64,000 nucleotides of DNA from Ruminococcus sp. (GTDB lineage: Bacteria; Bacillota; Clostridia; Oscillospirales; Ruminococcaceae). The notes under the pieces were generated by a model. That model made no database searches, was not told the origin of the DNA, and saw only the letters and a program-made list of their open reading frames with translations. The stretch is from NCBI GenBank assembly GCA_021205185.1, contig JAJPYB010000001.1, positions 1 to 64,000 on the forward strand, read 5' to 3'. The translations under genes and the position numbers were made by a program. How positions within the stretch are numbered: the first letter of the stretch is position 1; the number at the start of each line of letters is the position of its first letter. Below, piece after piece: positions 1 through 64,000 of this stretch.

Positions 1-47
1 GCTTAAATTTTTTAAGCGGAACATACGCGGAACTTAAGTAGAAAGGC

Positions 48-81
48 AAAAAAATTCCCTGACCGCTGCAACAGTCAGGGA
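48..81 (-). terminator. Hairpin, probable leftward terminator
   Basis: A stem of ccctgac/gtcaggg (57-63 with 74-80) is followed, reading leftward, by a run of seven T. It would stop transcription leaving the window to the left, or insulate the integrase from it. Confidence 0.35.
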
Positions 82-191
82 AAGATGATATTCCAAATCA
101 AGGTGAATGAGTTTTCAAATGATTCAGAACCATACAAGAATTATTATAACCCATTCACTTCAAAAAATCAAGTATTATGAGGTGATAAGCT

Positions 192-1214
192 ATGAAAAAT
201 CCAAATGGTTATGGAACCGTAGTAAAGTTATCAGGCAACCGCAGAAATCCTTATGCTGTCCGAAAAACAGTTGGATTTAATGAGAAAGGTTATCCTGTGT
301 ATTTAAACATTGGATATGCACCAACTAAGCCGGAAGGGCTTATAATGTTAGCAGAGTATAACAAAGATCCCTATGACATTGACACAAATAAAATAACTCT
401 GGGTGAGCTATTTGAGCTGTGGAAAGAAAAGCGTATGCCAAAATTAGGAAAATCAAATCAAACTGGTTTGCGGTCAGCATACAAGCACATCAGGAAGTAT
501 GAAAATGCTAGATATAACGAAATCAAATCATATCATATGCAAGACTGTGTTGATAACTGCGGTCGTAGCTATTCCACGCAAGGTACGATTAAAAATCTTT
601 GGGCGCATCTTGATCACTTTGCTATGGAGCTGGATATAATCAGCAAATGCTATTCAGATCTAGTAACTTGTGACCCAATACCGGAAACGAAGAAAGTTCC
701 ATTTACAGACGAAGAGGTTCGGCACATTTGGAGCAACCAACAATTACCGTGGGTGGATAGCTTGCTGTTTTTGCTATATACCAGATTCCGAATTACAGAG
801 TTTATCAATATTGAAATCGCAAATGTTGACTTGGTTGATGAAATTCCAAGTATAACAGGCGGCATCAAAACAGAAGCTGGCAAGAACAGAATAGTACCCA
901 TACACTCTAAAATTTTGCCGATAGTTCAACGTAGGATTGAACAGTCCAAAAGCGGCTATTTGTTTGAGTTTGACGGAAAGCAATTTAAGCAAGGGCGATA
1001 TAGAAGCCTTTGGGTGGATCTGATGCGTCAGCTAGGAATGAATCATACACCACACGAGTGCAGGCATACAGTCAGAAGCCGTCTTGATTCGGCAGGAGGC
1101 AATAAGGTTTGCATCGATAGAATTATGGGACATAAGTCTAAAGGGACTGGAGAAAGAATTTATACTCACAAAACAATTTCTGAACTTAAAGACACTATTG
1201 AACTACTCGATTAG
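192..1214 (+). CDS. Tyrosine recombinase / phage-type integrase
   Basis: Site-specific recombinase of 340 aa that would integrate or excise a mobile element. The N-terminal ~60 residues (PNGYG..KL.GNRR.PY) resemble the arm-type DNA-binding domain of Firmicute integrases, followed by a SAM-like core-binding domain and the catalytic domain from about residue 165. The catalytic set looks complete: Arg in RITE (~R200), Lys in IKTEAGK, HECR (H288, R291), His in MGHKS and Tyr in RIYTH near the end. Start chosen at 192 because gaggtgat lies just upstream. A strong terminator follows at once. It lies next to an accessory cassette (1.5-3.6 kb) that it may have carried in. No att sites could be identified. 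Confidence 0.93.
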   Translation: MKNPNGYGTVVKLSGNRRNPYAVRKTVGFNEKGYPVYLNIGYAPTKPEGLIMLAEYNKDPYDIDTNKITLGELFELWKEKRMPKLGKSNQTGLRSAYKHIRKYENARYNEIKSYHMQDCVDNCGRSYSTQGTIKNLWAHLDHFAMELDIISKCYSDLVTCDPIPETKKVPFTDEEVRHIWSNQQLPWVDSLLFLLYTRFRITEFINIEIANVDLVDEIPSITGGIKTEAGKNRIVPIHSKILPIVQRRIEQSKSGYLFEFDGKQFKQGRYRSLWVDLMRQLGMNHTPHECRHTVRSRLDSAGGNKVCIDRIMGHKSKGTGERIYTHKTISELKDTIELLD

Positions 1215-1233
1215 TAACACGTTAGTAACAAAT

Positions 1234-1276
1234 AAAGCCTGAAACCTCGATTTTTCGGGGGTTTCAGGCTTTATTT
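1234..1276 (+). terminator. Rho-independent terminator of the integrase
   Basis: Near-perfect stem of about 12 bp (aaagcctgaaac / gtttcaggcttt) ending in ttatttg, 20 nt after the integrase stop codon. Confidence 0.85.
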
Positions 1277-1311
1277 GAAATATTTACGCATACTTTCTTT
1301 GGGTGATGTAC

Positions 1312-1482
1312 ATGAGATATGATAATTTACACGAGCTTATATTTTCAAGCAGCTCCTCAAGGCAGTATTTTCTGTCGCTGCCTGTTGAGATTCAGATTAT
1401 TCTGCACGAGCAAAACGATTTTATCCACACGCTTTTTGAGCTAAGAAAAAATGCAGAGTATGTTATGAAAAAGAGGGAGTAG
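1312..1482 (+). CDS. Small conserved-looking protein, 56 aa
   Basis: ATG-started ORF of 56 codons between the integrase terminator and the next promoter. The product is soluble, with a SRQYFLSLP segment, a central helix (VEIQIILHEQ) and a charged C-terminal helix ending in KKRE. Its layout resembles small Firmicute proteins of the SLP...EL..A type often seen in mobile regions. That likeness is from memory and weak. SD is poor (gggtgatgtac). Function unknown. Confidence 0.5.
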   Translation: MRYDNLHELIFSSSSSRQYFLSLPVEIQIILHEQNDFIHTLFELRKNAEYVMKKRE

Positions 1483-1515
1483 GTGGAAGCTAAATAATAT
1501 TTCTTGTAAAAAGTG

Positions 1516-1544
1516 TTGACAAAGTTAGGAGAATGTGGTATTAT
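1516..1544 (+). promoter_or_regulatory. Strong sigma-A promoter for the accessory cassette
   Basis: TTGACA at 1516-1521, a 17-nt spacer and TATTAT at 1539-1544. It would start a transcript near 1551, giving a leader of about 470 nt before the DUF4417 gene at 2024. The leader contains a small ORF and two related hairpins. The 540-nt stretch 1483-2023 holds nothing else I can name. Confidence 0.7.
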
Positions 1545-1662
1545 ATGTTTGGAGAAACATATCAAACATTTAATTAGTGTCGAAGGATAAATGAGTAGAT
1601 CGTTTGTTCGACGTATATATTTTCCCTGTTTTAACCATTCAATATAACTTGTAAAGGCGGTG

Positions 1663-1758
1663 ATGCGATTTGATTGTGATAATCAAAAAAGAAAAAGCAT
1701 CGATGTGATTTTGTGGGAAATCATATCAATGCTTAACTCCGAATATCTATATTCGTAA
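1663..1758 (+). CDS. Possible 31-aa leader peptide
   Basis: ATG preceded by aaaggcgg at short spacing. The peptide is charged at the N-terminus (DCDNQKRK) with a hydrophobic segment (IDVILWEIISML). Its coding sequence includes a 16-bp imperfect hairpin (1695-1734) and it stops inside the first of two hairpin repeats, so it could be a regulatory leader or a type I toxin-like peptide. No homologue recognised. Confidence 0.3.
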   Translation: MRFDCDNQKRKSIDVILWEIISMLNSEYLYS

Positions 1759-1791
1759 TCTTGTGATTACATTATATAGATTTTCTGGGAG
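1737..1791 (+). repeat. Hairpin repeat copy 1
   Basis: The element begins CTCCGAATATCTATATTCG and can fold in nested stems: ctcc with ggag, atctatat with atatagat, gtaatc with gattac. A related copy starts at 1853. There is no U-run after it, so it does not look like a terminator. Confidence 0.55.
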
Positions 1792-1852
1792 AATGTCAAC
1801 ACTTTGGAAAAAGTTTCAATGTTCGTTGACAAAATTAGCACTGTACTCTGGT

Positions 1853-1904
1853 CTCCGAATATTTATATTTGTAATCTTGTGCTTTCATCTATAATATCTC
1901 GGAG
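1853..1904 (+). repeat. Hairpin repeat copy 2
   Basis: Begins CTCCGAATATTTATATTTG, matching copy 1 closely over the first ~29 nt and then diverging, yet still closing with tcggag to pair ctccga. Diverged sequence with preserved outer pairing suggests the fold, rather than the sequence, matters. Confidence 0.5.
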
Positions 1905-2023
1905 GCTCAAACCTCAAGGCAAAATATACAAAAATGCTCTGTTGTCTTGTTGTAAGAGCGGAAAGGTAAAGTTGATTATGATCACTTTTACTAATTTTAT
2001 TAATATTATAGCGAGGTATTATT

Positions 2024-2686
2024 ATGCGAATAAGAAAAACAATTTTTGATGACGGATTTCAGGCTTATTTGACCGAAGGAGCTAGCTACATTGGTGACGC
2101 AGGAATACCAGTTTTAATGGATTTGAATAACACTCAAATTCCTAAAGACATCATTCCGTTTTCAAAAGCAAAGCATTGTGAGAATAAGCGGAAATATGTT
2201 CATTTTTATGAACACGACAAAGAGTTTTCAACCGTGCTAACAGGTACAAAACATTATCTTGATTTGTTAAAACAATTTGACGGTGTGATAACTCCTGATT
2301 GTTCAATGGCAATAGGTCAATCCAAGTGCTTGCAGCAAGCAAATACATATATGAATAGAGCCGTGGGTTTTTATTTACAAAAGAATGGTATTCCCGTTAT
2401 TGCAAATATTCGTTGGAGCGATGAAGATAGTTTTGAATATTGCTTTTTGGGAGTACCAAAAAACGGTATTGTTTCTATCAGTACTCACGGTTGCATTACT
2501 TCTAAAGATGAACGCAACCTATTCAGAACAGGATTGTCTGCAATGATAGAAACGCTATCTCCAAAAGCTGTATTGGTTCATGGTTGTATGCCCGACGAGA
2601 TTTTCGGCGGTTTTGAAGCATATACTGATTTTCACAGATATGCAAGCCAATTTGAACGTACACATCACAAGAAATCAGGTGTGTAA
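2024..2686 (+). CDS. DUF4417 family protein
   Basis: 220-aa soluble protein that I match to DUF4417 from its layout (GIPVLMDL near residue 30, VHFYEHD near 65, ITPDCSM near 90, and a Cys/His-containing core). The family is found mainly in Firmicute phages and mobile elements and has no established function. SD gaggt sits before the ATG. The next gene starts directly after its stop, so the two are probably made together. Alternative starts upstream are poorer. Confidence 0.75.
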   Translation: MRIRKTIFDDGFQAYLTEGASYIGDAGIPVLMDLNNTQIPKDIIPFSKAKHCENKRKYVHFYEHDKEFSTVLTGTKHYLDLLKQFDGVITPDCSMAIGQSKCLQQANTYMNRAVGFYLQKNGIPVIANIRWSDEDSFEYCFLGVPKNGIVSISTHGCITSKDERNLFRTGLSAMIETLSPKAVLVHGCMPDEIFGGFEAYTDFHRYASQFERTHHKKSGV

Positions 2687-3073
2687 ATGGGCGTATATTA
2701 CAAAGGCGGCGCTACATATTATCGCAGTATCGGTCAAAACGTACTTGTTGCATCCAAATCCTATCAATATAACAATGGATATTTTGGAACAAAAAGTCCT
2801 AGTACTGGTAGTAAAACAAGAAATATATTGTCAGTCAATAATCTTGAAACCGCTCAGGACTTTTATAACAAAATTGCTTTGGGTGGAACTGAAGTGATTT
2901 TTAATAGCAAAAATTTAAATATCACAACAATGTCAGACGGTACGATAATATCAATGCGTAAAACTTCCCATTCAGATGGCACTCCCGTGGTAGAAATCAA
3001 TATAAGCAATAGCACGCATAGTGGCGGAATCAAGCAACAAAAGATACACTTTATAAAGGATGGTGGTAAGTAA
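2687..3073 (+). CDS. Unknown protein paired with DUF4417
   Basis: 128 aa, beginning directly after the DUF4417 stop with no gap. The N-terminus MGVYYKGG.TYY is rich in Tyr, Gly and Ser. The C-terminus SGGIKQQKIHF is reminiscent of the short basic ends of phage or polymorphic-toxin C-terminal domains, which is only a resemblance. No signal peptide or membrane segment. The one-base overlap (taATG) with the next gene supports a tight three-gene operon. Function unknown. Confidence 0.65.
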   Translation: MGVYYKGGATYYRSIGQNVLVASKSYQYNNGYFGTKSPSTGSKTRNILSVNNLETAQDFYNKIALGGTEVIFNSKNLNITTMSDGTIISMRKTSHSDGTPVVEINISNSTHSGGIKQQKIHFIKDGGK

Positions 3074-3645
3074 TGAAAATTATAGATTATAGGTTTCCCG
3101 AGAAATCAATCACTTTGTTGAAAAGTTTAATCGGTCAGACACTGAATGATGTGGTATTCTATGGTTTGCCTAATACGGCTACTACAACATACGGAATGGC
3201 AAGCATTACTGTTAACGATTTTCGTTATTGCTTTTCTAACTTTTTAGAATCGATTGAATACATAAATCGCACGGATGATGTATCAATATTCCGTTTTGAT
3301 AAAATCAGTGATGTGAAATTCAATGATTTTCTCGAAGAACGAGTACCTATAAGAAATTCTATCAATCAAAAAATCAAAACCATTAAAGTGTTAAACGAAA
3401 ATCAGCAGCTTTCTCTAAATGGGACATTAGAATTTGATATATTTACTGTTCGTGGCGTTGTTATCTCACTTCAAGACGGTCGTGAAATATCATTTGAAAA
3501 AAGCATATGGTTTTCCGAGTTTATTACGATTAAGAATGGGTACGACTTAATCAACAGCTTTTCTGCTCTTGACGAATTCTATGAGGAATGGAGCGATTCA
3601 CAATATACCGCTCAAGCTAAGCGAGATGTACTGCTAATAGAATAG
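3073..3645 (+). CDS. Unknown protein, last gene of DUF4417 operon
   Basis: 190 aa, acidic and soluble, with no motif I recognise. Its start overlaps the previous stop by one base and a strong terminator follows 24 nt after its end. In size and position after a small basic protein it could be an immunity or antitoxin partner, but that is inference from layout only. Confidence 0.65.
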   Translation: MKIIDYRFPEKSITLLKSLIGQTLNDVVFYGLPNTATTTYGMASITVNDFRYCFSNFLESIEYINRTDDVSIFRFDKISDVKFNDFLEERVPIRNSINQKIKTIKVLNENQQLSLNGTLEFDIFTVRGVVISLQDGREISFEKSIWFSEFITIKNGYDLINSFSALDEFYEEWSDSQYTAQAKRDVLLIE

Positions 3646-3668
3646 CAAAAGCAGGATATTAAACCAAT

Positions 3669-3705
3669 CCCCCGCTACCGAAAAAATGGTAGTGGGGGTT
3701 GTTCG
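3669..3705 (+). terminator. Terminator of the DUF4417 operon
   Basis: 11-bp stem (cccccgctacc with ggtagtggggg, one G-U pair) followed by ttgttcgtt. Confidence 0.8.
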
Positions 3706-3721
3706 TTAAAATGTGTAGTAT

Positions 3722-4144
3722 TTAATTTAATGCTTTTCCAAGCTCTATGCAAGCGGCTGTTGCTTCATCGTCGGGTGAATCGTTGCAAATTACACTTTCG
3801 CAGGCTAATACTGCGCCGTCAGCACTGCAAATCTCCTCCCACGTTCTCATCCATTCGCCGTCGCCCCAGCCATAAGAACCAAACAGAGCTATTTTCTTGC
3901 CGTTAAGCTTTGCTTCGCACTCGGTAAACATCGGCTCAAATTCTGTGTCCTCAAGCTGCTCATTTCCCATTGAAGGACAGCCAAATGCTATAGCATCAAA
4001 TTCGTCAACCAAATCTGCGCTGAACTCGTTAGCCGCAAATAAGCTAACGTCCGCACCTGCTGATTTTGCACCCTCTGAAACACTTGCAGCCATAGCTTCT
4101 GTGTTGCCTGTGCCGCTCCAATAAACTACTGCGATTTTACTCAT
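3722..4144 (-). CDS. Short-chain flavodoxin
   Basis: 140-aa FMN electron carrier. The phosphate loop SGTGNTEAM lies at residues 10-18 and the later flavin loops GCPSMGNEQ and GSYGWGDGEW are typical. It is cytosolic and would replace ferredoxin under iron limitation. It follows the DUF3793 gene by 31 nt in the same direction, a pairing common in Clostridia, and both probably share the promoter and twin operators near 4.8 kb. Confidence 0.93.
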   Translation of the reverse strand: MSKIAVVYWSGTGNTEAMAASVSEGAKSAGADVSLFAANEFSADLVDEFDAIAFGCPSMGNEQLEDTEFEPMFTECEAKLNGKKIALFGSYGWGDGEWMRTWEEICSADGAVLACESVICNDSPDDEATAACIELGKALN

Positions 4145-4175
4145 ATTAAATCACCTTTCTTTTAATATATTTATG

Positions 4176-4727
4176 TCAAGCAGCTACTGTAAGCTGCTGA
4201 ACACTTCTTCCCTGCTTCCAAAGACGCATATAAACGTCCTTGCACTTTTTGTATTTTGCAAAAGCCTTAACCGCTTCGCATTCGTTATAATAAACCTTCC
4301 AGCAACCAGAGCATTTGGAATTTTGCCCGGCATTTTCTATAAAGCCGATAACATCGCCTAATGGGTAACTAAGGAAAATTCCTATTTCGTGCGGAAATTT
4401 ATCACCACTCTGAAGCCTGAGCTTCAGACTCTCAATACACTCATCAACATCGGCACTTTTATATCCATAATTTTTCAGAAATTCCAAAACGCCGATTTTG
4501 TTTAAATCCTCTGAAAGCTTATTCTTTCGGCAGACGTAAATAAGCGCACAGCCCTCGCTTTTCTTTAGCGTAATAAGCTCAACGCCCTTATCGGAAAAGC
4601 TCAAATTCCAGTATTCTATCGCTTTTTGAAGCTCTGTCTCACTTGAATACTTTATTGAAAACAAACTAGCTGTTTTTATTGAAGCAAGAGTTGGTGAGCA
4701 ATGCTCAATTAAGTATTTTTCAATCAT
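4176..4727 (-). CDS. DUF3793 family protein
   Basis: 183-aa soluble protein matching DUF3793: N-terminal IEKYLIEHCSPTLA, central HEIGIFLSYPLGDVIGFI, then CSGCWKVYYN and a C-terminal ..YKKCKDVYMRLW. The family usually accompanies flavodoxin or iron-transport genes in Clostridia and its biochemical role is not established. It is the first gene of a two-gene unit with the flavodoxin, downstream of a strong promoter and two palindromes, so metal-responsive control is likely. Confidence 0.85.
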   Translation of the reverse strand: MIEKYLIEHCSPTLASIKTASLFSIKYSSETELQKAIEYWNLSFSDKGVELITLKKSEGCALIYVCRKNKLSEDLNKIGVLEFLKNYGYKSADVDECIESLKLRLQSGDKFPHEIGIFLSYPLGDVIGFIENAGQNSKCSGCWKVYYNECEAVKAFAKYKKCKDVYMRLWKQGRSVQQLTVAA

Positions 4728-4747
4728 TTGTAAATCACCTGTCTGCG

Positions 4748-4806
4748 GTTAGCATTTGCTAACTCAAATCCTTAAATTTAGCAGTTGCCAGTTAGCAACC
4801 GCTAAC
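4748..4806 (-). promoter_or_regulatory. Twin palindromic operators
   Basis: Two 16-bp inverted repeats, gttagcatttgctaac (4748-4763) and gttagcaaccgctaac (4791-4806), start 43 bp apart, about four helical turns. The upper one begins 2 bp after the -10 box and so covers the transcription start. The half-site GTTAGC resembles DtxR/IdeR-type boxes. Iron repression is the likely reading. Confidence 0.6.
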
Positions 4807-4808
4807 TT

Positions 4809-4837
4809 ATTCTAGCATATCGGCAAACATTTGTCAA
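4809..4837 (-). promoter_or_regulatory. Promoter for DUF3793-flavodoxin
   Basis: Leftward TTGACA (4837-4832), 17-nt spacer, TAGAAT (4814-4809). Confidence 0.75.
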
Positions 4838-4886
4838 GACGTTTGTAGATATGTTAACCGCACGCAATTCTTTAAGGACTTCTCTT

Positions 4887-5540
4887 TCAGCAAAACTCCT
4901 CGCCGTTTGCCATTAAAATTTTGGTACGGCGGATTTTGGGTTGTATGTCAGCGCCAGAAAAATCAGCAAAAGCGTCAAGCAAAACGCTTGGATTGATGTT
5001 TGTTTCGCAGCCTGACGGCAGAAGGACTTTTATGTAAATTCCGCAAGAAGCATCACGCAGCTCTGAAATTTCAGTATAGGGTTTCAGGTCAATAATTTTT
5101 TCTTTTTTCTTCTTTGTGAGCTTTTTAACCTCGATTTTTTCTCTTTCAATAAATTTCTCAAAATCTGACCTCTCCATGTCGCCGCTCATAACAATTTCAT
5201 ACTCGGATTTTACTATTGATTTATGTTCGTTTACAGGCTCTTTTACCGAAACGATTTCCAGTCCTGTCGGCAGGGCTTCGTTAAGAGAAGATTTCACCTC
5301 GTCAAAGGAAATTTTTTTCGTTAGCGCAACGTCCATAACCTCGCATTCGCCCACAACTCCCAAAGAAAGCGCAAGCGGAAACATAATATATGCGTGCGGA
5401 TTAAAGCCTTGAGTGTACCATATTGGCAGACCAGCTCGTTTGAAGGCTCTTTGCATAGTTCTCATAAGGTCAAGGTGAGAAATGTAAACTGCTCTCCCCT
5501 TCTTTGAAAACTTTAGTCTGTAATCAAACCTTTCTTCCAC
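4887..5540 (-). CDS. TIGR03936 / DUF2344 radical-SAM-linked protein
   Basis: Protein of 217 aa from the family defined by YRLKFSKKGRAVYISHLDLMR near the N-terminus. It nearly always lies next to, or is fused with, the TIGR03960 radical SAM protein, as here. Its role is unproven. I chose the GTG at 5540 because GGAGGTG stands just before it; an upstream GTG at 5573 would give 228 aa with a longer overlap into the preceding gene. The chosen start still overlaps that gene by 17 nt, indicating translational coupling. Confidence 0.85.
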   Translation of the reverse strand: MEERFDYRLKFSKKGRAVYISHLDLMRTMQRAFKRAGLPIWYTQGFNPHAYIMFPLALSLGVVGECEVMDVALTKKISFDEVKSSLNEALPTGLEIVSVKEPVNEHKSIVKSEYEIVMSGDMERSDFEKFIEREKIEVKKLTKKKKEKIIDLKPYTEISELRDASCGIYIKVLLPSGCETNINPSVLLDAFADFSGADIQPKIRRTKILMANGEEFC

Positions 5541-7377
5541 AGTATACACCTCCGCACTCCTTTTTAATTCCACAGCCAGAGCATTTTTCCTTACAGTTTG
5601 GCGTGGTTACAGCCTGATGAGCAAGCTTGTTTTCCCTTACGAAAAAGCTCTTTGAAACAAGGTAATCGAGATGATCCCACGGCGTTATTTCGGTATATTC
5701 TCGCCTTCTGCAAGCGTAAAACTCAGGGTCAACTCCCAAATCCTCAAATACCTGCCACCAGATTTCAGGCTTAAAATACTCGTTCCAGCTATCCATTTTA
5801 CAGCCTCTGCGCCAAGCTTCTTCAATAACTGCTGACAAACGTCTGTCGCCACGAGCGAGCGCCGCTTCAAGCAGACTGATATTATAGTCATGCCAGCTTG
5901 CTCTTATCTTTTTGGTTTTAAGGCAATCGAGCAGATGCTTCTGACGCTCTTCAACCTCTCTTCTGGTAGCCTGCGGCTCAAATTCAAACGGAGTAAACGG
6001 CTTTGGAACAAAGGTAGCACAGGAAATTGAAACGGTAACTCCGCCCTTTCCCCTCTTTTCCTTTGGAATTGAGTAAAACAGGTCGATAATTTTTTGAGCG
6101 GTATTCGCCATTCCTTCTATGTCCTCGAGCGTTTCGGTAGGAAGTCCGAGCATAAAGTAAAGCTTGACGGACGTATAGCCGCCCTCAAAGGCAATCTGAC
6201 AGGAGCGCATAATTTCTTCCTCTGTGACGTTTTTATTTATTACGTCACGAAGTCTTTGAGTTCCAGCTTCGGGCGCAAATGTAAGTCCACTTTTTCGTAC
6301 AGTTTTAACCTTTTCTAAAACCTCCTCGCTGAAGTTGTCAACTCGAAGCGACGGCAGCGAAAGAGAAATATGCTCGTCCTTTGTGTAGTCTACAAGCTCC
6401 TCTAAAAGGTTGTTGATCTGAGTATGGTCGCTTGTCGAAAGCGAGGAAAGGGAAACCTCCTCGTAGCCTGTATTAGAACACAAATCCTTTGTGCTTTGAG
6501 TGATTGTTGCAACATCCTTTTCCCTGAATGGGCGGTATATAAAGCCTGCCTGACAAAAGCGACAGCCTCTTATACAACCTCTTAGCACTTCTACTACCGC
6601 TCTGTCGTGAACAATTTGAGTAAAAGGCACAACAAAATCCTTCGGGTAATAAACGCTGTTAAAATCCTTTATAACCCGCTTTTTAACTTTTCTTGGAATG
6701 TCGTCATATATCGGCTCACAGGACTTTATTGTGTTGTCCTCATTATATAAGACCTCATAAAATTTGGGCACATAAATCCCTTCAATTTTTGCAGCTTCAC
6801 GCAAAAATTCCTGCTTTGTGCTTCCCTGCTTTTTCATTGAATTGTACAAATCCATCAGCTCAAGATTTACCTCTTCGCCCTCGCCTAAAATAAACAGGTC
6901 GAAAAAATCAGCTAACGGCTCGGGATTACAAACGCAAGGACCGCCGCCTAAAACTATTGGATAATCCTCTCCTCTGTCCACTGCTCTGAGAGGAACGCTG
7001 GCTAAGTCAAGCATATTTAATACGTTTGTAAAGCTTAGCTCGTATTGAAGCGTAAAGCCTATAAAATCAAAATCCTTGATCGGGTCTAAGCTTTCAAGTC
7101 CGTAAAGGAGTATTCCCTCCTCACGCATTTTAGCTTCAAAATCGGCTTCAGGCTGGAAAACTCTTTCACACCAGAATTGCTCCCTGGCATTTTTTAAGCC
7201 GTAAAGGATTTTCATTCCCAAATGGCTCATTCCCACATCGTAGGTGTCAGGAAAACAAAATGCAAAGCGAACCTCTACCTTGCTTTTATCCTTTACAACG
7301 CTTCCATGCTCGCCACCGATATACCTTGCGGGTCTTTGAACTAACGGCAATATTTTTTCTATCTTTTCTTTGTACAT
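5524..7377 (-). CDS. TIGR03960 B12-binding radical SAM protein
   Basis: 617 aa. The N-terminal ~230 residues form a B12-binding-like domain (CFPDTYDVGMSHLG; LGGGPCVCNPEP). The radical SAM core follows, with the 4Fe-4S motif CIRGCRFCQAG near residue 270. The C-terminus carries extra cysteines (CKEKCSGCGIKKEC). The substrate is unknown; family members are thought to act in RNA or ribosome-related modification. First gene of a two-gene operon with DUF2344. Length is normal and the start has an agaggt SD. Confidence 0.9.
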   Translation of the reverse strand: MYKEKIEKILPLVQRPARYIGGEHGSVVKDKSKVEVRFAFCFPDTYDVGMSHLGMKILYGLKNAREQFWCERVFQPEADFEAKMREEGILLYGLESLDPIKDFDFIGFTLQYELSFTNVLNMLDLASVPLRAVDRGEDYPIVLGGGPCVCNPEPLADFFDLFILGEGEEVNLELMDLYNSMKKQGSTKQEFLREAAKIEGIYVPKFYEVLYNEDNTIKSCEPIYDDIPRKVKKRVIKDFNSVYYPKDFVVPFTQIVHDRAVVEVLRGCIRGCRFCQAGFIYRPFREKDVATITQSTKDLCSNTGYEEVSLSSLSTSDHTQINNLLEELVDYTKDEHISLSLPSLRVDNFSEEVLEKVKTVRKSGLTFAPEAGTQRLRDVINKNVTEEEIMRSCQIAFEGGYTSVKLYFMLGLPTETLEDIEGMANTAQKIIDLFYSIPKEKRGKGGVTVSISCATFVPKPFTPFEFEPQATRREVEERQKHLLDCLKTKKIRASWHDYNISLLEAALARGDRRLSAVIEEAWRRGCKMDSWNEYFKPEIWWQVFEDLGVDPEFYACRRREYTEITPWDHLDYLVSKSFFVRENKLAHQAVTTPNCKEKCSGCGIKKECGGVYCGRKV

Positions 7378-7471
7378 AATCTACCTCTTGTATATTTGTT
7401 GCAGGATGCGGCTTCAACAAACTTTTTATCTTTTCTACAAGTATAACATATTTTCTATTTGCTCGCAAGAC

Positions 7472-7500
7472 TTGAAAGGCAAAATGAAATGTGGTATAAT
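7472..7500 (+). promoter_or_regulatory. Sigma-A promoter of the HD gene
   Basis: TTGAAA (7472-7477), 17-nt spacer, TATAAT (7495-7500). Confidence 0.75.
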
Positions 7501-7528
7501 ATCAGCAAACACTAACGGAGGTTTCAAA

Positions 7529-8116
7529 ATGACCAACAAGGAAAGATTTATTGATATATATCAGACTAACATCAAAAGAGAAGGATCGGCGAAGCTTTTG
7601 GAATACCTGAAAAGCTCCTCCTGCGATTTCTTTACCGCTCCTGCTTCAACCAGATTTCACGGCTCTTACGAGGGCGGACTTTTAGAGCATAGTCTTAACG
7701 TGTACGACTGTCTTGTAAGCTATCTTGCAAGGCCCGAAGCAAAGAAAAGGTTTGGACTAAAATATTCTGATGAGAGCGTAGCAATCGTTGCTTTATTGCA
7801 CGATTTGTGCAAGACAAACGTATACAAAAAGGACTTCAGAAACGTCAAGGATGAAACCGGAAACTGGATAAAGGTTCCGACCTACAAGTTTGATGACAAG
7901 CTTCCTTACGGACATGGTGAAAAGAGCGTATACATCGTTTCAGGCTTTATGCGCCTTTCCCGTGATGAAGCCTTTGCGATACGCTATCATATGGGATTTT
8001 CAGGCGAGGAAAACAGCAATACCGTCGGTAATGCTCTTGAAATGTTCCCTTTGGCGCTTGCTTTAAACATTGCGGATATGGAAGCTACCTTCCTGCTTGA
8101 GGATCGCAATGGCTAA
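7529..8116 (+). CDS. HD-domain metal hydrolase
   Basis: 195-aa HD-superfamily phosphohydrolase. Metal ligands are visible as EHSLNV (~residue 55), LLHDLCK (~95) and the later HGEK and RYHMGF. The substrate is unknown; small members of this kind often act on nucleotides. The ATG at 7529 is preceded by cggaggt and lies 29 nt below the promoter, so the longer open frame upstream is not used. It stands alone and tRNA-Leu follows under its own promoter. Confidence 0.85.
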   Translation: MTNKERFIDIYQTNIKREGSAKLLEYLKSSSCDFFTAPASTRFHGSYEGGLLEHSLNVYDCLVSYLARPEAKKRFGLKYSDESVAIVALLHDLCKTNVYKKDFRNVKDETGNWIKVPTYKFDDKLPYGHGEKSVYIVSGFMRLSRDEAFAIRYHMGFSGEENSNTVGNALEMFPLALALNIADMEATFLLEDRNG

Positions 8117-8127
8117 AAATTTTGTGC

Positions 8128-8156
8128 TTGACAAATTATTTCTCGTGTGGTAAAAT
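8128..8156 (+). promoter_or_regulatory. Promoter of tRNA-Leu
   Basis: TTGACA (8128-8133), 17-nt spacer, TAAAAT (8151-8156), about 60 nt before the tRNA. Confidence 0.8.
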
Positions 8157-8215
8157 AGCATTGTTGTTTTTGAGCCTCACGGTTTTGAATTGTAACATAA
8201 CAATTTTATATTTCT

Positions 8216-8298
8216 GCGGGTGTGGCGGAATTGGCAGACGCGCTAGATTTAGGTTCTAGTGTTAATTCGTGCAGGTTCAAGTCCTGTCACCCGCACCA
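8216..8298 (+). tRNA. tRNA-Leu (anticodon UAG)
   Basis: 83 nt with the 7-bp acceptor stem gcgggtg/cacccgc, encoded CCA end, T-loop ggttcaagtcc, and an anticodon stem ctaga/tctag around tttaggt, giving anticodon TAG. The short variable arm fits a class II leucine tRNA. It marks the left border of the accessory island at 8.4-20 kb. Confidence 0.96.
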
Positions 8299-8307
8299 AG
8301 CAAAGAT

Positions 8308-8353
8308 AATCCGAACCCGTTTCCGATTGGTGATGGGTTCGGATTTTTTGTTT
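8308..8353 (+). terminator. Terminator of tRNA-Leu
   Basis: Stem aatccgaaccc/gggttcggatt followed by tttttgttt. Confidence 0.85.
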
Positions 8354-8453
8354 ACTTCGATAGATATGAGGAGATGTATTTCCCAAACGGAGCAATCAAA
8401 CGACCGGAATCTAAGCCGAGAGGACCGCATAGGAAAAAATCGAACAAGTGAGA

Positions 8454-8490
8454 AACAGGCAAGGTAGTTTAGGATGCTACCTTGCCTGTT
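8454..8490. terminator. Bidirectional hairpin at island edge
   Basis: Stem aacaggcaaggtag / ctaccttgcctgtt with a short loop. It overlaps the last codons of the minus-strand gene 8469-8660. Confidence 0.6.
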
Positions 8491-8660
8491 TTGGCTTCTG
8501 TATTTTCTTTCTCGCACATAGCTTTCCATTCAGCAAATTCCCGTTGCCCTTCCTCGCTTTCAAAAAAAGCCACGATGTCAGGATAGATACACCGTGCGAT
8601 AATTTCAATTTCCCGTTCCGGGATGCCGGAGTTGTTAATCAGTTTCTTTTGCCTGCTCAA
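8469..8660 (-). CDS. Small recombinase-associated protein, 63 aa
   Basis: Small acidic protein with the pattern IPEREIEIIARCIYPDI then FFESEEGQREFAEWK. I recall this pattern from short proteins beside serine recombinases and conjugative elements of Firmicutes. Function is unknown; it may be a recombination accessory factor. Upstream of it lies a sequence matching the leader of the large serine recombinase at 18.5 kb but in inverted orientation. Its 3' end runs into a hairpin. Confidence 0.7.
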   Translation of the reverse strand: MSRQKKLINNSGIPEREIEIIARCIYPDIVAFFESEEGQREFAEWKAMCEKENTEAKTGKVAS

Positions 8661-8704
8661 TGAGTAGTGTCCTTTCTGTTGAAGTTTCGGGGGATTATTT
8701 TTGT

Positions 8705-8929
8705 CCCTTCACTAACACAGAAAAACCAGACATCCAGACAAGGTGTTTTGAAATTTTCTTAAAAATATTTTCGGGAGAAGTAGGAGCAAGATACGCCTAC
8801 GTCAGACAATAACTCGAAATGTGTTATTTCCGACAGGCAAATCTTGATGGGAATTGCGATTTCCCATACCCTCGACTTTTGCAAAACTGAAAAGTTTTGA
8901 TTTTGGTTCCCATTAAAATGGTCACAGCG
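8705..8929 (-). repeat. Left inverted copy of recombinase leader region
   Basis: Three collinear blocks match 18152-18495 on the other strand: 8842-8929 (near identical apart from ~25 extra nt containing caaaac/gttttg), 8784-8797 (ggcgtatcttgct) and 8705-8721 (tctgtgttagtgaaggg). The stretch 8661-9054 contains no gene beyond this repeat and the start of the next one. Confidence 0.7.
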
Positions 8930-9054
8930 GCGTGTCTTTGACTGCCGGAGAATTTTGAATACTGAGTAGTCCCAAAGCCTTGCTTTCTTCTCCACCTTGT
9001 TGTATAATATTTATGAATAATTCTAAATCATCAAAATGTCGGAGGCTGAGATAG

Positions 9055-9669
9055 GTGAAGCTTTTCAACAATACAACAAATAAAGTCAGGGACGACCTTG
9101 AAAAGAAGATCGTTCGGGAAAGTCGTGTGTCTGTTGCCGCGGCTTATTTTTCTATGTACGCATATGAGGAGTTGAAAGCTCAGCTTGAGAGCGTTTCGGA
9201 GTTTCGCTTTATATTCACGTCACCGACTTTTGTCAAGGAGCAGTCCGAAAAGCAAAAGCGTGAGTTCTATATTCCCCGCCTCAGCCGGGAGCAGAGCCTT
9301 TATGGTACCGAGTTTGAAATTCATCTTCGCAACGAAATGACCCAGAAAGCGTTTGCAAAAGAGTGCGCCGACTGGATTAGAAGAAAAGCTAAGTTTAAAT
9401 CAAATGTGACCGGCGAAAACATGGGCGGATTTATGACAGTTGAAGCTTCCGAGGATTTGGTATATGCGCCTATAAACGGCTTCACAACAGTGGACATCGG
9501 TTGCAGTCGGGAAAACAACGCCTATAATATGGTGAACCGACTTGAAGCGCCGGCGGCTTCCGATTATATAAAGCTTTTCAACTCTCTCTGGAAAGAAAAA
9601 CAACTCAACCGGCAGATGGAAATCAATGCGGAGATAAAGAAGCTTAAGAAGAAATTGAATCGAAGATAA
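9055..9669 (+). pseudogene. Internally deleted PLD-domain SNF2-type helicase
   Basis: 204 aa from a GTG start. Residues 1-~175 match the N-terminal phospholipase-D-like part (LRFIFTSPTF, KREFYIPRL, YAPINGFTTVD) of very large SNF2-type helicases that accompany type III-like restriction systems. In those the ATPase core follows over many hundreds of residues. Here it is absent and only a short basic coiled tail (EINAEIKKLKKKLNRR) remains, so the helicase body seems to be lost by an in-frame deletion. With the two damaged genes after it, it forms the remnant of a defence locus. Confidence 0.65.
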
Positions 9670-9693
9670 ATAACAGGAAAGTAGGCTGTTTAT

Positions 9694-10569
9694 ATGTCAG
9701 AAAACCAAAACACAGAATGGAAAGAATCCTGGCGGGATGAATATCTCAAATGGGTGTGCGGCTTTGCGAATGCACAGGGCGGCAGGATTTATATTGGAAA
9801 AAGCGACGGCGGCACCATTGTCGGTGTTTCTGACAGCAAGAGCCTTATGGAGGACATTCCGAACAAGATTCAGACGACACTCGGCATAATTGCTGACGTG
9901 AATCTTCATTGCCGACAGGGTTATTGACCTTATTTTCACGAAATACCTCAAAGCCGCCATCACCTATGAGCATGACGTTCGGGTTGAGACATTCCCGTTT
10001 CCTCGCGACGGCGTGCGTGAAGCGGTCTATAACGCCTTGGGTCACAACAACTATGCCGGAAGCGTCCCGATTCAGATTCGCATTGAGGACGATGCCATGC
10101 ACATCAGCAACAGGTGCATTCTGCCTCCGAACTGGACGGCGGAAACTCTTATGGAGCCACACAAGTCGGTGCCGTTCAATCCCTCGATTGCAAATGTCTT
10201 CTACCGTGCCGGCTATATCGAGGCTTGGGACGTGGCATTCAGAAAATCTGCGATTCCTGCCGTGAACTCGGCACTCCCGACCCGGAATATATAGTTTTCG
10301 GCAATGATATTACTGTAAAATTTACGGCTTTAAAACCCGCCAAAGCATCAGATGAAGCTTTAAACCGACATGATGACGGTTTGGATGTCGGTTTGGCGGA
10401 AAAGACACTGAAAATCATTTCGGAAAATCCGAAAGCTACTATGGCTGAGATAGCAAACGAATGCAACGTCACGAAACGTACCGTTGAGCGTACAATCAAA
10501 GCTTTGCGTGAACAAGGCAAAATTGTCCGCGAAGGCGGCAAGAGATACGGTCACTGGAAAGTATTATAA
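9694..10569 (+). pseudogene. Broken AlbA_2 (Schlafen-like) ATP-binding regulator
   Basis: The N-terminus (TEWKESWRDEYLKWVCGFAN, then GGRIYIG) is the AlbA_2 divergent AAA-4 domain. Near 9903 the frame ends early and homology resumes in another frame (RVIDLIFTKYLK), with the middle of the protein missing. Near 10229 a lost G shifts the frame again: TGG GAC should read TGG GGA CGT (WGRGIQK). The remainder ends in a winged-helix domain (MAEIANECNVTKRTVERTIK). Two independent lesions make this a pseudogene. Intact relatives sit in type III restriction loci. Confidence 0.8.
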
Positions 10570-10590
10570 ATAGAAAAGGAGCAACCCCCC

Positions 10591-11028
10591 ATGCAAGAAA
10601 GTAAAATGAAATTTGAAACCCCCAACCTCGTTTTCTCCAACATCGACCGCATCGGCGAGATGTTCCCGAACTGCCTGACGGAGGCAGTCGGTTCCGACGG
10701 AAAACCCAAGAAAGCCATCAACTTTGAAGTCCTCAAGCAGATGCTATCCTCCGAGATAGTTGACGGCGACGAGGCTTACGAGTTCACCTGGGTTGGCAAG
10801 AAGTCCTCGATTGTCGAGGCAAACAGACCCACCCGCAAGACCCTTCGTCCCTGCCCCGAAGAAAGCGTCGACTGGGACACCACCGAGAACCTCTACATCG
10901 AGGGCGACAACCTCGAAGTCCTGAAGCTTCTTCAGGAAAGCTACCTCGGCAAGGTCAAGATGATCTACATAGATATTTATCCCGCATATTTGATACAATC
11001 CAACGGAGCTGTGCGCGAGTGTGCATAG
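10591..11028 (+). pseudogene. Truncated type III-like DNA methyltransferase
   Basis: 145 aa. The N-terminal part is that of adenine methyltransferases of the Mod type (ENLYIEGDNLEVLKLLQ, then KVKMIYID). The family continues with DPPYNTG, but here the frame breaks straight after YID into unrelated sequence (IYPAYLIQ) and stops. The catalytic DPPY and the target-recognition part are missing, so it cannot methylate. A deletion junction at about 10970 is likely, also removing any restriction partner. Confidence 0.8.
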
Positions 11029-11083
11029 GGGTGTGCAAAGAGATTTTAGGGTGTGCAGGCAGTCGGAAGTTCCCGGCTTTTTA

Positions 11084-11206
11084 TTATGCGGACATATACC
11101 AGCTGATACGGTCGCCGTAATCACGGAGCGCCTGATACATTCTGGTGTTGCCCATAAATGCCCAGACCATTATCTCTTTACCCTTGAGTAAATCTACTGT
11201 TATCAC
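11084..11206 (-). CDS. Possible 40-aa protein or gene remnant
   Basis: A 40-codon frame from a GTG inside an SD-like tggaggtgat, ending MYQALRDYGDRISWYMSA. The codon pattern looks coding, but it may be the 3' end of a gene lost at the deletion junction. It lies beyond the terminator of the MATE gene. The rest of 11029-11280 shows only three gtgtgca repeats. Confidence 0.25.
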   Translation of the reverse strand: MITVDLLKGKEIMVWAFMGNTRMYQALRDYGDRISWYMSA

Positions 11207-11222
11207 CTCCAGATGGGCATGA

Positions 11223-11254
11223 AAAAAGAGCGGCTGTGTAGTCGCTCTTTTATA
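11223..11254 (-). terminator. Terminator of the MATE-kinase gene
   Basis: Leftward hairpin aaagagcg/cgctcttt followed by six T, 27 nt below the gene end. Confidence 0.8.
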
Positions 11255-11280
11255 AAGTTAAAAAACGGGACTTTTGCGGG

Positions 11281-13326
11281 TCAGGCATTTAATTGCTCAA
11301 CTGCATTTAAAATGATATTTACAGCCCCTTCGATGCCTAATTTATCGGTATCCAAGCACAAATCATAGGTGTTTGCAGAACCCCACTTTGAATCGGAATA
11401 CTGATTGTAGTAAGCGGCTCTCTCCTGATCGACCTTCGCAATTTTTCCTCTGCTTTCCTCAAGAGAGATTCCATCTCGTTCGGATACGCGCTTGGCTCTT
11501 GTTTCAACGGAAGCCGTAATAAAAACAGTTAGCATTTTATCTGTCTTATGCAGAATCTGGTCAGCTCTGCGTCCTATGATAATGCACGGACCCTTCTGCG
11601 CCGTTATTTTTATCACTTCCTGCTGCGCTTGGCTTGCCAGATTTTCAAAGTTACTGTCATGTCCGAAATTGAATCCCATGTATTGATATAATCCGTTTGC
11701 CCCCACAGATTTTTCATCCATGCTCGCAAGATACTTCTGATTTAACCCAGAGTGTTTCGCCGTTTCTTCCAGTAATGCCGCATCATAATATGGAATGTTC
11801 AATTTTTCTGCAAGAAGTTTCCCAACAGAGCGGCCGCCGGAACCGTAGGAGCGTCCAATTGTAATGATGTAATCTGTCAGCGGCGGCTCAGCGGAGGGAA
11901 TGAATTTTTCTTCATTCTGCTCTTTCATGGAGACTGGTTTTCCCAGTTCTTTCTTTATCCGCAGGAGAACAACCGCGACAGCGATAAAGGTTACGGTATC
12001 AGCCGCCGGCATAAAGAATGGCAGTGCGTAAAGCCCGCCTATCATAGGCAGAAGCAATGTAAATCCAACACCCAAGATGAATTCCCTTGATACTGACAGT
12101 ACGGATGCCTGCCTTGGTTTTCCAAGTGCCTGGAGAAAGATGAAGCTTGCTTTGTTGACACAGGCGAGCGGGAGGAGAAACAACTGACACCGTATAAACC
12201 AAACAGCAAATTCCGTGTAATACGTACTTTCTTTTGCCGAACCAAATATCAGCATTAATTGATTCGGGAAAGCAAGAAAGATGGCAGAGGCAGCCAAACC
12301 AAACAGCGCCTGCGCCGCCATAAGGCGTATCATAACACCGCGTACACGATCATACCTTTTTGCGCCGTAATTGTATCCGACAATTGGAGTGCAGCCAGCT
12401 GCGAGTCCAACTGAAACCGAAATAATGACCTGATAGAACTTTGACACAATTCCTGCAATGGCAGTTGGAATTTGCGAATATTCTGCCTGAGAAAATACTG
12501 GATCAAGCGCTCCATATTTTACGGCCATATTAATTGTGGCAGCCATAGAAAGAACAATAGAGAACTGAGATAAAAAGTCAGATACCCCGAGCGAAAGAAT
12601 TCGTCCAATTAATCGTTTTTGCAGTGTAAAGCATTGTTTGTTCAAAGGGGTTATCCTCATTCGGAACAGATATGCTAACGCAAGAGCGGCGGATAAAATT
12701 TGTCCTCCAATTGTAGCGACAGCCGCACCCATCATGCCCCATTTCAAAATAAAAATGCAAATGGGGTCAAAAACGATATTAAGTATTGCTCCAACAAGAA
12801 GCATAGCCATAGCATAACCCTGATTACCGTCCGAACGGATGATTGGGTTCATTGCCTGACCGAACATATAAAATGGGATGCCTAACGTAATCCAGAAAAA
12901 ATATTCCTTTGAAAGCCGGAAAGTCTCTTCGTTCACATCTGCACCAAATAAGCGCAGAATTGGAGTTTGAAATATGAGGTAGATTGCTGTAAGTACAAGG
13001 CTGACCACAACAACGGAAACAATGGCATTGCCGACACCGTTTGCAGCATCCTCCTTCTTTTTGCTGCCAAGGCTTAGACTTACAAAAGCACAGCAACCGT
13101 TTCCAATCATAACCGCAATGGCGATAGCTACCACCGTCATAGGAAATACAATCGTATTAGCCGCATTTCCATAAGATCCAAGGTATGATGCGTTTGCGAT
13201 AAAAATCTGGTCGACAATATTGTAAAGTGCCGCTACCAACATGGAGATTACGCAGGGAAACGCATATTTTCGCATGAGCTTTCCGAGTCTCTCCGTTTCA
13301 AGATAGTTATTTGTCTCAACTGACAT
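11281..13326 (-). CDS. MATE efflux transporter fused to cytidylate-kinase-like domain
   Basis: 681 aa. Residues ~1-455 are a MATE-family Na+/H+-drug antiporter with about 12 membrane spans (LMRKYAFPCVISMLVAALYN; GCTPIVGYNYGAKRYDRV). After a short polar linker, residues ~475-680 form a cytidylate-kinase-like domain (PF13189 type): P-loop GRSYGSGGRSVG, then IIGRRAD. The last span should leave the kinase domain in the cytosol. What it phosphorylates is unknown. The gene has its own promoter about 95 nt upstream and a terminator, and lies inside the accessory island. Confidence 0.88.
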   Translation of the reverse strand: MSVETNNYLETERLGKLMRKYAFPCVISMLVAALYNIVDQIFIANASYLGSYGNAANTIVFPMTVVAIAIAVMIGNGCCAFVSLSLGSKKKEDAANGVGNAIVSVVVVSLVLTAIYLIFQTPILRLFGADVNEETFRLSKEYFFWITLGIPFYMFGQAMNPIIRSDGNQGYAMAMLLVGAILNIVFDPICIFILKWGMMGAAVATIGGQILSAALALAYLFRMRITPLNKQCFTLQKRLIGRILSLGVSDFLSQFSIVLSMAATINMAVKYGALDPVFSQAEYSQIPTAIAGIVSKFYQVIISVSVGLAAGCTPIVGYNYGAKRYDRVRGVMIRLMAAQALFGLAASAIFLAFPNQLMLIFGSAKESTYYTEFAVWFIRCQLFLLPLACVNKASFIFLQALGKPRQASVLSVSREFILGVGFTLLLPMIGGLYALPFFMPAADTVTFIAVAVVLLRIKKELGKPVSMKEQNEEKFIPSAEPPLTDYIITIGRSYGSGGRSVGKLLAEKLNIPYYDAALLEETAKHSGLNQKYLASMDEKSVGANGLYQYMGFNFGHDSNFENLASQAQQEVIKITAQKGPCIIIGRRADQILHKTDKMLTVFITASVETRAKRVSERDGISLEESRGKIAKVDQERAAYYNQYSDSKWGSANTYDLCLDTDKLGIEGAVNIILNAVEQLNA

Positions 13327-13420
13327 AGAATGTTCCTTCCTTATATTCGTATTCCAGCCCGGTGTATAAACTCTCTACCCGTCGAATGCGAATTGGAATC
13401 TATCCATGACCAGTACATCT

Positions 13421-13449
13421 ATTATACGATTATCTTTTTGGATATTCAA
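13421..13449 (-). promoter_or_regulatory. Promoter of the MATE-kinase gene
   Basis: Leftward TTGAAT (13449-13444), 17-nt spacer, TATAAT (13426-13421), leaving a leader of about 90 nt. Confidence 0.6.
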
Positions 13450-13593
13450 CCCCTGTATTTTAATAACCTATTTAGTGCATTTATTCATGACAAATGTTGG
13501 ACAACAAAAAGGATTGGATATGTGAAAGAAATTTACAGAAAACTCTACGAGGCTAATTCTGCTGTAAAAAATCCTGAAAATCGTTCAGACCGA

Positions 13594-14394
13594 TCAACTT
13601 GGAGTTGACGGTTTCTTTTTCAGTTCTGCGATTGCTACATAATGTAAAATATCAAATTCGTCTGGAGCGATTTTCTTCAATAACTCCATATGTTCTTTTT
13701 CCCATTCTGCAATCTCATCTGTACTCAATGAAGCGCCTATGCCCCGACAGGCTTTCATCCTGCCGTTCCAGCTTTCACGTGTGAAATGCACTTTTAACGG
13801 ATACTCCTCATGATAAATCAATTCAAATCTATCTTCGTAAACATCAGGAATCGCAATCGGATGCATAGTTTCTCCGGCGCCGCTCCATTTCGGACTATAT
13901 TTTAATACCAGGTCTTCACTTGCACCGGCAATGTTATCTTCATATGGTAGCCACGCCATATATAAAAGAAGCAATCTCCCTTCGTCTTTAAGGATTTTAT
14001 CGAATAAAGCAGACGTTATCTTATGGTCAAAATACCAAAAGCACTGACAGGCTGTGATAACATCAAAACTGTTGTCAGGAAAATCAAGGTTTTCTGTAGC
14101 CGATACAAGATATTTGATATGCATATTTTGGGATAGCAGCCTGGCATAAGTTATTTGATTCTCCGATATATCAGTTCCTGTCCAATCAGCGCCGTACTGA
14201 TACATATTTCTGGGGATAACTCCTGTACCCGTGCCAACATCAAGAACATTCTGACCATTTATACACAATTTTCGTTTTACGATTTTATTGTAAAATTCCC
14301 GCGTATAAATGTCACGGTATTTGGCATAATCTTTGGATGTTCTTCCCCAATCAAAGGTTTTGCCGCCATCTATAGATTTATCTGTTATCTTCAT
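13594..14394 (-). CDS. Class I SAM-dependent methyltransferase
   Basis: 266-aa cytosolic small-molecule methyltransferase. Motif I is VLDVGTGTGVIPRN (~residue 50), the acidic motif II is GTDIS, and DVITACQCFWYF matches the post-I motif region. The N-terminus FDWGRTSKDYAKYRD is typical of the UbiE-like subgroup. The substrate cannot be read from sequence. It precedes nothing in tight linkage; the YjbR gene lies 46 nt upstream in the same direction. Confidence 0.88.
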   Translation of the reverse strand: MKITDKSIDGGKTFDWGRTSKDYAKYRDIYTREFYNKIVKRKLCINGQNVLDVGTGTGVIPRNMYQYGADWTGTDISENQITYARLLSQNMHIKYLVSATENLDFPDNSFDVITACQCFWYFDHKITSALFDKILKDEGRLLLLYMAWLPYEDNIAGASEDLVLKYSPKWSGAGETMHPIAIPDVYEDRFELIYHEEYPLKVHFTRESWNGRMKACRGIGASLSTDEIAEWEKEHMELLKKIAPDEFDILHYVAIAELKKKPSTPS

Positions 14395-14440
14395 CGCTCA
14401 TACTTCCAATTCCAAATAGTCGGTGTCGAGCCGCTCTAAA

Positions 14441-15103
14441 TTATTTTGCGGCAAGTTCATAGCTGTCCTGTATCAGTGACAGCAATTCCTCATCGCTGAC
14501 GCTTTCATCCAATGTCACAGTATACCAGCTTTTCTTGTTCATGTGCCAGCCAGGATAAAAGTTTTCTCTTTTCAGCAATTCAGCCATTTGCTCCGGAGCA
14601 ATGCGTAAATCAATAATTTCAACCTGTTTATTCGAATCCAAGCCCAGCTTACTCCTTTGCACGGTTAAGATGGCTCCGTACCATTTCATGGTATCCTTTC
14701 TTCGCCAGACGGCATTGTCAGGAAATTTCGTCCAAAGGAACTCAAGCTCATCACCGTACGCATCAGAAACGTAATCAATCATCCGTAATGTCTGCGGTGC
14801 CTTAAACACAGACGGCTGATAACATTTTGAGGAGATGTCCTGCAAAATATCGGTAATGGCTGTTCGTATTTCTCCAATATAGGTGCCTGCTGCGTTGGTC
14901 TTGTACAGTACATATTCCTCGCCGGTTTCCTTTTCGTACAGGAAAGTATCGACATTATCGTCTGCATCAATAGTGATGAGCAACGCAAATTCGCCATTCA
15001 TAATGCCAATTTTATATTGATATTTGCCATCCCTCTGCTCAAAACCATATTCTAATAGTTTTGATGGGACTGATTTTCTTCTCTTAAAAATATCCTCAAA
15101 CAT
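14441..15103 (-). CDS. MmcQ/YjbR family protein
   Basis: 220 aa. The C-terminal ~110 residues carry the YjbR double-wing pattern (VWRRKDTMKWYGAILTV, PGWHMNKKSWYTV). The N-terminal ~100 residues add a domain of the kind found in longer family members. Family proteins are described as DNA-binding-like but their role is not settled. Probably co-transcribed with the downstream methyltransferase. Confidence 0.85.
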   Translation of the reverse strand: MFEDIFKRRKSVPSKLLEYGFEQRDGKYQYKIGIMNGEFALLITIDADDNVDTFLYEKETGEEYVLYKTNAAGTYIGEIRTAITDILQDISSKCYQPSVFKAPQTLRMIDYVSDAYGDELEFLWTKFPDNAVWRRKDTMKWYGAILTVQRSKLGLDSNKQVEIIDLRIAPEQMAELLKRENFYPGWHMNKKSWYTVTLDESVSDEELLSLIQDSYELAAK

Positions 15104-15220
15104 TTATAGCCAGCCCTTCTCAAAATGCCGATTTGTACTCGTATACAATAATTAGTATACCATACAGGGACAAGAAAAGGAAGACAGCGCCGTGTCCAAT
15201 CCGTGAAATTATTATCAAGC

Positions 15221-15751
15221 TTACCTCTTGACACCATCCTGTATCTGCTGAATGGTGTACAGCACCCGTGCCGACTTCCTATCCTCCAGCGTCACATTGT
15301 GCTTGGAATCCCAGGCAGCGCTGTACTGGTAGAAGCCCTTCTTTGCAAAGGCGTTGCCGTTCTTCGTGCATTCCCTCGTGGTCGCAAGCAGCGCCACATC
15401 ATCCCCGGCGGACATTGCCTTTGGGAAGGACACCTTGTGACCGCCGGCGCCCTGAGACAACTCCGCACTTCCGGCGGACATATCATCCTTCGGATAGAGG
15501 TGGATGTCCAGCCCTGCGGAGACTTCTCCGAGGTTGAACAGGATAACAGTTGCCTTGGAGCGGACGATACCGTTATACCAGACCTTGCTTTCATTTTCGT
15601 CGTCGCCGTCCCAGTTTGCCAGATAGCCGTCTTTGGTGCATGGCGTGTATCCCGTCAGGGACGGTCCCTCCTGCAGCATGAGGTCGGTGATCCAGAGGGT
15701 GCCGGTGCAGTCCTGATACAGTTTCCAGAACTGTTCGGCAATTTTTCTGAA
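15221..15751 (-). pseudogene. Remnant of phage tail/fibre protein
   Basis: Open frame on the minus strand with the phrase LWITDLMLQEG then LTGYTP, typical of phage tail or fibre proteins that describe a 'TDLM.Q.G...TGYTP' element. The frame has no start codon and is closed upstream by TAA at 15752-15754, so the N-terminus is gone. From its internal ATG (15679) it would still code 152 aa. The overlapping plus-strand frame 15203-15763 has poorer composition and I treat it as a shadow. Confidence 0.5.
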
Positions 15752-15770
15752 TTAAATTTGTGAACTTTAC

Positions 15771-16280
15771 TTACAGGGAAGCACCCAACCGCCGGGCTGC
15801 TTCCGTTTTGCCTTTGCCTAAAACCTCGCCACGATTTTTCCAACCCAAATTGCGTTCGTATGTACGATACCATGTGACAGCCTGAGAATAATCGGCTCCG
15901 TCTGCTGTCATTAGCAGCACGCTTTCTCTTGGAAATTTACCGTAGCCCAGACATTCCAGCTCCGCATACAAACGGTCTGCCGCTGTTTTCAGCGTCCCGG
16001 TAATAGTCCAGAAATAAAGCGGGGAAGCGAACACAACGACATCGCAGTCTGCGAAAGCAGAATAAATCTGATCCATGTCGTCTTTCTGAGAGCATGGGCT
16101 GTGTGCGTCCCGTCCTGCGTGCAGGCAGCCTTTGCAGCTATGGATATCCATGCCGTCAAGATAAAACTCCTCCACGGAATGACCGGCGCTGCGGGCACCC
16201 TCAGTGAAGCTGCGAACCAGTTTTTCGGTGCTGCCATTCTTTCTGGCCGCGCCATTGAGAACCAAAATCTTTTTTGCCAT
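15771..16280 (-). CDS. NADPH-dependent FMN reductase / flavodoxin-like
   Basis: 169-aa flavoprotein. The N-terminus KKILVLNGAARKNGSTEKL is the FMN phosphate loop, and CKGCLHAGRD..PCSQKDDM matches the cysteine segment of iron-sulfur flavoprotein-like reductases. SPLYFWTITGTLKTAADR is the flavin-ring loop. Start placed at 16280 (ggtgg SD), not the longer upstream frame. It lies 22 nt after the aldo/keto reductase gene and is probably co-transcribed under the divergent LysR regulator. Confidence 0.9.
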   Translation of the reverse strand: MAKKILVLNGAARKNGSTEKLVRSFTEGARSAGHSVEEFYLDGMDIHSCKGCLHAGRDAHSPCSQKDDMDQIYSAFADCDVVVFASPLYFWTITGTLKTAADRLYAELECLGYGKFPRESVLLMTADGADYSQAVTWYRTYERNLGWKNRGEVLGKGKTEAARRLGASL

Positions 16281-16302
16281 AAGTTTTACCACCTTTCTCG
16301 TT

Positions 16303-17100
16303 TTACCACCAGCCAAATAGGCTCCGTCCAACCTCAAGCTCTTTGATCGCCTGCATTTCTTCTGCATCCAGGTCAAAATCCAGAACAGAGATATTTTCTT
16401 TCATGTGTTCAGGATTCGTAGTTTTGGGAATCACGATAATTCCCTGCTGAACCAGAAAGCGCAGAGCAATCTGCGAAACGCTCCTGCCATGGCTTTTTGC
16501 AATCCGTACTAATACCGGGTTATTCCAGATGTTGTTCTGACCGCAGGCCAGCGGCGACCAGCTTTCAGGCTTTGTCCCAATCTGACACTCCAATTCCCGC
16601 AGCTTTTTCTGCTGGCGGAACACATGGGTTTCCACCTGGTTGATGGCAGGAATCACCTTGCAGTGATTGACCAGATCCAGATAGCGTTCTTCCATGAAGT
16701 TGGAAATGCCGATTGCACGAATTTTCCCATCCTTATAATAAGATTCCATAGCACGGTAAATCTCATGGACATCGCCCGTAGGTTCATGGATCAGCAGCAG
16801 ATCAATGTAATCCATATTGATCCTTTTCAGAGAGCTTTCAATGGAACGAAGCGTATCCTGATAACCATGACACCCCCAGAGCTTTGTCGTGATAAACAGC
16901 TCTTCTCTGGGTATGCCGGATTTGCGGCAGGCCATGCCTACTTCTCTCTCGTTTCCGTAGCATTGCGCCGTATCTATGGAACGGTACCCTGCACGCAGTG
17001 CTTCAGCGACACACTCTTCTGTGATTCTTGCCGGTGTCTGATAAGTCCCATATCCGACCATTGGCATTTTGACGCCATTATTTAATGTCACGTACTCCAT
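16303..17100 (-). CDS. Aldo/keto reductase
   Basis: 265-aa NADPH-dependent carbonyl reductase with a TIM barrel. The catalytic tetrad is visible: D in SIDTAQ, Y in CYGNE, K in TTKLWG and H in LLLIHEP. The C-terminal IPKTTNPEHMKENI is the cofactor loop. The ATG at 17100 has an aaggaggt SD. The gene is transcribed divergently from a LysR regulator, the standard arrangement for LysR control, and heads a unit with the flavoprotein. Confidence 0.93.
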   Translation of the reverse strand: MEYVTLNNGVKMPMVGYGTYQTPARITEECVAEALRAGYRSIDTAQCYGNEREVGMACRKSGIPREELFITTKLWGCHGYQDTLRSIESSLKRINMDYIDLLLIHEPTGDVHEIYRAMESYYKDGKIRAIGISNFMEERYLDLVNHCKVIPAINQVETHVFRQQKKLRELECQIGTKPESWSPLACGQNNIWNNPVLVRIAKSHGRSVSQIALRFLVQQGIIVIPKTTNPEHMKENISVLDFDLDAEEMQAIKELEVGRSLFGWW

Positions 17101-17151
17101 TGTTTTAGACCTCCTTTTTGTGTCTGTAACTAGATTATAATCCAAAAAGTA

Positions 17152-17181
17152 TTGACATGGAAGCCACCAAAATGTTATAAT
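17152..17181 (+). promoter_or_regulatory. Promoter of LysR gene
   Basis: TTGACA (17152-17157), 18-nt spacer, TATAAT (17176-17181). An ATTATA at 17134 lies in the same 114-bp divergent gap and may serve the AKR gene. Confidence 0.6.
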
Positions 17182-17214
17182 GGCTTTTAGAAAAACTAAA
17201 AGCGAGGTGGGACT

Positions 17215-18126
17215 ATGTATAGTCGTGAACTTTATACTTTTATCGTTGCCGCAGAGCAAGGCAGTTTTTTAAAGGCTTCCAAAGAGTTGTTTACTACTCC
17301 AGCTTCTGTAATGAATCAAATCAATAAATTTGAAGACCGTATCGGTGTAAAGCTGATTGAAAGAACCAATCAGGGAATAAGCCTGACATCAGCCGGACGT
17401 TCTATTTACAAAGAAGCAAAGAAGATTGTAAAAATTACCGAGCGTGCCATATCCCAGGCAAAACAGATAGAGATGAATGAACAACAGGTAATCAGGGTTG
17501 GTACATCCATTCTTCGTCCATGCAAAATGCTGATAGAATTATGGTCGGAAATTGATGACGGTACATATACAATCCACATTGTTCCTTTTGACGACACTCC
17601 ATCAGGTATGGAAGCCATGCTTTCTTCCTTGGGTGAAAAGATTGACTGTTTTGTGGGTCCGTGCGATTCGCTCACATGGAAGGAAAATTACAACATCCTG
17701 CAAATAAAGCAGGGAGAGTGTGCGATTGCTGTTCCAAGAAAGCATCGATTATCCAATAAGGAAAAACTGTGCTGGAATGACTTAGAGGGCGAAACAATCA
17801 TGCTTGTGAAGCACGGCGACTCGCCCGTATTAAACCGGCTGAGAGATGAAATCGAAACCAGCCACCCCAAAATCACAATTTTAGACACACCCCATTTCTA
17901 TGACACAAATATTTTTAACGAATGTGAGCAAACCGGTTGCCTGATGGAGACATTGGACATATGGGCAGATGTTCATCCGTCTATTGTAACGATCCCGATG
18001 ACGTGGGGTTACAAAATGCCCTACGGGATTATTTACGCAAAGCATCCATCTGAAGCCGTTGAATCATTTGTTGAGAAATTGGAGGAACTTGTCAGAGTAA
18101 AAGATTTTAATTTGCACAGGCAATAA
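17215..18126 (+). CDS. LysR-family transcriptional regulator
   Basis: 303 aa with the N-terminal winged helix-turn-helix (FIVAAEQGSFLKASKEL) and C-terminal inducer-binding fold ending MPYGIIYAKHPS. Divergent from the AKR-flavoprotein genes, which it probably controls. It closely resembles the LysR protein at 43336-44235, which also sits beside AKR and flavodoxin genes. SD gaggtggg. Confidence 0.93.
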   Translation: MYSRELYTFIVAAEQGSFLKASKELFTTPASVMNQINKFEDRIGVKLIERTNQGISLTSAGRSIYKEAKKIVKITERAISQAKQIEMNEQQVIRVGTSILRPCKMLIELWSEIDDGTYTIHIVPFDDTPSGMEAMLSSLGEKIDCFVGPCDSLTWKENYNILQIKQGECAIAVPRKHRLSNKEKLCWNDLEGETIMLVKHGDSPVLNRLRDEIETSHPKITILDTPHFYDTNIFNECEQTGCLMETLDIWADVHPSIVTIPMTWGYKMPYGIIYAKHPSEAVESFVEKLEELVRVKDFNLHRQ

Positions 18127-18151
18127 TCACGCAAAGCGTGACCGGCACCGT

Positions 18152-18495
18152 CGCTGTGACCATTTTAATGGGAACCAAAAATCGAGGGTATGGGAAATCG
18201 AAATTCCCATCAAGAATGTCCGTAATCAAAAACAACTTTTGAGGTTTTTGTATGACAGGGCGTATCTTGCTTTTGAAAACTTATCCCTCGCTAACGCAGA
18301 TTTCAAACCATATCGAAAAGCTACCCGAAAAAATTTTTATTCGTAAATCTGCGCTTTATAGCTTTAAAGTATTGACGCACAATGTGAAATGTGTTAGAAT
18401 ACAAGAAGTTCAAATCGAAGGAGGACGCAAACATGGAAATAACTTATCATCTTACAGCTTGTCAAAGCACCTGTTGCTTCTGTGTTAGTGAAGGG
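18152..18495 (+). repeat. Right inverted copy of recombinase leader region
   Basis: Matches 8929-8705 on the opposite strand in three collinear blocks (18152-18215, 18259-18271, 18479-18495). The first begins cgctgtgaccattttaat. The 306-nt stretch between LysR and the leader ORF contains nothing else recognisable. Confidence 0.7.
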
Positions 18496-18522
18496 GATTT
18501 GATTCCCCAAATTTTAAAATGA
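18433..18522 (+). CDS. 29-aa leader peptide before serine recombinase
   Basis: ATG with a perfect SD (gaaggagg). The peptide has four cysteines, three of them in STCCFC, and its stop TGA overlaps the recombinase SD (tgaggtg). Its beginning MEITYHL is like the start of TnpV-type small proteins, but the rest differs. Stop/SD overlap suggests translational coupling to the recombinase. A hairpin gggga/tcccc lies inside its 3' part. Confidence 0.45.
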   Translation: MEITYHLTACQSTCCFCVSEGDLIPQILK

Positions 18523-18532
18523 GGTGACAAAA

Positions 18533-20071
18533 ATGACCGCCGTAATTTACGCAAGATATTCATCGGATAATCAGCGTGAGGAATCCATCGAGGGACAGAT
18601 TCGGGAGTGTACAGCGTTCGCAGAAAAGAACGGGATAACAGTTCTTCGTCACTACATCGACCGAGCGTTTTCAGCAAAGACCGACAATCGCCCTGAGTTC
18701 CAAAACATGATTAAGGACAGTGGCAAGAAGCTTTTTGATGCGATTCTTGTGTGGAAGCTTGACCGCTTTGCTCGAAATCGTTATGACAGTACGAGGTACA
18801 AAGCGACTTTGAAGAAGAATGGCGTTAAAGTTGTGTCTGCAACAGAGAATATTTCAGATGGCGCAGAGGGAATTTTGCTCGAATCAATGCTTGAGGGAAT
18901 GGCGGAATATTATTCGGTGGATTTGTCCGAAAAAGTAATCAGAGGCATGACTGAGAACGCTCTCAAGTGCAAATACAACGGCGGAGGATTAACTCTCGGT
19001 TATATGATTGACAGCGAGCAATATTTTCAGGCTGACCCAATAACTGCGCCGTTCGTCTTGGAAGCTTTCAAGCTTTATGATGAAGGCTCGACGATGACGG
19101 AGATTCGAGATACGTTGAATGAACGTGGTGTCAGAAACTCTAAAGGGAAGCCTTTGAATTACGGAAACATTCAGCATCTACTTGGTAACAGGAGATATAT
19201 CGGCGAATACTCTTACCGAGATATTGTTATGCCGGACGGTATTCCGGCACTTGTTTCAAAAGAATTATTCGATAGAGTTCAGCAGAAATTAGCGAAAAAT
19301 AAGAAAGCCCCTGCGAGGCACAAGGCGGAGGACGATTATCTTCTGACGACTAAGCTATTCTGTGGGTATTGTGGAGCGTATCTTTGCGGAGAAAGCGGCA
19401 CGAGCAGGACAGGAGTTGTTCACCATTATTATAAGTGTTCTTCTGTCAAAAAGAAGCGCAAAGAATGCCACAAGAAACCCGTCAGAAAGATTTGGATTGA
19501 AAATTTAGTAGTAGATACGACCATGAAGATGGTTATGGACGATTCAACGATTGAAGCCATTGTGTCAATGCTAATGAATTTGCAAGATAGAGATAACGTG
19601 AACATTCCTCTTTATGAGCAACAACTCAGAGAAACAGAAACCGCAATTCAGAACATCTTAAACGCTATCCAACAGGGTATACTTACAAAGTCCACAAAGT
19701 CACGACTTGAAGAATTAGAGGCGACAAAAGAGGATTTAGAGATTAAGATTGCCAACGAAAAGATTTCAAAGCCGAAGATAAGCAAAGAATTTATGACATT
19801 CTGGCTTCACCGCTTCCGCAAGCTTGATGTAAGTCAGAAGTCCCACCGAAAGATGCTTATTGACACCTTTGTCAATGCGATTTACCTGTATGATGACAAA
19901 ATGCTCCTGACTTTCAATTTCAAGGATGTCACAAAGACGATTACGTTTGATGACGTGAAGGATGCCCGGAACAAATATGGGAATGGTTCGGATTTGGATT
20001 GGGAAACTGCACCAAAAAGCGTTCACAGTAAATATGCTGTGAACGATTTCTTTTTTGCTGTTTTAGCTTAG
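18533..20071 (+). CDS. Large serine recombinase
   Basis: 512 aa. The resolvase catalytic domain holds the nucleophilic serine in YARYSSDNQ, followed by FSAKTDNRPEF and KLDRFARNR. The central recombinase domain and zinc ribbon (CGYCGAYLCGE ... CSSVKKKRKEC) follow, then a coiled coil (~residues 365-410). This class integrates and excises large elements without DNA repair synthesis. ATG at 18533 is preferred over GTG at 18524 by SD spacing. A terminator is embedded in its last codons. It is probably the integrase of the 8.4-20 kb island or of a second element in it. Confidence 0.95.
   Translation: MTAVIYARYSSDNQREESIEGQIRECTAFAEKNGITVLRHYIDRAFSAKTDNRPEFQNMIKDSGKKLFDAILVWKLDRFARNRYDSTRYKATLKKNGVKVVSATENISDGAEGILLESMLEGMAEYYSVDLSEKVIRGMTENALKCKYNGGGLTLGYMIDSEQYFQADPITAPFVLEAFKLYDEGSTMTEIRDTLNERGVRNSKGKPLNYGNIQHLLGNRRYIGEYSYRDIVMPDGIPALVSKELFDRVQQKLAKNKKAPARHKAEDDYLLTTKLFCGYCGAYLCGESGTSRTGVVHHYYKCSSVKKKRKECHKKPVRKIWIENLVVDTTMKMVMDDSTIEAIVSMLMNLQDRDNVNIPLYEQQLRETETAIQNILNAIQQGILTKSTKSRLEELEATKEDLEIKIANEKISKPKISKEFMTFWLHRFRKLDVSQKSHRKMLIDTFVNAIYLYDDKMLLTFNFKDVTKTITFDDVKDARNKYGNGSDLDWETAPKSVHSKYAVNDFFFAVLA
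20020..20058 (+). terminator. Terminator inside recombinase 3' end
   Basis: Stem cgttcacag/ctgtgaacg (20020-20045) followed by atttctttttt; the recombinase stop codon lies beyond it at 20071. Confidence 0.65.
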
Positions 20072-20148
20072 TCCTGCTTTGCGTTTTCACTTGCTGGAAG
20101 CTTTTTTACGATTGTATTTGCAGCTTGTATTTCTTTAAATTGAGCATA

Positions 20149-20754
20149 TCACGCTACCCGCCTTTGTGCTATCTCCTTTGGGAATTTTTGATTACACATT
20201 TCCCATTGAGGGAGTAAGCACTCCTGAAGCAACAATTGTGCTGCCGCTAAAATATAGCTGCAATCCTGCGCTGGGTTGTGATGTTCGTCCTGATATTCAT
20301 AGTGAAGCTTTTCAAGCCTGTCTTTCAGAGCTGTGAAGCTGACTGAATAAGGCAAAATTAACGGCGCTTCACTGCTCAACACTCTCATAAGCTGTTTATG
20401 CAGCTCCGCTTCATATTCAAGATGCTCCCTCATAGTTCCAGTAAATTCAGCATTATGGGGAAATGTAAAGCAATCGGCTATATAGTGAAAGCATTTTCCT
20501 ATATGATAGCATCTGTATAATGTAAGCGGTTTCTCCATATCCTTTTTAAGCATTCTCAGCAGCGTCGGCATTACATTGTCATAGTTGTGTCCTCTAAATT
20601 TTTTCTGTTTGCGGAATCCATGCAGATAGGTTAGCTTATTGATATCCGGCTCAATATTGCCAAAAATGAACGCCAGCCGATAGCTTCTGCGAAGATTGCA
20701 TTCCGCTTTCTCAAACCAGTATTCAGCCAGCCTTCTGTGATCTCTTGTCTCCAT
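20149..20754 (-). CDS. Zinc-dependent phospholipase C family protein
   Basis: 201 aa without signal peptide. The Zn-PLC fold is indicated by NIEPDINKLTYLHG, FRGHNYDN, KCFHYIADCFTFPHN and REHLEYEAELH, giving the His/Asp metal ligands. Secreted relatives cleave phospholipids; this short cytosolic form is common in Clostridia and its substrate is unknown. A possible structured leader lies upstream. Confidence 0.85.
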   Translation of the reverse strand: METRDHRRLAEYWFEKAECNLRRSYRLAFIFGNIEPDINKLTYLHGFRKQKKFRGHNYDNVMPTLLRMLKKDMEKPLTLYRCYHIGKCFHYIADCFTFPHNAEFTGTMREHLEYEAELHKQLMRVLSSEAPLILPYSVSFTALKDRLEKLHYEYQDEHHNPAQDCSYILAAAQLLLQECLLPQWEMCNQKFPKEIAQRRVA

Positions 20755-20826
20755 ACTTCAAATAATCTCCTTTGCGTTCTTCTTCGTAAATGCTGCGGAT
20801 TTCTAATTGTCGGTTCTGATGGTGCA

Positions 20827-20929
20827 GGTTCTGAAAGTTTCATCTTCACTTTAGGTATACTATATCTCACGACTGATGTCCCAGTCGTTCGTTGAATGAT
20901 GGGACGACGTCCCTTATTGAAGCAGAACC
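20827..20929 (-). ncRNA. Possible structured leader RNA
   Basis: Reading leftward, ggttctg (20929-20923) can pair with cagaacc (20833-20827) and close two inner hairpins, gggac..gtccc and cgactg..cagtcg. It lies 70-175 nt before the phospholipase gene. No known riboswitch class recognised. The rest of 20930-21173 shows no gene I can support. Confidence 0.3.
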
Positions 20930-21173
20930 TCCCATAGCATATATCATTATACATCATCTGCAAGAAGGTTGAATAAATACTACCTAAACACTAAGTAAAA
21001 TTTTTGACACCGAAAGTAAAAAATACGCAATAGGCGTAGCAAGCGCAATACTTGTCAAAGATTCGTCAGATTGGATGCTCACAATGTACACAATCGGCAA
21101 GCGAACCAGAAGCGCCGATTTTTAATGTGGTGTATTTATCGTTATGCGCTATTTGAACTGCTTGAGCGCACAA

Positions 21174-21213
21174 AAAATCCCCGCTACGCAAGGCTTATGC
21201 GTAGCGGGGATAA
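21174..21213 (-). terminator. Terminator of AI-2E exporter gene
   Basis: Perfect 14-bp stem atccccgctacgca/tgcgtagcggggat followed leftward by TTTTTT. Confidence 0.85.
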
Positions 21214-21293
21214 AACAGGCGGGGTAACGGTGAAGTTAATGAGGGAAACAACATAATAAATCTCAAATTCCCCGCCATCAGATGAAAGCTTAT

Positions 21294-22495
21294 TTATTTT
21301 GCGTCAGATTCTATTGACTTTTCGTCATTGATTTGCACTTTATTTTCTTTTTGAGCAAGCTTTTGTTCACGTTTTTCGGTTGCTTCTCGAACAAGAATAT
21401 AAATAGTAGATGCTAGTGGAACAGCAGCTAACATTCCGACAGGGCCTGCGACAGAACCGCCGACAGTAACTGCTAACAGTATCCATATTGCTGGCAAATT
21501 TACACGGTTTCCCATAACTTTAGGGTAAATTAAATTTCCCTCAATCTGCTGAAGGATAATGATAAATATCAGAAATATCACCGCTTTTATCGGACTGACA
21601 GTAAGAATCATAAATGCACCTACACCTGCGCCAATAAACGCACCGACAACTGGAATCAAAGCTGTAACTCCCACCAACGCACCAATCATTGGAGCATACG
21701 GTATTCTCAGTATTAGCATACCGATTGTACATAGGCTTCCCAAAATTACAGCTTCTATCGTTTGACCAGTGATAAAGCTTGAAAGGTTGCAGCTTAAGAC
21801 TGAGCTTGCGTGAATGAACCATTCGCCAAAACGCTTTGGCAACCAGGCTCTGATCAGGCGACAGCACTGCTTTTTAAGCGTTTCTTTATTGAAGAGAATG
21901 TATATAGAAAATACAAATGCCACAAAGAAATCAAAAATTCCACCAACTACCGAACCTATAGTTCCTATCACAGTATCAAGAGCAACATTTAGAATTGTAC
22001 CGCCTTCGGTTTTCAGCCAATTCTGCATTTTGTTAAGGAGCTCATCCCATTCGATGTTAGCAGCACACTTCCAAACGGAAGCTCAGCAAGCTCATCCTCG
22101 CTCATTGAGCTTAAATGCCTTACAATATCAATAACCTCATTAGCAATTACCTTTATAGCTTCAATAAATTGCGGAATTACGAGCCATATTACTCCTACCA
22201 CAACACCGACAATTAATAAAAGTGAAATGATGTATGCAATCGGTCGGCGAAGCTTTTTCAAAAACGACTTTTTGGTCTTTTGCCACAAATGCCTTTCAAA
22301 AAACCTCATCGGCACATTCAATATAAGCGCTACAATACAGCCGAGAATCAAAGGCGTAATTAGTCCCACCAACCAGCTTATTCCGCTTGCAACAGAGCTT
22401 ATATTTTGAACTGCCAGGAAAATTACAATACAAGCCGCTGCAATTCCGATAATCCACCATGTAAGCTTCTTTCGTTTTTCTGGTGATAAATTCAT
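21294..22495 (-). pseudogene. AI-2E family transporter, frameshifted
   Basis: Multi-pass membrane exporter of the AI-2E/TqsA family. The first frame (22495 to 22013) has the N-terminal membrane spans and the second (22028 to 21294) the conserved GTALIPVVGAFIGAG-like core (VTALIPVVGAFIGAG) and the acidic tail. The joint is at 22064-22068, where a doubled GT (agtgtgct for agtgct) breaks the frame between PFGS and AANIEWDE. The correct fusion would be about 400 aa, the usual length. It has a strong promoter, so the lesion is recent or a sequence error. Confidence 0.85.
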
Positions 22496-22529
22496 AGTAT
22501 CTCACTCCCATAAAAAATTGTGCAAAGAT

Positions 22530-22558
22530 ATCATACCATTAAAGTTTTAGGCTGTCAA
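22530..22558 (-). promoter_or_regulatory. Promoter of AI-2E gene
   Basis: Leftward TTGACA (22558-22553), 17-nt spacer, TATGAT (22535-22530). Confidence 0.7.
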
Positions 22559-22571
22559 CACACCTGATTAA

Positions 22572-22970
22572 TTACATCAGCGTAGCATACTCTTGCATTT
22601 CTTCTTTTACTTCGCTATAAGCAGTATCCGGCAAAATTAGCTGTGAACGAGTGCTGTCATCTATTTTTGCAATTTTTTCAGACACTCGGCGGGTTGAAAT
22701 CTGCCTGTTAAACAGCAAATATAAAATTCCGCCAAATACAGGAAATAGCAAAATCAAAAATACCCAGGTAAGCTTAAAGCCTCCCTTTTCCTTCTTTGAT
22801 AGAATATAAAGGCAAACAAGCACACTTAGAACGGTTAAAGTTCGGCTTATAATCTTAGATGCAAGACCTCGACTTGCAATAAAATAAACTATCAAGCCTA
22901 CTTGCAAGACGATCAGCAAAATGATGATTATAGGCCGAGCAAGCAATTCTCTGAGCCACTTTTTCCCCAT
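22572..22970 (-). CDS. Cardiolipin-synthase N-terminal domain, probably truncated
   Basis: 132 aa with two membrane spans (IIIILLIVLQVGLIVYFIA, then LTWVFLILLFPVFGGILYLLF), the PLDc_N membrane anchor of cardiolipin synthases, and the following linker down to QEYATLM. Full enzymes continue with two HKD phospholipase D domains (about 500 aa). Here a stop follows at once and the next promoter begins 13 nt later, so the catalytic part seems deleted. It could survive as a small membrane protein. It follows the VTT gene by 14 nt. Confidence 0.75.
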   Translation of the reverse strand: MGKKWLRELLARPIIIILLIVLQVGLIVYFIASRGLASKIISRTLTVLSVLVCLYILSKKEKGGFKLTWVFLILLFPVFGGILYLLFNRQISTRRVSEKIAKIDDSTRSQLILPDTAYSEVKEEMQEYATLM

Positions 22971-22984
22971 TCATTATCCCCTCT

Positions 22985-23674
22985 TTAATCAGATTTCTTT
23001 TCTCTCTTCTTTTTCCATATACGGTATATTAAAAGCGACGACAATGCTATTGCAATCGTGCAAACAAGCGCAATCCAGAACAACGGCGACGAAGGATCGC
23101 TTATAGTTGAACCTAAAAGTGTTGCCGCGACAACGCCTGGAAGTGTTCCTAAAAAGCTTGCGATAAGACAGGTAAAAAACGGCATTTTCCTTGCGCCAAA
23201 AATCATACTTACAGCGTCGTTGGGCAGACAGGAAATTGCTCTTAAAAAGTAAGATATAAAGAAATTGCTGCCGTTTTCGCCGCCGAGCATCTCGCCGATT
23301 TTTGGATACTTCTCGCAGAGCTTGTCTGCAAATTTAGCGCCCGACGCCCGACCTATCCAATAAGGAAGCGCAAGCTCAACCAGTACGCCGATAAAGTTTA
23401 CAACAAGCGCTAAAACAGGATTAAACAAATATCCGCCGAGTACGTTTAAGACAATTATCGGGAAAAATATTGTCAGACTTTTAACAGCGTACAAAAATAT
23501 CAGAAATAATGCTGCGATAAAAAGATTTTCAGGCGCATAGTTTTGAAGGCTTTCAGCGCTAAAATCACGCCCGGAAAACAAATAAGCCAGCATCAATATA
23601 AGACAAACGAGCAACGGCACATACCGCAAAATTTTTAAGAATATGCTTTTCGTTTTTTCTTTCAAGCGCTTCAC
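22985..23674 (-). CDS. VTT-domain (TVP38/TMEM64/DedA-like) membrane protein
   Basis: 229 aa, about six membrane spans, with the VTT signature region (FFPIIVLNVLGGYLFNP; YFLRAISCLPNDAVSMIFGA) and a basic C-terminus. Relatives act in lipid scrambling or envelope homeostasis. GTG start at 23674. Located just upstream of the cardiolipin-synthase fragment, which fits a membrane-lipid theme. Confidence 0.88.
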   Translation of the reverse strand: MKRLKEKTKSIFLKILRYVPLLVCLILMLAYLFSGRDFSAESLQNYAPENLFIAALFLIFLYAVKSLTIFFPIIVLNVLGGYLFNPVLALVVNFIGVLVELALPYWIGRASGAKFADKLCEKYPKIGEMLGGENGSNFFISYFLRAISCLPNDAVSMIFGARKMPFFTCLIASFLGTLPGVVAATLLGSTISDPSSPLFWIALVCTIAIALSSLLIYRIWKKKREKKSD

Positions 23675-23866
23675 CGACCTTTAAACCAAAACAAGTTAAA
23701 CTTCCCCATATTGATTTTAATTTTATTATTTTACACAGGTAATGTTTCCGCTTTATGTTGATAATTTGAATAATGTGTGAAAACAATTTTCTTAGAATAG
23801 CAGTTACTTGATAAAGACGCTATTCTTATCTTTTCCAAAATATTTAAAAAAATTTTACAAAACCCC

Positions 23867-23895
23867 TTGCAATTTGAAATTATATATGCTACAAT
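23867..23895 (+). promoter_or_regulatory. Promoter of TetR-dockerin unit
   Basis: TTGCAA (23867-23872), 17-nt spacer, TACAAT (23890-23895). Confidence 0.6.
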
Positions 23896-23907
23896 GTAGG
23901 TGTAAAT

Positions 23908-23921
23908 TAGAACGTGTTCTA
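23908..23921 (+). promoter_or_regulatory. Palindromic operator TAGAACGTGTTCTA
   Basis: Perfect 6-bp arms with a 2-bp centre, at the expected transcription start of the TetR gene. Probably its own autoregulatory site. Confidence 0.6.
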
Positions 23922-23967
23922 GTTTTGACCGAGTACAGGTTCAAATAAATCAGGAAAGGAGGAAATA

Positions 23968-24663
23968 ATGTCTAACAATAAGCAGGGAAAAAATCACGAA
24001 TTGCTCAAGCAAAGGATTTTGTTTGTGGCGGCGCAGGATTTCTTAAAAAACGGCTATACAAACACTACTATGAGAGATATTGCCAGCCAGAGCGGTCTTA
24101 GCACAGGCTCGGTGACAAACATTTTTGGATCCAAAGAGGATATTTTGTGTGACCTTGTTGAGTTCGTTATAGAGCGGCAGTTTGACGTAACAGGAAAGCT
24201 TTTAAGTCAGGTCACCGATGACAAAATTTTATTCTATTCGGCGGAAACTGTTTTGCAGCTTTATATTACCGAGCTTGACGAAAACCTGCGCGAAATTTAT
24301 AAATTCGCCTACTCGTATGAAAAGCCTTCGGGTATTTTACAGCAAACTGTAACTCAGAAGGTTGAGTTCGTTTTCAAGGAGCATTTGTCGACGCTTGAAA
24401 CTAAGGATTTCTACTTGCTGGAAATTGCTTCAAGCGGAGTAATGAGAGGCTTTATGATTGAACCTTGCAGTATGTGGTTTACTATGGAGCAGAAGGTTGA
24501 CGCCTTTTTAGAATGCTCACTCAGAATTTACCAGGTACCTGAGGAAAAAATCGAGAGTGCGAAAGCTTTTGTCAGGAAGTTTGACTTTGCGAGCATAGCG
24601 AAACAAACGCTTGACGGAATATTTAAGTTTCTCGAAGAGAAACAAAAGGAAATTTTTAATTAA
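23968..24663 (+). CDS. TetR-family transcriptional regulator
   Basis: 231 aa. The N-terminal helix-turn-helix reads AAQDFLKNGYTNTTMRDIA then SGLSTGSVTNIFGSKEDIL, characteristic of TetR. The C-terminal ligand domain is not assignable. SD aaaggagga. A palindrome sits at its promoter and a secreted dockerin protein follows 25 nt later, so it may control that gene. Confidence 0.92.
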   Translation: MSNNKQGKNHELLKQRILFVAAQDFLKNGYTNTTMRDIASQSGLSTGSVTNIFGSKEDILCDLVEFVIERQFDVTGKLLSQVTDDKILFYSAETVLQLYITELDENLREIYKFAYSYEKPSGILQQTVTQKVEFVFKEHLSTLETKDFYLLEIASSGVMRGFMIEPCSMWFTMEQKVDAFLECSLRIYQVPEEKIESAKAFVRKFDFASIAKQTLDGIFKFLEEKQKEIFN

Positions 24664-24688
24664 ACCACTATCCAAAGGAGGAAAGAAG

Positions 24689-26353
24689 ATGATTAAAAGA
24701 AATCTTGTTAAAAAATTATTGAGCGCTACCCTATCGGTAGCAATGCTTGTGTGCCTGATTGTACCTAATGCGGTGTCGGCAATTACGGCGGATACATCCT
24801 GGTATAACAGCACGGACACAAGCTTCACTATTACTACTGCGACCCAATTAGCGGGACTTGCCAGTCTGGTCAATAATGGCGATGATTTCAGCGGCAAAAC
24901 GATCAAGCTGGGAAATGATATTGACCTGAACGGCGAGAATTGGACGCCTATCGGAACTTATTCATCTTATCCGTTCAACGGAACGTTTGACGGTCAGAAG
25001 TATACAGTATCCAACTTGTACATCAACGATACTACAAGTGATGGGTTGGGACTGTTTGGATATGTAGGAAGCAGCGGTACAGTACAGAATATTACTGTCA
25101 ATGGCACAGTGACAGGAAGTACGACAGATAGTAGCGATGTTGGCGGAGTAGTCGGCGTCAATGCAGGTACTGTAACATATTGTAACAGCAGCGTTACAGT
25201 CCAAGGCAAGTACTATTCAGGCGGTGTGGTTGGTTACAACGACGGTGGTTCTGTAACGGGTTGCAGCAACAGCGGCACAGTTATCGGTGCAAGATTTTAC
25301 ACAGGCGGTGTGGTTGGTTACAACAAAGGTGGTTCTGTAACAAACTGCTATAACTCTGGAAGTGTCAGCGGCACTTGGGCTGTAGGTGGTGTGGTCGGTT
25401 ATAACTTATATTCCAGCACATCAAACTGCTATAACTATGGAAGCGTCAGCGGAGATGGAGAAGTAGGTGGCGTAATTGGAACAAACTACACTGGTGTCAG
25501 CACATTAAACTCATACTATCTGGAAAGCACAGCAACTGCGGCAATTGGACAGGATTATTCTAGCTCGTCAACAACAAATGTTGCGGTAAAAAACGCAGCA
25601 GAGTTTGCATCCGGCGAAGTGGCGTATTTGCTCAACGAAAGCGTTTCAGGCGGTACAACGTGGTATCAGAACCTTGACAACGGCGAGGCTGTTGACAGCT
25701 ATCCCGTATTGGACAGCACGCATGGTACAGTGTACTACGGTACGAATTGTGCAGGAACGATAATAATCTATAGTAATAGTACAGTGGCTTCAGGTCATAC
25801 AACCGAAATTCAAAACGCAAAGGAAGCAACCGGCACAGAGGACGGATACACCGGCGATGAGGTTTGCACAGTTTGCGGCGAGGTTGTAAAATATGGTGAG
25901 GTAATTCCTGCTTTAGGCTTAGACATAACGGGTACGATAAATGTTTCCGACGAGGACGCTACAACTGAAATGACGGTTACAGCAGTAGCCGAGGACGGCA
26001 CCGAAACGAGCGTAACCGCTACAAGCATGGGAGAGTATACTATCGAAGGACTTGCATCAGGCACATATACGCTTGTTGTAAGCGGCGGAAAGTATGTACC
26101 ACGTGAGTACAGCATAGAGGTTGATACCGAGGACATTACCCAGGACGTTAGCTTGAATCCTTATGGAGATGTAAACGGCGACGGAAAGGCAACAACCGCT
26201 GACGTTGGCCTTGCAAATTCACACGCTAAAGGAGTTAATCTTCTTGAGGACTACGAGTTTGACTGCGCAGACGTTAATATTGACGGAAGCGTAACGACGG
26301 CAGACGTTGGAAAGATAAACTCACACGCTAAGGGAGTAGCATTACTCTGGTAA
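24689..26353 (+). CDS. Secreted GLUG-repeat protein with type I dockerin
   Basis: 554 aa from the ATG at 24689 (aaggagg SD). Residues 1-31 are a signal peptide ending AVSA. Residues ~60-290 contain GLUG-type repeats (GGVVGYNDGGSVTGC, GGVVGYNKGGSVTNC), which build adhesin-like beta-helices. A cysteine-bearing segment (VCTVCGEVVKYGE) and a carboxypeptidase-regulatory-like beta domain (~420-490) follow. The C-terminus is a dockerin with two calcium loops, DVNGDGKATTADVG and DVNIDGSVTTADVG. It should be docked to a cohesin on a cell-surface scaffold, as in R. bromii amylosomes. No catalytic domain seen. Confidence 0.9.
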   Translation: MIKRNLVKKLLSATLSVAMLVCLIVPNAVSAITADTSWYNSTDTSFTITTATQLAGLASLVNNGDDFSGKTIKLGNDIDLNGENWTPIGTYSSYPFNGTFDGQKYTVSNLYINDTTSDGLGLFGYVGSSGTVQNITVNGTVTGSTTDSSDVGGVVGVNAGTVTYCNSSVTVQGKYYSGGVVGYNDGGSVTGCSNSGTVIGARFYTGGVVGYNKGGSVTNCYNSGSVSGTWAVGGVVGYNLYSSTSNCYNYGSVSGDGEVGGVIGTNYTGVSTLNSYYLESTATAAIGQDYSSSSTTNVAVKNAAEFASGEVAYLLNESVSGGTTWYQNLDNGEAVDSYPVLDSTHGTVYYGTNCAGTIIIYSNSTVASGHTTEIQNAKEATGTEDGYTGDEVCTVCGEVVKYGEVIPALGLDITGTINVSDEDATTEMTVTAVAEDGTETSVTATSMGEYTIEGLASGTYTLVVSGGKYVPREYSIEVDTEDITQDVSLNPYGDVNGDGKATTADVGLANSHAKGVNLLEDYEFDCADVNIDGSVTTADVGKINSHAKGVALLW

Positions 26354-26380
26354 GGCGAAGGTGAAATATGCTGAAAGCAA

Positions 26381-26420
26381 AAACAGGGCAGCTTGAGTAG
26401 CTGCCCTGTTTATTTTTTTT
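26381..26420. terminator. Bidirectional terminator
   Basis: Stem aacagggcagct/agctgccctgtt with T-rich flanks on both sides, between convergent genes. Confidence 0.85.
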
Positions 26421-26423
26421 AGT

Positions 26424-27164
26424 TTAAAATCCTGCCGGGAAGACGGTAGTAGTTGTTGAAGATACATATTTTCCGTCCTTGGTCTGAACTACAAGCGTTC
26501 GAGCTTGTTCATTATCAGCAGAATCTATGTAGTAATACTTGTAGGTGTAGATGATAACGTCGTCGTCATTGTATTCGGTCGTGTAAGGGTCAAGGTCTAT
26601 CGCCTTTTCGACCTTTGAAAAGCTATCGCCTTCGGAATATGAGCTGAGCTTGATTTCGCCGTCAGCTTTGAGTCCCTTGTAGGTGTTCTCCATAACCGTA
26701 AAGTCATAAAGAATCACAGAGGTAACGACATCTTCTTCCTCAAAAACTGTAACAAGCCATTCGGGCATTTTTACGCCGTCAACCTTGATTTCGTCGCCCG
26801 ATTCGTTAAGGTAGGAAAATTTTATATAGTCGGTAACTCCCGAATAGGTTGACTTCTCCTCAAGGCTTACATCTTCAAGCTTTAACAGATCGCTCGTTTT
26901 ATGCCCTACCCCCTCGGCTAAAAGCTCGGCTATTTCCTCGCTTTCGCTTTTGGAAAACTGCACAACCAAAAATATGACAAGCAGAATAATAATTACCGCA
27001 ACGAGCGCTAAGCCTATCAAAGCAGTTTTCTTAGAATTGGGCTTAAACCACATACTTGCCGCCGCTTCATCATCAGCAGCGTTTTCATTCGACAAGGGAT
27101 AGCCGCAATTTATGCAATACCTCTCCTCTATCGCATTATTTGTCTTGCATTTGGGACAAATCAT
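26424..27164 (-). CDS. Zinc-ribbon single-span membrane protein
   Basis: 246 aa. An N-terminal zinc ribbon (CPKCKTNN ... CINCGYPL) is followed by one membrane span at ~residues 50-70 and an outside domain of unknown fold. The ribbon would be cytosolic. It follows the topoisomerase subunit gene by 21 nt and is probably in that operon, without an obvious functional link. Confidence 0.75.
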   Translation of the reverse strand: MICPKCKTNNAIEERYCINCGYPLSNENAADDEAAASMWFKPNSKKTALIGLALVAVIIILLVIFLVVQFSKSESEEIAELLAEGVGHKTSDLLKLEDVSLEEKSTYSGVTDYIKFSYLNESGDEIKVDGVKMPEWLVTVFEEEDVVTSVILYDFTVMENTYKGLKADGEIKLSSYSEGDSFSKVEKAIDLDPYTTEYNDDDVIIYTYKYYYIDSADNEQARTLVVQTKDGKYVSSTTTTVFPAGF

Positions 27165-27185
27165 AACAGCACCTCCATATCTTAA

Positions 27186-29423
27186 TTAAAAAGTCAACTG
27201 GTCAGGGTCCTCTAAATCCTTTGCAAACGAGCCGGCGGCAGGAATATTTTTAACTCTGTATTTACTAAGCTCAGCCGCTTTTTCGTCGCTTATAATAAAC
27301 GCCTTTTGCAAAAGATTCTTGCTCTTCAAGGTAAGCGCATTAACGCCGATTGTATCTCTTGAAGCTTTAGGAAGTATCATTCCTGTGTTGAAAATTATCA
27401 TTCGCTCATTGGTCGACTTCAGCATTAAATTTGTGTCCTCTTTAATGTGAAATGCTTCAATGAGCTTTGATTTTGAGCCGTAAGCGTTCGACAGCTTCTT
27501 TCTGTTTGTCTTTGTTTCGTACGCTTTAAGGCTGACCTTCGCTACCTTTCCGTTTTCAAAAACGAAAATCATATATCCGCTGTAGTCGACAGTTTCAACC
27601 ATATACTTACAGTTTTCTTCTTCGTCAAAGCCCAGCTTTGCAGGAACGAAATCGCCGAGCGCTGACGCTTTAGTGTCGGAAAACTCACTGACCTTGGTTT
27701 TATAAACAGTAGCCTTGTCGGTAAAGAACAAAAGCTCTGAGCGGTTAGAAGCTTCTATTTCCTGCGACATTACGTCGCCGTCTTTAAGCTTATGATTGCT
27801 TGACATTCTAAGCGACTGCGGAGTAATCTTCTTGAAGTATCCGCTTCTTGACAAAAACAGCGTACACTTATAATCAGGAGTTTCCTCATCGACTGTAACA
27901 TCCTCGTCGTCGGCTGAAAAATAAAGCTGTGTTTTTCTCGGCTTACCGTACTTTTTAGATACGTTAGTAAGCTCGCTTATGATTATATTCTTTACTCTCC
28001 TGTCGCTTTGCAAAATAGCTTCCATATCGGAAATATCGTTTATAAGCTCAGCGATTTCATTTGTACGTTTTAAGATATACTCCCTGTTTAAATGACGAAG
28101 CTTGATTTCTGCAACGTATTCAGCTTGAATTTCATCAATCGAAAAGCCTATCATCAGGTTTGGAATGACGTCGGCTTCCTCCTCGGTTTCACGGACAATT
28201 TTTATAGCCTTGTCTATATCGAGAAGAATTTTTTCAAGTCCCTTTAAGAGGTGAAGCTTTTCCTTTTTCTTTTTAAGCTCAAAGGTAACTCTCCTCTTGA
28301 TGCAGTCCTTTCTGAACTCTATCCATTCGTCCAAAATATCGTACACACCCATAACTCTCGGGTAGCCATGAACGAGAATATTGAAGTTGCAGGAAAAGGT
28401 ATCCCGAAGCGGTGTCATCTTGTAAAGCTTTTGCATCAGCTTGTCAGGATCTGTTCCGCGCTTTAAATCAATAGCAATCTTCAAGCCGTCAAGGTCTGTT
28501 TCATCTCTTATATACTGAATTTCTCTGATCTTTCCCAGCTTAATCAGCGATATAATTTTTTCAATTATCGCTTCGACGGTAGTTGTCGGCGGAATTTCAG
28601 TTACTTCAATTACATTGTCCTTCTTGTCGTAAGAATACTTCGCCTTAACCTTTACCGAACCTCTTCCCGTTCTGTAAATTCTGTCAAGCTCCTCCTCATC
28701 GTAAAGCATATATGCTCCTGTTGAAAAGTCAGGACCTTTAAGAGTTTCGAGAAGATTAAAGTCCTTGTTTTTCATATACGCAATGGTAGACTCGCAAAGC
28801 TCGGTCAGATTAAATGAGCAGACGTTGCTTGCCATTGAAACGCCGATTCCGACATTTGAATTTACCAATATTGACGGAAAGGTTGCAGGGAGCAAGGTAG
28901 GCTCCTGCATTGTATTATCATAGTTCGGTACAAAATCGACCGTGTCCTTGTCGATATCGGAAAACAGCTCGTTGCAAATAGCTTCAAGCTTTACTTCGGT
29001 ATAACGGGAAGCGGCATACGCCATATCTCTTGAATACGCCTTACCGAAGTTTCCCTTTGAATCAACGTAAGGATGCAGAAGCGCTTCGTTGCCTCTTGAC
29101 ATTCTTACCATTGTTTCGTAAATTGCGGCGTCGCCGTGAGGATTTAGCTTCATAGTTTGTCCAACGACGTTTGCGCTTTTGGTTCTTGCCGAATTTAAAA
29201 GCCCCATTTTATACATTGTATAAAGAAGCTTTCTGTGCGACGGTTTAAAGCCGTCAATTTCAGGAAACGCACGAGAAACAATTACGCTCATAGCATAAGG
29301 CATATAGTTTTTCTCAAGAGTTTCTGTTATTCTTTCCTGTACAACCTGACCTGCGCCCTCGATAAATGCGTTTTGCATTGGATTTTTACACACCTTCGGT
29401 TGAGTGCTTTTCTTTTTTGCCAT
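27186..29423 (-). CDS. parC: Type IIA topoisomerase subunit A (ParC-like)
   Basis: 745-aa DNA-cleaving subunit. N-terminal YMPYAMSVIVSRAFPEIDG and the active-site tyrosine in AASRYTEVK (~Y125) are clear. The C-terminal part is a divergent beta-pinwheel. Together with the ATPase subunit just upstream it would relax or decatenate DNA. The family is closer to the Clostridia topoisomerase IV type than to GyrA (ExPDxxG variant FPEIDG). Gene symbol by analogy. Confidence 0.88.
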   Translation of the reverse strand: MAKKKSTQPKVCKNPMQNAFIEGAGQVVQERITETLEKNYMPYAMSVIVSRAFPEIDGFKPSHRKLLYTMYKMGLLNSARTKSANVVGQTMKLNPHGDAAIYETMVRMSRGNEALLHPYVDSKGNFGKAYSRDMAYAASRYTEVKLEAICNELFSDIDKDTVDFVPNYDNTMQEPTLLPATFPSILVNSNVGIGVSMASNVCSFNLTELCESTIAYMKNKDFNLLETLKGPDFSTGAYMLYDEEELDRIYRTGRGSVKVKAKYSYDKKDNVIEVTEIPPTTTVEAIIEKIISLIKLGKIREIQYIRDETDLDGLKIAIDLKRGTDPDKLMQKLYKMTPLRDTFSCNFNILVHGYPRVMGVYDILDEWIEFRKDCIKRRVTFELKKKKEKLHLLKGLEKILLDIDKAIKIVRETEEEADVIPNLMIGFSIDEIQAEYVAEIKLRHLNREYILKRTNEIAELINDISDMEAILQSDRRVKNIIISELTNVSKKYGKPRKTQLYFSADDEDVTVDEETPDYKCTLFLSRSGYFKKITPQSLRMSSNHKLKDGDVMSQEIEASNRSELLFFTDKATVYKTKVSEFSDTKASALGDFVPAKLGFDEEENCKYMVETVDYSGYMIFVFENGKVAKVSLKAYETKTNRKKLSNAYGSKSKLIEAFHIKEDTNLMLKSTNERMIIFNTGMILPKASRDTIGVNALTLKSKNLLQKAFIISDEKAAELSKYRVKNIPAAGSFAKDLEDPDQLTF

Positions 29424-29454
29424 TTATATTTAACTCTCCTTTAAAAAATCCGTT

Positions 29455-31437
29455 TTATGAAATATCCGCCATATCAAGATAATCGTGGCCGTTTACAGAA
29501 ATAAATTCTTTTCTTCCCGCTAAGTCGTTTCCTAAAAGCATATCGAACATAAAGCTTGTATGCTCGCTTTCCTCGTGAGGAAGAACCTGTATAAGCCGTC
29601 TTGTTTCAGGATTCATTGTAGTAAGACTCATCATATCAGGCTCGTTCTCGCCAAGACCTTTAGAACGCTGAAGCGTGTACTTTGTCTTGCCGATAATATC
29701 AAGTATTTCAGCCTTTTCCTTTTCGTCGTAAGCAAAATAGGTTTTTTCCTTTGTCGTTATTTCGTAAAGCGGCGATTCTGCAATATAAACGTAGCCTTGC
29801 TCGATAAGCGTTGGCGTCAATCTGTAAAGCATTGCCAGAATAAGAGTTCTTATCTGGAAGCCGTCCTCGTCGGCATCGGTACAGATTACTATTTTATTCC
29901 ACCTTAAATTTTCAAGCTTAAAGGAGGATAAATCTTTATTGCTTTTTGTATTAACCTCAACTCCGCAGCCTAAAACCTTTATGAGGTCGGTTATGATCTC
30001 ACTTTTAAAAATTCTCGGATAATCAGCCTTCAGACAGTTTAAGATTTTACCTCTTACCGGCATTACAGCCTGAAACTCAGCGTCACGAGCAAGCTTTACA
30101 GAGCCTAGCGCCGAGTCGCCCTCTACTATATAAAGCTCTCGTCTGCTGACATCCTTAGTCCTGCAATCGACAAATTTTTGCACCATATTTGCAAGGTCAA
30201 TCTTTGCGGTCAGGGTTTTTGACACGTTGATTCTCGTCTGCTCAGCCTTTTCTCTGCTTCGTTTATTGATAAGAATCTGGTCGCAGATTTTAGTAGCTTC
30301 GTCAGGATGCTCGATAAAATAAATCTCAATCGTGTGCTTTAGAAAATCAGTCATGCAGTCGTAAATAAACTTATTGGTAATGCTCTTTTTGGTCTGATTT
30401 TCGTAAGAGGTTTGGGTAGAAAACGAATTTGACACAATGACAAGCGAATCCTTGACGTCGTCAAATTTAATGCTCTTTTCATTCTTGGTATATTTGGAAT
30501 TTTGCTTCAGATAGGAATCAATCTGAGAAGTAAACGCTTGCCTTATAGCATTTGCCGGCGAACCGCCATGCTCCAAGAAGCTTGAGTTATGGTAATACTC
30601 CATAAAGCTCAAAGACTTCGTAAAGGTAAAGGCAACGCCAAGCTTTACCTTGTACTCCTCTTTATCAGCTCTGTCCTTTCCTTTCCTGTCGGCATAGCCC
30701 GACTGAATTGAAGAAATAGCTTCATCTCCTGCTATTTCCTTTACATAGTCTTCGATTCCGTTTTCGTAAACGTAAACCGTTTCGTCAAACGATCCCTTTT
30801 CATTCTGACAGCGGAAAACAAACTGCACGTTTGGGTTTACTACAGCTTGTCTTTTGAGCGTTTCCTCAAAGTATTCCTTTTCAATATTTATGTCCGTAAA
30901 AACGTCAAGGTCAGGACGCCAGCGAGTTCTGGTTCCTGTCTTTCTTTTTGTGGTAGGCTCCTTTTTCAGTCCGCCGATATTTTCGCCCTTTTCAAAGTGA
31001 AGATTGTATTTATATCCGTCACGGAAAACCTCAACGTCCATATATTCAGAAGCGTACTGCGTAGCGCAAGCTCCTAAGCCATTAAGTCCTAAAGAAAACT
31101 CATAGTTTTCGCCGTCCTGCTTGTACTTTCCTCCTGCGTACAGCTCGCAATAAACAAGCTCCCAGTTATATCTGTTCTGAGCCTTGTTAAAATCGACAGG
31201 ACAGCCTGCGCCGAAGTCTTCAATTTCTATCGAGTTGTCGTTATATCTTGTGAGAATGATTTTATTACCTCTGCCATCTCTGGCTTCGTCAATAGAGTTT
31301 GAAAGAATTTCAAACACAGAATGCTTACAGCCTTCGATTCCGTCGGAACCGAAAATAACTCCCGGACGAAGCCTGACTCTGTCAGCGCCCTCTAACAGCT
31401 CAATAGACTCGTTTGTATATGTTTTTTTATTAGCCAT
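29455..31437 (-). CDS. parE: Type IIA topoisomerase subunit B (ParE-like)
   Basis: 660 aa from the ATG at 31437 (aaggag SD). The GHKL ATPase domain shows FEILSNSIDEARDG and EDFGAGCPVD. The TOPRIM domain has IVEGDSALGS and the DxD in DADEDGFQIRT. First gene of parE-parC-zinc ribbon. The ATPase loop GLNGLGACAT deviates from the usual GLHGVGAS, so this is a divergent branch of the family. Confidence 0.9.
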   Translation of the reverse strand: MANKKTYTNESIELLEGADRVRLRPGVIFGSDGIEGCKHSVFEILSNSIDEARDGRGNKIILTRYNDNSIEIEDFGAGCPVDFNKAQNRYNWELVYCELYAGGKYKQDGENYEFSLGLNGLGACATQYASEYMDVEVFRDGYKYNLHFEKGENIGGLKKEPTTKRKTGTRTRWRPDLDVFTDINIEKEYFEETLKRQAVVNPNVQFVFRCQNEKGSFDETVYVYENGIEDYVKEIAGDEAISSIQSGYADRKGKDRADKEEYKVKLGVAFTFTKSLSFMEYYHNSSFLEHGGSPANAIRQAFTSQIDSYLKQNSKYTKNEKSIKFDDVKDSLVIVSNSFSTQTSYENQTKKSITNKFIYDCMTDFLKHTIEIYFIEHPDEATKICDQILINKRSREKAEQTRINVSKTLTAKIDLANMVQKFVDCRTKDVSRRELYIVEGDSALGSVKLARDAEFQAVMPVRGKILNCLKADYPRIFKSEIITDLIKVLGCGVEVNTKSNKDLSSFKLENLRWNKIVICTDADEDGFQIRTLILAMLYRLTPTLIEQGYVYIAESPLYEITTKEKTYFAYDEKEKAEILDIIGKTKYTLQRSKGLGENEPDMMSLTTMNPETRRLIQVLPHEESEHTSFMFDMLLGNDLAGRKEFISVNGHDYLDMADIS

Positions 31438-31470
31438 TGCGTATCTCCTTGTCTTTTTACACTTAAATAT

Positions 31471-31500
31471 AGTATACCACAAAATGTGCGAGTTTGTAAA
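31471..31500 (-). promoter_or_regulatory. Promoter of parE-parC
   Basis: Leftward TTTACA (31500-31495), 18-nt spacer, TATACT (31476-31471). Confidence 0.65.
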
Positions 31501-31582
31501 CACTAAAACCACAATATTTGCGAAAAATTTCCATTTGTTTTGATATAATTGACTAATGATAACAATTTCGGAAGCTTATTTT

Positions 31583-31612
31583 GGAATAAGCACAAATCAC
31601 CTCTCATATACT
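31583..31612 (+). promoter_or_regulatory. Candidate sigma-E promoter
   Basis: GGAATA (31583-31588), 16-nt spacer, CATATACT (31605-31612), close to the sigma-E -10 consensus CATACAAT. It precedes DUF3794-spoIVA, and sigma-E itself is encoded at 61 kb. No good sigma-A promoter is seen here. Confidence 0.5.
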
Positions 31613-31645
31613 TTATTGAAAACGCTATAAAAAGAGGAGGACATT

Positions 31646-33169
31646 ATGGACTTTTTAGTAAACCATGAAAAAATCACAAGCGCAAAAGTGATTCTTGATA
31701 CGACTTGTGAGCAGTCGGCAGAGCTTGACCTTGTGCTGCCTGACTATTATCCTGATATATTCAGAATATTAAAATGCAGCTTTTCCCCTGCTGTAATTTC
31801 TCAGAGTATAAACGGCGGCAGGTTTTCATTTGAGCTGGCAGTTAAAATAAAGATTCTTTACTGCTCGGCTGAAAACAAAAAGGTTAATTGCATAGAGCAA
31901 AAGCAAAGCTTTACAAAGACGCTTGATTTAAGCGCAGACGCTACAAATCCTGAGGTGTATCTTTGCCCGAGAACCGACTACATAAACTGCCAGGTTCAAA
32001 ATCAAAGAAGGCTTGACATCAGAGGCTGTGTTTCTACTAAGGTGAAAATTACCGGTGAGGAGCCGTGCGAGCTGCTAATCGGTGCGGCGGGAGCTAACAT
32101 TCAGCTTTTAAGGGAGCAATTTTCAATTCCCACTAAGCGGCTGAATTTTGCAAAGAGAATTACCGTTTCGGAAGAAATTGAGCTAAGCGAGCAAAAGCCT
32201 GATATTGAGTCGTTTGTAAAGGCAATCGCTGATATAGAGCTGGGCGAGCAGAATATAATTTCCGGGAAAATGGTTGTAAAGGGCGACGCTAAGGCTTATA
32301 TTCTTTATAACACCTCTGACGACGCCTGCGACACGCTTAAGTTTTCGCTTCCGTTTTCAAACATTTTGGATATCGACGGAATTGACGAGAGCTTCAAAGC
32401 GTTAGTTGATGTTGACTCGCCTGTTATTGAACTTATTGCAAAAAACAATTCTCAAAGAGAATACACCTGTGAAATTTCCTTTAACGTAAGCGTCAGAGCG
32501 TTAAAATTCAAGGACGAATTTTTGGTACTTGACGCATATTCAACCTGCTATGAATGTGAGAGTGAAACAGCTCAGGTAAACCTGGAGCTTTGTCCTGTTG
32601 ACAAAAGCATAAGGATTGAAACGACAGGCACACTTAAAAGCGACGACGCTAAAATTGCTGAGGTTGTTGACACTGACGCTAAGTGCCACAATATTCAGTA
32701 CCGAACAAGCGGCGGCAGGACGCTTGTATTCGGCAGCATTGACATTTCGCTTATTGCAAGGGACGCAGACTCAAGTCCTATATATCTTGAAAACACGCTT
32801 AGCTTTGAGCGTGAGCTTGACGAGGAATCATCCAATATTTGCGGCATTGATATTTCTTCAAAAATAACAAGCGTTGACTTTGTGATTAAATCGTCTGAAT
32901 GTGTTGATATAACGGCAGTTGCCGACATAAGGGCGATAGTTCACAAGAGCCTTTCAAACAACATTATTAAGAACATTAAAATTGGCGGAGAAAAAAAGCT
33001 TCAGAACAAAAACTGCGCCCTGAAGCTTTACAGATGTGAGGAGGACGAATCGGTCTGGGAAATTGCAAAGCGATTCAACACCACGCCTTCGTCAATTATA
33101 AGTGAAAACGAGCTTGACGAAAGCGATAAGCTGCCTTTGGGAATGATACTTATTCCTATTACCGAATAA
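31646..33169 (+). CDS. DUF3794/SPOCS spore protein with LysM
   Basis: 507 aa containing repeated SPOCS (DUF3794) beta-sandwich modules across residues ~40-400 and a LysM-like peptidoglycan-binding end (ESVWEIAKRFNTTPSSIISEN). The family is linked to the spore coat/envelope in Clostridia. It lies 12 nt before spoIVA with a strong SD, and probably shares the sigma-E promoter. Confidence 0.88.
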   Translation: MDFLVNHEKITSAKVILDTTCEQSAELDLVLPDYYPDIFRILKCSFSPAVISQSINGGRFSFELAVKIKILYCSAENKKVNCIEQKQSFTKTLDLSADATNPEVYLCPRTDYINCQVQNQRRLDIRGCVSTKVKITGEEPCELLIGAAGANIQLLREQFSIPTKRLNFAKRITVSEEIELSEQKPDIESFVKAIADIELGEQNIISGKMVVKGDAKAYILYNTSDDACDTLKFSLPFSNILDIDGIDESFKALVDVDSPVIELIAKNNSQREYTCEISFNVSVRALKFKDEFLVLDAYSTCYECESETAQVNLELCPVDKSIRIETTGTLKSDDAKIAEVVDTDAKCHNIQYRTSGGRTLVFGSIDISLIARDADSSPIYLENTLSFERELDEESSNICGIDISSKITSVDFVIKSSECVDITAVADIRAIVHKSLSNNIIKNIKIGGEKKLQNKNCALKLYRCEEDESVWEIAKRFNTTPSSIISENELDESDKLPLGMILIPITE

Positions 33170-33181
33170 GGAGGGAATTTT

Positions 33182-34654
33182 ATGAGTTCAATATATTCGG
33201 ATATTGCAAAGCGCTCAGGCGGCAATATCTACATCGGAGTTGTGGGACCTGTGCGAACGGGAAAGTCCACCTTTATACATCGCTTTATGGAAACGGCTGT
33301 AATCCCAAACATTAAAAGCGACTTTGCCAAGGAGCGAGCTACAGATGAGCTTCCACAGTCAAGCGGCGGCAAAACGATAATGACAACCGAGCCTAAATTT
33401 ATTCCTGAGGAAGCGATAGAGGTAACGCTTGACGACAACGCCGCTATAAGAATGAGAATGATAGACTGCGTGGGATATGTTATTCCCTCAGCTGTTGGAT
33501 ATTTTGAAAACGAAGCTCCGAGAATGGTTAAAACGCCGTGGTTTGAGGACGAGGTTCCGTTTAATATGGCGGCTGAAATAGGTACGCAAAAGGTAATTAC
33601 AGAGCATTCTACAATCGGCTTGGTAATTACAACTGACGGCTCGATTACAGACTTACCCAGAGATGAATATGAGGTCTGCGAGGAGCAGGTTATAAACGAG
33701 CTTCGTGAAATTGGTAAGCCGTTTATAGTTTTGCTAAATTCCGTTTCTCCTGAAACTAAGGAATGCGAGGAGCTTTGCCGACGGCTTACAGAAAAATACA
33801 ACTGCTGCGTTATGCCTGTAAACTGTCTTGAGCTAAACGAAGCGGACATCAAAGCAATTCTTTCGCAGATTTTATACTCCTTTCCTATTAAGGAAATAAA
33901 CTTCAATATGCCGAAGTGGGTTACAAAGCTCGACAAAGGACATTGGCTGAAGGAGAATATATTAAGCTGTATCAAGGAATCGGCAGAGAATATAAAAATG
34001 ATTCGCGACGTTGAAAAAATGTCAAAGAACATAGCTGAAAACGAGTATGTGGTTTCATCAAATGTTTTAAGCCTTGACTTTTCAACAGGTGCGGCGGTGC
34101 TGTCTGTAACGCTTGAAGAAAATCTCTTTTATAAAATTATCGGTGAAAAGACAAACCTGGACGTTTCCAACGAATCGGATCTTATGGGTATAATTTTAGA
34201 GCTTTCAAACGCTAAAAGCTCATACGAAAAGTTTGCAAGCGCTCTTTCAGAGGTAGATGCTACGGGATATGGAATTGTAATGCCGACAATGGAGGAGCTT
34301 CGGCTTGACGAGCCTGAAATGGTAAAGTCAAACGGAAAGTACGGCGTTAAGCTCAGAGCGAGCGCACCGACAATACATATGATCAAGGCACAGATTTCAA
34401 CAGAGATAAATCCTATTGTCGGAAGTGAGGAGCAGTCAAACGACTTGGTTTCATATATGCTGGGTGATTTTGAAGATAATCCTGAAAAGCTATGGGATTC
34501 AAACATTTTCGGCAAAAGCCTTTATGAGCTTGTAAACGAAGGTCTTCACACAAAAATTATAAGGCTCGGTCCAGAAGCTCGTGAAAAGCTTGGCGAAGCG
34601 GTAGAGAGAATTGTAAACGAAGGCTGTAACGGTCTTATCTGCTTTATTCTTTAA
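33182..34654 (+). CDS. spoIVA: Stage IV sporulation protein A (coat ATPase)
   Basis: 490 aa, the normal length. Walker A GPVRTGKSTF near residue 25, the ATPase segment SGGKTIMTTEPKF and the sensor-like IDCVGY are all present, as is the hydrophobic C-terminal end GLICFIL. SpoIVA polymerises on the forespore membrane using ATP and forms the base of the coat. Its presence supports real sporulation capacity. Confidence 0.97.
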   Translation: MSSIYSDIAKRSGGNIYIGVVGPVRTGKSTFIHRFMETAVIPNIKSDFAKERATDELPQSSGGKTIMTTEPKFIPEEAIEVTLDDNAAIRMRMIDCVGYVIPSAVGYFENEAPRMVKTPWFEDEVPFNMAAEIGTQKVITEHSTIGLVITTDGSITDLPRDEYEVCEEQVINELREIGKPFIVLLNSVSPETKECEELCRRLTEKYNCCVMPVNCLELNEADIKAILSQILYSFPIKEINFNMPKWVTKLDKGHWLKENILSCIKESAENIKMIRDVEKMSKNIAENEYVVSSNVLSLDFSTGAAVLSVTLEENLFYKIIGEKTNLDVSNESDLMGIILELSNAKSSYEKFASALSEVDATGYGIVMPTMEELRLDEPEMVKSNGKYGVKLRASAPTIHMIKAQISTEINPIVGSEEQSNDLVSYMLGDFEDNPEKLWDSNIFGKSLYELVNEGLHTKIIRLGPEAREKLGEAVERIVNEGCNGLICFIL

Positions 34655-34666
34655 CAAGCAAAAAAT

Positions 34667-34700
34667 AAACCTGCGGGGTATTTTTCCTCGCAGGTTTTTG
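34667..34700. terminator. Terminator of spoIVA
   Basis: Stem aaacctgcgggg/cctcgcaggttt followed by tttg; placed between convergent genes. Confidence 0.85.
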
Positions 34701-34715
34701 TATTGTGATTTTTCC

Positions 34716-35750
34716 TTACTTTTCAGTCCAGTCGCTTGATGAGTATGTAGAAAGCGCAACGTCCGACTGAACGAACGTAGGACTTCCGTCAGCTTCATAA
34801 ACGGTTAAGAAATATGTACTCTTTAAGTCTTGCGACCAAACAGCATTCACGTTAAATGCAACTGTATCAGCGTCAAGATAAATATTTTCATCTTCCATGT
34901 AGTCAGAAAGAGTCATATCTCTATAGCCGTAAAGCATAAAGCAGCTGGTTGAAAATTCAATACTGCTTGAATAAATATCGCTCTTTTGGTCGCCTGAATA
35001 CAAAACAATCGGCATATAGTCCTTACCCATAAAGCTTATATCAAAGGCGGTTAAGTAGGACTCGTTTTCATTGACAACTATTGTTAATAATAAGCTGAGA
35101 GTTGTATTCATCTTAACATAGCTATTAGTAATTGACAAGCTGTCAACAAAAGCAACTGCTGCATCAAATTCAGACTCGCTTATATTAGCAGCTGATGAAA
35201 TTGCAGTAGCAAGCGCTGATGAGTCGGCAGCCTGATAGGCATTTTTTACGTCATCCGACTCGACAATGGAAATCAGCCTTTGCGCTAAAGAGGATTTATC
35301 CGAATACTCCACCTCTTCCTTCATTCCGCAGGAAAAACTGCACTCACCGTCGTTTCCGTCAGAGCATTCGGCCTTGACGACAACATTATAAAGGCAGGCA
35401 GTATCGTCCCTGTCAATTTCCCATGAAAGGCAAACGTCGTTTTCGTCGTTGCAAAAGTCGTAAAGAGTTAAGCCGTAGTTGCTTGAAACGGCGTCCTTTA
35501 CGCTGTCGTCGAACGAAGCGGCAGCGGATATTATACTCGCTGAAACGGCATCGGTCGTCAGAAACCTTTTAGAAGCACAGCTTGATTCAATTCCGCTTAA
35601 AAGGCTTTCCATTCTTGTGACGCAGTTTTGCCTTTTATGCGAATTGACAAAGCCTACTATATTAGGCGTGGCGATAGCGGCTACAATAACAACTATGACC
35701 AGCGTAACTATTACTTCCACAAGGGTAAAGCCCCTTTTACTGCGGTTCAT
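34716..35750 (-). CDS. Type IV pilin-like (prepilin) protein
   Basis: 344 aa. The N-terminus RGFTLVEVIVTLVIVVIVAAIA is the class III signal: peptidase cleavage before F, glutamate at +5, and the long hydrophobic helix. The remaining ~300 residues are unusually long for a pilin and Asp/Ser-rich, with cysteines that could pair. No assembly ATPase or prepilin peptidase lies nearby. Last gene after prmA and a PII-like gene. Confidence 0.8.
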   Translation of the reverse strand: MNRSKRGFTLVEVIVTLVIVVIVAAIATPNIVGFVNSHKRQNCVTRMESLLSGIESSCASKRFLTTDAVSASIISAAASFDDSVKDAVSSNYGLTLYDFCNDENDVCLSWEIDRDDTACLYNVVVKAECSDGNDGECSFSCGMKEEVEYSDKSSLAQRLISIVESDDVKNAYQAADSSALATAISSAANISESEFDAAVAFVDSLSITNSYVKMNTTLSLLLTIVVNENESYLTAFDISFMGKDYMPIVLYSGDQKSDIYSSSIEFSTSCFMLYGYRDMTLSDYMEDENIYLDADTVAFNVNAVWSQDLKSTYFLTVYEADGSPTFVQSDVALSTYSSSDWTEK

Positions 35751-35782
35751 AAGCCTTTCCTTTCAATGACAGTATATCGCGA

Positions 35783-36121
35783 CTACTCCTTATTTATTCC
35801 GTCGATAAAGCTAAGCGGTATTCCCATAAGAACTCCCGTATTCGGATTATTCAAATCGCCGAAAACCTCGCTTACTGTCTTTCTGACAACATCTACCTTT
35901 TCGTCCTCAACGCCTATAAGTACCGTTTTGGAGGTAGTATTCTGCTGCTTTACAATTTCCTTAAACACATCAAACATTGGCATACCGTCTACATTTGCAA
36001 GACTTTTTGCCATACCTGTACTGTCGAGGACCGTTCCGCCCCTGACGCCTGCCATTGCAAGCTGCTTCATAAGCTCGTCTAAAAGCTCTTCCTTTTTTGT
36101 AACCAATAACAATAACTGCAT
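35783..36121 (-). CDS. PII/CutA-like small protein
   Basis: 112 aa, ferredoxin-like fold by pattern: QLLLLVTKKEELLDELMKQL then GVRGGTVLDSTGMAKSL, resembling the PII T-loop side. The uridylylated tyrosine of classical PII is not evident. It lies 27 nt after prmA with an aggagg SD, so it is probably co-transcribed. It is likely a signalling protein of unknown ligand. Confidence 0.7.
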   Translation of the reverse strand: MQLLLLVTKKEELLDELMKQLAMAGVRGGTVLDSTGMAKSLANVDGMPMFDVFKEIVKQQNTTSKTVLIGVEDEKVDVVRKTVSEVFGDLNNPNTGVLMGIPLSFIDGINKE

Positions 36122-36148
36122 ACCATTTCCTCCTTTACTTATCCCCTG

Positions 36149-37120
36149 CTAAAGCTTAGTAAATACGGCGGAAACCCACCCTTCCTTTTCTTTGACATTT
36201 ACAAGGGCAAAGCCGCATTTTTCAATTATCCCCATCACTTCTTGTTTACGCTCGGATATGACACCCGAAACAACCAGCGTTTTACCGCTTTTTAAGAACT
36301 TTGCAAAATACGGACTCATAGCTATTAAAATATCAGACACAATATTTGCGCAGATAAAATCATAGCCGTCGCCGATTTTTGCTCTTAACGCTTCGTCGTC
36401 GATAATATTTCCACAATAAGCGTTAAAGTCCTTTTCACTTATATTATTTTTAAGCAGGTTCTCGCCTGCAATTTTAACTGAGTTTTCATCAATGTCGACA
36501 AGCGTTACGCTCTTTGCGCCAAGCAAAAGACACGCAATTGATAAAATTCCGCTTCCGCAGCCTAAATCGAGAACCTTGTCATCCTGTGATATATAATTCT
36601 CGATATTTTCAAGGCACAGCTGAGTGGTGTTATGCTGTCCTGTTCCAAAGCTTGAAGCCGGATCAATTTCAACCACTACCCTGTCATTATCAGCAGTTGG
36701 AATCTCCTCCCACGAAGGCTTTATAAGAAGCTTTTTACCAATTTCGAGCGGCTTGAAATACTGCTTCCAGTTATTCGCCCAGTCGTCCTCGCTGACGCTT
36801 TTAAGCTCAATTTCAAGCCTTCCGAAAGCGCCTTTCGTATCCCTACTTTTCAAGGCAGAAAGCTCGTCTTTCACAAGCGTTAAAAGCTCCGCTCCCTGAA
36901 CATTTGTCGGAAGGTAAATTGTGACTGACGTTTCGCAGTCTTTAAGTCCCATTAAATCGTCGTCTATGTAATCCCAGTTTGAAAGCTTGTTGTCCAAAAA
37001 CTCATCAAGCGTTTTTGAATCCTTAATGACAAAGCCTGTAATGTTGAGTCCGATAAGACAGCCGCAAACAACGTCTGCGCCTTCACTTGTAGTATAAATA
37101 ACCGCTTCTGTCCAGTCCAT
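36149..37120 (-). CDS. prmA: Ribosomal protein L11 methyltransferase
   Basis: 323 aa. SAM motif I VLDLGCGSGIL (~residue 185), FGTGQHNTTQLC, and the substrate-side FICANIVSDIL identify PrmA, which methylates ribosomal protein L11. Start at 37120 (ggagg SD), not the upstream TTG at 37132. Probable operon with the PII-like and pilin genes. Confidence 0.94.
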   Translation of the reverse strand: MDWTEAVIYTTSEGADVVCGCLIGLNITGFVIKDSKTLDEFLDNKLSNWDYIDDDLMGLKDCETSVTIYLPTNVQGAELLTLVKDELSALKSRDTKGAFGRLEIELKSVSEDDWANNWKQYFKPLEIGKKLLIKPSWEEIPTADNDRVVVEIDPASSFGTGQHNTTQLCLENIENYISQDDKVLDLGCGSGILSIACLLLGAKSVTLVDIDENSVKIAGENLLKNNISEKDFNAYCGNIIDDEALRAKIGDGYDFICANIVSDILIAMSPYFAKFLKSGKTLVVSGVISERKQEVMGIIEKCGFALVNVKEKEGWVSAVFTKL

Positions 37121-37354
37121 AAAAACCTCCAAAAGAAAGACAAGCTTATGCGCTACCTCACTTTAAAATTTAGTATAACACATTTTAAAGGAAAAGTAAA
37201 GCAATCTTTTTGTCGGAAATTGTAACAGTGCTGCTTTCAGGGTGCCTTAAAATCGCCCTTTTTCGGCATTTCGAGAAGAAATTTGTATTTATACCCACAC
37301 AAAACTTTCATCTAACCGTCACACTGCCTTTAGGCAGATTTTAGTTTATTTTGC

Positions 37355-37412
37355 TATAATGGCTGGGAAAATGAGTACACGACTAAATAGTTTTAGCTTG
37401 TAGAGTACTCAT
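37355..37412 (+). promoter_or_regulatory. Extended -10 promoter and leader hairpin
   Basis: TGCTATAAT (37352-37360) is an extended -10 box with a poor -35. The leader holds an 8-bp stem atgagtac/gtactcat (37371-37412), ending 10 nt before the cggagg SD of the sigma-like/HlyD gene. Nothing else stands out in 37121-37435. Confidence 0.5.
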
Positions 37413-37435
37413 ATTAAACAACGGAGGTTAATTTT

Positions 37436-39199
37436 GTGGACGGCGAGATATACTTAAAAATCAAAAAAGGCAACCAAAGCGCACTTAAATCACTTTGTGA
37501 CAAGCATTTAAAACGCTCGTGGTTTATTTGCTACTATCTTACTATGAGTTCGGGTAGAGGCTCACCACTTTTAATTAAAGCCTGGAAGAAAACGCTGACT
37601 GAAATATCAGCTTCAAAAAATACGCCGAAGGAAGGCTTCGAAGAGCTTTTATACTGCAACATTCTGAAGCTTTATACCAAGGGCGTTTCAGAAGATCCGG
37701 ATTTTGAGGATATTCCCGCTCCTCACTTAAATGAAAAGTACAAACGTTTTGAGGAGGAAATAACGCTTCTCGAGGGTGACACCAAAACCGTTTATATCTT
37801 CAGCAATTACGGAAATTTGCGGGCAGACAAGCAAGCGGAAATCCTGGGGCTTACACCTGAAGAGGTTTCTTCGCTTTTAAAGCAAGCCAATAAAGAAATC
37901 AAGGAAAAGCTGCCTGTTCCTAAAAGCGAATGGACAAAAAATGTTCAGCTATTCACTTCCCTTCGGGATACAAGCAACAGCGGCTTTGCGGATATTGCAG
38001 TAGAGCCATTTTTAAGAAAATCACTGAACCACGAGGTTGGTTCTTTATTTAATAAAACCGTAACACCAGACAGAAAGGAACAGCAGCAAATGAAAAAAGA
38101 AAAGGTATCAAGCAGACCTACTACGAGTAGCACAAAGGGTATTTCAAAAAGGAACAAGAGAATTATAAAGTACGCAGTAATAGCGGCGATAGTTATAGTT
38201 GTGGTTATTCTGGGAATTATCTTTATTCCGAAAATCTTTGGAAGCAGCGATACAGCGACAAGCGTTACTACATACACAGTTGATACAGTAACAACAGGAA
38301 GCGTTGACACCACAATCAGCGGAAGCGGTACGCTCTCGCCGATTTCTCAGACGACTCTTTCAACTAATATGAGCGCTACTGTTACAGCTGTAAACTACGA
38401 GGTTGGCGACAGCGTAGACGAGGGCAACGTCATAGCAAAGGTAGAATACGAAAACGGCGAAACAGAAAGCTTTAAAGCTCCATACGATTGCGTTATAATT
38501 GAGCTTCCTGTTACTGAAGACGACGAGCTGACAGATGCAAGCGAAATTGCAATGGTTATGGGAACAGACGGCTTTACAATGGGTATTGCTGTTGATGAAA
38601 CGGATATTTCTACAATTGAAATAGGACAGGACGTAACGTTTACTATTGACGCTCTCGGCGAGGAATACGAAGGAAGCGTAACAGCTATTTCCTACAACGG
38701 CACCACAAGCGGAAGCACAACGGCATATCAGATTACAGCGACGGTTGATTACGTTGAGGGAGTATATCCCGGAATGAGTGCTTCTGCGGAGATTGTTATT
38801 GAATCAAGCGGCGAAGGACTTATTGTTCCAGTAAGCGCAGTAAGAACATCAGGCGACGACAGCTATATTTACCTTGCTCCGTCAGACGCTGAGGACGGCG
38901 ACGAGTATTCAGAGGACGAAATCGACGAATCAAGCCTCACTAAGGTTACAGTTGAAACGGGTACCTCGGACGGAAGCAATATTATAGTTGAAAGCGACGA
39001 CCTTGAAGAAGACGATTTAATAGTTATTGTTACTATCACTTCAACTCAGACAGGAAGCACCAGCGACGACAGCGACAGCACATTCGGCGGCAGAGGTGAT
39101 ATGGGCGGCGGAATGGATTTCGGCGATTTTGACTTTGAGGACTTTGATCCCAGCACCGCAGGCGGCGGCATGGGCGGAATGAACGGTAAGGGCGAATAA
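37436..39199 (+). CDS. Sigma-like domain, membrane span and HlyD adaptor fusion
   Basis: 587 aa from GTG. Residues ~1-85 resemble sigma region 2 (GNQSALKSLCDKHLKRSWF) and ~115-162 sigma region 4 with a helix-turn-helix (RADKQAEILGLTPEEVSSLL). A basic linker, one membrane span (~245-267) and an outside HlyD/MacA-type adaptor with lipoyl-like and barrel parts (~285-480) follow, then an acidic and Gly-rich tail. The adaptor matches the MacB-type ABC genes directly downstream. The sigma-like part would stay in the cytosol. It is degenerate, so promoter binding is unproven. Confidence 0.8.
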   Translation: MDGEIYLKIKKGNQSALKSLCDKHLKRSWFICYYLTMSSGRGSPLLIKAWKKTLTEISASKNTPKEGFEELLYCNILKLYTKGVSEDPDFEDIPAPHLNEKYKRFEEEITLLEGDTKTVYIFSNYGNLRADKQAEILGLTPEEVSSLLKQANKEIKEKLPVPKSEWTKNVQLFTSLRDTSNSGFADIAVEPFLRKSLNHEVGSLFNKTVTPDRKEQQQMKKEKVSSRPTTSSTKGISKRNKRIIKYAVIAAIVIVVVILGIIFIPKIFGSSDTATSVTTYTVDTVTTGSVDTTISGSGTLSPISQTTLSTNMSATVTAVNYEVGDSVDEGNVIAKVEYENGETESFKAPYDCVIIELPVTEDDELTDASEIAMVMGTDGFTMGIAVDETDISTIEIGQDVTFTIDALGEEYEGSVTAISYNGTTSGSTTAYQITATVDYVEGVYPGMSASAEIVIESSGEGLIVPVSAVRTSGDDSYIYLAPSDAEDGDEYSEDEIDESSLTKVTVETGTSDGSNIIVESDDLEEDDLIVIVTITSTQTGSTSDDSDSTFGGRGDMGGGMDFGDFDFEDFDPSTAGGGMGGMNGKGE

Positions 39200-39211
39200 T
39201 GGAGGGATAAT

Positions 39212-39889
39212 ATGATACGGCTTAAACACATTTATAAATCATACCCTCTCGGCGACGGTCAGGTTGACGTTCTTCACGATATAAGCCTGCACGTCAGAAA
39301 AAAGGAATTCGTATCTATTCTTGGGCCTTCTGGAAGCGGAAAATCAACTCTTATGAATATTATCGGCTGTCTTGACGTTCCGGATTCGGGCGATTATATT
39401 CTCGACGGAGAGTATGTTGACAATTGCACAGAGAACCAGCTTTCAGATATAAGAAGCAAGAAAATCGGCTTTATATTTCAGCAGTTTAATCTGTTGCCCG
39501 AGCTTACAGCTTATGAAAATGTTGAAATGCCGCTTTTGTATCACAAGCTGACGGCGGCTGAACGCAGAGAGCGGGTAGAGAGAACGCTTGAGCAGGTAGG
39601 ACTTACAGACAGAATGAAGCACAAGCCTAACCAGCTTTCAGGAGGTCAACAGCAAAGAGTGGCGATTGCAAGAGTCTTGGCGGCGGAGCCTTCGATAATT
39701 TTAGCTGACGAGCCTACAGGAAACCTCGACTCTACATCAAGCGCTGAAATTATGGGAATTATAAAGGAGCTTCACCAGTCAGGAAACACTATAGTTTTAA
39801 TCACGCACGACCATAATATTGCTGAGCAGGCTCAGCGCAAGGTTTATGTTCGCGACGGAGTTTTAACAGAAAGAGAGGCAGTAAAATGA
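39212..39889 (+). CDS. MacB-type ABC transporter ATPase
   Basis: 225 aa. Walker A GPSGSGKST, signature LSGGQQQR, Walker B IILADEPTGNLDS and the final ITHDHN are intact. It belongs to the MacB/LolD group. It overlaps the permease gene by 4 nt (ATGA), and with the HlyD-like protein upstream it should form an export complex. Confidence 0.95.
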   Translation: MIRLKHIYKSYPLGDGQVDVLHDISLHVRKKEFVSILGPSGSGKSTLMNIIGCLDVPDSGDYILDGEYVDNCTENQLSDIRSKKIGFIFQQFNLLPELTAYENVEMPLLYHKLTAAERRERVERTLEQVGLTDRMKHKPNQLSGGQQQRVAIARVLAAEPSIILADEPTGNLDSTSSAEIMGIIKELHQSGNTIVLITHDHNIAEQAQRKVYVRDGVLTEREAVK

Positions 39890-41046
39890 CGCTAAAAATT
39901 ATTATGCTGTCCCTCAAGGCTATATACAACAATAAAATGCGTTCCTTTCTCACTATGCTTGGAATTATAATCGGCGTTATGGCAGTTGTTATACTCGTAT
40001 CCATTACTCAAAGCGCAACAAAAGGCATAACAGACAGCATTTCGAGCATGGGAAGCGATCAGATTACCGCTACAATTTCAGACGAGGACGTTGAAATCAG
40101 CCGCGACGACGTCGAACAGCTTACAAGCAATATGTTTATTGACGGAGTAGCGCCAGTTATTTCAACCAGCGAAACTGTAAAGCATTCAAGCAACAACGGT
40201 TCATATTCGATTGTTGGCGTTACACCAGACTACTTTGACGTACTGGATATAACAATTCAAAGCGGACGTTTGATTGCCGACTCGGATATTGAATGGACAA
40301 CCGGAGTGGCTGTAATAGGCACTGAGGTTGCGACGGATTTATTTGGAACATGGGACGCAGTTGGCGGAACAATAACTATTGGCGACAGAAACTATACGGT
40401 TATAGGCGTTTTAGAGGAGCAAGGCAGCAGTCTTGTAGGCTCTGACGACAGCAAGGTTTTAATCCCCTACTCCTCCGCTGAACGAATTACAGGGCAAACA
40501 TCGGTAAACACCTTTTACATAAAGGCTTCAAGCTCAGATTTGGTGGATATGGCAATAAGTCGGGTTGAAACATTTCTTCTTCAGCTCACAGGCGACGAGG
40601 ACAGCTATTCCGTAAGCAATCAGTCGGACGTTTTAGACACAATGGAGGACGTTGACAGCACTATGTCGCTGTTGCTTGCAGGAATTGCGGCAATTTCACT
40701 TCTCGTTGGCGGAATCGGAATTATGAACATTATGCTTGTTTCCGTATCAGAGCGGACAAAGGAAATAGGAATACGCAAGGCGGTAGGCGCAAAAAGGCGG
40801 CATATTATGCTCCAATTTCTTTGCGAATCATGCATACTATCGGTTCTTGGCGGTTTAATAGGTCTTGCTTTATCGTTCGGCGTAATTGAAATTTACAACA
40901 CCGTTACTCAAAGCACTACTACTGTAAATTGGGCGATAGCATTAGCGGCGATTGCATTTTGTGCGGTAATCGGTATACTTTTCGGAAGCTACCCTGCCGC
41001 CAAGGCTTCAAGACTACAGCCAATTGACGCTTTGCACAATTCTTAA
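39886..41046 (+). CDS. MacB-type ABC transporter permease
   Basis: 386 aa with the N-terminal span (MRSFLTMLGIIIGVMAVVI), the large outside MacB_PCD domain and three C-terminal FtsX spans (GIMNIMLVSVSERTKEIGIRKAVGA). These exporters act by a mechanotransmission mechanism on peptides or lipids. The substrate is unknown. Confidence 0.95.
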   Translation: MTLKIIMLSLKAIYNNKMRSFLTMLGIIIGVMAVVILVSITQSATKGITDSISSMGSDQITATISDEDVEISRDDVEQLTSNMFIDGVAPVISTSETVKHSSNNGSYSIVGVTPDYFDVLDITIQSGRLIADSDIEWTTGVAVIGTEVATDLFGTWDAVGGTITIGDRNYTVIGVLEEQGSSLVGSDDSKVLIPYSSAERITGQTSVNTFYIKASSSDLVDMAISRVETFLLQLTGDEDSYSVSNQSDVLDTMEDVDSTMSLLLAGIAAISLLVGGIGIMNIMLVSVSERTKEIGIRKAVGAKRRHIMLQFLCESCILSVLGGLIGLALSFGVIEIYNTVTQSTTTVNWAIALAAIAFCAVIGILFGSYPAAKASRLQPIDALHNS

Positions 41047-41069
41047 AGTTGATTTTTGGGAGGTACAAT

Positions 41070-42464
41070 ATGGCAACTACAATAATTGAAAAGGCTCACA
41101 AGGGTAACCTTGAAGCTATGAAAACACTTTGTGACAAAAACGTCAAGGAGGTGCTGAATCTTTGCCAGCTGCTTCTTTGCGACGAAGCGGTTGCTCAAAG
41201 TGCAACGACAAAGCTTTTTAAGGTAACGCTTGAAAATACAGCTTCGGGATATATCACCTCTGAAGAGGAATTTCACGATTCTATTATCACAAAGACTGTA
41301 AGCTTTTGTAAAACGTACGCGTTAAAGAAAAGCTCAAAGGCGTTTGGAATGCCGAAAAATCAAAACTTTTCAGCTATAACCTACAACGCAGATAAAATGT
41401 CATTTGATGGGGAACCTTATGAGGTTATACTTAAAAATCTGCCGACGCTTCACCGCTTCATTTACGTTTTGCACACAGTTCTGGAATACAGCGATACGCA
41501 GATTGCAGAGCTTTTAAAAATCAATAAGTATGCGGTTTCAGCGGCTCTTGCGGCAGAAAGCACAAATGTTATGCGTATTCTTTTGATAATGTCTGAAACT
41601 ACCAAAAAAACGGCAAGTATGACAGCGGACGAATTCAACGAAGCTATAACAGAGAGCAAGTACGAGGTTACAGTTCCCGATTCGCTTGACGAGGCAATCA
41701 ACGAGGAAATTGACAAAGCCTGCGAGCCGATAATTAAGGAAGCTAAAAGGAAAAAGAGAAAGGAAGTATACATCACTCTTATATCAATCGTCTGTGTGAT
41801 TTTAATTTTCGGCGTTGTGTTTGCAGTTATTGCGACCTCGTCAGACGACGACTCATCAGATACAGACACAACCAGCGAAAGCTCGGAAGCAGAGGATGAG
41901 GACGAGGACGAGGATAGTGACAGCACCTACACGCCAGAGGCGCTCGACGAAACGCTAACCTACTACGCTGATATTGAAATTGAGGATTATGGCACAATTA
42001 CAATTGAGCTTGATCAGGAATCGGCGCCGATAACAGCCGCTAACTTTGTTGAGCTTGCTGAAAGCGGATTCTATGACGGACTGACCTTCCACCGCATTAT
42101 TGAAGGCTTTATGATGCAGGGCGGCGACCCGAACGGCGACGGAACGGGCGGCTCGGACAACACTATTGTTGGAGAATTTACTGACAACGGTTACGACAAC
42201 GAGCTTTCACACACAAGAGGAGCAGTATCTATGGCTCGTTCAACAGATTACGACAGCGCAAGCAGTCAGTTCTTTATCGTTCAGGAGGACAGCTCAGACT
42301 CGCTTGACGGACAGTACGCAGTATTTGGATACGTAACAGAAGGTATGGAAATAGTAGATGAAATTTGCGAAGCGGCAGAGCCTACCGACGACAACGGAAC
42401 GATTGAAGCTGAGGATCAACCCGTAATTACAAGCGTTACAATTTATACAGAGGAAGCGGAGTAA
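41070..42464 (+). CDS. Sigma-like domain, membrane span and cyclophilin fusion
   Basis: 464 aa from the ATG at 41070 (gggagg SD). Residues ~1-165 mirror the sigma-like domain of the first operon gene (GNLEAMKTLCDKNVKEVL; HTH-like YSDTQIAELLKINKYAVSAAL). A single span (~233-256) and an acidic Asp/Glu/Ser linker lead to an outside cyclophilin-type prolyl isomerase (~290-460) with FHRIIEGFMMQGG and SSQFFIV, the catalytic Arg and Gln-containing core. Located 23 nt after the permease; a terminator follows. The isomerase should fold proteins at the outer face of the membrane. Confidence 0.82.
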   Translation: MATTIIEKAHKGNLEAMKTLCDKNVKEVLNLCQLLLCDEAVAQSATTKLFKVTLENTASGYITSEEEFHDSIITKTVSFCKTYALKKSSKAFGMPKNQNFSAITYNADKMSFDGEPYEVILKNLPTLHRFIYVLHTVLEYSDTQIAELLKINKYAVSAALAAESTNVMRILLIMSETTKKTASMTADEFNEAITESKYEVTVPDSLDEAINEEIDKACEPIIKEAKRKKRKEVYITLISIVCVILIFGVVFAVIATSSDDDSSDTDTTSESSEAEDEDEDEDSDSTYTPEALDETLTYYADIEIEDYGTITIELDQESAPITAANFVELAESGFYDGLTFHRIIEGFMMQGGDPNGDGTGGSDNTIVGEFTDNGYDNELSHTRGAVSMARSTDYDSASSQFFIVQEDSSDSLDGQYAVFGYVTEGMEIVDEICEAAEPTDDNGTIEAEDQPVITSVTIYTEEAE

Positions 42465-42488
42465 GCAAAGCTCAAGCATAGAAACAAT

Positions 42489-42526
42489 AAGCGATCAGGA
42501 AAAAATCCTGGTCGCTTGAATTTTTA
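42489..42526 (+). terminator. Terminator of sigma-like/ABC operon
   Basis: 12-bp stem aagcgatcagga/tcctggtcgctt followed by gaattttta. Confidence 0.88.
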
Positions 42527-42590
42527 TCAGATTTCCTCTTGAACACATATTGCATTCATACAAAATTTACATTGATTTCGTTCGAGTTTG

Positions 42591-42623
42591 TTGACAAAAT
42601 CAATCGTTCGATTAGGGTATAAT
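42591..42623 (+). promoter_or_regulatory. Promoter region of antitoxin gene
   Basis: TATAAT at 42618-42623; the TTGACA at 42591 is 21 nt away, longer than ideal. An imperfect palindrome aatcgttcgatt (42602-42613) between them and a second ttcgttcga upstream (42577) may be antitoxin operators. Confidence 0.4.
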
Positions 42624-42654
42624 ATATTTGAAGCAGATAAAAGGAGGGATTCTT

Positions 42655-42870
42655 ATGATTGTTACTGCAACAGAATTCAAACTCAATCTCGGAAAATATC
42701 TTGCACTTGCCGAAACGGAAGACATCCTCCTTTCAAAAAATGGCAAGGTAAGCGTGAAGCTTGTAAACAACAATGTGGATCGTGTTGAAGCGATGCAGTC
42801 CCTTTTCGGATTCATTCATGCCGATATTACGGAAGAAGAAGCAAGAGAAGAAAGGCTGAGTAAAATATGA
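42655..42870 (+). CDS. Phd/YefM-type antitoxin
   Basis: 71 aa. The N-terminal TATEFKLNLGKYLALAETED and ILLSKNGKVSVKLV match the antitoxin DNA-binding fold. SD aaggaggg at the ATG chosen. It overlaps the PIN toxin gene by 4 nt (ATGA), the normal antitoxin-first order. Confidence 0.88.
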   Translation: MIVTATEFKLNLGKYLALAETEDILLSKNGKVSVKLVNNNVDRVEAMQSLFGFIHADITEEEAREERLSKI

Positions 42871-43382
42871 ACGTGATTGTTGATACCTGCGTGATTATTG
42901 ACGCCTTGCAGCAGCGTGAGCCTTTCGCAAAAGACGCACAGGACTTGTGTCTTGCTGTCGCAAAGGGTAAAATTTCCGCTTTCATTCCCGCTAAGAGCGT
43001 AGCAGACATATACCACATCATGCACCGCAGCTTGCACAGTGATGAACAGACCAGAGTGCTTTTAAAGAAGCTGTTTTTATCCTTTGGCATTCTCGATACG
43101 ACTGCACTCGATTGCAGAAATGCGCTTACATCTCCTGTTTCGGATTTCGAGGACGCCATTCTTGCCGAAAAAGTCAACCCTTACGTTATGGAATATCCCT
43201 CTACTTCTGAAATGACAGAAATTAAGATTTTCAGCGGAGAAAAACACCCATCAGAGAAACCGAATTTCTCTGATGGGTGTTATGCTTTTAATCGAGAGTC
43301 AGATTTTTTTAATGTTAAAATTGGAATACAAGCAATTATATTGATGCACTCGATTTTTTTGATTTCGCTGCCGACTGTATAA
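42867..43382 (+). pseudogene. PIN-domain (VapC-like) toxin, C-terminus replaced
   Basis: Residues 1-~110 are a PIN ribonuclease: VDTCVIIDAL with the first Asp, and VSDFEDAILAE with acidic centre residues. Relatives then continue with a TRN..DF segment holding the last metal ligand. Here that is absent and the frame runs into unrelated sequence, including a complete terminator hairpin (43243-43281), ending as 171 aa. The toxin has probably lost activity through a deletion, while the antitoxin gene stays intact. Confidence 0.75.
43243..43281 (+). terminator. Terminator read through by the toxin frame
   Basis: Perfect 17-bp stem aacacccatcagagaaa/tttctctgatgggtgtt followed by atgctttta. Confidence 0.85.
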
Positions 43383-44235
43383 ATTTCCTGGTTGCCGGTG
43401 TCGGGTCATTCGCATATACCAACCCATAGGGCATGGTATAATCTGTCTCCAATGGAATCGTAATTAGATTGGTGTGGATATCAGCATAGACTGGCTGCGT
43501 GATCAGCACATAGGGATTCACCTCACACAGGGTAAACGTGTCCACGCCGTAATAGCTGGAATTGATGATCTGTACAGTAGGAAACTTTTCTGTTATCTCC
43601 GCACGGAAATTGTCCAGTTCTTCTGATACTCCTTCGATCGGCATTACAAGATATTCCCCGTTCAGATCCTGCATGGACAGTTTTTCTGCTTTTGCGAGCC
43701 GGTGTGTTTTGGAAACAGCGCAGCAGATGGGAACCTCGGAGAGTTTCAAAAACTGACAGTTCCCTTTCCAGCCTTTGGAACCGTAAACAGCTTCAAACAA
43801 ATCAAAATCAGCGCCTAAGCAAGCAAAGGTTGTTCCTCTGTTCTCATATTCCGCCATAGGCAGAATTTCAATTCTTAATTCCGGATGTTTCTCACTGATT
43901 CTCGCCCAGATTTCTGGCAGAAGCCGACACTTATAGAGTAGCGAAGTTCCAATTCGCACAGTAGTTTCAGCCTGCTCAGCTAATTGTGAGGCTTTTTTTA
44001 ACGCATCTTCCGAGAGCCGTATGATTGTTTTGGCGTCTTCGTAGAGAGACTTCCCAGCTGGGGTGAGCTTAACCCCGTGGTTGGTGCGAGTGAAAAGTTT
44101 AAATCCACACCGACCTTCCAGCAAATTGACCTGCTGAATCAGAGCTGGGGATGAAATAAACATGGACTCTGCCGCTTTTCCGAAACTGCCCATATCCGCC
44201 GTGCGAATAAAAGCGTCAAGCTGATGATTGTACAT
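43336..44235 (-). CDS. LysR-family regulator (second copy type)
   Basis: 299 aa from the ATG at 44235 (gcaggagg SD). DNA-binding FIRTADMGSFGKAAESMF and an inducer-binding domain ending MPYGLVYANDPT. It is homologous to the regulator at 17215-18126. It diverges from a flavodoxin-AKR-flavodoxin-DUF4405 unit that it probably controls. Confidence 0.92.
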   Translation of the reverse strand: MYNHQLDAFIRTADMGSFGKAAESMFISSPALIQQVNLLEGRCGFKLFTRTNHGVKLTPAGKSLYEDAKTIIRLSEDALKKASQLAEQAETTVRIGTSLLYKCRLLPEIWARISEKHPELRIEILPMAEYENRGTTFACLGADFDLFEAVYGSKGWKGNCQFLKLSEVPICCAVSKTHRLAKAEKLSMQDLNGEYLVMPIEGVSEELDNFRAEITEKFPTVQIINSSYYGVDTFTLCEVNPYVLITQPVYADIHTNLITIPLETDYTMPYGLVYANDPTPATRKFIQSAAKSKKSSASI

Positions 44236-44304
44236 GAGTGCCTCCTGCATAAGGTTTATACTTTATACCATGATAACATATCTGTACTTCAAAAGCAAGG
44301 AGAA

Positions 44305-44506
44305 ATGAGTATAATAAAAGGTAAGAATCAGGAAGCAATCTTCCGAGCAAAAGCTGGAGATTGTCTGGTGGGCGTTTGTGATTACAGAAGCGGCTGCACT
44401 GATATTGGCTGTGATATTCTGGAACAGGGTCAATACAAAATATATGAAACCTATGGCTGATGATAATCTGCATGAAACTTTGGGAAGAAAGGGTCTACCA
44501 TTATGA
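44305..44506 (+). pseudogene. Small membrane protein, possibly frameshifted
   Basis: An ATG with SD aaggaga (44305) opens a frame MSIIKGKNQEAIFRAKAG, but the coding-looking stretch lies in the next frame: EIVWWAFVITEAAALILAVIFW, a clear membrane helix, followed by a tail whose TGA overlaps the next ATG (ATGA at 44503). That overlap suggests a genuine small gene with a lost base near the A-rich start. Confidence 0.4.
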
Positions 44507-45255
44507 AGACACTCATTAAAAGGATGATCTTAATGGCGCTTGCCTTGGGAATGACACTGCTGTTGGCAGCTTGTGGAGCTGCTGATAATCAGAAGGAAAC
44601 ATCTGTATCTACTGAAACAGGAATACAGGAAGAAACAGAAAACCAGGAGACCGTACAAAACGACGCAGCTGGAATTGTATCTGAGGAAAATGAAACAGAA
44701 CAAGCAGTCAATGATGAAGAAGAAAGGATGGATACAGGGATGATTGTTATATATTTTTCACTGGCCGGTGAGCAGTATTCAGTCGGTGTGATTGAAGAAG
44801 GAAACACCAGCATTATCGCTCGCATGATCGCAGAACAGACAGGGGCTGACCTATTTGAAATTGAGGCAGCTGAGCCATATCCTCAGACGTACAGTGAGCT
44901 TTTGGACGTCTCCAGACAGGAAATGTCTGAAAATGCCCGCCCTGCATATGTCGGTGATGTGGAGAACTGGGAGGAGTACGACACAGTATTTATCGGTTAT
45001 CCCAACTGGTGGGGAGACATGCCGATGATTGTCTACAGCTTTCTGGAGAGCCATGACTGGAACGGCAAGACAGTGATTCCGTTCTGCACACATGGCGGCA
45101 GCGGTCTGTCAGGCACAGAGGCAACGATTGAGGACATCACTGGCGCAGCAATGCTGGATGGCTTTGCAATTACAGGAGAGGCGGCACAGAATGACCGGGA
45201 AGCTTCTGAAAATCGCGTGACAGAATGGTTAAAGGAAATCGGCCTGACTGAATAA
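44503..45255 (+). CDS. Lipoprotein-anchored flavodoxin
   Basis: 250 aa. The N-terminus is a lipoprotein signal (LGMTLLLAAC, lipobox cysteine ~residue 24) followed by a Glu/Gln/Thr-rich linker. Residues ~80-250 are a flavodoxin (IYFSLAGEQYS; GYPNWWGDMPM; CTHGGSG). Extracytoplasmic flavodoxins of this kind imply electron transfer outside the membrane. Confidence 0.9.
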   Translation: MKTLIKRMILMALALGMTLLLAACGAADNQKETSVSTETGIQEETENQETVQNDAAGIVSEENETEQAVNDEEERMDTGMIVIYFSLAGEQYSVGVIEEGNTSIIARMIAEQTGADLFEIEAAEPYPQTYSELLDVSRQEMSENARPAYVGDVENWEEYDTVFIGYPNWWGDMPMIVYSFLESHDWNGKTVIPFCTHGGSGLSGTEATIEDITGAAMLDGFAITGEAAQNDREASENRVTEWLKEIGLTE

Positions 45256-45354
45256 AGAACAGCGAATGATATTTTGTTGACGCTCCCATATACAAGAGTT
45301 AAAGAAACGGAACACATGAAAGTGTTTTGAAAAAACAACATGGAGGAAATGATG

Positions 45355-46209
45355 ATGACACAGACTTATTTAACACTCAATGACGGCACAAAAATCCCGC
45401 AGTTTGGCATGGGCGTTTACATGGTGCCGGAGGGAAAAGCAACCTATGACGCAGTGACGGAAGCCCTGGAAATAGGGTACCGTCATATTGATACCGCTCA
45501 CGCTTATCAGAATGAGCGCAGCGTGGGAAAAGCGGTGAAGGACAGCGGCATTGAACGCAGCGAAATCTGGATTACGACAAAACTGTGGCCCAGCGAGTAT
45601 GGAGAAGGAAAAACCATGGCGGCCATCGATAAAATGCTTTCCAGGCTGGATACAGAGTATATTGATTTGCTGCTTCTGCATCAGCAATTTGGTGATTATC
45701 TGGGTGCATGGCGGGATATGGAGAAAGCTGCCCAGTTGGGGAAAGTCCGCTCTATCGGTATCTCCAACTTTGAGTCGGAACGTCTGGAGGAAATCTGTGA
45801 AGCGGCTACGATTAAACCGTCTGTTTTGCAGGTGGAGTGCCATCCGTACTATCAGCAGAATGCGTTGAAGAAGCGCCTGTTTTCTTATGGGACGATAATT
45901 GAAAGCTGGTATCCTATCGGACACGGAGATCCGACGCTGATCAATGAACCGATATTTTCTGAGCTTGGTAAGAAGTATGGAAAGTCCAATGTCCAGATTA
46001 TATTGCGGTGGCATATCCAGGAGGGCAATATTATATTCCCGAAATCAACCAATCCCCGGCATATCCGAGACAACTTTGATATTTTTGATTTTGCGTTGAC
46101 GGAGGATGAAATGGAAGCCATACGCGGCATAGACAAGGGAATCCGGTTTTTCAATATGAGTCTTGCTGATCAGGAGAAAAATCTGGGGCGCTTTGTTCCG
46201 GCGGATTGA
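45355..46209 (+). CDS. Aldo/keto reductase
   Basis: 284 aa. Tetrad residues appear in RHIDTAHAYQNE, TTKLWPSEYG and LLLLHQQ; the cofactor loop is FPKSTNPRHIRDN. Several in-frame ATGs exist; 45355 fits best the ggagga SD at 45342. Same enzyme family as 16303-17100 and likewise next to a LysR gene and flavoprotein genes. Confidence 0.93.
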   Translation: MTQTYLTLNDGTKIPQFGMGVYMVPEGKATYDAVTEALEIGYRHIDTAHAYQNERSVGKAVKDSGIERSEIWITTKLWPSEYGEGKTMAAIDKMLSRLDTEYIDLLLLHQQFGDYLGAWRDMEKAAQLGKVRSIGISNFESERLEEICEAATIKPSVLQVECHPYYQQNALKKRLFSYGTIIESWYPIGHGDPTLINEPIFSELGKKYGKSNVQIILRWHIQEGNIIFPKSTNPRHIRDNFDIFDFALTEDEMEAIRGIDKGIRFFNMSLADQEKNLGRFVPAD

Positions 46210-46241
46210 ACGGAAGCAATTATCAAAAGGTGGTATGGATC

Positions 46242-46745
46242 ATGAAAAAGATGTTGATTGTATTTTATTCCTGGTCAAATGGAAACACAGAGCGAATTGC
46301 GAAAGAACTGCAAAGAGCAACGGGTGCAGACCTGGTTCAGATTGAAACTATCACACCCTATCCAGCAGATTACCAAGAAGCAGTGGATCAGGGACAGCAT
46401 GAGGTGGAAAGCGGATATCAGCCGCCGATTCGTCCAATACCTGTGAATGTGCAGGAGTATGAAGTGATTGCCGTTGGCACGCCTACCTGGTGGTACACAA
46501 TGGCTCCGGCTGTGCTGACATTTCTGAAAAAACAGAACTGGGAGGGCAAGATACTTATTCCGTTTATGACGAACGGCGGCTGGCCTGGTCATGTAATCAA
46601 AGATATGGAAAAAGCGTGCGGCGGTGCAACGGTGATGCTCCCAATGGAAGTGAAATTTGATTCAAATGGCGGCGACCATCTGGAGACACCCTGGACGCAG
46701 ATCAGCCAATGGATTACGGCTGTTTCATCGCTTTGTGATGAATGA
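46242..46745 (+). CDS. Flavodoxin
   Basis: 167-aa cytosolic flavodoxin: LIVFYSWSNGNTERIA at the N-terminus binds the FMN phosphate, and GTPTWWYTMAP and MTNGGWPGH are the ring loops. ATG at 46242 (aaggtgg). Its stop overlaps the start of the DUF4405 gene. Confidence 0.92.
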   Translation: MKKMLIVFYSWSNGNTERIAKELQRATGADLVQIETITPYPADYQEAVDQGQHEVESGYQPPIRPIPVNVQEYEVIAVGTPTWWYTMAPAVLTFLKKQNWEGKILIPFMTNGGWPGHVIKDMEKACGGATVMLPMEVKFDSNGGDHLETPWTQISQWITAVSSLCDE

Positions 46746-47456
46746 TATGTTATGGAAGAAACAGCTCCGGGGTGTCATTGATATTACCATGACCGTATCC
46801 ATGCCGATACTTATGGCATATGAACTTGCAGGTGAGGCATTTCACGAATATCTGGGAATCATTATATTTATTCTGTTCATCCTCCATCATGTATTAAATT
46901 GGGGCTGGATAAGAAGGATTGCAACGGGGCATTATAATGCGGTGCGTGTAGTCAATCTGACCGTCAACCTGTTGCTGTTACTTGTTATGGTGCTGCTCCC
47001 GGCCAGCGGAATTATGATTTCAAAGTATGCATTCATATTTTTGAATATCAGCACAGGAGCTGCGTTTGCAAGAACTGCCCATCTGCTGGCCTCCTATTGG
47101 GGATTTCTCCTGATGAGTCTACATATCGGGCTTCACTGGGGTACCATGTGCAGATTGATGCGAAAACATAGAACAAAAAAACTACAGGTGTTCGCAAATT
47201 GCTGCTGCATCTGGCTACAGTTGTTGTTTCTCTGTATGGCGTGTATGCGTTCATCCGGCGCAGATTTCCGGCGTATCTGTTTTTGAAAACGCAGTTTGTG
47301 TTTTATGATTTTTCAGAACCTCTGGTTTTGGTTCTGATGGATTATGCTACTGTGATGGTGCTGTTCGCTTGTGCAGGATATTATCTTACGGCTGTTATGC
47401 AAGGATTGGCAAGAAGGAAAGTTTACTCTTCTCGCATCTTGAACCGACCAAAATGA
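46738..47456 (+). pseudogene. DUF4405 (cytochrome b561-like) membrane protein, frameshifted
   Basis: Four to five spans with paired histidines (EAFHEYLG, FILHHVLNW, RTAHLLASY, LHIGLHWG) that fit heme ligands. The first frame ends at 47286 as a nonsense tail. From about 47190 the true continuation runs in the next frame (RKLLLHLATVVVSLYGVYAFI ... DFSEPLVLVLMDYATVM) to 47456. A single-base slip near 47185-47195 explains it. Electron transfer from the flavodoxins across the membrane would be its likely job if intact. Confidence 0.75.
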
Positions 47457-47515
47457 AATGGCTTGTAGAAATTGTGTAAGTGCCATTAGAATAACATCTA
47501 CCCTCTAATAAAAAT

Positions 47516-47553
47516 AACGCCTGCCAGGGAAATCAATCCCTAGCAGGCGCTAC
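47516..47553 (-). terminator. Terminator overlapping GNAT end
   Basis: Leftward stem gcgcctgctaggga/tccctggcaggcgt followed by tattttta. Confidence 0.85.
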
Positions 47554-47941
47554 TCATATCAGATGCAGTAATCTGAATAGTACCACATCCATATTTTCTC
47601 GCATCTTCAACGATTAAAGACAATAATTTCTTTGCAATGCCCCTACGCCTATAATCATTATCAGTATACATACTAGACAACAATCCAATTCGTCCACTTG
47701 TACAACCAAAATAAGGTGGTTTTTCAACAAATGACATACCGCTCGTTCCTACTATTTTTTCACCTGCCAAAGCAATCCATGATACAAATGTTCCGTCTTT
47801 CATATGTTTGTCATAGTATGAACGCAACGCTGGACGTAAATCAATATCTTCTGTTGCGCCTTCTTCTCTCAGTTGCTTTATCCTCATAGTTATGAATGTT
47901 TCTAATTCACCATCTGATAAACGTTTAAAGTTAATATTCAT
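47540..47941 (-). CDS. GNAT acetyltransferase, C-terminally truncated
   Basis: 133 aa. The acetyl-CoA loop MYTDNDYRRRGIAKKLL and VEDARKYGCGTIQITAS are intact, but the family continues with a final strand and helix (LYE..GF pattern). Here the frame ends inside a terminator stem (DMSSAC), so the C-terminus is missing. It may be inactive. Confidence 0.75.
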   Translation of the reverse strand: MNINFKRLSDGELETFITMRIKQLREEGATEDIDLRPALRSYYDKHMKDGTFVSWIALAGEKIVGTSGMSFVEKPPYFGCTSGRIGLLSSMYTDNDYRRRGIAKKLLSLIVEDARKYGCGTIQITASDMSSAC

Positions 47942-48081
47942 ATTATGTCTCCATAAATTCCAATTTGTCTTTCCTTTTTATTATACCGTATATTTATGAA
48001 CTTTTCTACCCGTACAGTAAAAAACATCCGATGAAAAGCTTTTATTTAGTAGCATTTATACATACCTTTCCACCAAACCAA

Positions 48082-48107
48082 GAAGGCGCTGTATTTACAA
48101 CGCCTTC
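48082..48107 (-). terminator. Possible terminator of PepSY gene
   Basis: Hairpin gaaggcg/cgccttc with a weak T-run, 32 nt after the gene. Confidence 0.5.
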
Positions 48108-48138
48108 GGTATTCATCACATTTTAAAATATCAACTTT

Positions 48139-49749
48139 TTAGTCCTTTTCGGATTCGTATTCAAGAATTTTACCGCTCAAAGCGTTTATCGTACACTCAT
48201 ACTCAATTCCTGAACATTTGAACTCGATTTCGTAAACCATAATACCGTCGTCCTCTTCAAGCTTTGCCTTTTCAAAGGTAACCTGAGATTCGCTGAGCCC
48301 AGCCTTATTAAGCGCAATCTGTTTTGCCTTGCTCACGCTGATGTAGCTGTTTGAACTTGTAGTGGTGGTCTTCTTCACTTCAACACTCTTGTCTAAAATC
48401 TTGCCGTCAGAAGCTCTGACTTCGTATTCATACTCTTTTGAAGAAGTGGTGAACTCTATATCGTAAACTTGTACACCGTCATCATTATCGGTTTTTGCTT
48501 TAGTAAAGGTAACATCTGATTTGCTCAAACCTGCATCCGAAAGAGCTATAGATTTTGCCTTATCCAGGCTTATTGAGCTGGTGCTGCTTGATGTAACGGT
48601 CTGCGAGGTTGTGGTCGTTTTTGTCGTCTTAATAGCTTCAACGCTCTTGTCAACTATCGCTCCGTTTGAAACTCTGATCTCGTATTCGTACTCGCTTGAT
48701 GATGTAACAAATTCAATGTCATAAACTGCCACGCCATCGTCGGTATCGCTCTTGGCCTTTGTGAATGTAACGTCCGATTTACTCAAGCCAGCATCTGAAA
48801 GTGCAATAGCTTTAGCATCCTCAAGGCTTATAGAAGATGAATTGTTAGCAGCAGTTGTTGTGGTGGTAGTAGTTGTTGTATTCGAGCTAGTATTGTCAGC
48901 TGAGGTAGATACTGTATTCTGTGTGCTTGTGCTATTTGCAGACTGCTTCAAAGCTTCTATACTTTTATCGATTATCTTGCCGTCTGAGACACGAATTTCA
49001 TACTCGTATTCCTTTGAAGCAGTATTAAATTCAATATCGTAAACCGCCACACCGTCATCTGTATCGTTTGCAGCCTTTATAAAAGTAACTTCAGATTCAC
49101 TCAAACCTGCGTCCTCAAGTACCAATGCTTTTGCTTGTTCTAAGGTTATAGAAGATGAGCTGTCAGTTGTTTCAGTATCAGAGGCTAAGAAAGTCTCCTT
49201 CGATTTACTATAGACATCACCTGTAGACGCGTTGATCTCATACTCATATTCAGTATCAGATGTGTAAAAATCTATAGAGTAGATTGATATTCCATCATCA
49301 TATTCAAGCTTAGCTTCGGTGAAGGTAGCATCATTCTCCGAAATACCCTCGTCCGCTAAAGCAATTTGCTTAGCGTCGTCTAGCGTTATTGCTGCTGTAA
49401 TCGTTGTGCCTTGCTCCAAAGAAACAATTTCAATTTCCTTTTTTACAACCGTTCCGTCGCTGGCTTTGATCCAATATTCGTACTCGCTGCCATCTGCGTA
49501 AAACTCAATATCGTATACAAATATTCCGTCCTCGAAGCTAAATTCACTAATTACATTTTCTGCCGAGGCAGGGTCTACTCCTGCGACTGCAAACGCATAA
49601 TTTTCAGCTGCTTCTTCTCCTATTGCAGTTGACTTGGAAACTGCGTAAACTGTAGTTGTCCCCAGCATAGACGCCATTATAGCTATGCATACAATAGAGA
49701 TAACTTTTCTTTTTGTTGTTGAAAAACAAGCTTTAATAATATTAGTCAT
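48139..49749 (-). CDS. Six-repeat PepSY protein, secreted or membrane-tethered
   Basis: 536 aa. A long basic N-region plus hydrophobic helix (SIVCIAIMASMLGTTTVYAV) is the signal or anchor. Six PepSY-type repeats of ~65 residues follow, each with an [SL]..AK.IAL..AG start, then DDG..VYDIEF, then EYEYEI..S.G. Thr/Ser linkers separate several of them. PepSY domains are thought to inhibit or bind extracellular peptidases. Six copies is more than the usual two. It sits 152 nt after the kinase of a two-component system transcribed the same way. Confidence 0.85.
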   Translation of the reverse strand: MTNIIKACFSTTKRKVISIVCIAIMASMLGTTTVYAVSKSTAIGEEAAENYAFAVAGVDPASAENVISEFSFEDGIFVYDIEFYADGSEYEYWIKASDGTVVKKEIEIVSLEQGTTITAAITLDDAKQIALADEGISENDATFTEAKLEYDDGISIYSIDFYTSDTEYEYEINASTGDVYSKSKETFLASDTETTDSSSSITLEQAKALVLEDAGLSESEVTFIKAANDTDDGVAVYDIEFNTASKEYEYEIRVSDGKIIDKSIEALKQSANSTSTQNTVSTSADNTSSNTTTTTTTTTAANNSSSISLEDAKAIALSDAGLSKSDVTFTKAKSDTDDGVAVYDIEFVTSSSEYEYEIRVSNGAIVDKSVEAIKTTKTTTTSQTVTSSSTSSISLDKAKSIALSDAGLSKSDVTFTKAKTDNDDGVQVYDIEFTTSSKEYEYEVRASDGKILDKSVEVKKTTTTSSNSYISVSKAKQIALNKAGLSESQVTFEKAKLEEDDGIMVYEIEFKCSGIEYECTINALSGKILEYESEKD

Positions 49750-49857
49750 AACGTATTCCTCCTTTATGAACTTTGGGGGTTGTTTTTGTCTATGCTATAT
49801 TTATACCAGGAAAAGATTAGAGCAATATTAGAAGAAAATAATTTTTCAAAAAATAAA

Positions 49858-49890
49858 ATAGAGCCGCATTCTTAAAAAAGAACACGGCTC
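49858..49890 (-). terminator. Terminator of two-component operon
   Basis: Leftward stem gagccgtgttctt/aagaatgcggctc followed by tattttattttttg. Confidence 0.8.
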
Positions 49891-49901
49891 AAAAGGCAAC
49901 G

Positions 49902-51305
49902 TTAATCCTTTGATTTTTCAATTGTAAAGATAAATGTGCTTCCTTGTCCCAAAACGCTGTCAACAGAAATTTTTCCACCGTGAAACTGTGCAATTTCACT
50001 GGCCATAGCCAGTCCCAGACCGGTACCGCCGTTACTTCGTGAGGAATCCACTTGATAGAAACGCCTGAAAATATTCTGTTGTTCCCCTCTTGAAACTCCT
50101 ATTCCATCGTCCTTAACAGAAAGAATAGCTGCGCCCTCTTTACTTTCAAGCTTAACCCATATGTGCCCGCCTTGTTTTCCATAGCGGTAAGCATTGTTTA
50201 TCAGGTTTGAGATAAGCCTGCTGATAAGCTCTGAATTTGCATTGATAAAAATATTATCTTCAATCTCCGCTTCAAGCGTTATATTCTTATCCTTTATTAA
50301 CGACATATCAAAGCATAGCGTTTCGCAAAGCTCACTCAGATTAAGCTTTTCAAAAACATATCTCTGCGGATTGAGCTCCATTCTCGTGATGCTGAGCATA
50401 TCGTTTATCAGCCGATTCATTTTTTTGCCCTGGCGCTCTATGGTTTTAATATCATCATTCTTGCCGCCATTTTTTTGCTCGCTCAGTTCGCACTGTGCAA
50501 GTATTACTGCGACAGGGGTTCTTAGCTCATGGGATGCGTCCGAAACAAACTGCTGCTGTGACTTGAAAGATTCTTCAAGTCTTGAAAACATACCATTAAA
50601 CTGATCTGCAAGCTGATGAATCTCGTCTTTACCTTCGCCAATCTCTATACGCTGCTTAAGGTCATCGCCCTGGCGAATTTTAGCCGCTGCATCTGAAATC
50701 TGTTTTATCGGCGAAAGCACACGCTTTGCTATGAAAAAGCCACCAACGATTGCCGCAAGCACAAGCAACGGCAGAATAATCAAGGATATTCTCGCAGTCG
50801 TTGTAAAGTCATGCTCTCCTTGGGTTTCTGAAACAGTTCCCCTAAGCCACAGGTTATCAAGTCCTTTTGCTTCGAGCTGCTTATCGTAGACATAGTAAAG
50901 CTCTCCGTCTACAGTAATTTTCTGTACTGAAGAATCAGAAAATTCAAGCTCCACAGTTTCCGATGCAATTATATTTTCTCCGTAAACAAATTCCCCATTT
51001 GACGTGTAAAGCGCTGTGTAGACCTGATTTACCTCGTCTAAAAAATCATCGTCTATTTCCAGATAACCATCGTCATACTGGATAAAAAAATCCATATCAT
51101 CATCAATATCGGCTGCACTTACATAATTGTAAAATTCTATCTCGTCAACGTTGTTCTCCACAGTCTCAATCAAGCTATCACGAATGGTTTTTTGAACGAC
51201 CTGACGATTTACCGAGAAAATTAAAACGTATGTAAGTAATACGATAAGCACCAAAGCGATCGAAAACCAAAGTGTTATTTTCACTCTTGCGGAAAGCCTT
51301 TTCAT
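49902..51305 (-). CDS. Sensor histidine kinase
   Basis: 467 aa. Span 1 at ~10-32, outside sensor of ~130 residues, span 2 at ~175-195, HAMP, H-box FVSDASHELRTPVAV, N-box NLINNAYRYG and G-boxes DDGIGVSRG and GTGLGLAMA. It belongs to the EnvZ/PhoR-like group. It overlaps the regulator gene by 4 nt. The stimulus is unknown; the PepSY protein next door suggests an envelope or proteolysis signal. Confidence 0.95.
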   Translation of the reverse strand: MKRLSARVKITLWFSIALVLIVLLTYVLIFSVNRQVVQKTIRDSLIETVENNVDEIEFYNYVSAADIDDDMDFFIQYDDGYLEIDDDFLDEVNQVYTALYTSNGEFVYGENIIASETVELEFSDSSVQKITVDGELYYVYDKQLEAKGLDNLWLRGTVSETQGEHDFTTTARISLIILPLLVLAAIVGGFFIAKRVLSPIKQISDAAAKIRQGDDLKQRIEIGEGKDEIHQLADQFNGMFSRLEESFKSQQQFVSDASHELRTPVAVILAQCELSEQKNGGKNDDIKTIERQGKKMNRLINDMLSITRMELNPQRYVFEKLNLSELCETLCFDMSLIKDKNITLEAEIEDNIFINANSELISRLISNLINNAYRYGKQGGHIWVKLESKEGAAILSVKDDGIGVSRGEQQNIFRRFYQVDSSRSNGGTGLGLAMASEIAQFHGGKISVDSVLGQGSTFIFTIEKSKD

Positions 51306-51982
51306 TTGACTTCACTCTCCCTGATCACATACCCGTGTCCACGCACCGTATGCAAAAGCTTGTTTTCAAAGCCGCTGTCAATTTTCCTGCGCAAATAGCT
51401 TATATAAACGTCAACGACATTTGTTCCGCCCTCGTAATCGTAATTCCAGATGTGATCCTCAATCTTCTCACGAGAAAGCACAATCCCTGCATTATACATA
51501 AGATATTCCAGCAACGCATATTCCTTGGCAGAAAGAATTATTTCTTTGCCTCCTCGTGTAACCCTTCGTCTTGCGGGATCCATCTCTAAATCTCCAACGC
51601 AAAGCTTATTATCAGAAATACCATGCGACGTTCTTGTCATCGCACGTATCCTGGCGGTAAGCTCTTTAAAAGAAAACGGCTTTACAAGATAATCGTTAGC
51701 GCCGCTGTCAAGTCCCTTGGCCCTGTCGTCTACCGAGTCCTTTGCAGTCAAGAAAAGCACAGGAGTGCTTTTGCCACTCTCTCTTAAATACTTGAGCACC
51801 GCAAAGCCGTCGGCTCTCGGCATCATAATATCCAAAATTATTGCATCGTAATCTGTGTAGGAAAGAATATCTATAGCCTCTCTTCCGTCAAAGCAGCTGT
51901 CCACGCTATAGCCGTCGAGCGTAAGCTTTTGTGATATTATATTGTTCAGATCCTTTTCGTCCTCTGCTAAAAGTATTCTCAT
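51302..51982 (-). CDS. OmpR-family response regulator
   Basis: 226 aa from the ATG at 51982 (ggagg SD). Receiver Asp in IILDIMMPRADG (~D51) and Lys in LTAKDS; C-terminal winged helix VDVYISYLRRKID ... TVRGHGYVIRE. Partner of the adjacent kinase. Confidence 0.95.
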   Translation of the reverse strand: MRILLAEDEKDLNNIISQKLTLDGYSVDSCFDGREAIDILSYTDYDAIILDIMMPRADGFAVLKYLRESGKSTPVLFLTAKDSVDDRAKGLDSGANDYLVKPFSFKELTARIRAMTRTSHGISDNKLCVGDLEMDPARRRVTRGGKEIILSAKEYALLEYLMYNAGIVLSREKIEDHIWNYDYEGGTNVVDVYISYLRRKIDSGFENKLLHTVRGHGYVIRESEVK

Positions 51983-52077
51983 AGTGGTCCTCCATAGTAT
52001 GCCTTTATACTCAGAGTATAACCACAAAATATTAGAATATAATTAGAGAATTTTGAAAAATCAGTAAATCAATTTCC

Positions 52078-54144
52078 CTACTCTCTCACTCTCAGCGCAC
52101 GCAGAGCATTTAAGACGCAAAGCAGAGCTACGCCGACATCGGCGAAAACTGCCGCCCACATATTTGCAATTCCTAAGGCTCCTAATAGAAGAACTAAAAT
52201 CTTTACGGCGATTGCAAATACAATGTTCGTCTTGACGATACGCATTGTTTTTTTACAAATGCTGATAAGCGTTTTTATCTTCCCTATATCGTCGTTCATA
52301 ATTACCATATCGGCAGTTTCAATCGCCAGATCTGCGCCTATAGCGCCCATAGAAATTCCTATATCTGCTCTTGCCAGAACAGGCGCATCGTTTATTCCGT
52401 CGCCGACAAACGCCGTTGTGCCTTCGGTTAAAAGCTCTTCGACGCACTTAACTTTATCCTCAGGCAAAAGCTCATAGCGGCAGTCTGAAACGCCGAGACT
52501 TTGTGAAACGGAAAGCGCAGCTGCTTTTTTGTCGCCTGTCAGCATTATCGTCTTTACGCCCATATTGTCAAGAGAAGCTATAAGCTGCTTCGAGCCAGAC
52601 TTTATTTCGTCTTCAAGAACTACAGCGCCCAGATATGAGCCATTGCAAGCTATGTAAACGCCGGTGCCTGAAAGAGAAGCAAAATCAGCTTTAATATTAT
52701 TTTCTTCGAGCAGTCTTTTGTTTCCTGCTAAAACTTCTCTTCCGTCAATTGTTGCTTTAATTCCCCTGCCTGAAATCTCCTCAGAGCTTGTTACTCGCCC
52801 TTGTTCTATTTTGCCAAGCTTTTTTTCATACTCAGCTACTATACTTTTTGCTATAGGGTGGTTGGAATTACTTTCCGCCAATGCACAAAGCTCAAGCAGC
52901 TCGTCTTTTGAACACTCATTCGGCAAAAGCTTTGAAACTACAAAGCTGCCCTTTGTGAGCGTTCCCGTTTTATCAAATGCGATTTGCGAAATGTTCGACA
53001 TAATTTCTATATTGTTTGCGCCCTTTATTAAGATACCCTTCCGTGAAGCTCCTCCGATTCCTGCAAAGAAACCAAGAGGAACAGAAACGACAAGCGCACA
53101 AGGACAGGATACTACCAAAAACAAAAGCGCTCTGTAGCCCCAGTCTTTAAATACCTCAAGCGAGAAGCCTGAAATTATAAACGGTATAAACGCAAGAGCT
53201 ATTGCTGCAAATACAACAATTGGTGTATAAACCTTTGCAAACTTTGTGATAAAGCGTTCGGTCTTCGCTTTTTTTGCTGATGCGTTTTCTACCATATCGA
53301 GGATTTTTGCAATCGCAGAATCACTGAACGGGCGCACTACCTCAAGCTCTATGGTTTTTGATAAATTGATGCTTCCTGAAAGAACTTCCTTACCAGCAGC
53401 AACCGATACAGGAACAGATTCTCCAGTTAATGCCGACATATCAAGCTCGACATTCTCACTGGTCTTGCAATCTATAGGTATTCTCTCTCCCGCCTTGACC
53501 AGAATTATATCGCCGATACTTATCTCATCCGGGCTTGTTTTGACTATCTCGTTACCACGCTTTACGCTTACCTCGTCCGGGCGAAGCGCCAGAAGGCTCG
53601 TTATAGACTTTCTTGAACGCTCGACTGCATAGCTTTGGAAAAGCTCGCCGATCTGATAAAAAATCATAACAGCCGCCGCTTCGGTAGTTTCGCCGAGCAC
53701 AAATGCGCCAATAGATGCAACCGTCATCAAAAAGCATTCATCAAACGGACGAAGCTTTATTACATTTCTGACACAGTTTATCAAAACGTCGTAGCCTGCG
53801 GCAAGATATGCTAAAACGATAAGCGCTATACTTGCCATATTCGGTAAAGCCGGAATAAAAGAAACTGCAAAAAGCACCAACGCTACGATCAGCTTTATAA
53901 GGTCAAAAAGGGTTGCGCTCTCCTCAGCTTCTTCGTCTTCTTCTAAAACCTTGACGTCAGGCTCTATTGTCTTTACGATTTTTTTAATGTCAGAAACGGC
54001 GCTGTCGCTAACCTGCGTAAACTTGAGCTTCTTTGTCATAAAGTTAAGCTCGCTGTCCTTAACAGATGATAGCTTTTTAACCTCCTCAGCTATTTTTTCC
54101 GTACAGTGTGGACAATCAAGTCCCTGCAATACTAGTGTTTTCAT
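52078..54144 (-). CDS. cadA: Heavy-metal P1B-type ATPase (Zn/Cd/Pb type)
   Basis: 688 aa. N-terminal metal-binding domain GLDCPHCTEK, span motif SCPCALVV, phosphorylation site DKTGTLTKG, SNHPIAKSI and hinge GDGINDAPVLARAD. The CPC motif and the CadC-type repressor gene directly upstream point to export of Zn2+, Cd2+ or Pb2+ rather than copper. The ~20-nt gap to the ArsR gene supports one operon. Confidence 0.93.
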   Translation of the reverse strand: MKTLVLQGLDCPHCTEKIAEEVKKLSSVKDSELNFMTKKLKFTQVSDSAVSDIKKIVKTIEPDVKVLEEDEEAEESATLFDLIKLIVALVLFAVSFIPALPNMASIALIVLAYLAAGYDVLINCVRNVIKLRPFDECFLMTVASIGAFVLGETTEAAAVMIFYQIGELFQSYAVERSRKSITSLLALRPDEVSVKRGNEIVKTSPDEISIGDIILVKAGERIPIDCKTSENVELDMSALTGESVPVSVAAGKEVLSGSINLSKTIELEVVRPFSDSAIAKILDMVENASAKKAKTERFITKFAKVYTPIVVFAAIALAFIPFIISGFSLEVFKDWGYRALLFLVVSCPCALVVSVPLGFFAGIGGASRKGILIKGANNIEIMSNISQIAFDKTGTLTKGSFVVSKLLPNECSKDELLELCALAESNSNHPIAKSIVAEYEKKLGKIEQGRVTSSEEISGRGIKATIDGREVLAGNKRLLEENNIKADFASLSGTGVYIACNGSYLGAVVLEDEIKSGSKQLIASLDNMGVKTIMLTGDKKAAALSVSQSLGVSDCRYELLPEDKVKCVEELLTEGTTAFVGDGINDAPVLARADIGISMGAIGADLAIETADMVIMNDDIGKIKTLISICKKTMRIVKTNIVFAIAVKILVLLLGALGIANMWAAVFADVGVALLCVLNALRALRVRE

Positions 54145-54163
54145 ATAAATTCTCTCCTGAAAA

Positions 54164-54529
54164 TTATTCGCTTACGTGCTCAATTGCCATTGCAATTATC
54201 GTCTTGACATGGTCGTCAGCTATAGAGTAAATTACGCTTTTCCCCTCCCGGCGGTATTTTACAAGTCTTGCCTGCTTTAAGACTCTGAGCTGATGCGATA
54301 CGGCAGATTGAGTAACGTCTAAAAGCTCGACAATATCGCAAACGCACATTTCGCTTTGAAGCAGCGTGAACAATATTCTGAGCCTTGTGGCGTCGCCTAA
54401 AACCTTAAAAAGCTCGGACAGGTCGTAAGCCTCCTCAAAGCCTAAAAGGTCCTCTTGAATCTTCTTAATCTTTTCGATATTTTTCCCTTGACACTCAAGG
54501 TGCTTATTTTGTATTGTATTTTCGCTCAT
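54164..54529 (-). CDS. ArsR/SmtB-family metal-sensing repressor
   Basis: 121 aa. The alpha-3 region carries CVCDIVELL, and the alpha-5 site DDHVKTIIAMAIEHVSE has the D..H...H..E ligands of zinc sensors such as SmtB/CzrA. HTH VTQSAVSHQLRVLKQA. It would release the operator when metal binds, allowing ATPase expression. Confidence 0.93.
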   Translation of the reverse strand: MSENTIQNKHLECQGKNIEKIKKIQEDLLGFEEAYDLSELFKVLGDATRLRILFTLLQSEMCVCDIVELLDVTQSAVSHQLRVLKQARLVKYRREGKSVIYSIADDHVKTIIAMAIEHVSE

Positions 54530-54542
54530 ATCAATTCACCTC

Positions 54543-54595
54543 ACATATGAATAACTGTTCATATGTTATTATATCACATATGTATGGTTTGTCAA
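54543..54595 (-). promoter_or_regulatory. ArsR operator and promoter
   Basis: Inverted repeat acatatgaa-N6-ttcatatgt (54543-54566) fits SmtB/CadC operators. Promoter TTGACA (54595-54590), 16-nt spacer, TATAAT (54573-54568) lies just above it. Confidence 0.75.
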
Positions 54596-54621
54596 TAGGT
54601 ATCTGGAAAATTTTTTGATTT

Positions 54622-54650
54622 TTGACAAAAGCCTACAATTATGGTATACT
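54622..54650 (+). promoter_or_regulatory. Promoter of ttcA
   Basis: TTGACA (54622-54627), 17-nt spacer, TATACT (54645-54650). Confidence 0.75.
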
Positions 54651-54675
54651 TACTCCCTGAAAGCGGTGAATAAAA

Positions 54676-55416
54676 ATGCAAAAAATACTCGGTTATATGA
54701 GAAAGGCAATACAGGAATATGACCTTATTGAAAACGGTGACAGAATAGCTGTCGGAGTTTCCGGCGGAAAGGACAGCGTAATTTTGCTATTAGGACTTTT
54801 AAGACTTAAACGGTTTATCGGAATCGACTACGATATTGTAGCAATCACGCTCGATCCACAGTTTTCAGGCGTTCCGACCGACTATTCCCCTATTGAGAAA
54901 TTGTGCGAGGAAAACAGAATAGAATACCATATTGAGCGGACAAACATCGGTACAGTTGTTTTTGACATAAAAAAAGAAAGCCACCCCTGCTCTCTTTGCG
55001 CTAAAATGAGGAGAGGTGCTTTGCACGACCTTACGAAAAGATACGGCTGCAACAAAATTGCTTTGGGTCACCACAATGACGATGTTGTTGAAACGTTTCT
55101 TATGAATTTGTTTATCGAGGGCAGAATCGGCTGCTTTGCGCCAAAAAGCTACCTTTCAATAAAGGATATTACAATGATTCGTCCTTTGGTTCTGGCGCCG
55201 GAAAAGGAAATCAAAAAAGCTGCGGCGAGAAACAATATACCTATTGTTAAAAGCAGATGTCCAGTAGACGGACACACAAAGCGTGAGGAGTTCAAAACTA
55301 TGATACGAGAGAAAAACCGCGAAGATAAAGGCTTTTCAGACAGGATTTTCGGCGCTTTACAGCGAAGCGGTATAGACGGCTGGGGCTTTGAATCTGAAAA
55401 TGTGAACAATTTGTAA
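54676..55416 (+). CDS. ttcA: TtcA-family tRNA 2-thiolation enzyme
   Basis: 246 aa. PP-loop GVSGGKDSVILL for ATP, CSLCAKMRRGAL with the two iron-sulfur cysteines, and GHHNDDVVETF. RCPVDG near the end supplies a third Cys. This family makes 2-thiocytidine at tRNA position 32, or similar thiolation. Confidence 0.88.
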   Translation: MQKILGYMRKAIQEYDLIENGDRIAVGVSGGKDSVILLLGLLRLKRFIGIDYDIVAITLDPQFSGVPTDYSPIEKLCEENRIEYHIERTNIGTVVFDIKKESHPCSLCAKMRRGALHDLTKRYGCNKIALGHHNDDVVETFLMNLFIEGRIGCFAPKSYLSIKDITMIRPLVLAPEKEIKKAAARNNIPIVKSRCPVDGHTKREEFKTMIREKNREDKGFSDRIFGALQRSGIDGWGFESENVNNL

Positions 55417-55513
55417 ATACAAAAATGATTTGCGAGAATTAAAGAGAAACAAAGAAAATACGAGCGATTTCAAGAGAAATCGGGATATATTTTAAATTTT
55501 TCCGAAAAAAGGC

Positions 55514-55542
55514 TTGACAAAGGGTTTTTGATTGACTATAAT
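55514..55542 (+). promoter_or_regulatory. Promoter of rplM-rpsI
   Basis: TTGACA (55514-55519), 17-nt spacer, TATAAT (55537-55542): a consensus sigma-A promoter. Confidence 0.88.
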
Positions 55543-55559
55543 AAATAGCGTTGTGTTGA

Positions 55560-55587
55560 GCCGAATTTCAGGATTCTGAATTGCGGC
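55560..55587 (+). ncRNA. Probable L13 autoregulatory leader hairpin
   Basis: gccgaatttcag/ctgaattgcggc forms a stem with a gatt loop right after the promoter, in the position of Firmicute L13 leaders. Assigned by position and shape. Confidence 0.45.
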
Positions 55588-55620
55588 GACAAAAATATTA
55601 AATTAACGGAGGAATAATTT

Positions 55621-56049
55621 ATGTCTACTTATATGCCAAAGGCAAGCGACATCACTCGTAAATGGTATGTAATTGACGCAGCAGGAAAGCCACTCGGTAG
55701 AGTTGCTGCTAAGGCTGCTCACATACTTCGCGGAAAGCACAAGCCAACTTATGCTCCTCATGCTGATTGTGGAGATCACGTTATCATCATCAATACTGAC
55801 AAGGCTGTTTTGACAGGTAAAAAGCTTGATCAAAAATATTACAGATGGCACACAGGCTGGATTGGCGGTCTTAAGGAAGTTCAGTATTCAAAGCTTATGA
55901 AGGAAAGCTCTGACAAGGCAATGACTATTGCAGTTACAGGTATGCTCCCTAACAACACACTCGGCAGAAAGGCTGCTACACGCCTAAGAGTTTACAAGGG
56001 CGCAGAGCACAAGCAGGCAGCTCAGACACCTATTGTCTGCGAGCTTTAA
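55621..56049 (+). CDS. rplM: Ribosomal protein L13
   Basis: 142 aa, standard length. [17 protein letters not shown] and [14 protein letters not shown] are diagnostic. Forms the usual rplM-rpsI operon; SD acggagg. Confidence 0.98.
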
Positions 56050-56072
56050 TTTTGGAAAGGAGCTTTTATAAT

Positions 56073-56474
56073 ATGTACGAATCTAAGTCACCATATTTTT
56101 ACGGAACAGGAAGAAGAAAGCACTCTGTTGCAAGAGTTCGTCTTTATCAGGGAACCGGTAAAATCACAATTAACAACAGAGATATTGACGATTATTTCGG
56201 ACTTGAAACCTTGAAGCTTATTGTTCGTCAGCCACTTGCTCTTACAAGCAACGAAGCAACTTTTGACATTGTTTGCACAGTTTCAGGCGGCGGCGTTACA
56301 GGTCAGGCTGGAGCTATCAGACATGGAATTTCAAGAGCGCTTCTTGAGTTCGACGCAGAGCTTCGTCCTACTCTTAAGGCAGCAGGCTTCTTAACTCGTG
56401 ACCCGAGAATGAAGGAAAGAAAGAAGTACGGCTTAAAGGCTGCACGTCGCGCACCACAGTTCTCAAAGAGATAA
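56073..56474 (+). CDS. rpsI: Ribosomal protein S9
   Basis: 133 aa. [31 protein letters not shown] and the C-terminal APQFSKR are diagnostic; the final KR contacts P-site tRNA. The ATG at 56073 is preceded by gaaaggag. Confidence 0.98.
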
Positions 56475-56488
56475 TTTTTTACAAAGCA

Positions 56489-56532
56489 AAAAGGCTTGTA
56501 CGGGACGTACCCTTGCAAGCCTTTATTTTTAT
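56489..56532 (+). terminator. Terminator of rplM-rpsI
   Basis: Stem aaaggcttg/caagccttt with an inner hairpin, followed by atttttatc. Confidence 0.85.
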
Positions 56533-56555
56533 CAAGCAACCAGGAGGTGTAGCTT

Positions 56556-57218
56556 GTGAAGATTGATGATAAGTTTCATTTATCTGCTGAGGAAAGCAGA
56601 TTCTAAGCTAAGAAAAAGCGGGATGAAAATATTTACTGCGGCATGCGAATGGAAAACCGTGCCGTTACCTTTTCGCAAACGCAAACTATTTTAAACGGCG
56701 TTAATGTACCAAACGTTCAGCTTGACGACATTCAGGCAATTTTAAATATGCGTGACGCCTGGAGATTTCTGCTTGACAGCCTTGAAAAGCCGCTGACGCT
56801 CGATTACATCTGCACACTTAACGGCTATATTGCCCGAAATGAAGCGCTTAGCTGGGGAAAGCTTCGCACAGGCTCGGTTGGCATATCTGGAACTGACTAT
56901 CTGCCGCCTGTACCTACCTTTGAGACAGCTTCAACTGAGCTGCAAGCAATTCTTGAAAATAATACTACAGTAACAGACAAGGCTTTGAGCGTATTTTTGT
57001 GGGGCGTAAAGGGGCAACTGTTCTGGGACGGCAACAAGCACACAAGTATGACTGCCGCAAACAAGCTGCTGAGTGCCGGAGCTGGAATGCTTACCATACT
57101 GGACAAGGATATGGAGCAGTTTAACACCCTGCTTTTAAACTATTACAGCAATGATAATCAGGACACGCTAAAGGAATTTCTTTACAGTAACTGTATTCAA
57201 GGGATTGCTTTTGAGTAA
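56556..57218 (+). pseudogene. Fic/DOC-family protein with premature stop
   Basis: A GTG at 56556 has a perfect caggaggtg SD and opens the reading frame, but codon 17 is TAA (56604-56606), where relatives read ESRFLAKKK. Homology then continues in the same frame (NIYCGMRMENRAVTFSQTQTILNG) to 57218. The AMPylation-type motif reads QLFWDGNKHTS: the catalytic His position is Gln and the usual Arg is His. One T-to-A change could create the stop. A shorter product from the internal ATG (56643) remains possible. Confidence 0.8.
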
Positions 57219-57222
57219 TGTT

Positions 57223-57962
57223 TCAGCTTTGCACGTTACTACTATTCTTTGGCTTTTCGATGCAGGTAACAAATAGCTGCTTTTCTTCATCGGAGAGCTT
57301 TTCATATAGCGTCAAAACCATATCAACCTTTTCAGAATCACATTTGTGCTTCGTTTCGCCGTTTATAAAAAATGACGTTATACTGCTTGTCAAGGATCCA
57401 ATCAAACCGATTCCTATCAGCATCAGCACGCAAGCTATTATTCTTCCGATTCCTGTTTCAGGAGATAAATCGCCGTAGCCTACTGTAGTGCTGTTACAAA
57501 CGACCACCAAAGTGAATCCTTAAATGTCATTTGCTCAAAATATGTCATAAGGACTGAACTGATTAGTATTGCGGCTGCAGATAATATAAGAACATATTTA
57601 AATCCGTTTGTGTTCAAGAACCTTTTTGCTTTCTTAAATCCCCTTGCGGATACCGAACCTATTTTCGCAAGTTTTAAAAGTCTTGCCATTCTGATAACCT
57701 TTACCGTCCTGAAAATTCTAAATGCAGAATTAAAAGGTATTATTGCAATCAGGTCAAGGACATTAGATTTGACAAAGCTTTTCTTTTTATCCGCTAATAT
57801 GAATCTAACGAAGTAATCAAGCACAAACAGGGCGTAAATTAAATAATCGCAAACTAGCTCCGCTTTGTTTAACCCTATTGCGAAATCCTTAATTGCAAAC
57901 ACCACAGACACCAGCGACAAAACACAAACTACTATGTTGTATATTTTTTCTTTTCTTGTCAT
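57223..57962 (-). pseudogene. Voltage-gated K+ channel, frameshifted at the pore
   Basis: Upstream frame (57962-57480): voltage-sensor spans with the S4 arginines (FRIFRTVKVIRMARLLKLAK) and the pore helix up to SLWWSFVTA. Then a missing base near 57491 throws the frame, and the selectivity filter TTVGYGD and the last span continue in another frame to 57223. The repaired protein would be ~246 aa, typical for a Kv-like bacterial channel. Confidence 0.85.
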
Positions 57963-58084
57963 TATACCTTGCCCCTCAATCCTAAGCTCCTGAAAAACGA
58001 CATCTATTTCACGGTATATATTCCGATACTTTACATTTTAAAACTTTTTAAGAAAAATGTCAATGTTGCCGATTTTTAGAGGAT

Positions 58085-58122
58085 ATACAAAAAACCGCAT
58101 TGCAAAAAATTGCAATGCGGTT
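58085..58122 (-). terminator. Terminator of Na/Pi gene
   Basis: Perfect stem aaccgcattgca/tgcaatgcggtt followed leftward by TTTTTT. Confidence 0.88.
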
Positions 58123-58133
58123 TAATTTTAGTC

Positions 58134-59873
58134 TTAATACTGTGGCTGTAATGCAGTCTCCTGCTTGCCCTCGTCAATCATAAAGTAGGAAAGATTTGTA
58201 TCAGTAATTGCTGAATCGGTAAGGTTTACACAGCTATTGCCCATTCGGTCTATACAATGCAAAATTCGCATAAACGAAGCTGACATTTTCTTGTCGCAGG
58301 TTCCGTTGTTTACACGCTGGAGGTGGTTTTTCCTCATTTCTACATCTAAATCCAAAAGCTCGTCCTTGTGGGTCAATAGCAAATTGATTGATGTCTTGTC
58401 GCCAGTTGACAGCGCCGATATTGCATTTTCATACATATCCTCAATGCACTCCATACTGCTCTCTAAGTTATCCATAGCCTCTTTAGAATAAACATACCTT
58501 TTCTCACGTTTCTCCTTTATGGCGTTTGCCATTTCAGCGGATAAAAGTCCCATTCGGCTTATATCGCCGTAAACGTACATAAGCTTTGCAGTCTTTGCCG
58601 CCTGCAGCTCGGTAAGAGCACCGGACGAGAACAGCTCCGCTAAATAGTCTTCAATCTCGGTATGCAAGCTTTTGAGTGCGGTATCGCTTTTTTGAATTTC
58701 AGCAAGCGTTTTATTGTCCTTGCTCTTGTGACCGTTTACCGAGGCATTCTTTATTACGCTCAGCACGTTTGAAAGCATACCCTTTACTATATCGCTACAG
58801 TTCAGAACCTCCTTGACAACAAGCTGGAGAGCCGCTGTCGGCTGGGATAAAACATTGTGGTCTAAATATCTTGGCTTTGACAAGTCTACTGCGTCGCCCT
58901 TCTTGTCCTTTATAAGCGTCGTTACTATCTTTACCATAAGACCTAAGAAGATAACCCATATAATCGTCATTGTCAGATTAAACAGCGTGTGCGCATTAGC
59001 TATCTGCCTTGAAATAACATCCAGCTCGTCGCCGCTCGGTGAAACAAGCTCAACAAGCTTAGCAAACGGCTTTATAAACCAGATGAATATCAGCGCGCCT
59101 GAGATGTTAAAAATACTGTGAGCGACAGCCGTTCTTTTAGCATCTCTTGACTGACCGATACAAGCGAGCAACGCTGTAATTGTAGTTCCTATATTGTCAC
59201 CCAGCAATATAGGAATTGCTCCTGCCAGCCCTAAAATGCTGTGTCCGTCTGCGCCTGCTTGAGAAGCAAAATTCTGAAGCACAGCTATCGTTGCGCTGCT
59301 GCTTTGAACAACAAGCGTCATTATAGCTCCTACTACAACTCCTAAAACAGGAATGTCAGCAACTCTTGCTATCATATCGGTAAACACAGGACTTGAAGCA
59401 AGCGGCTTCATAACACTTCCCATGGTTTCAATTCCTAAAAACAAAACTCCGAAGGCAAAAATCGTTTGCCCGATATTTTTAATCTTTTCACTCTTACAAA
59501 CGAACGATATGATAAAGCCGATAAATATAATAGCGTAAATATAATCGGAAATCTTAAAGGCAATAATCTGAGCTGTTATTGTAGTTCCTATATTTGCGCC
59601 GAAAATAACTGAAATCGCCTGCGGCAAAGTTATAAGTCCTGCGCTTACAAAGCCTATTGCCATTACCGTTGTAGCGCTGCTGCTTTGCAATACTGCAGTA
59701 ACAAGCGCACCGGCTATAACTCCCATAATTCTGTTTTTGGTAAGTATTCGCAAAATTTGCTTCATCTTTTCGCCAGCGGCCTTTTGCAAGCCCTCGCTCA
59801 TCATATTCATTCCAAAAAGGAAGAGGGCAAGTCCGCCTATTAAACCAAATATTGTTACCAACGCACTGTTCAT
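58134..59873 (-). CDS. Na/Pi-cotransporter with PhoU-like domain
   Basis: 579 aa. Two NptA-type repeats with QSSSATTVMAIGFV and QSSSATIAVLQNF signatures in about eight spans (1-330), then a soluble PhoU-like helical domain (~345-560). It moves phosphate with sodium; direction is uncertain. Upstream is the phosphate-binding lipoprotein gene (2 nt away), so the two are expected to act together. Confidence 0.92.
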   Translation of the reverse strand: MNSALVTIFGLIGGLALFLFGMNMMSEGLQKAAGEKMKQILRILTKNRIMGVIAGALVTAVLQSSSATTVMAIGFVSAGLITLPQAISVIFGANIGTTITAQIIAFKISDYIYAIIFIGFIISFVCKSEKIKNIGQTIFAFGVLFLGIETMGSVMKPLASSPVFTDMIARVADIPVLGVVVGAIMTLVVQSSSATIAVLQNFASQAGADGHSILGLAGAIPILLGDNIGTTITALLACIGQSRDAKRTAVAHSIFNISGALIFIWFIKPFAKLVELVSPSGDELDVISRQIANAHTLFNLTMTIIWVIFLGLMVKIVTTLIKDKKGDAVDLSKPRYLDHNVLSQPTAALQLVVKEVLNCSDIVKGMLSNVLSVIKNASVNGHKSKDNKTLAEIQKSDTALKSLHTEIEDYLAELFSSGALTELQAAKTAKLMYVYGDISRMGLLSAEMANAIKEKREKRYVYSKEAMDNLESSMECIEDMYENAISALSTGDKTSINLLLTHKDELLDLDVEMRKNHLQRVNNGTCDKKMSASFMRILHCIDRMGNSCVNLTDSAITDTNLSYFMIDEGKQETALQPQY

Positions 59874-59875
59874 AC

Positions 59876-60766
59876 TTAACTATCTCCCCGATTCAGATTT
59901 ATGCCGCTCCAATCGGATATGGCACCTGTAAATAATTCGTTTAATTCCTCTATTGTAACGCTGTCCAACGGATTTTTCTTATTGACAATTACTGCTATTC
60001 CGTCTTTGGCTATTGTTTTCTTTTCAAGCAGCTCCTCCTCGTAGCTTTCAAGCTCACGGGACGCCATTCCAAAATCACAGCTGCCCTGCATAGCGTCGTT
60101 AATTCCTGTGGTTGAATCTGACGCTTCAATTACGACCTTAGCGTGAGTGTTTATGCTCATATATTCTTCTGCCAGCTCTTCAAGCAGCGGTGCCGCTGAG
60201 GTTGAACCGTGAATTGTAATCGTTCCCTCGTACTGACCTGACAAAAACGTACAGCTTTCAGATACGGGAACGTATAAATTTTCAACTATTGCTTGTCCTT
60301 TGCCGAGAGTATAGGTTAAAAAGTCCTGCTCGAGCTCGCTTAGGCTTCCTGACCACACAAGTAAAAAAGGACGGCTAAGCTCATAATCTCCGCTCTTTAC
60401 ATTTTCAAGCGTTGCGCTGACGCCGTTTACAGAAAGAGTCTTTTCGTTTTCAAGCTCATCAAGCGCACCCATTGAAACGTATCCAATCGCCGCAGTATCA
60501 TCGCCTACCGCCTGAATTACTTCCTCTGCATCCTCAACTATTATAGCGTTATCGGTAGTAGAATCTGACTTATCCCCTTCCGCTTCATCAAAGCCTGCAA
60601 GCTGTGCAAAGGCAGCTCTTGTTCCTGAGCCGTCCTCTCTTGAAACGACTGACACCTCGCCTAACTCGTCAAGTCCTTCTACAGCAGGCATCTCGTTATT
60701 TGCGCTGCAGCTGCAAAAAACGACTGTGACAAGCAAAAGAAAAGCCAGCCAACATTTTCTTTTCAT
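59876..60766 (-). CDS. Phosphate-binding lipoprotein with permuted lobes
   Basis: 296 aa from the ATG at 60766, with lipobox cysteine in TVVFCSCS. The halves of a PstS-type binding protein come in swapped order: first the SREDGSGTRAAF lobe with AAIGYVSMG and SRPFLLV, then the GSTSAAPLLEELAEEY lobe with GMASRELES, DGIAVIVNKKNP and LFTGAISDW. The phosphate-contact residues of both halves are kept. No ABC transporter genes follow; instead a Na/Pi transporter does. Confidence 0.85.
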   Translation of the reverse strand: MKRKCWLAFLLLVTVVFCSCSANNEMPAVEGLDELGEVSVVSREDGSGTRAAFAQLAGFDEAEGDKSDSTTDNAIIVEDAEEVIQAVGDDTAAIGYVSMGALDELENEKTLSVNGVSATLENVKSGDYELSRPFLLVWSGSLSELEQDFLTYTLGKGQAIVENLYVPVSESCTFLSGQYEGTITIHGSTSAAPLLEELAEEYMSINTHAKVVIEASDSTTGINDAMQGSCDFGMASRELESYEEELLEKKTIAKDGIAVIVNKKNPLDSVTIEELNELFTGAISDWSGINLNRGDS

Positions 60767-60895
60767 AACACCATTCCATTCTAAGAATATGATATGGCAA
60801 AAAATCCACAATAAACTCAGTCTTATTTTCGCCATATATATTCTACTACTGCTATGTAAAATCTTCGTATCACCTATTGCAAAATTTATGTAAGA

Positions 60896-60934
60896 AAAAA
60901 TCGGCGAAGTCGTAAAGCTTCACCGATTTTTCTT
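60896..60934 (-). terminator. Terminator after sigE
   Basis: Stem aatcggcgaag/cttcaccgatt flanked by T runs on the leftward side, overlapping the sigE stop. Confidence 0.8.
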
Positions 60935-61648
60935 TCAGCAGATTTTTTCTATATTATGTCTTATTCTCTTTAGAATTTTCTTTTCAAGCCTTGAAATATA
61001 CGACTGGGAAATTCCGACAACGTCTGCGACCTGCTTCTGGGTCATCTCCTGCCCTGAATCAATTCCAAAGCGCATTTTCATTATTGTCTTTTCCCTGCCG
61101 CTAAGCTTTTCGATTTCTTCAAGAACAAGCTGGCGTTCAACCTCGCTTTCTATTCCACGCATAACAATATCATTGTCCGTTCCTAAAATGTCAGACAGCA
61201 AAAGCTCGTTGCCGTCCCAGTCGATATTAAGCGGCTCGTCGATTGATATATCGTTTTTGTATTGATTGGATTTTCGCAGAAACATCAGAATCTCATTTTC
61301 AATACACCTCGAAGCGTATGTTGCAAGCTTTATATTCTTGTCGGGATTGTAGGTATTTACGCTTTTAATAAGACCTATTGTGCCGATTGAAATCAAATCC
61401 TCAAGTCCTATGCCAGTTGATTCAAACTTTTTGGCAATATACACCACCAGCCGCAGATTGTGAACTATTAAAAGCTCCTTTCCCTTTTTATCTCCCTTTT
61501 TTAAAAGCTCGTAAGCTATTTTTTCCTCCTTTTCTCCAAGTGGCGGCGGAAGCGAATCGGCTCCGTTTATGTAGTCAATCGTCCGCTTGCCAAGCAGTCT
61601 GTTTAAAATCTTTCTTTCAAAAAATAGCCTTAGTTTTAGAGTAATCAT
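60935..61648 (-). CDS. sigE: Sporulation sigma factor E
   Basis: 237 aa, normal length. A membrane-binding pro-sequence (~1-28) precedes sigma region 2 ([21 protein letters not shown]) and region 4 ([20 protein letters not shown]). Mother-cell sigma factor activated by cleavage of the pro-part. It lies 10 nt after spoIIGA, the protease gene, in the usual order. Confidence 0.97.
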
Positions 61649-61658
61649 TATTTTCCGC

Positions 61659-62423
61659 CTACCTTAAAATATTTGGATTGAAAATTGCCTTCGATTCGTC
61701 AAGCTTTACAAGCGCAATATTCGCTTCAACCTGCCTTGAATCTATATACACATTTTTGGGAACGTATACTCGCACAAGTCCGCTTCCGTTTACAGTTTCA
61801 AACGGCAGAAGCTTATACAGCTTGTTTTCAAACGCAGCTTCAAGCTCCTTTGAGCTGCACACAATAACAGAACGCTGGGATAAAAAATCGTAAAGGGAAT
61901 TTCCCGTATCGCTTATTCCGTCAAGTGTAACAAGCGTGTTTTCGGTTTCAACCCTTACCTTCGCTCCCCTTTTAGCGCTCAAGCGAAAGCTTACATAATC
62001 ATACATCCAGAAGACAGCGTAAGTGATAACTGTCACCAGCACTAAAATAACAAGAGAAATATCAAAATACACAGTCATTCCGATTATGTATACGCTTCTT
62101 CCGAGCAGCCGCCATAAAACCAAGCACAGTCCAATAAAAAGCAGGTTTACAAGTGTAAGCTTTAAAGCAGTATCTAAAAACGCTCTTGCGTTAAAGCCGG
62201 AGAGCAGAAGCGAAATCAGGATAAGATATAAAAGCTTTGCAAGCGTGCTAATCGGCAGACTGTCGCTTACAAAAATTTGCAGTGATGATATTCCGCCGAG
62301 GAGTGACGCCAAAAGGGTTCTGAGGGGCGAAAAACGCTTGTGGGAAACAAGCATAACCGATTTTATAAAGAAGTATGTAAAGTATACGTTTGTGAGTATT
62401 AAAACGTCTATGTAAACAGTCAT
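61659..62423 (-). CDS. spoIIGA: Sigma-E processing protease SpoIIGA
   Basis: 254 aa. Five N-terminal spans (~5-145) and a C-terminal aspartic-protease half with the active site SDTGNSLYD (~residue 170). It cleaves pro-SigE in response to the forespore SpoIIR signal. Somewhat shorter than the B. subtilis protein, as in other Clostridia. Confidence 0.95.
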
Positions 62424-62504
62424 TGTACCACCCGTATGACACCTTTTTGCTTTCTGAAAATAGTATAAACCAAACAGGCTGAAAGAATTGTCGATTTAAA
62501 AGCG

Positions 62505-62539
62505 CAAAAAAGCCTTTGCGGAAAAATTTCCACAAAGGC
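62505..62539 (-). terminator. Terminator of 62555-62908 gene
   Basis: Leftward stem gcctttgtgga/gcggaaaggc-like (gcctttg/caaaggc core) followed by TTTTTT. Confidence 0.75.
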
Positions 62540-62554
62540 ATTAAAGCGAGATTT

Positions 62555-62908
62555 CTACCAAAGCTTTAAATCAAAGGCGTTAAATATAAACACAAGCAAA
62601 ACTATTATAAAAATCGCCGCAAATACTAAAGCTATTGTAATAGCTGCGAGCTTTGAGTCGCTCATTTTCTTTGAGCTTTTTTTCTTTTTATTTTTGCTCG
62701 AAGCTTTTGACGTCGAAGCAGATGTGCTTTGCGACTTTGCAAGCGGCTGCCAGCTTTCGTTTTTTTGAACTCTTGCCAAAACTATCGGCTCGGATTTTTT
62801 AGTCGACTTTTTTGAAGTGGTTTTTCTTTTAGCGGCTGTACTTTTTGAAGTAGTGCTTTTTGATTTGGAAGATCCGGTGGTGCTTGTTTTCTTTTTTGTC
62901 TGCGCCAA
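62555..62908 (-). CDS. Lys/Ser-rich C-terminal tail-anchored protein
   Basis: 117 aa. Residues 1-~85 are low-complexity Lys, Ser and Thr; one span (IALVFAAIFIIVLLVFIF) lies at the C-terminus. A short conserved-looking VQKNESWQPL sits in the middle. Basic tail-anchored proteins like this occur beside spoIIGA in Clostridia, but no function is known. Confidence 0.7.
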   Translation of the reverse strand: MAQTKKKTSTTGSSKSKSTTSKSTAAKRKTTSKKSTKKSEPIVLARVQKNESWQPLAKSQSTSASTSKASSKNKKKKSSKKMSDSKLAAITIALVFAAIFIIVLLVFIFNAFDLKLW

Positions 62909-63006
62909 TTATTTCACCCTCTTTTAGTTGTGATTTTGCATTTACTCTTTTCATATTCTATTTTACTAAATCTGATTATATGTGTCAAGAAAAAAGAGCG
63001 CAAGTC

Positions 63007-63035
63007 TTGAAAATAAAAGGAAACTATGGTACAAT
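63007..63035 (+). promoter_or_regulatory. Promoter of purC
   Basis: TTGAAA (63007-63012), 17-nt spacer, TACAAT (63030-63035). Confidence 0.75.
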
Positions 63036-63106
63036 TTATTAAAGGCTTGCAAGAAATACATCTTTTGCCAAGCTACCCAATCAGATTTTGGAAAGGATTG
63101 TTTGTA

Positions 63107-63952
63107 ATGAAAAAAATTATCAGCGGAAAAGTAAGAGAGGTTTACGACCTTGAAAACGGTCAGCTTGTTATTGTCACAACCGACAGAATATCAGCCTTCG
63201 ACGTTATTCTTCCTACAGAAATTCCTGACAAGGGAATCGTTTTAAATCAGATGTCGCTGTTCTGGTTTGACTATGTCAAGGATATAATTCCCAACCACAT
63301 TATTTCAAGCGACTTAAAGGATATGCCCAAGGAGTTTCAGAAGCCTGAATACGAGGGCAGAACTATTCTTGTTAAAAAGCTTAAAATGATGAACTACGAG
63401 TTTATAGTTCGCGGATATATGTTTGGAAGTATGTGGTCGGCTTACCAAAAGGGCGAGGAATTCTGCGGCACTAAGTTTGACAAGGAGTACCAGCTTGCTG
63501 AGAAGCTCGACGAGCCGATGTTTACGCCTTCTACAAAGGCTAGCGAAAGGCACGACATCTATGTTAGCTTTGAGCAGATGGCAAGCGATATAGGCTTTGA
63601 GCTTGCCGAAAAGATCAAGGATATTTCGCTCAAGCTTTACAACAAGTGCTTTGAATACGCTAAGGAGCATGGGATTATTTTAGTTGACACAAAATTTGAG
63701 TTTGGTATGGACGAAAACGGTGTGCTTACTATTGCCGATGAAATATTTACGCCTGACTCATCGAGGTTCTGGGACGCAGACGAATACAAGATTGGCACAA
63801 GTCCAAAGAGCTTTGACAAGCAGTTTGTCAGAGATTGGCTGAAGGAAATGGGAATTGACGGTAAGGAAGGCATTCAGCCGCTTCCGCAGGATGTTGTTGA
63901 CAATACGAGCAAAATATACTGGGAAGGTCTTCATAGACTAAAGGGTGAATAA
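63107..63952 (+). CDS. purC: SAICAR synthase
   Basis: 281 aa. GKVREVYDLENGQLVIVTTDRISAFDV opens the ATP fold, and VDTKFEFGMDENG and EIFTPDSSRFWDADEY bind substrate. It joins aspartate to CAIR in purine synthesis. It is the longer form of the enzyme (about 280-300 aa). The ATG at 63107 is preceded by gaaaggat. The window ends 48 nt after its stop. Confidence 0.96.
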   Translation: MKKIISGKVREVYDLENGQLVIVTTDRISAFDVILPTEIPDKGIVLNQMSLFWFDYVKDIIPNHIISSDLKDMPKEFQKPEYEGRTILVKKLKMMNYEFIVRGYMFGSMWSAYQKGEEFCGTKFDKEYQLAEKLDEPMFTPSTKASERHDIYVSFEQMASDIGFELAEKIKDISLKLYNKCFEYAKEHGIILVDTKFEFGMDENGVLTIADEIFTPDSSRFWDADEYKIGTSPKSFDKQFVRDWLKEMGIDGKEGIQPLPQDVVDNTSKIYWEGLHRLKGE

Positions 63953-64000
63953 AAAATTTCCCGAAATAGTAAAAATAACGAAAAAAGCACTTGCAATTGT

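Follow-up and report, generated by a model that had tools for sequence, protein, structure and literature searches.

The window, a 64,000-nt stretch of a Ruminococcus sp. contig (JAJPYB010000001.1), encodes a four-gene operon in which two proteins of the same plan enclose the ATPase and permease of a MacB-type exporter (Table 1). Both end proteins carry a sigma-like N-terminal part, a membrane span and an outside domain, as indicated by Pfam, hydropathy and structural models, and sequence comparison establishes that their N-termini are homologous. This confirms the plan noticed in the first-pass annotation. The TM-anchored HlyD adaptor, ABC ATPase and MacB_PCD/FtsX permease lie in a single operon and make up a MacA-MacB exporter. 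YknXYZ-type exporters have a Yip1-like fourth subunit, YknW; Pfam detects none among the four operon genes. A MacA-like adaptor, a separate ATPase and a MacB_PCD/FtsX permease in one operon are shared with the YknXYZ and SpMacAB type VII exporters of Gram-positives, going by the available parts of the reports (PMC5985334, PMC4887032, PMC5768738), whereas the window's adaptor has a sigma-like N-terminus, an internal start site and a response-regulator-type promoter module.

Table 1. Features of the operon, in window coordinates
Feature	Position	Strand	Basis
Operator-promoter module TTTAG-N6-TTTAG-N10-TATAAT	37329..37360	+	Conservation upstream of gene-1 loci
Gene 1: sigma-like domain, membrane span, HlyD/MacA adaptor	37436..39199	+	587 aa, GTG start
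Gene 1 sigma2-like part, residues 1-85	37436..37690	+	AF2 model, SigW match
Gene 1 sigma4-like part, residues 100-158	37733..37909	+	PhyR_sigma-like 1.7e-4, fold match
Gene 1 conserved cytosolic segment after sigma4, residues 160-205	37913..38050	+	Two helices, invariant His199
Internal Shine-Dalgarno core AAAGGA	38074..38079	+	Conserved position in fused loci
Internal in-frame ATG, Met219, probable start of sigma-less MacA	38090..38092	+	Conservation, SD spacing
Gene 1 membrane span, residues 241-263	38156..38224	+	Predicted
Gene 1 HlyD/MacA extracytoplasmic part	38291..39070	+	HlyD_3 3.8e-10; RND_mfp 2.5e-20 (under that model's cut-off)
MacB-type ABC ATPase	39212..39889	+	PF00005 4.3e-35
MacB-type permease, MacB_PCD + FtsX	39886..41046	+	Pfam
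Gene 4: sigma-like domain, membrane span, cyclophilin	41070..42464	+	464 aa, ATG start
Gene 4 sigma-like part, residues 1-162	41070..41555	+	SigY 3.9e-5 (under cut-off); SigW 1.8e-5 by profile
Gene 4 membrane span, about residues 231-254	41760..41831	+	Helix in low-confidence model, hydropathy
Gene 4 cyclophilin-type prolyl isomerase domain	41964..42395	+	PF00160 1.2e-45
Terminator-like hairpin at operon end	42488..42518	+	13-pair stem, consensus scan only

Among 21 orthologous gene-1 loci scanned, the sigma part is intact in 13, broken in two (L129, frameshift and stop; L145, frameshift) and absent in six. A conserved promoter module precedes the gene. Twenty-one loci, the window and 20 of the scanned ones, were examined for its TTTAG-N6-TTTAG repeat, and 16 have it upstream against a mean of 0.018 in mononucleotide shuffles; L132 was left out because its contig begins too close, and the start of L143 is approximate. 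A -10 element lies at fixed spacing in all 16 loci with the repeat, and since these were selected by the repeat, only the -10 spacing is independent. The module is absent from two fused loci (L136, L137) and three sigma-less ones (L141, L143, L144), and the window's version has a single match in its own genome. A response-regulator/kinase-like gene pair adjoins 11 of the 21 scanned loci, the kinases being tested by Pfam in L126 and L128 and otherwise judged on size and spans; in L131 the regulator appears as two ORFs. We infer that a response regulator controls the operon, and one of the OmpR type may switch the exporter on.

The gene-1 family also has a conserved internal start site. Twelve fused loci were tabulated, leaving aside L125 and L133, and 10 of them have AAAGGA at exactly -16 relative to an in-frame ATG; the same SD spacing precedes the normal start in 5/6 sigma-less and 2/2 broken loci. 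The Lys codon within the site is AAG in 10 of 11 cases (P 0.0009 if lineages are independent), and in L132, L135 and L139 the residues at the site differ while a strong SD is kept. Exceptions are L133, which has no internal start, L137, where the site is weak (-6.0, with a single anti-SD string used for all species), and L139, where it is shifted. No comparable conserved internal start was found in the gene-4 family. In gene 1 the sigma-like ORF continues in frame into macA, and ribosomes entering at Met219 would still yield plain MacA, so that two adaptors would be made, with and without the sigma part. The conserved SD may alternatively be the remnant of an old gene start.

The AF2 model of gene 1 (pLDDT 84.5) has the sigma2 and sigma4 folds of ECF sigma factors, with SigW, CnrH, SigG1, RpoE and PhyR as top structural matches. 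Together with the SigW profile match of gene 4, it bears out the sigma-like fold proposed from sequence; searches against sigma models gave weak matches in both proteins, none of them over curated Pfam/NCBIfam cut-offs. Sigma70_r4_2 matches at E<=1 in 6/14 gene-1 and 4/4 gene-4 members. The PhyR sigma-like domain has a sigma fold without sigma function and titrates the anti-sigma NepR. It is the top Pfam match of gene 1 (1.7e-4), and the model is most similar to compact anti-sigma-bound forms (SigW-RsiW). The sigma-like part could thus titrate an anti-sigma, so that a genuine ECF sigma would become more or less active with the level or state of the exporter. A candidate is present in the genome: an ECF-type sigma gene (L042) adjoins a membrane protein that is zinc-finger-like by eye. 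Against this mimicry, the PhyR matches may reflect a shared fold only, Pfam finds no Response_reg (receiver) domain in gene 1 or gene 4, and the segment after sigma4 adds little score in the anti-sigma comparison below. We consider a sigma mimic unlikely. The window proteins also differ from PhyR in being membrane-anchored.

The segment following sigma4 was also compared with anti-sigmas. Its motif I.VP..L..AL resembles anti-sigma N-termini, and some sigma-gene matches continued past the stop into the next gene, as could be expected of a fused sigma and anti-sigma. RsgI-type N-termini scored apart added only 3.1 bits (L172) and 0.9 bits (L174), and the anti-sigma part alone gave E values of 5.9, 27 and 51; DUF4179 anti-sigmas were too few to be included. 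No zinc-finger (ZAS) or other anti-sigma Pfam family was listed at E<=1 between sigma4 and the span.

The gene-1 sigma part is under purifying selection. NG86 dN/dS was 0.075, 0.21, 0.137, 0.225, 0.134 and 0.407 in six pairs, which share members and several of which have pS near 0.7; a seventh pair was saturated. Among the measurable sigma parts, the segment after sigma4 has the lowest or tied dN/dS in these seven pairs. Trp29, Trp50, Gly126 and His199 are invariant in 14 family sequences. In a survey of 396 genomes of the bacterial family, the sigma part is intact in nine of 11 strong HlyD matches and broken in G115 and G027; ten of the 11 genomes recur among the loci above (L125, L126, L128-L130, L134-L137, L145). 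The low dN/dS, the invariant residues and the intact cases argue against an accidental fusion in which the sigma part is a passenger with little function. That reading draws on the faster divergence of the sigma part, whose whole-part dN/dS exceeds the HlyD value by a factor of ~1.5 to 2.6, on the broken and absent cases, and on a tree in which sigma-less orthologues are scattered among fused ones. We regard it as improbable too, and conclude from the two broken and six absent cases that the sigma part is not essential to the pump.

The gene-4 family occurs in eight lineages, in one of which (L171) the sigma-like part and the cyclophilin are adjoining genes. Gene 4 resembles membrane or secreted cyclophilins in carrying a Pro_isomerase domain outside one span and differs from them by its fusion to the sigma-like part. 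The association with MacB exporters is real: that of gene 1 recurs across genera, and that of gene 4 was seen within the genus of the window and also in L139. As a conserved four-gene unit the arrangement did not hold up. Gene 4 accompanies only L125 and L139 among the 13 intact gene-1 loci, and no MacB operon lies beside gene 4 in six of the eight lineages (9.5-15.5 kb examined); in two of the six, an ABC ATPase of lower similarity (39% and 28% identity) lies ~4 kb away.

Proteins with an intact ECF sigma, a membrane span and an outside domain are also present in the same bacterial family, and no description of this set was found in the literature searched. Their outside parts are leucine-rich repeats, RCC1, CAP, Ig-like domains and FtsX/MacB-type permeases, with such a permease in L097, L101 and L109. 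Comparison with 20 of them reveals what both window families have lost. The region 2.2 motif D..QE is the core-binding motif known from sigma70 work. Its Asp is present in 18/20 intact fusions, 0/13 gene-1 and 0/5 gene-4 sequences, and its Gln in 17/20, 2/13 and 0/5; the gene-1 family has P-L-L...W in its place. The -35 recognition helix of sigma4 has likewise lost its basic character on average, with a mean net charge of +3.45 in intact fusions (2 to 5), -0.38 in the gene-1 family (-4 to 3, so that some members remain positive) and -1.0 in the gene-4 family (-3 to 0). The sigma2-sigma4 stretch of the gene-1 family is also ~21 residues shorter than in intact fusions. The gene-1 set omits L125 (near copy), the broken L129 and L145, and the six sigma-less loci. 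The gene-4 set consists of the window, L032, L033, L034 and L139, without the later-found L167-L169. The intact fusions were picked from 37 ORFs; leaving out the similar L097, L098, L105, L108, L109 and L116 had no particular ground, L117-L123 were excluded by type, as sporulation-type or short sigmas, and L124 shows no span because its contig ends.

These losses bear on whether the end proteins are working membrane-held sigmas, whose outside domain would sense export or envelope trouble and release or expose the sigma to bind RNA polymerase and turn genes on. PMC8999054 describes ECF sigmas with a C-terminal transmembrane extension (ECF48, ECF52 with SCO4117 as an example, ECF53, and IutY of ECF243); IutY becomes active when the membrane extension fused to it is proteolyzed. 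The claim that no system of this plan had been described thus needs narrowing: an ECF-like domain, a span and a further C-terminal part in one chain are shared. According to the same source these are sigmas with a fused anti-sigma part, whereas the window proteins have lost residues kept by intact ECF relatives, have no Pfam-detected zinc-finger anti-sigma domain and carry an exporter adaptor or cyclophilin outside. Given the intact fusions in the same family, an ancestor may have worked as a membrane-held sigma. For the present proteins this is quite unlikely, given the lost region 2.2 and recognition-helix residues, the shortened stretch and a promoter module that fits a response regulator; the coupling to transcription through RNA polymerase suggested in the first-pass annotation is not borne out. 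A CadC-like membrane-bound regulator, binding an operator through the sigma4-like HTH without RNA polymerase, would suit the preserved HTH fold and the Sigma70_r4_2 matches and is very unlikely with such recognition helices.

We favor a different explanation, which as a whole we give an even chance. Both end proteins would be held in the membrane and bear on their cytosolic side a pseudo-sigma, meaning a domain that derives from an ECF sigma, kept its fold under selection and, judging from the lost residues, probably no longer binds RNA polymerase or promoter DNA. In gene 1 the pseudo-sigma would be attached where MacA reaches into the cytosol, and in characterized pumps this end is required for stimulation of the MacB ATPase. 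In PMC5985334, deletion of the cytosolic region or TMH of E. coli MacA compromised this stimulation, and pneumococcal MacA without both gave none. The most likely role of the pseudo-sigma is to tune the exporter or to dock it. In gene 4 the same kind of module is joined to an outside prolyl isomerase and probably places this folding helper at the pump.

We speculate, as a long shot, that sigma-derived domains were wired into MacB-type exporters at least twice. The intact ECF sigmas on permeases would be one-piece flux sensors through which transport state programs RNA polymerase, and the polymerase-dead pseudo-sigma on the adaptor a matching brake or competitor, its dose set by the internal start.

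Sigma factors are regarded as RNA polymerase subunits. Here, in gut Clostridia, the sigma fold appears to have been repurposed as a membrane-anchored exporter module that has shed residues found in its intact relatives and is conserved across genera, and the in-frame internal start would supply the adaptor both with and without it.

The four genes of the first-pass annotation are real and run in the same direction, and a terminator-like hairpin lies directly 3' of the operon. Pfam assigns HlyD, ABC ATPase, MacB_PCD with FtsX, and cyclophilin domains. The annotation's core observation was confirmed: in each end protein, a single predicted hydrophobic span separates a sigma-like cytosolic part from an outside part.

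Coordinates of the operon, its surroundings and features in loci of related genomes
Feature	Locus	Coordinates	Strand	Remarks
Gene 1 (sigma-like part, span, HlyD/MacA adaptor)	window	37436-39199		587 aa; GTG start preceded by GGAGG
Gene 2 (ATPase)	window	39212-39889
Gene 3 (permease)	window	39886-41046
Gene 4 (sigma-like part, span, cyclophilin)	window	41070-42464
Pilin-like protein	window	34716-35750	minus	N-terminal GFTLVEVIVTL motif, by eye
Small antitoxin-like and PIN-like gene pair	window	42628-43382		Behind operon; by eye, ORF list
Second regulator/kinase-like pair	window	~49.9-52 kb	minus	Regulator 51314-51982, 36-40% like regulators linked to related exporters
Broken sigma part	L129	7001-7700		Frameshift and stop; internal MacA start and exporter genes retained
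Broken sigma part	L145	6900-7200		Frameshift; internal MacA start and exporter genes retained
Split gene-4 form	L171 (G576)	931-2658		Sigma-like protein with C-terminal span, then separate membrane cyclophilin
Distant gene-4-like N-terminus	L036	5577-6380		267 aa, span near C-terminus; no sigma domain by Pfam; adjoins gene pair with size and spans of regulator and kinase
Sigma-permease fusion	L097	445-3966
Sigma-permease fusion	L101	3551-6955
Sigma-permease fusion	L109	1532-5080

The sigma parts of genes 1 and 4 look defunct as sigma factors. We aligned 13 gene-1 and five gene-4 sequences with 20 intact ECF fusions from related genomes at region 2.2 and recognition-helix positions, which we take from sigma70-family structures to be contacts to core RNAP and the -35 element. 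The region 2.2 Asp occurs in 18/20 intact ECF fusions and in none of the gene-1 (0/13) or gene-4 (0/5) sequences, and the Gln in 17/20, 2/13 and 0/5, respectively. The recognition helix carries a mean net charge of +3.45 in the 20 intact fusions (range 2 to 5), -0.38 in the gene-1 family (-4 to 3) and -1.0 in the gene-4 family (-3 to 0), a shift that counts against one alternative for this sigma-like fold, a membrane DNA-binding protein. The sigma2-sigma4 stretch of the gene-1 family is also ~21 residues shorter than in intact fusions.

A second alternative is that the sigma part is a passenger, and some related loci do carry it broken or not at all. The gene-1 sigma part is nonetheless under continuing selection, because dN/dS is 0.075, 0.21, 0.137, 0.225, 0.134 and 0.407 in six pairs that share members (a seventh was saturated), compared with 0.049-0.23 for the HlyD part. 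Residues invariant across 14 gene-1 sequences include Trp29, Trp50, Gly126 and His199. Between the window and L125, the synonymous difference is 0.05-0.08 in gene 1 and 0.20-0.28 in the three genes behind it, as if by recent exchange or nucleotide-level constraint.

The gene-1 profile matches 97 of 396 genomes of the bacterial family at E 0.001, with strong matches (best E below 1e-50) in 11 and the next best at 7.4e-8; the weaker matches that were opened are mostly ECF or sporulation-type sigmas. The HlyD part as query matches the same 11 genomes strongly, nine with an intact sigma part and two with a broken one (G115, G027), and five further genomes weakly, all without a sigma part. A scan of named genomes, including Massiliimalia timonensis, Candidatus Soleaferrea, Gallacutalibacter, Acutalibacter, Ruminococcus sp. 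and uncultured Clostridia, gave 21 gene-1-type loci, ten of them from genomes already in the family survey. Thirteen are intact fusions, two are broken (L129, L145) and six lack the sigma part (L138, L140-L144). ATPase and permease genes are present in all 20 examined, as well as in L125, with the permease split in L137. In HlyD and permease trees the sigma-less and broken loci are scattered among fused ones (five changes, with the root unsure), so the sigma part has been gained or lost repeatedly.

Gene 1 appears to contain a second start. Just 5' of the span, AAAGGA precedes an in-frame ATG (Met219, 38090) by 16 bases, an arrangement shared, spacing included, by 10 of the 12 tabulated fused loci. 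The site in L139 is a shifted AGGAGG, and that in L137 is weak. No internal start was found in L133. Duplex energies of the internal AAAGGA (~ -10.3 kcal/mol) fall within the range of main starts, and other sigma-part start codons of comparable quality number 0 to 2 per gene (four in L137). The same letters and spacing precede the actual macA start in five of six sigma-less loci (in L143 AAAGGA is nearer its ATG) and the equivalent ATG in both broken loci. The Lys codon within the site is AAG in 10/11 cases versus 4.7 expected (P 0.0009, lineages assumed independent), and L132, L135 and L139 have changed residues there and kept a strong SD. The most economical interpretation places the pseudo-sigma ORF ahead of macA and has it read through macA's start, which we infer still works.

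Of 21 loci (the window and 20 of the 21 named-scan loci), 16 have TTTAG-N6-TTTAG in their upstream 330 bases (shuffled-sequence mean, 0.018): 11/13 intact fusions, 2/2 broken and 3/6 sigma-less. All 16 have a TATNAT-like -10 downstream of the repeat at a constant spacing of 10 bases, with TA in its first two positions and T in its last in every case. Response-regulator and kinase-like genes adjoin 11/21 named-scan loci, the regulators being 65-95% alike (ten compared); Pfam confirmed both genes at L126, and at L128 the kinase. The operon is thus probably under two-component control. In the window's genus, no such pair was seen next to the operon; the closest regulator in the window's own genome (L146) is 46-51% alike to the linked ones. 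The promoter and neighborhood findings include no sign of autoregulation by the sigma parts. The proposed device coupling envelope events to transcription or export is partly supported: its exporter association stands, and a still-working sigma is unlikely, given this and the lost region 2.2 and recognition-helix residues.

Full sigma-TM-cyclophilin proteins occur in the window's genus, G076, G166, G182, G480, G561, G528 and L139. In the stretches examined, gene 4 lies directly behind MacB genes only in the window's genus and L139. In G561 and G576, the gene-4-family locus has an ABC ATPase of lower similarity (39% and 28%, respectively) ~4 kb away. The four-gene unit is therefore not one conserved unit and instead joins two separately evolving fusion families. 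Still, the pairing of genes 1 and 4 in L139, where gene 1 is 29% identical over the sigma part, is evidence that the two sometimes go together.

The gene-1 profile also drew many intact ECF sigmas of the same bacterial family that continue into a span and outside domains, such as BspA-type leucine-rich repeats (LRR_5, L089), CAP (L091), RCC1 (L094), SdrD/CarboxypepD_reg (SdrD_B, L096) and Ig-like (Big_13, L099). L092, L106 and others are also of this kind, DUF2963 is among the outside domains, and genus g42 has several such fusions per genome (G146, G215). Three proteins (1134-1182 aa, 37-46% identical to each other) fuse an ECF sigma to an FtsX/MacB-type permease. L101 has sigma70_r2, r4 and FtsX above the Pfam cut-off and MacB_PCD below it; L097 and L109 were assigned by homology to L101. 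An overlapping ATPase gene, ~43% like the window's, follows each (that of L097 is cut by the contig end), and the fusion is possibly a one-piece transporter-to-transcription sensor.

PMC8999054 describes C-terminal membrane extensions on ECF sigmas of ECF48, ECF52 and ECF53 and on IutY. The window proteins share this membrane-fused architecture but are unusual in their polymerase-defective look, exporter location and conserved second start site. A literature search limited to freely accessible papers, and for that reason weak evidence, found no description of exporter-adaptor, cyclophilin or permease fusions.

A further, less favored alternative is a sigma mimic that titrates an anti-sigma. 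We favor an exporter-attached module for docking or tuning, because the pseudo-sigma is joined to the MacA end on which MacB ATPase stimulation depends in characterized pumps, and initiation at the internal start would yield MacA lacking the pseudo-sigma. As reported in PMC5985334, deleting the cytosolic region or span of E. coli MacA compromised this stimulation, and pneumococcal MacA without both gave none. On the docking or tuning reading, the isomerase fusion would add a folding helper on the outside.
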